Below, in pieces: positions 1-5,683 of a stretch of 5,683 nt of DNA. How positions within the stretch are numbered: position 1 is the first letter of the stretch; each line of letters opens with the position of its first letter. The position numbers and the translations under genes were made by a program. Source of the DNA: an uncultured Collinsella sp. Lineage in GTDB: Bacteria; Actinomycetota; Coriobacteriia; Coriobacteriales; Coriobacteriaceae. The DNA lies in the NCBI GenBank assembly GCA_938036665.1, contig CALHWR010000180.1, positions 1-5,683 of the forward strand, in the 5' to 3' direction. Under the pieces are notes generated by a model, which was not told the DNA's origin, searched no databases, and was given only the letters and a program-made list of their open reading frames with translations.

Positions 1-11
1 CAGGCATCCGA

Positions 12-17
12 GAGGAG
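12..17 (+). promoter_or_regulatory. Ribosome binding site of thrS
   Basis: GAGGAG lies 11 bases before the ATG at 29 and is a strong anti-16S match. It supports initiation at 29 and therefore the short, TGS-less form of the enzyme. The reading frame stays open back to the window edge, with no stop in the nine upstream codons, so a longer form starting outside the window is not formally excluded. Confidence 0.7.
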
Positions 18-28
18 AAAACATACCC

Positions 29-1792
<1,764 letters not shown>

Positions 1793-1814
1793 GGCAAACT
1801 TCACAACAATTAAC

Positions 1815-1850
1815 AAAGGCGACCGTCCACACAGGGCGGTCGCCTTTTTT
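1815..1850 (+). terminator. Rho-independent terminator of thrS
   Basis: The stem 1815-1828 pairs with 1834-1847, 14 bp with one G-T wobble (1826/1836). Its core GGCGACCG pairs with CGGTCGCC around a 5-base loop ACACA. A run of six T (1845-1850) follows directly. It lies 22 bases after the thrS stop codon, the classic place and form of an intrinsic terminator. Confidence 0.95.
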
Positions 1851-1861
1851 CATGCCCGAAT

Positions 1862-1891
1862 AAAAAAGCCGCTGGTTAAGCGGCTTTTTTT
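1862..1891. terminator. Second, likely bidirectional intrinsic terminator
   Basis: AGCCGCT (1867-1873) pairs with AGCGGCT (1879-1885) around a 5-base loop. The hairpin is preceded by six A and followed by seven T. Because A-tract and T-tract mirror each other, the hairpin reads as a terminator on both strands. It backs up the thrS terminator 11 bases upstream. It would also stop any transcript coming leftward out of the promoter segment at 1920-2011. Confidence 0.85.
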
Positions 1892-1896
1892 GTTGC

Positions 1897-1919
1897 ACAA
1901 AAAGGTACAGGTTTTTGTA
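1897..1919 (+). repeat. Left inverted-repeat arm of putative invertible promoter
   Basis: Bases 1905-1919 (GTACAGGTTTTTGTA) are the exact reverse complement of 2012-2026. Extending outward to 1901 and 2030 gives 18 of 19 complementary positions, with the single mismatch at 1904/2027. The arm is itself a dyad: ACAAAAA (1897-1903) and TTTTTGT (1912-1918) flank the 8-base centre GGTACAGG. Two inverted half-sites around a 6-8 base centre is the usual shape of a tyrosine-recombinase crossover site. Confidence 0.8.
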
Positions 1920-1932
1920 GAGGGGTATGGAG

Positions 1933-1953
1933 ATGTACCTACTAGCAGTACAT
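1933..1953. promoter_or_regulatory. Candidate operator dyad upstream of the operon promoter
   Basis: ATGTAC (1933-1938) and GTACAT (1948-1953) are perfect inverted half-sites with 9 bases between them. They sit about 49-69 bases upstream of the predicted start, a position suited to an activator. The extended half TGTACCT (1934-1940) is the reverse complement of AGGTACA inside the left arm (1903-1909), so the same binding motif may recur. No regulator is identified, and short dyads also arise by chance. Confidence 0.35.
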
Positions 1954-1964
1954 TTTGCGTAATC

Positions 1965-1995
1965 TGGGCAAACGCTGATTAATTGCTCGTATAAT
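1965..1995 (+). promoter_or_regulatory. Promoter for loaP and the polysaccharide operon
   Basis: The -10 box TATAAT (1990-1995) is a perfect match to the sigma-70/SigA consensus. The best -35 candidate is TGGGCA (1965-1970), 4 of 6 to TTGACA, but with a long 19-base spacer. No extended -10 TG is present. The weak -35 suggests that an activator may be needed. Transcription would start near 2002, giving a leader of about 120 bases before loaP. No comparable promoter was seen on the opposite strand of the segment. Confidence 0.65.
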
Positions 1996-2011
1996 GTCGT
2001 CTGTCGAAAGA

Positions 2012-2034
2012 TACAAAAACCTGTACTTTTGCGA
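2012..2034 (-). repeat. Right inverted-repeat arm of putative invertible promoter
   Basis: Bases 2012-2026 are the exact reverse complement of the left arm core 1905-1919, and the match runs to 2030 with one mismatch (2027). The inner half-site ACAAAAA (2013-2019) is identical to that of the left arm when inverted. The outer half (from 2028) is degenerate. Such an asymmetry between inner and outer half-sites is tolerated in known invertase sites. The arm starts 16 bases after the TATAAT box and falls in the transcribed leader. Confidence 0.75.
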
Positions 2035-2075
2035 CTGCGCCTAGCTGCGAGCGAGAAGCCTGTTCTAAACGCCCC

Positions 2076-2099
2076 TGCATTTGCGTGCATCGCAAAGCA
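2076..2099 (+). promoter_or_regulatory. Leader RNA hairpin just upstream of loaP
   Basis: TTTGCG (2080-2085) pairs with CGCAAA (2091-2096) around the loop TGCAT. The stem extends by TGC (2076-2078) with GCA (2097-2099), leaving A2079 bulged. It ends five bases before the G-rich ribosome binding site. No T-tract follows, so it is not a terminator. LoaP proteins are reported to act through RNA hairpins in the leaders of their target operons, so this is a candidate loading element. That role is inference, and the hairpin could be incidental. Confidence 0.4.
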
Positions 2100-2103
2100 A
2101 AAA

Positions 2104-2113
2104 GAGGGGGGGA
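2104..2113 (+). promoter_or_regulatory. G-rich ribosome binding site of loaP
   Basis: GAGGGGGGGA, with seven consecutive G at 2106-2112, lies 7 bases before the ATG at 2121. It fixes that ATG as the start in preference to the in-frame ATG at 2085, which lies inside the leader hairpin and has no comparable site. A homopolymer used as Shine-Dalgarno element could change length by strand slippage. Confidence 0.65.
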
Positions 2114-2120
2114 CGATAAC

Positions 2121-2711
2121 ATGGAACAGACGGCACGGCGCCAAGAGCAGCTGCCGGGCGCATTTAACGGTGTCACCACCAACAGCCAGCACGGCCGCGT
2201 CCGCTGGTATCTGGTCCACACCCCCAATGGAAAAGAGCGCGAGACCTGTGAAAAGGTTCGCTGCATTATCCCGCACAACCTTATGCAGGACGCTTTTGTG
2301 ATGCAAAAGGAGTTCTGGTTTAAGCGGGACGGCGCCTGGTCGCTCCAAACCAAACCCATGTACAAGGAATATTTCTTCGTCGCCACGCACGATGCCGCCG
2401 CGCTCGATAGGGCCCTGGCTCAGTTGAGTTTTGGCTGTCGCATCGCCGGCAGTAGGGAGCGGGCGTATATGTCCATGCCGGATGATGCGCAGGATTGGTA
2501 CCGCAGCGTGCTGGATGCTGACGGCGTGGTGCGCAACAGCGTAGCGCGCATAGATGACGGCGTGTTGCACATAGAGCAGGGGCCCTTGGTGGGGCAAGAA
2601 GCCCGTGTAAAGAAGATCGACCGTCATAAGCGCTGGTGCCTGGTAGACGTGGGCGAAGGCGACTCCACACTTAGGGAGCTGCTGCCGCTCGACGCGCCCA
2701 GCAAAACGTAA
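2121..2711 (+). CDS. loaP: LoaP-like specialised NusG paralogue (transcription antiterminator)
   Basis: This 196-residue NusG-family protein should bind elongating RNA polymerase and suppress pausing and termination across the long polysaccharide operon that it heads. The NGN domain starts at WYLVHTPNGKERE (29-41) and runs to about 105, with the family hydrophobic strand YKEYFFVATH (81-90). A linker of about 45 residues follows. The KOW domain (about 152-178) has GPLVGQEARVKKIDRHKR, closely resembling the LoaP KOW motif with its basic IDRHKR loop. A housekeeping NusG gene would lie between secE and rplK; this one sits in front of an initiating sugar transferase, the usual place for LoaP in Bacillota and Actinomycetota and for UpxY in Bacteroides. 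Start 2121 was chosen for its ribosome binding site. A 16-residue N-terminal extension from 2085 is possible but unlikely. The subfamily rests on context and the KOW loop; the NusG-like assignment itself is strong. Confidence 0.88.
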   Translation: MEQTARRQEQLPGAFNGVTTNSQHGRVRWYLVHTPNGKERETCEKVRCIIPHNLMQDAFVMQKEFWFKRDGAWSLQTKPMYKEYFFVATHDAAALDRALAQLSFGCRIAGSRERAYMSMPDDAQDWYRSVLDADGVVRNSVARIDDGVLHIEQGPLVGQEARVKKIDRHKRWCLVDVGEGDSTLRELLPLDAPSKT

Positions 2712-2756
2712 GGGAGACGTTGCACTAGCAAATTACTTGATTTTGGATTCATAGAT

Positions 2757-2782
2757 GGGGGGGGGTTCCTGGGGACAGGAAC
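2757..2782 (+). repeat. Nine-G tract plus GNRA-loop hairpin (REP-like) before the sugar transferase
   Basis: A run of nine G (2757-2765) leads into a perfect 7-bp hairpin: GTTCCTG (2765-2771) pairs with CAGGAAC (2776-2782) across the tetraloop GGGA, which fits GNRA. The right arm contains AGGA (2777-2780), the only Shine-Dalgarno-like sequence before the GTG at 2795, so the hairpin would hide it. A U-rich stretch at 2788-2794 starts five bases after the stem, so a weak terminator or attenuator is also possible. A G-run beside a short GGGGACAGG-containing hairpin resembles dispersed REP-type elements. Which of these roles is right cannot be told from one copy. Confidence 0.45.
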
Positions 2783-2794
2783 GTAAGTTTTATT

Positions 2795-3547
2795 GTGGCT
2801 GCTAATAAAGAAGTGACAGAGAGCAATGCGCCCGCGGGGGCAGCGCTGATTGCTCAGGCTATGGACCAGCGTGAATGCACCGGTCGATATAAGGCTGTGC
2901 AATCCATCATGGACTGGGACAACTCGCGCCTGGCCTACCGTGCCGTCAAGCGCGCGTTCGACATCGTGTTCAGCGGCTGCGTGCTGGCCGTCATTGCCGT
3001 GCCGAGTCTGGTGCTTGCCGCGGCAATCCGCCTGGAGAGCGAGGGCAACCCGTTCTACAGTCAAATTCGCGTGGGCCAGACCCACCGCGACGGCAGCCTG
3101 TCCACCTTCCGCATGTGGAAGTTCCGCAGCATGTACAGGGACGCCGACGAGCGCCTCGCCGAGCTCAAGGGGCAGAACGAGATCGCCGGCGCCATGTTCA
3201 AGATGAGGGAGGACCCCCGCGTCACCAAGATCGGCAGGTTCATCCGCAAGCATTCCATCGACGAGTTTCCGCAGTTCGTCAACGTGTTCCTGGGGCAGAT
3301 GTCCGTCGTGGGCCCGCGCCCGCCGCTGCCTAACGAGGTGGCCGAGTACACAGAATTCGACCTGCAGCGTCTGGCCGTCAAGCCCGGCATCACCGGCTGG
3401 TGGCAGGTGACCGACCGCAATTCAACGGGTTTCGACGGAATGGTCCAGCGCGACCTTGAGTACATAGCCAAGCGCGGCGTCATCACGGATCTCAAGATCG
3501 TTCTACTCACTGTCGTCGAGGTAATTACGGGAAGCGGGGCGTGCTAG
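2795..3547 (+). CDS. Initiating sugar transferase (bacterial sugar transferase family, WbaP/WcaJ-type catalytic domain)
   Basis: This 250-residue monotopic membrane phosphoglycosyl transferase should transfer a sugar-1-phosphate from a UDP-sugar to undecaprenyl phosphate, the first step of repeat-unit assembly on the inner face of the membrane. After a hydrophilic N-terminus of about 50 residues comes the family start VKRAFDIVFS (51-60) and a hydrophobic re-entrant helix (58-80) with the kink proline P70. Then come KFRSMYRDAD (109-118), MREDPRVTKIGRFIRK (137-152), the Asp-Glu catalytic pair D156-E157 in SIDEFPQ, VGPRPP (172-177), KPGITGWWQV (196-205) and D220. The four-helix N-terminal region of full-length WbaP/WcaJ is absent. 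The sugar donor cannot be read from the sequence. The start is GTG at 2795 with a weak, distant ribosome binding site; ATG at 2861 or 2909 would also keep the whole catalytic domain. The stop overlaps the next gene by 7 bases, implying translational coupling. Confidence 0.93.
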   Translation: MAANKEVTESNAPAGAALIAQAMDQRECTGRYKAVQSIMDWDNSRLAYRAVKRAFDIVFSGCVLAVIAVPSLVLAAAIRLESEGNPFYSQIRVGQTHRDGSLSTFRMWKFRSMYRDADERLAELKGQNEIAGAMFKMREDPRVTKIGRFIRKHSIDEFPQFVNVFLGQMSVVGPRPPLPNEVAEYTEFDLQRLAVKPGITGWWQVTDRNSTGFDGMVQRDLEYIAKRGVITDLKIVLLTVVEVITGSGAC

Positions 3548-4299
3548 TGTCAGCCGGCAATCGTTATCCAATTCTGAACACGTATGTAAACGCCATCTCG
3601 CTTGACGAGACGGTGGATGAAATCGAGAAGATCATCGCGAGGGGCGTTCCGACCCAGCATGTCGTAATCAACGCCTCCAAGGTCAACCTGATGGAGGCGG
3701 ATCCCGAGCTCGCGTCAATCGTCAACGAATGCCCCCTGATCAACGCCGACGGCGCCTCGATCGTCTGGGCGGCGAAAAAGCTGGGGGTTCCTCTCGGGGA
3801 ACGCGTCACGGGCATCGACCTGTTCCAGAGGCTTGTCGGGCTGGCGTCCGAGAAGGGCTACCGCATCTACCTCTTCGGGGCGAAGGAAGAGGTGGTCACC
3901 AAGGTCAAAGCGATTTTCGAGGACAGGTACCCGGGCATCCAGATCGCAGGGTATCGCAACGGCTACTTCACCGAGGCGGACGAGCCCCAGATCGTATCCG
4001 ATATGGCCGCCTCGGGAGCCGACATGATGTTCGTCGCTTTCTCCTCTCCCAAGAAAGAGTACTGGGTCCACAAGTACATCGACCAGATCGGAATCCCCTT
4101 CGTCATGGGCGTCGGCGGCAGCTTCGATGTTGTTGCCGGCGTAACCGACCGAGCTCCGACGTGGATGCAGAAGCACGGCCTGGAGTGGCTCTACCGCTTC
4201 ATCCAGGAGCCCGGAAGGCTGTGGAAACGCTACATCATCGGCAACCTAAAATTCGTCGCCCTCACGTATAAATACAAGTTCGCTAAGAAAGGTGAATAG
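3541..4299 (+). CDS. wecG: WecG/TagA/CpsF-family glycosyltransferase (GT26)
   Basis: This 252-residue peripheral membrane glycosyltransferase should add the second sugar to the undecaprenyl-linked primer. TagA uses UDP-ManNAc and WecG uses UDP-ManNAcA. Visible motifs are NADGASIVWAA (68-78), whose Asp70 matches the proposed catalytic Asp of TagA, VTGIDLF (89-95), the YLFGAKEEVV stretch (110-119), FSSPKKEYW (167-175), GVGGSFDVVAG (190-200) and the C-terminal appendage RAPTWMQKHGLEWLYR (204-219) with EPGRLWKRY (223-231). This appendage is membrane-targeting in the family and completes the active site. Because the operon also encodes enzymes for UDP-ManNAcA, a ManNAcA (WecG-like) or ManNAc (TagA-like) donor is likely; the sequence alone does not decide. 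GTG at 3541 overlaps the stop of the upstream gene; GTG at 3547 is an equal alternative. It ends 2 bases before the dehydrogenase gene. Confidence 0.93.
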   Translation: MLVSAGNRYPILNTYVNAISLDETVDEIEKIIARGVPTQHVVINASKVNLMEADPELASIVNECPLINADGASIVWAAKKLGVPLGERVTGIDLFQRLVGLASEKGYRIYLFGAKEEVVTKVKAIFEDRYPGIQIAGYRNGYFTEADEPQIVSDMAASGADMMFVAFSSPKKEYWVHKYIDQIGIPFVMGVGGSFDVVAGVTDRAPTWMQKHGLEWLYRFIQEPGRLWKRYIIGNLKFVALTYKYKFAKKGE

Positions 4300-4301
4300 C
4301 A

Positions 4302-5519
4302 ATGGTTAACGTTATCGGTCTCGGCTACATCGGCCTGCCCACCGCCCTCATGATGGCATCCCACGGCGTGGAGGTCGTGGGCACGGATTACAACGAGGAG
4401 CTCGTCGCCACGCTCAACGCCGGCAAGACTACCTTCAAGGAGGAGGGCCTGGACGAGCTGTTCGCCGACGCCCTGAAGTCCGGAATCAAGTTCTCCACCG
4501 ACTACCAGGTCTGCGACACCTACATCGTCTCGGTCCCCACTCCCTACGACAAGCTAGACAAGAAGATCGACCCCTGCTACGTCGTGGCGGCCTGCAAGAC
4601 CGTCCTCGAGGTCGCGCCCGAGGGCGCCGTGCTCGTAGTCGAGTCCACCGTCTCGCCCAACACCATCGACCGCTTCGTTCGCCCGCTACTCATAGAGGCC
4701 GGCCGCGAGGACGTCAGGCTCGTCCACGCCCCCGAGCGCATCATCCCGGGCAACATGGTCTACGAGCTGCTGCACAACAACCGCACCATCGGCGCCGACG
4801 ACCCCGAGGTGGGCGAGGCCGTGGCGAAGGTCTACGCCAGCTTCTGCCAGGGCGAGATCTCCGTCACCGACATCCGCACCGCCGAGATGACCAAGGTCGT
4901 CGAGAACACCTTCCGCGCGGTGAACATCGCCTTCTCCAACGAGCTCGCCAAGATCTGCCGCATCGGCGGCATGGACGTCGCCGAGGTCATCCGCATCGCC
5001 AACAAGCACCCGCGCGTGAACATCCTCAACCCCGGCCCGGGCGTCGGCGGCCACTGCATCCCGGTCGACCCGTGGTTCCTGGTCGGCGACTACCCCGAGA
5101 CGGCCAACTTTATCCGCCTCGCCCTTCAGACCAACGCCTCCATGCCCGAGTACGTCATGCACCGGGCCCATGAGGTCATGGCGGAGCGCGGCATCGCTGA
5201 CGCCTCCAAGGTCGGCATCTACGGCCTCACCTACAAGGAGAACGTCGACGACGTCCGCGAGTCCCCGACGCTGCAGATGCTCGAGTCCATGTCCGAGCAC
5301 CTCTGCGCGGGCTCCGTCAAGGTCTACGACCCGTGGGTCGAGCGCGACGAGGTTCCCGGCCAGGTCCATTCCATGGAGGAGTTCCTGGACGGTCTGGAGA
5401 TGGTGATCGTGATGGTCGGCCACTCCCAGGTCACGGACAACCCCGGCATCTTCGGAGAGCGCGTCCTCATCGACCCGCGCAACGTCTGCGGCGACGGAGA
5501 GAACGTCTACAAGCTGTAA
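4302..5519 (+). CDS. wecC: UDP-N-acetyl-D-mannosaminuronate dehydrogenase (UDP-ManNAc 6-dehydrogenase)
   Basis: This cytoplasmic NAD-dependent enzyme oxidises UDP-ManNAc twice at C6 to give UDP-ManNAcA. The 405-residue product has the usual length and three-part layout of the UDP-sugar dehydrogenase family. The Rossmann fold has GLGYIG (6-11) and D29 for NAD, then VSVPTP (76-81) and ESTVSP (114-119). The middle domain has [11 protein letters not shown] (142-152), [20 protein letters not shown] (192-211, with the family Lys197) and [13 protein letters not shown] (233-245). The catalytic Cys252 lies in [13 protein letters not shown]. The C-terminal domain has [16 protein letters not shown] (307-322) and MVGHSQ (371-376). 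HPRVNIL followed by PGPGVGGHC, and RTAEM with ENTFR, agree closely with E. coli WecC rather than with UDP-glucose dehydrogenase. ATG at 4302 has the ribosome binding site AGGTGA at 4290-4295. It lies 2 bases after the previous stop and 29 bases before wecB. Confidence 0.95.
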
Positions 5520-5535
5520 GTCCATGTGACTCTTC

Positions 5536-5540
5536 AGGAG
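5536..5540 (+). promoter_or_regulatory. Ribosome binding site that fixes the TTG start of wecB
   Basis: AGGAG lies 8 bases before TTG at 5549, an optimal distance. The in-frame ATG at 5561 would sit 20 bases away and would cut the first strand of the fold, so TTG is preferred. Confidence 0.8.
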
Positions 5541-5548
5541 AAATCGTT

Positions 5549-5683
5549 TTGAAGAAGGTAATGCTCGTCTTCGGCACCCGCCCGGAGGCAATCAAGATGT
5601 GCCCGCTCGTCAACGAGCTCAAGGCGCGTACGGATGAGTTTAAGACCGTCGTGACCGTGACCGGCCAGCACCGCGAGATGCTG
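5549..5683 (+). CDS. wecB: UDP-N-acetylglucosamine 2-epimerase (non-hydrolysing), 3' part outside window
   Basis: Only the first 45 codons are present. They read as [17 protein letters not shown] (1-17), then CPLVNEL and [10 protein letters not shown] (36-45), which is the diagnostic N-terminus of the WecB/MnaA family. The enzyme interconverts UDP-GlcNAc and UDP-ManNAc in the cytoplasm and so supplies the substrate of the dehydrogenase just upstream. The family is usually about 370-390 residues, so about 330 remain beyond the window. The gene starts with TTG after a strong AGGAG. It follows the dehydrogenase by 29 bases with no terminator between them, so it belongs to the same operon. Frame and family are clear despite the truncation by the window edge. 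Confidence 0.93.

Follow-up and report, generated by a model that had tools for sequence, protein, structure and literature searches.

Invertible capsule promoters are best known from Bacteroides, in which the serine invertase Mpi flips them. The sites of small serine recombinases are laid out as an imperfect dyad around a central dinucleotide, and those of the Hin/Gin/Pin family are 26-bp hix-type sites; the sites of tyrosine recombinases, the class to which RecV belongs, have a 6–8 bp spacer. Collinsella is a common genus of the human gut. UpxY has an antiterminator role in the capsule operons of Bacteroides (available part of PMC7819879), and the activity of LoaP depends on a UNCG-type leader hairpin (available part of PMC12691694). 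No Collinsella or Coriobacteriales switch is described among the matches listed in the open-access literature, as far as these are accessible in a literature that misses most subscription papers and possibly surveys listing such loci, and none is described in the available parts of PMC12691694, PMC10939037 and PMC7819879.

Here we describe a 92-bp segment of Collinsella DNA that very probably is an invertible promoter, switching a LoaP-like/polysaccharide operon ON (the form in the window, that is, the whole stretch of 5,683 nt from the C. aerofaciens group that was analysed) and OFF. Its inversion is probably catalysed by a small serine recombinase whose gene lies elsewhere. The preliminary description had drawn a parallel to the Bacteroides capsule switches, which held as a functional likeness and failed as family membership. 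As in Bacteroides, a promoter lies between short inverted repeats before a surface-polysaccharide operon that starts with a NusG paralogue, and a small serine recombinase (here a candidate) is encoded away from its target. Unlike Bacteroides, Collinsella belongs to the phylum Actinomycetota and has one arm pair per genome (13 genomes) rather than many. Its NusG paralogue scores 20.5 bits against the 100-bit cut-off of the UpxY model (NCBIfam NF033644), and its recombinase 39.1 bits against the 272-bit cut-off of the Mpi model (NCBIfam NF009949), the linked homologue in L163 reaching 50.4 bits. The cwpV, flagellar and cmr switches of Clostridioides difficile, also a Gram-positive gut bacterium, are likewise phase-variable inversions upstream of surface or regulatory genes, but the flagellar switch is inverted by RecV, according to the parts of that literature available to us. 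The same solution, namely a likely serine invertase, a flipping promoter, a NusG-paralogue antiterminator and a polysaccharide operon, would thus exist in the Actinomycetota with different recombinase and antiterminator families.

Inverted repeats frame a predicted promoter

The switch in the window is preceded by thrS, encoding threonyl-tRNA synthetase (29–1792, + strand; Pfam tRNA-synt_2b, HGTP_anticodon and tRNA_SAD), and followed by the loaP-like gene and the genes of an initiating sugar transferase, a WecG/TagA-type transferase and a nucleotide-sugar dehydrogenase. Both by direct reading and in a repeat search (pair I3), the left arm AAAGGTACAGGTTTTTGTA (1901–1919, + strand) pairs with the right arm (2012–2030, − strand) at 18 of 19 positions. 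The 15-base inverted repeats that had been reported within them are present, 1905–1919 and 2012–2026 being reverse complements at 15 of 15 positions, and they enclose 92 nt (1920–2011). A chance origin, previously considered very unlikely, found no support: the top ungapped inverted-repeat score in the 328-bp intergenic region (1793–2120) was 16, which was matched by none of 1500 dinucleotide shuffles (shuffle maximum 12).

The perfect TATAAT described between the arms as facing the operon lies at 1990–1995 on the + strand, directed toward the loaP-like gene. The same alignment column reads TATAAT in 16 of 17 aligned loci and TATAAA in the remaining one. A consensus scan of 1780–2800 returned no sigma-70-type promoter site, so the promoter call is based on the −10 box; we predict a likely promoter from this box, its conservation and its flipping together with the segment. 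The interval between thrS and the switch (1809–1890) contains the terminators that had been placed to the left, in the form of two terminator-like T-run hairpins, I6 (1809–1853) and I19 (1862–1890), with a terminator-like site at 1833–1846. As I19 has an A-run before its stem and a T-run after it, it could terminate in both directions and, in the OFF form, could stop the promoter's transcript.

Related genomes carry the segment in both orientations

Relatives were found via the loaP-like protein in species-representative genomes, which yielded 15 loci, all from Collinsella and 90–96% identical; 13 of the loci L001–L015 are also the genomes G001–G013, so that the two sets overlap. Nineteen loci were parsed for arms, namely the window, 14 of L001–L015, and those of G014, G015, G017 and G027. 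Thirteen of them, the window included, are ON and six are OFF (L001, L005, L009, L014, L122 and L125). The inverted form foreseen for related genomes was therefore found in 6 of the 18 related loci with both arms readable, the other 12 having the form of the window, and the earlier assignment of the window to the ON form agrees with the direction of its TATAAT. L120, to which the parsing script gave no label, is ON by eye, and L139 (G017) is ON and carries an insertion. BLAST pieces in 43 genomes of the genus gave the same orientations and added G024 as OFF. Left out of the 19 rows were G024, the arms of which are decayed, and the ON-type L010, the contig of which begins beside the segment, in an insertion. 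Three further genomes are represented by fragments, with a left-arm junction that by eye is ON-type in G016 and OFF-type in G033, and with none in G034.

Near-identical segments were found in opposite orientations. The window (ON) and the OFF segment of L122 (G015) differ at 1 of 92 positions, as do the segments of L005 (OFF) and L007 (ON), two loci that look identical by eye from the thrS end to the left arm. The left-arm junctions of the two orientations read GTACAGGTTTTTGTA-GAGG and GTACAGGTTTTTGTA-TCTTT. In a loaP-region tree of 20 rows (L010 taken as ON), orientation requires 5 changes, compared with a mean of 5.3–5.4 for shuffled labels, and the well-supported branches force at least 4. 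Orientation is therefore not tied to lineage, the pattern that a fast switch would give, in a comparison to which six OFF rows lend little power. Judged by sequence comparison, the segment is inverted between genomes; we regard it as very probably a real invertible promoter, which would flip within a strain and drive transcription according to its orientation.

The arms could instead be a static dyad, for example the operator pair of a regulator, and the opposite orientations old and rare inversions. An operator, too, would be conserved and resemble a palindrome, as the arms do, and all orientation comparisons were made between different genomes. However, segments differing at 1 of 92 positions are oppositely oriented, orientation is distributed over the loaP-region tree much as shuffled labels are, and three more pairs of linked loci (see below) are clearly opposite; together these argue for frequent inversion, and we consider a static dyad very unlikely. 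It is scarcely credible that the inverted forms are assembly artefacts caused by random path choice around a short inverted repeat. One contig does end at an arm (G034) and another starts inside the segment (G033), but OFF forms also lie inside contigs of 2.2–2.3 Mb (G015 and G027), and arms of 15–19 bp, being shorter than a read, should not confuse the orientation unless both orientations exist. The two contig boundaries are at most a hint that one population contains both orientations.

The exchange maps within the arms

The arms, which the proposed inversion had implied to be conserved among close relatives, have a mean pairwise identity of 98.1% in 17 loci, versus 80.8% for the segment (the 19 rows less L125, with a segment of 93 bp, and L139, with its insertion). 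An arm variant, GTACAGGTTTTTATA, which has a G-to-A change at the 13th arm base, adjoins the same segment end in 5 of the 5 genomes having it: it is the left arm in L002, L138 and L139 (ON) and the right arm in L009 and L122 (OFF). Immediately outside GTAC, the left and right sides have different bases, and these remain with their flanks in 19 of 19 rows. As the variant base moves with the segment and the outer bases stay with the flanks, the crossover falls inside the arm interval GTACAGGTTTTT. Across 63 distinct sites, the best dyad centre is the dinucleotide AC/AG, with 6.1 of 8 pairs (next best 3.7), which is how sites of small serine recombinases are laid out; the score is partly built in, the AAA/TTT flanks having been part of the motif searched for. 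The two sites in the window conform less well, with 6 and 4 of 8 pairs by eye. The proposed 2-bp crossover would be AC at 1907–1908 in the left arm and the dinucleotide at 2023–2024 in the right arm.

In G024 (L128, about 1380–1660), only the first codons of the loaP-like gene are left, and several changes have eroded the two arms. The switch in this genome appears dead, in the OFF form, and this single case suggests that the arms are kept by selection only while there is an operon to control.

Insertions at nearly the same spot, between the left arm and the promoter, were seen in L139 (G017), L117/L138 (G009) and L129 (G016). That of G017 is about 280 bp long and is accompanied by a 15-bp duplication; sequence of this kind is also found at the end of the G016 contig. 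These insertions look like mobile-element remnants.

At up to 2 mismatches, each of 13 genomes has one arm pair, the two arms of G009 being on different contigs. The other copies are scattered single matches, and a multi-site regulon was rejected.

A candidate recombinase is encoded elsewhere

The likely flipping enzyme is a small serine recombinase, the gene of which lies at another place in the chromosome. All 13 switch genomes examined encode one small PF00239 protein of about 200 aa, which in G005 is interrupted by the end of a contig. It scores 105.1 bits (cut-off 23.3), and a PF00239 domain followed by a short C-terminal DNA-binding part, where HTH_29 matches at 19.9 bits and thus under its cut-off of 28.1, places it among the small serine recombinases; residues 2–197 of 199 match the PHROG 'DNA invertase' (E 8.9e-53). 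An orthologue with at least 87% identity is present in 21 of 21 genomes of the genus with switch DNA, which include the fragments and the decayed G024 (and, in G005, an orthologue in two contig pieces of 87% and 97%), and in 0 of 22 genomes without it. This co-occurrence is confounded with descent, namely that of the C. aerofaciens lineage. Six of the 22 genomes without this switch have homologues at 59–69%, some of which adjoin switches of their own. In G015, recombinase and switch are about 632 kb apart on one 2.3-Mb contig. In G001 the recombinase gene adjoins a gene for an RNase R-like protein (RNB, S1), and two places further on is a gene of the ArsC family; the copy in L098 lies at 3661–4260 on the minus strand.

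The candidate shares with Hin, Gin and Pin that it is a small PF00239 recombinase with a match to the PHROG DNA invertase, and its putative sites, like theirs, would be imperfect dyads around a 2-bp core in inverted orientation. It differs from them in its closest solved relatives, 2r0q and gamma-delta resolvase, which come ahead of the DNA-invertase entries 3uj3 and 4m6f; 2r0q is labelled Tn552 DNA-invertase bin3, and we take it to be Sin.

Alternatively, the segment could invert via an Xer-type or other tyrosine recombinase, the serine recombinase being merely a lineage marker. All 13 switch genomes encode two strong PF00589 proteins, and serine recombinase and switch could co-occur by descent alone. 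Yet the dyad is centred on a dinucleotide and not on a 6–8 bp spacer, and sites matching it follow serine recombinase genes in 27 of 90 loci, albeit loci chosen for the serine gene. Moreover, the remaining tyrosine recombinases are patchy, and one encoded upstream of thrS (L003 and L014) is missing there in the OFF locus L001. On balance we hold a tyrosine recombinase to be unlikely, and a serine recombinase remains our candidate.

The tyrosine recombinase gene upstream of thrS, a phage-type integrase, was rejected as the flipper for its absence from that place in L001. Also rejected, as truncated and not universal, was a pair formed by an HTH gene and an integrase remnant in 8 of 13 genomes (L086–L093). 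In this pair, which is almost identical between genomes, a small HTH gene ends in TAG right before an N-terminally truncated integrase in the same frame; it is either a conserved remnant or a domesticated catalytic domain.

The operon under the switch and a model for its control

Downstream of the right arm, the predicted transcribed leader (2031–2120, + strand) has a conserved block followed by a hairpin before the start codon, as seen in the leaders of 20 loci. The first gene of the operon (2121–2711, + strand) encodes a NusG paralogue of 196 aa that matches NCBIfam antiterm_LoaP (E 1.1e-23) with 84.2 bits, below the 125-bit cut-off of this model (NF033641). The proteins of four relatives score 79.6–81.5 bits. 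For each protein, no other NCBIfam model scores higher than LoaP; falling short of the cut-off, the NusG paralogue is termed LoaP-like here.

Next come the polyprenyl-phosphate sugar transferase, the initiating enzyme (2795–3547, + strand; Pfam Bac_transf, E 1.2e-59), a WecG/TagA/CpsF glycosyltransferase (3541–4299, + strand; Pfam E 1.1e-62) and a nucleotide-sugar dehydrogenase of UDP-ManNAc type (4302–5519, + strand; Pfam UDPG_MGDP_dh domains, TIGR03026). These three genes within the window mark it as a predicted surface-polysaccharide operon. Further downstream, two relatives encode glycosyltransferases, a UDP-GlcNAc 2-epimerase, a pyruvyl transferase, Wzy_C (O-antigen ligase-type) and Polysacc_synt (polysaccharide-export-type) proteins, and the downstream gene content differs between their operons.

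The loaP-like gene resembles loaP of Bacillus velezensis (dfn and mln operons) in that a NusG paralogue heads a long biosynthetic operon and a leader hairpin precedes the gene. Unlike Bacillus LoaP, the Collinsella protein scores under the curated cut-off, its gene is placed under a predicted invertible promoter, and the hairpin loop is UGNNU or UGUGC, not UNCG. The hairpin has the form CCCC..UUUGCG-UGNNU-CGCAAA..GGGG. Two compensatory pairs occur in 3 of 14 aligned sequences (14 of the 20 leaders were used), probably reflecting few events. A search of Rfam with the window and four relatives gave nothing near a gathering score (lowest E 0.35), and the fold of the whole leader is unremarkable (z −0.20). 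By analogy with the dfn hairpin, the target of Bacillus LoaP (PMC12691694), the leader hairpin could be what the antiterminator recognizes on the RNA; as its loop is other than UNCG, we offer this as no more than a suggestion.

A second hairpin, at 2765–2782 between loaP and the sugar transferase gene, is followed by a T-rich stretch and recurs by eye in 16 loci. It could be a terminator that is read through by the LoaP-like protein.

In the mechanism that we propose, the serine recombinase would act in trans, cutting the central dinucleotide of each arm and religating the segment in inverted form. With the segment ON, transcription would run rightwards across the leader and into the loaP-like gene, whose product, a LoaP-like antiterminator, would assist RNA polymerase along the long operon. 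With the segment OFF, transcripts would start toward the left and end at the terminators behind thrS. Such switching would let cells vary the polysaccharide on their surface.

Linked recombinase–site modules in the Coriobacteriales

Relatives of the recombinase provide evidence that is more independent than its co-occurrence with the switch. Homologues (E ≤ 1e-40) are present in 84 of 297 genomes of the order. The 116 homologue places comprise 21 with the C. aerofaciens orthologue and 95 others, from which 79 were fetched, 10 came from an earlier set and 6 were left out; the addition of G032:C49 brought the total to 90 neighbourhoods (80 fetched plus the 10). A strict motif was defined as an inverted pair AAA-N-core-N-TTT with a core like GTACAC, GTACAG or GTAGAC. 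Of the 90 loci, 27 have it no more than 600 bp beyond the stop codon of the recombinase gene and none has it on the upstream side; none of 18,000 shuffles produced it. The motif was first noticed in about eight of the 90 loci, which makes the downstream count partly non-independent and leaves the upstream control independent. The other 63 homologue loci have no strict motif. A LoaP-like match is found in 24 of the 90 pieces, in 16 of the 27 strict-motif loci and in 18 of the 36 with strict or looser sites. In the loci read in detail, L163/L189, L166, L188/L268 and L164, the recombinase gene comes first, then the sites, then a LoaP-like or NusG-like gene; L210 has a sugar transferase afterwards.

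In L235 and L241, the arms contain AAAAGGTACAGGTTTT, the core arm sequence of the window, and lie 36–39 bp after the recombinase and ahead of a LoaP-like gene; the L235 recombinase is 64% identical to that of C. aerofaciens. The segments of these two loci align at 129 of 138 positions inverted versus 73 of 152 direct, those of L210/L211 at 121 of 126 versus 67 of 142, and those of L233/L163 at 108 of 115 versus 54 of 128. The right flanks of these oppositely oriented pairs are identical at 58–59 of 60 positions. In all, eight linked pairs were compared, of which three are clearly inverted, two align weakly better inverted and three have the same orientation.

Arm core types cluster on the recombinase tree, with 4 changes for GTAGA (shuffled mean 14.2) and 3 for GTACA (12.1); none of 500 shuffles was as low, in a data set that includes near-copies and has 57 of 101 rows in no group. 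The tree did not resolve the C. aerofaciens branch inside the GTACA-arm group, and a placement of its recombinase within that clade was abandoned for this lack of resolution. Its nearest relatives on the tree, L213 and L215, are both without the motif.

It seems fairly likely that an order-wide switch family exists in the Coriobacteriales. In it, a serine invertase would be paired, often side by side, with a promoter flipped at GTACAC-, GTACAG- or GTAGAC-cored sites, and this promoter would drive either secreted surface proteins or the LoaP-like antiterminators of polysaccharide operons. C. aerofaciens would have separated the two, so that one orphan invertase, encoded beside the RNase R-like gene, would act in trans on a single promoter at a distance of over 600 kb. 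With a concrete recombinase, the site motif and the many loci given here, phase variation of Collinsella and other Coriobacteriales surfaces becomes directly testable.

GTACA-type pairs spaced at 92–122 bp occur in 22 of 297 genomes of the order, 15 of them from the C. aerofaciens group. G043 has 13 such copies and G136 has 10. They looked like a regulon at first, a reading rejected because those inspected have mixed contexts and longer shared outer repeats. No homologue of the serine recombinase was found in either genome at the cut-offs used. The copies inspected (7 of 13 in G043, L312–L318; 3 of 10 in G136, L319–L321) are elements of about 110–120 bp with GTACA-type inverted ends and appear MITE-like.

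Recombinases of the same family were also seen by eye to precede predicted secreted or surface proteins, a lipoprotein or another NusG paralogue (L161, L164, L165, L213, L215 and L325). In L161 and L165, recombinase and sites lie before predicted secreted proteins; that of L165 had no domain match in a profile search, and that of L161 has a sub-threshold match to PA14. The recombinase module may thus control several kinds of surface trait.
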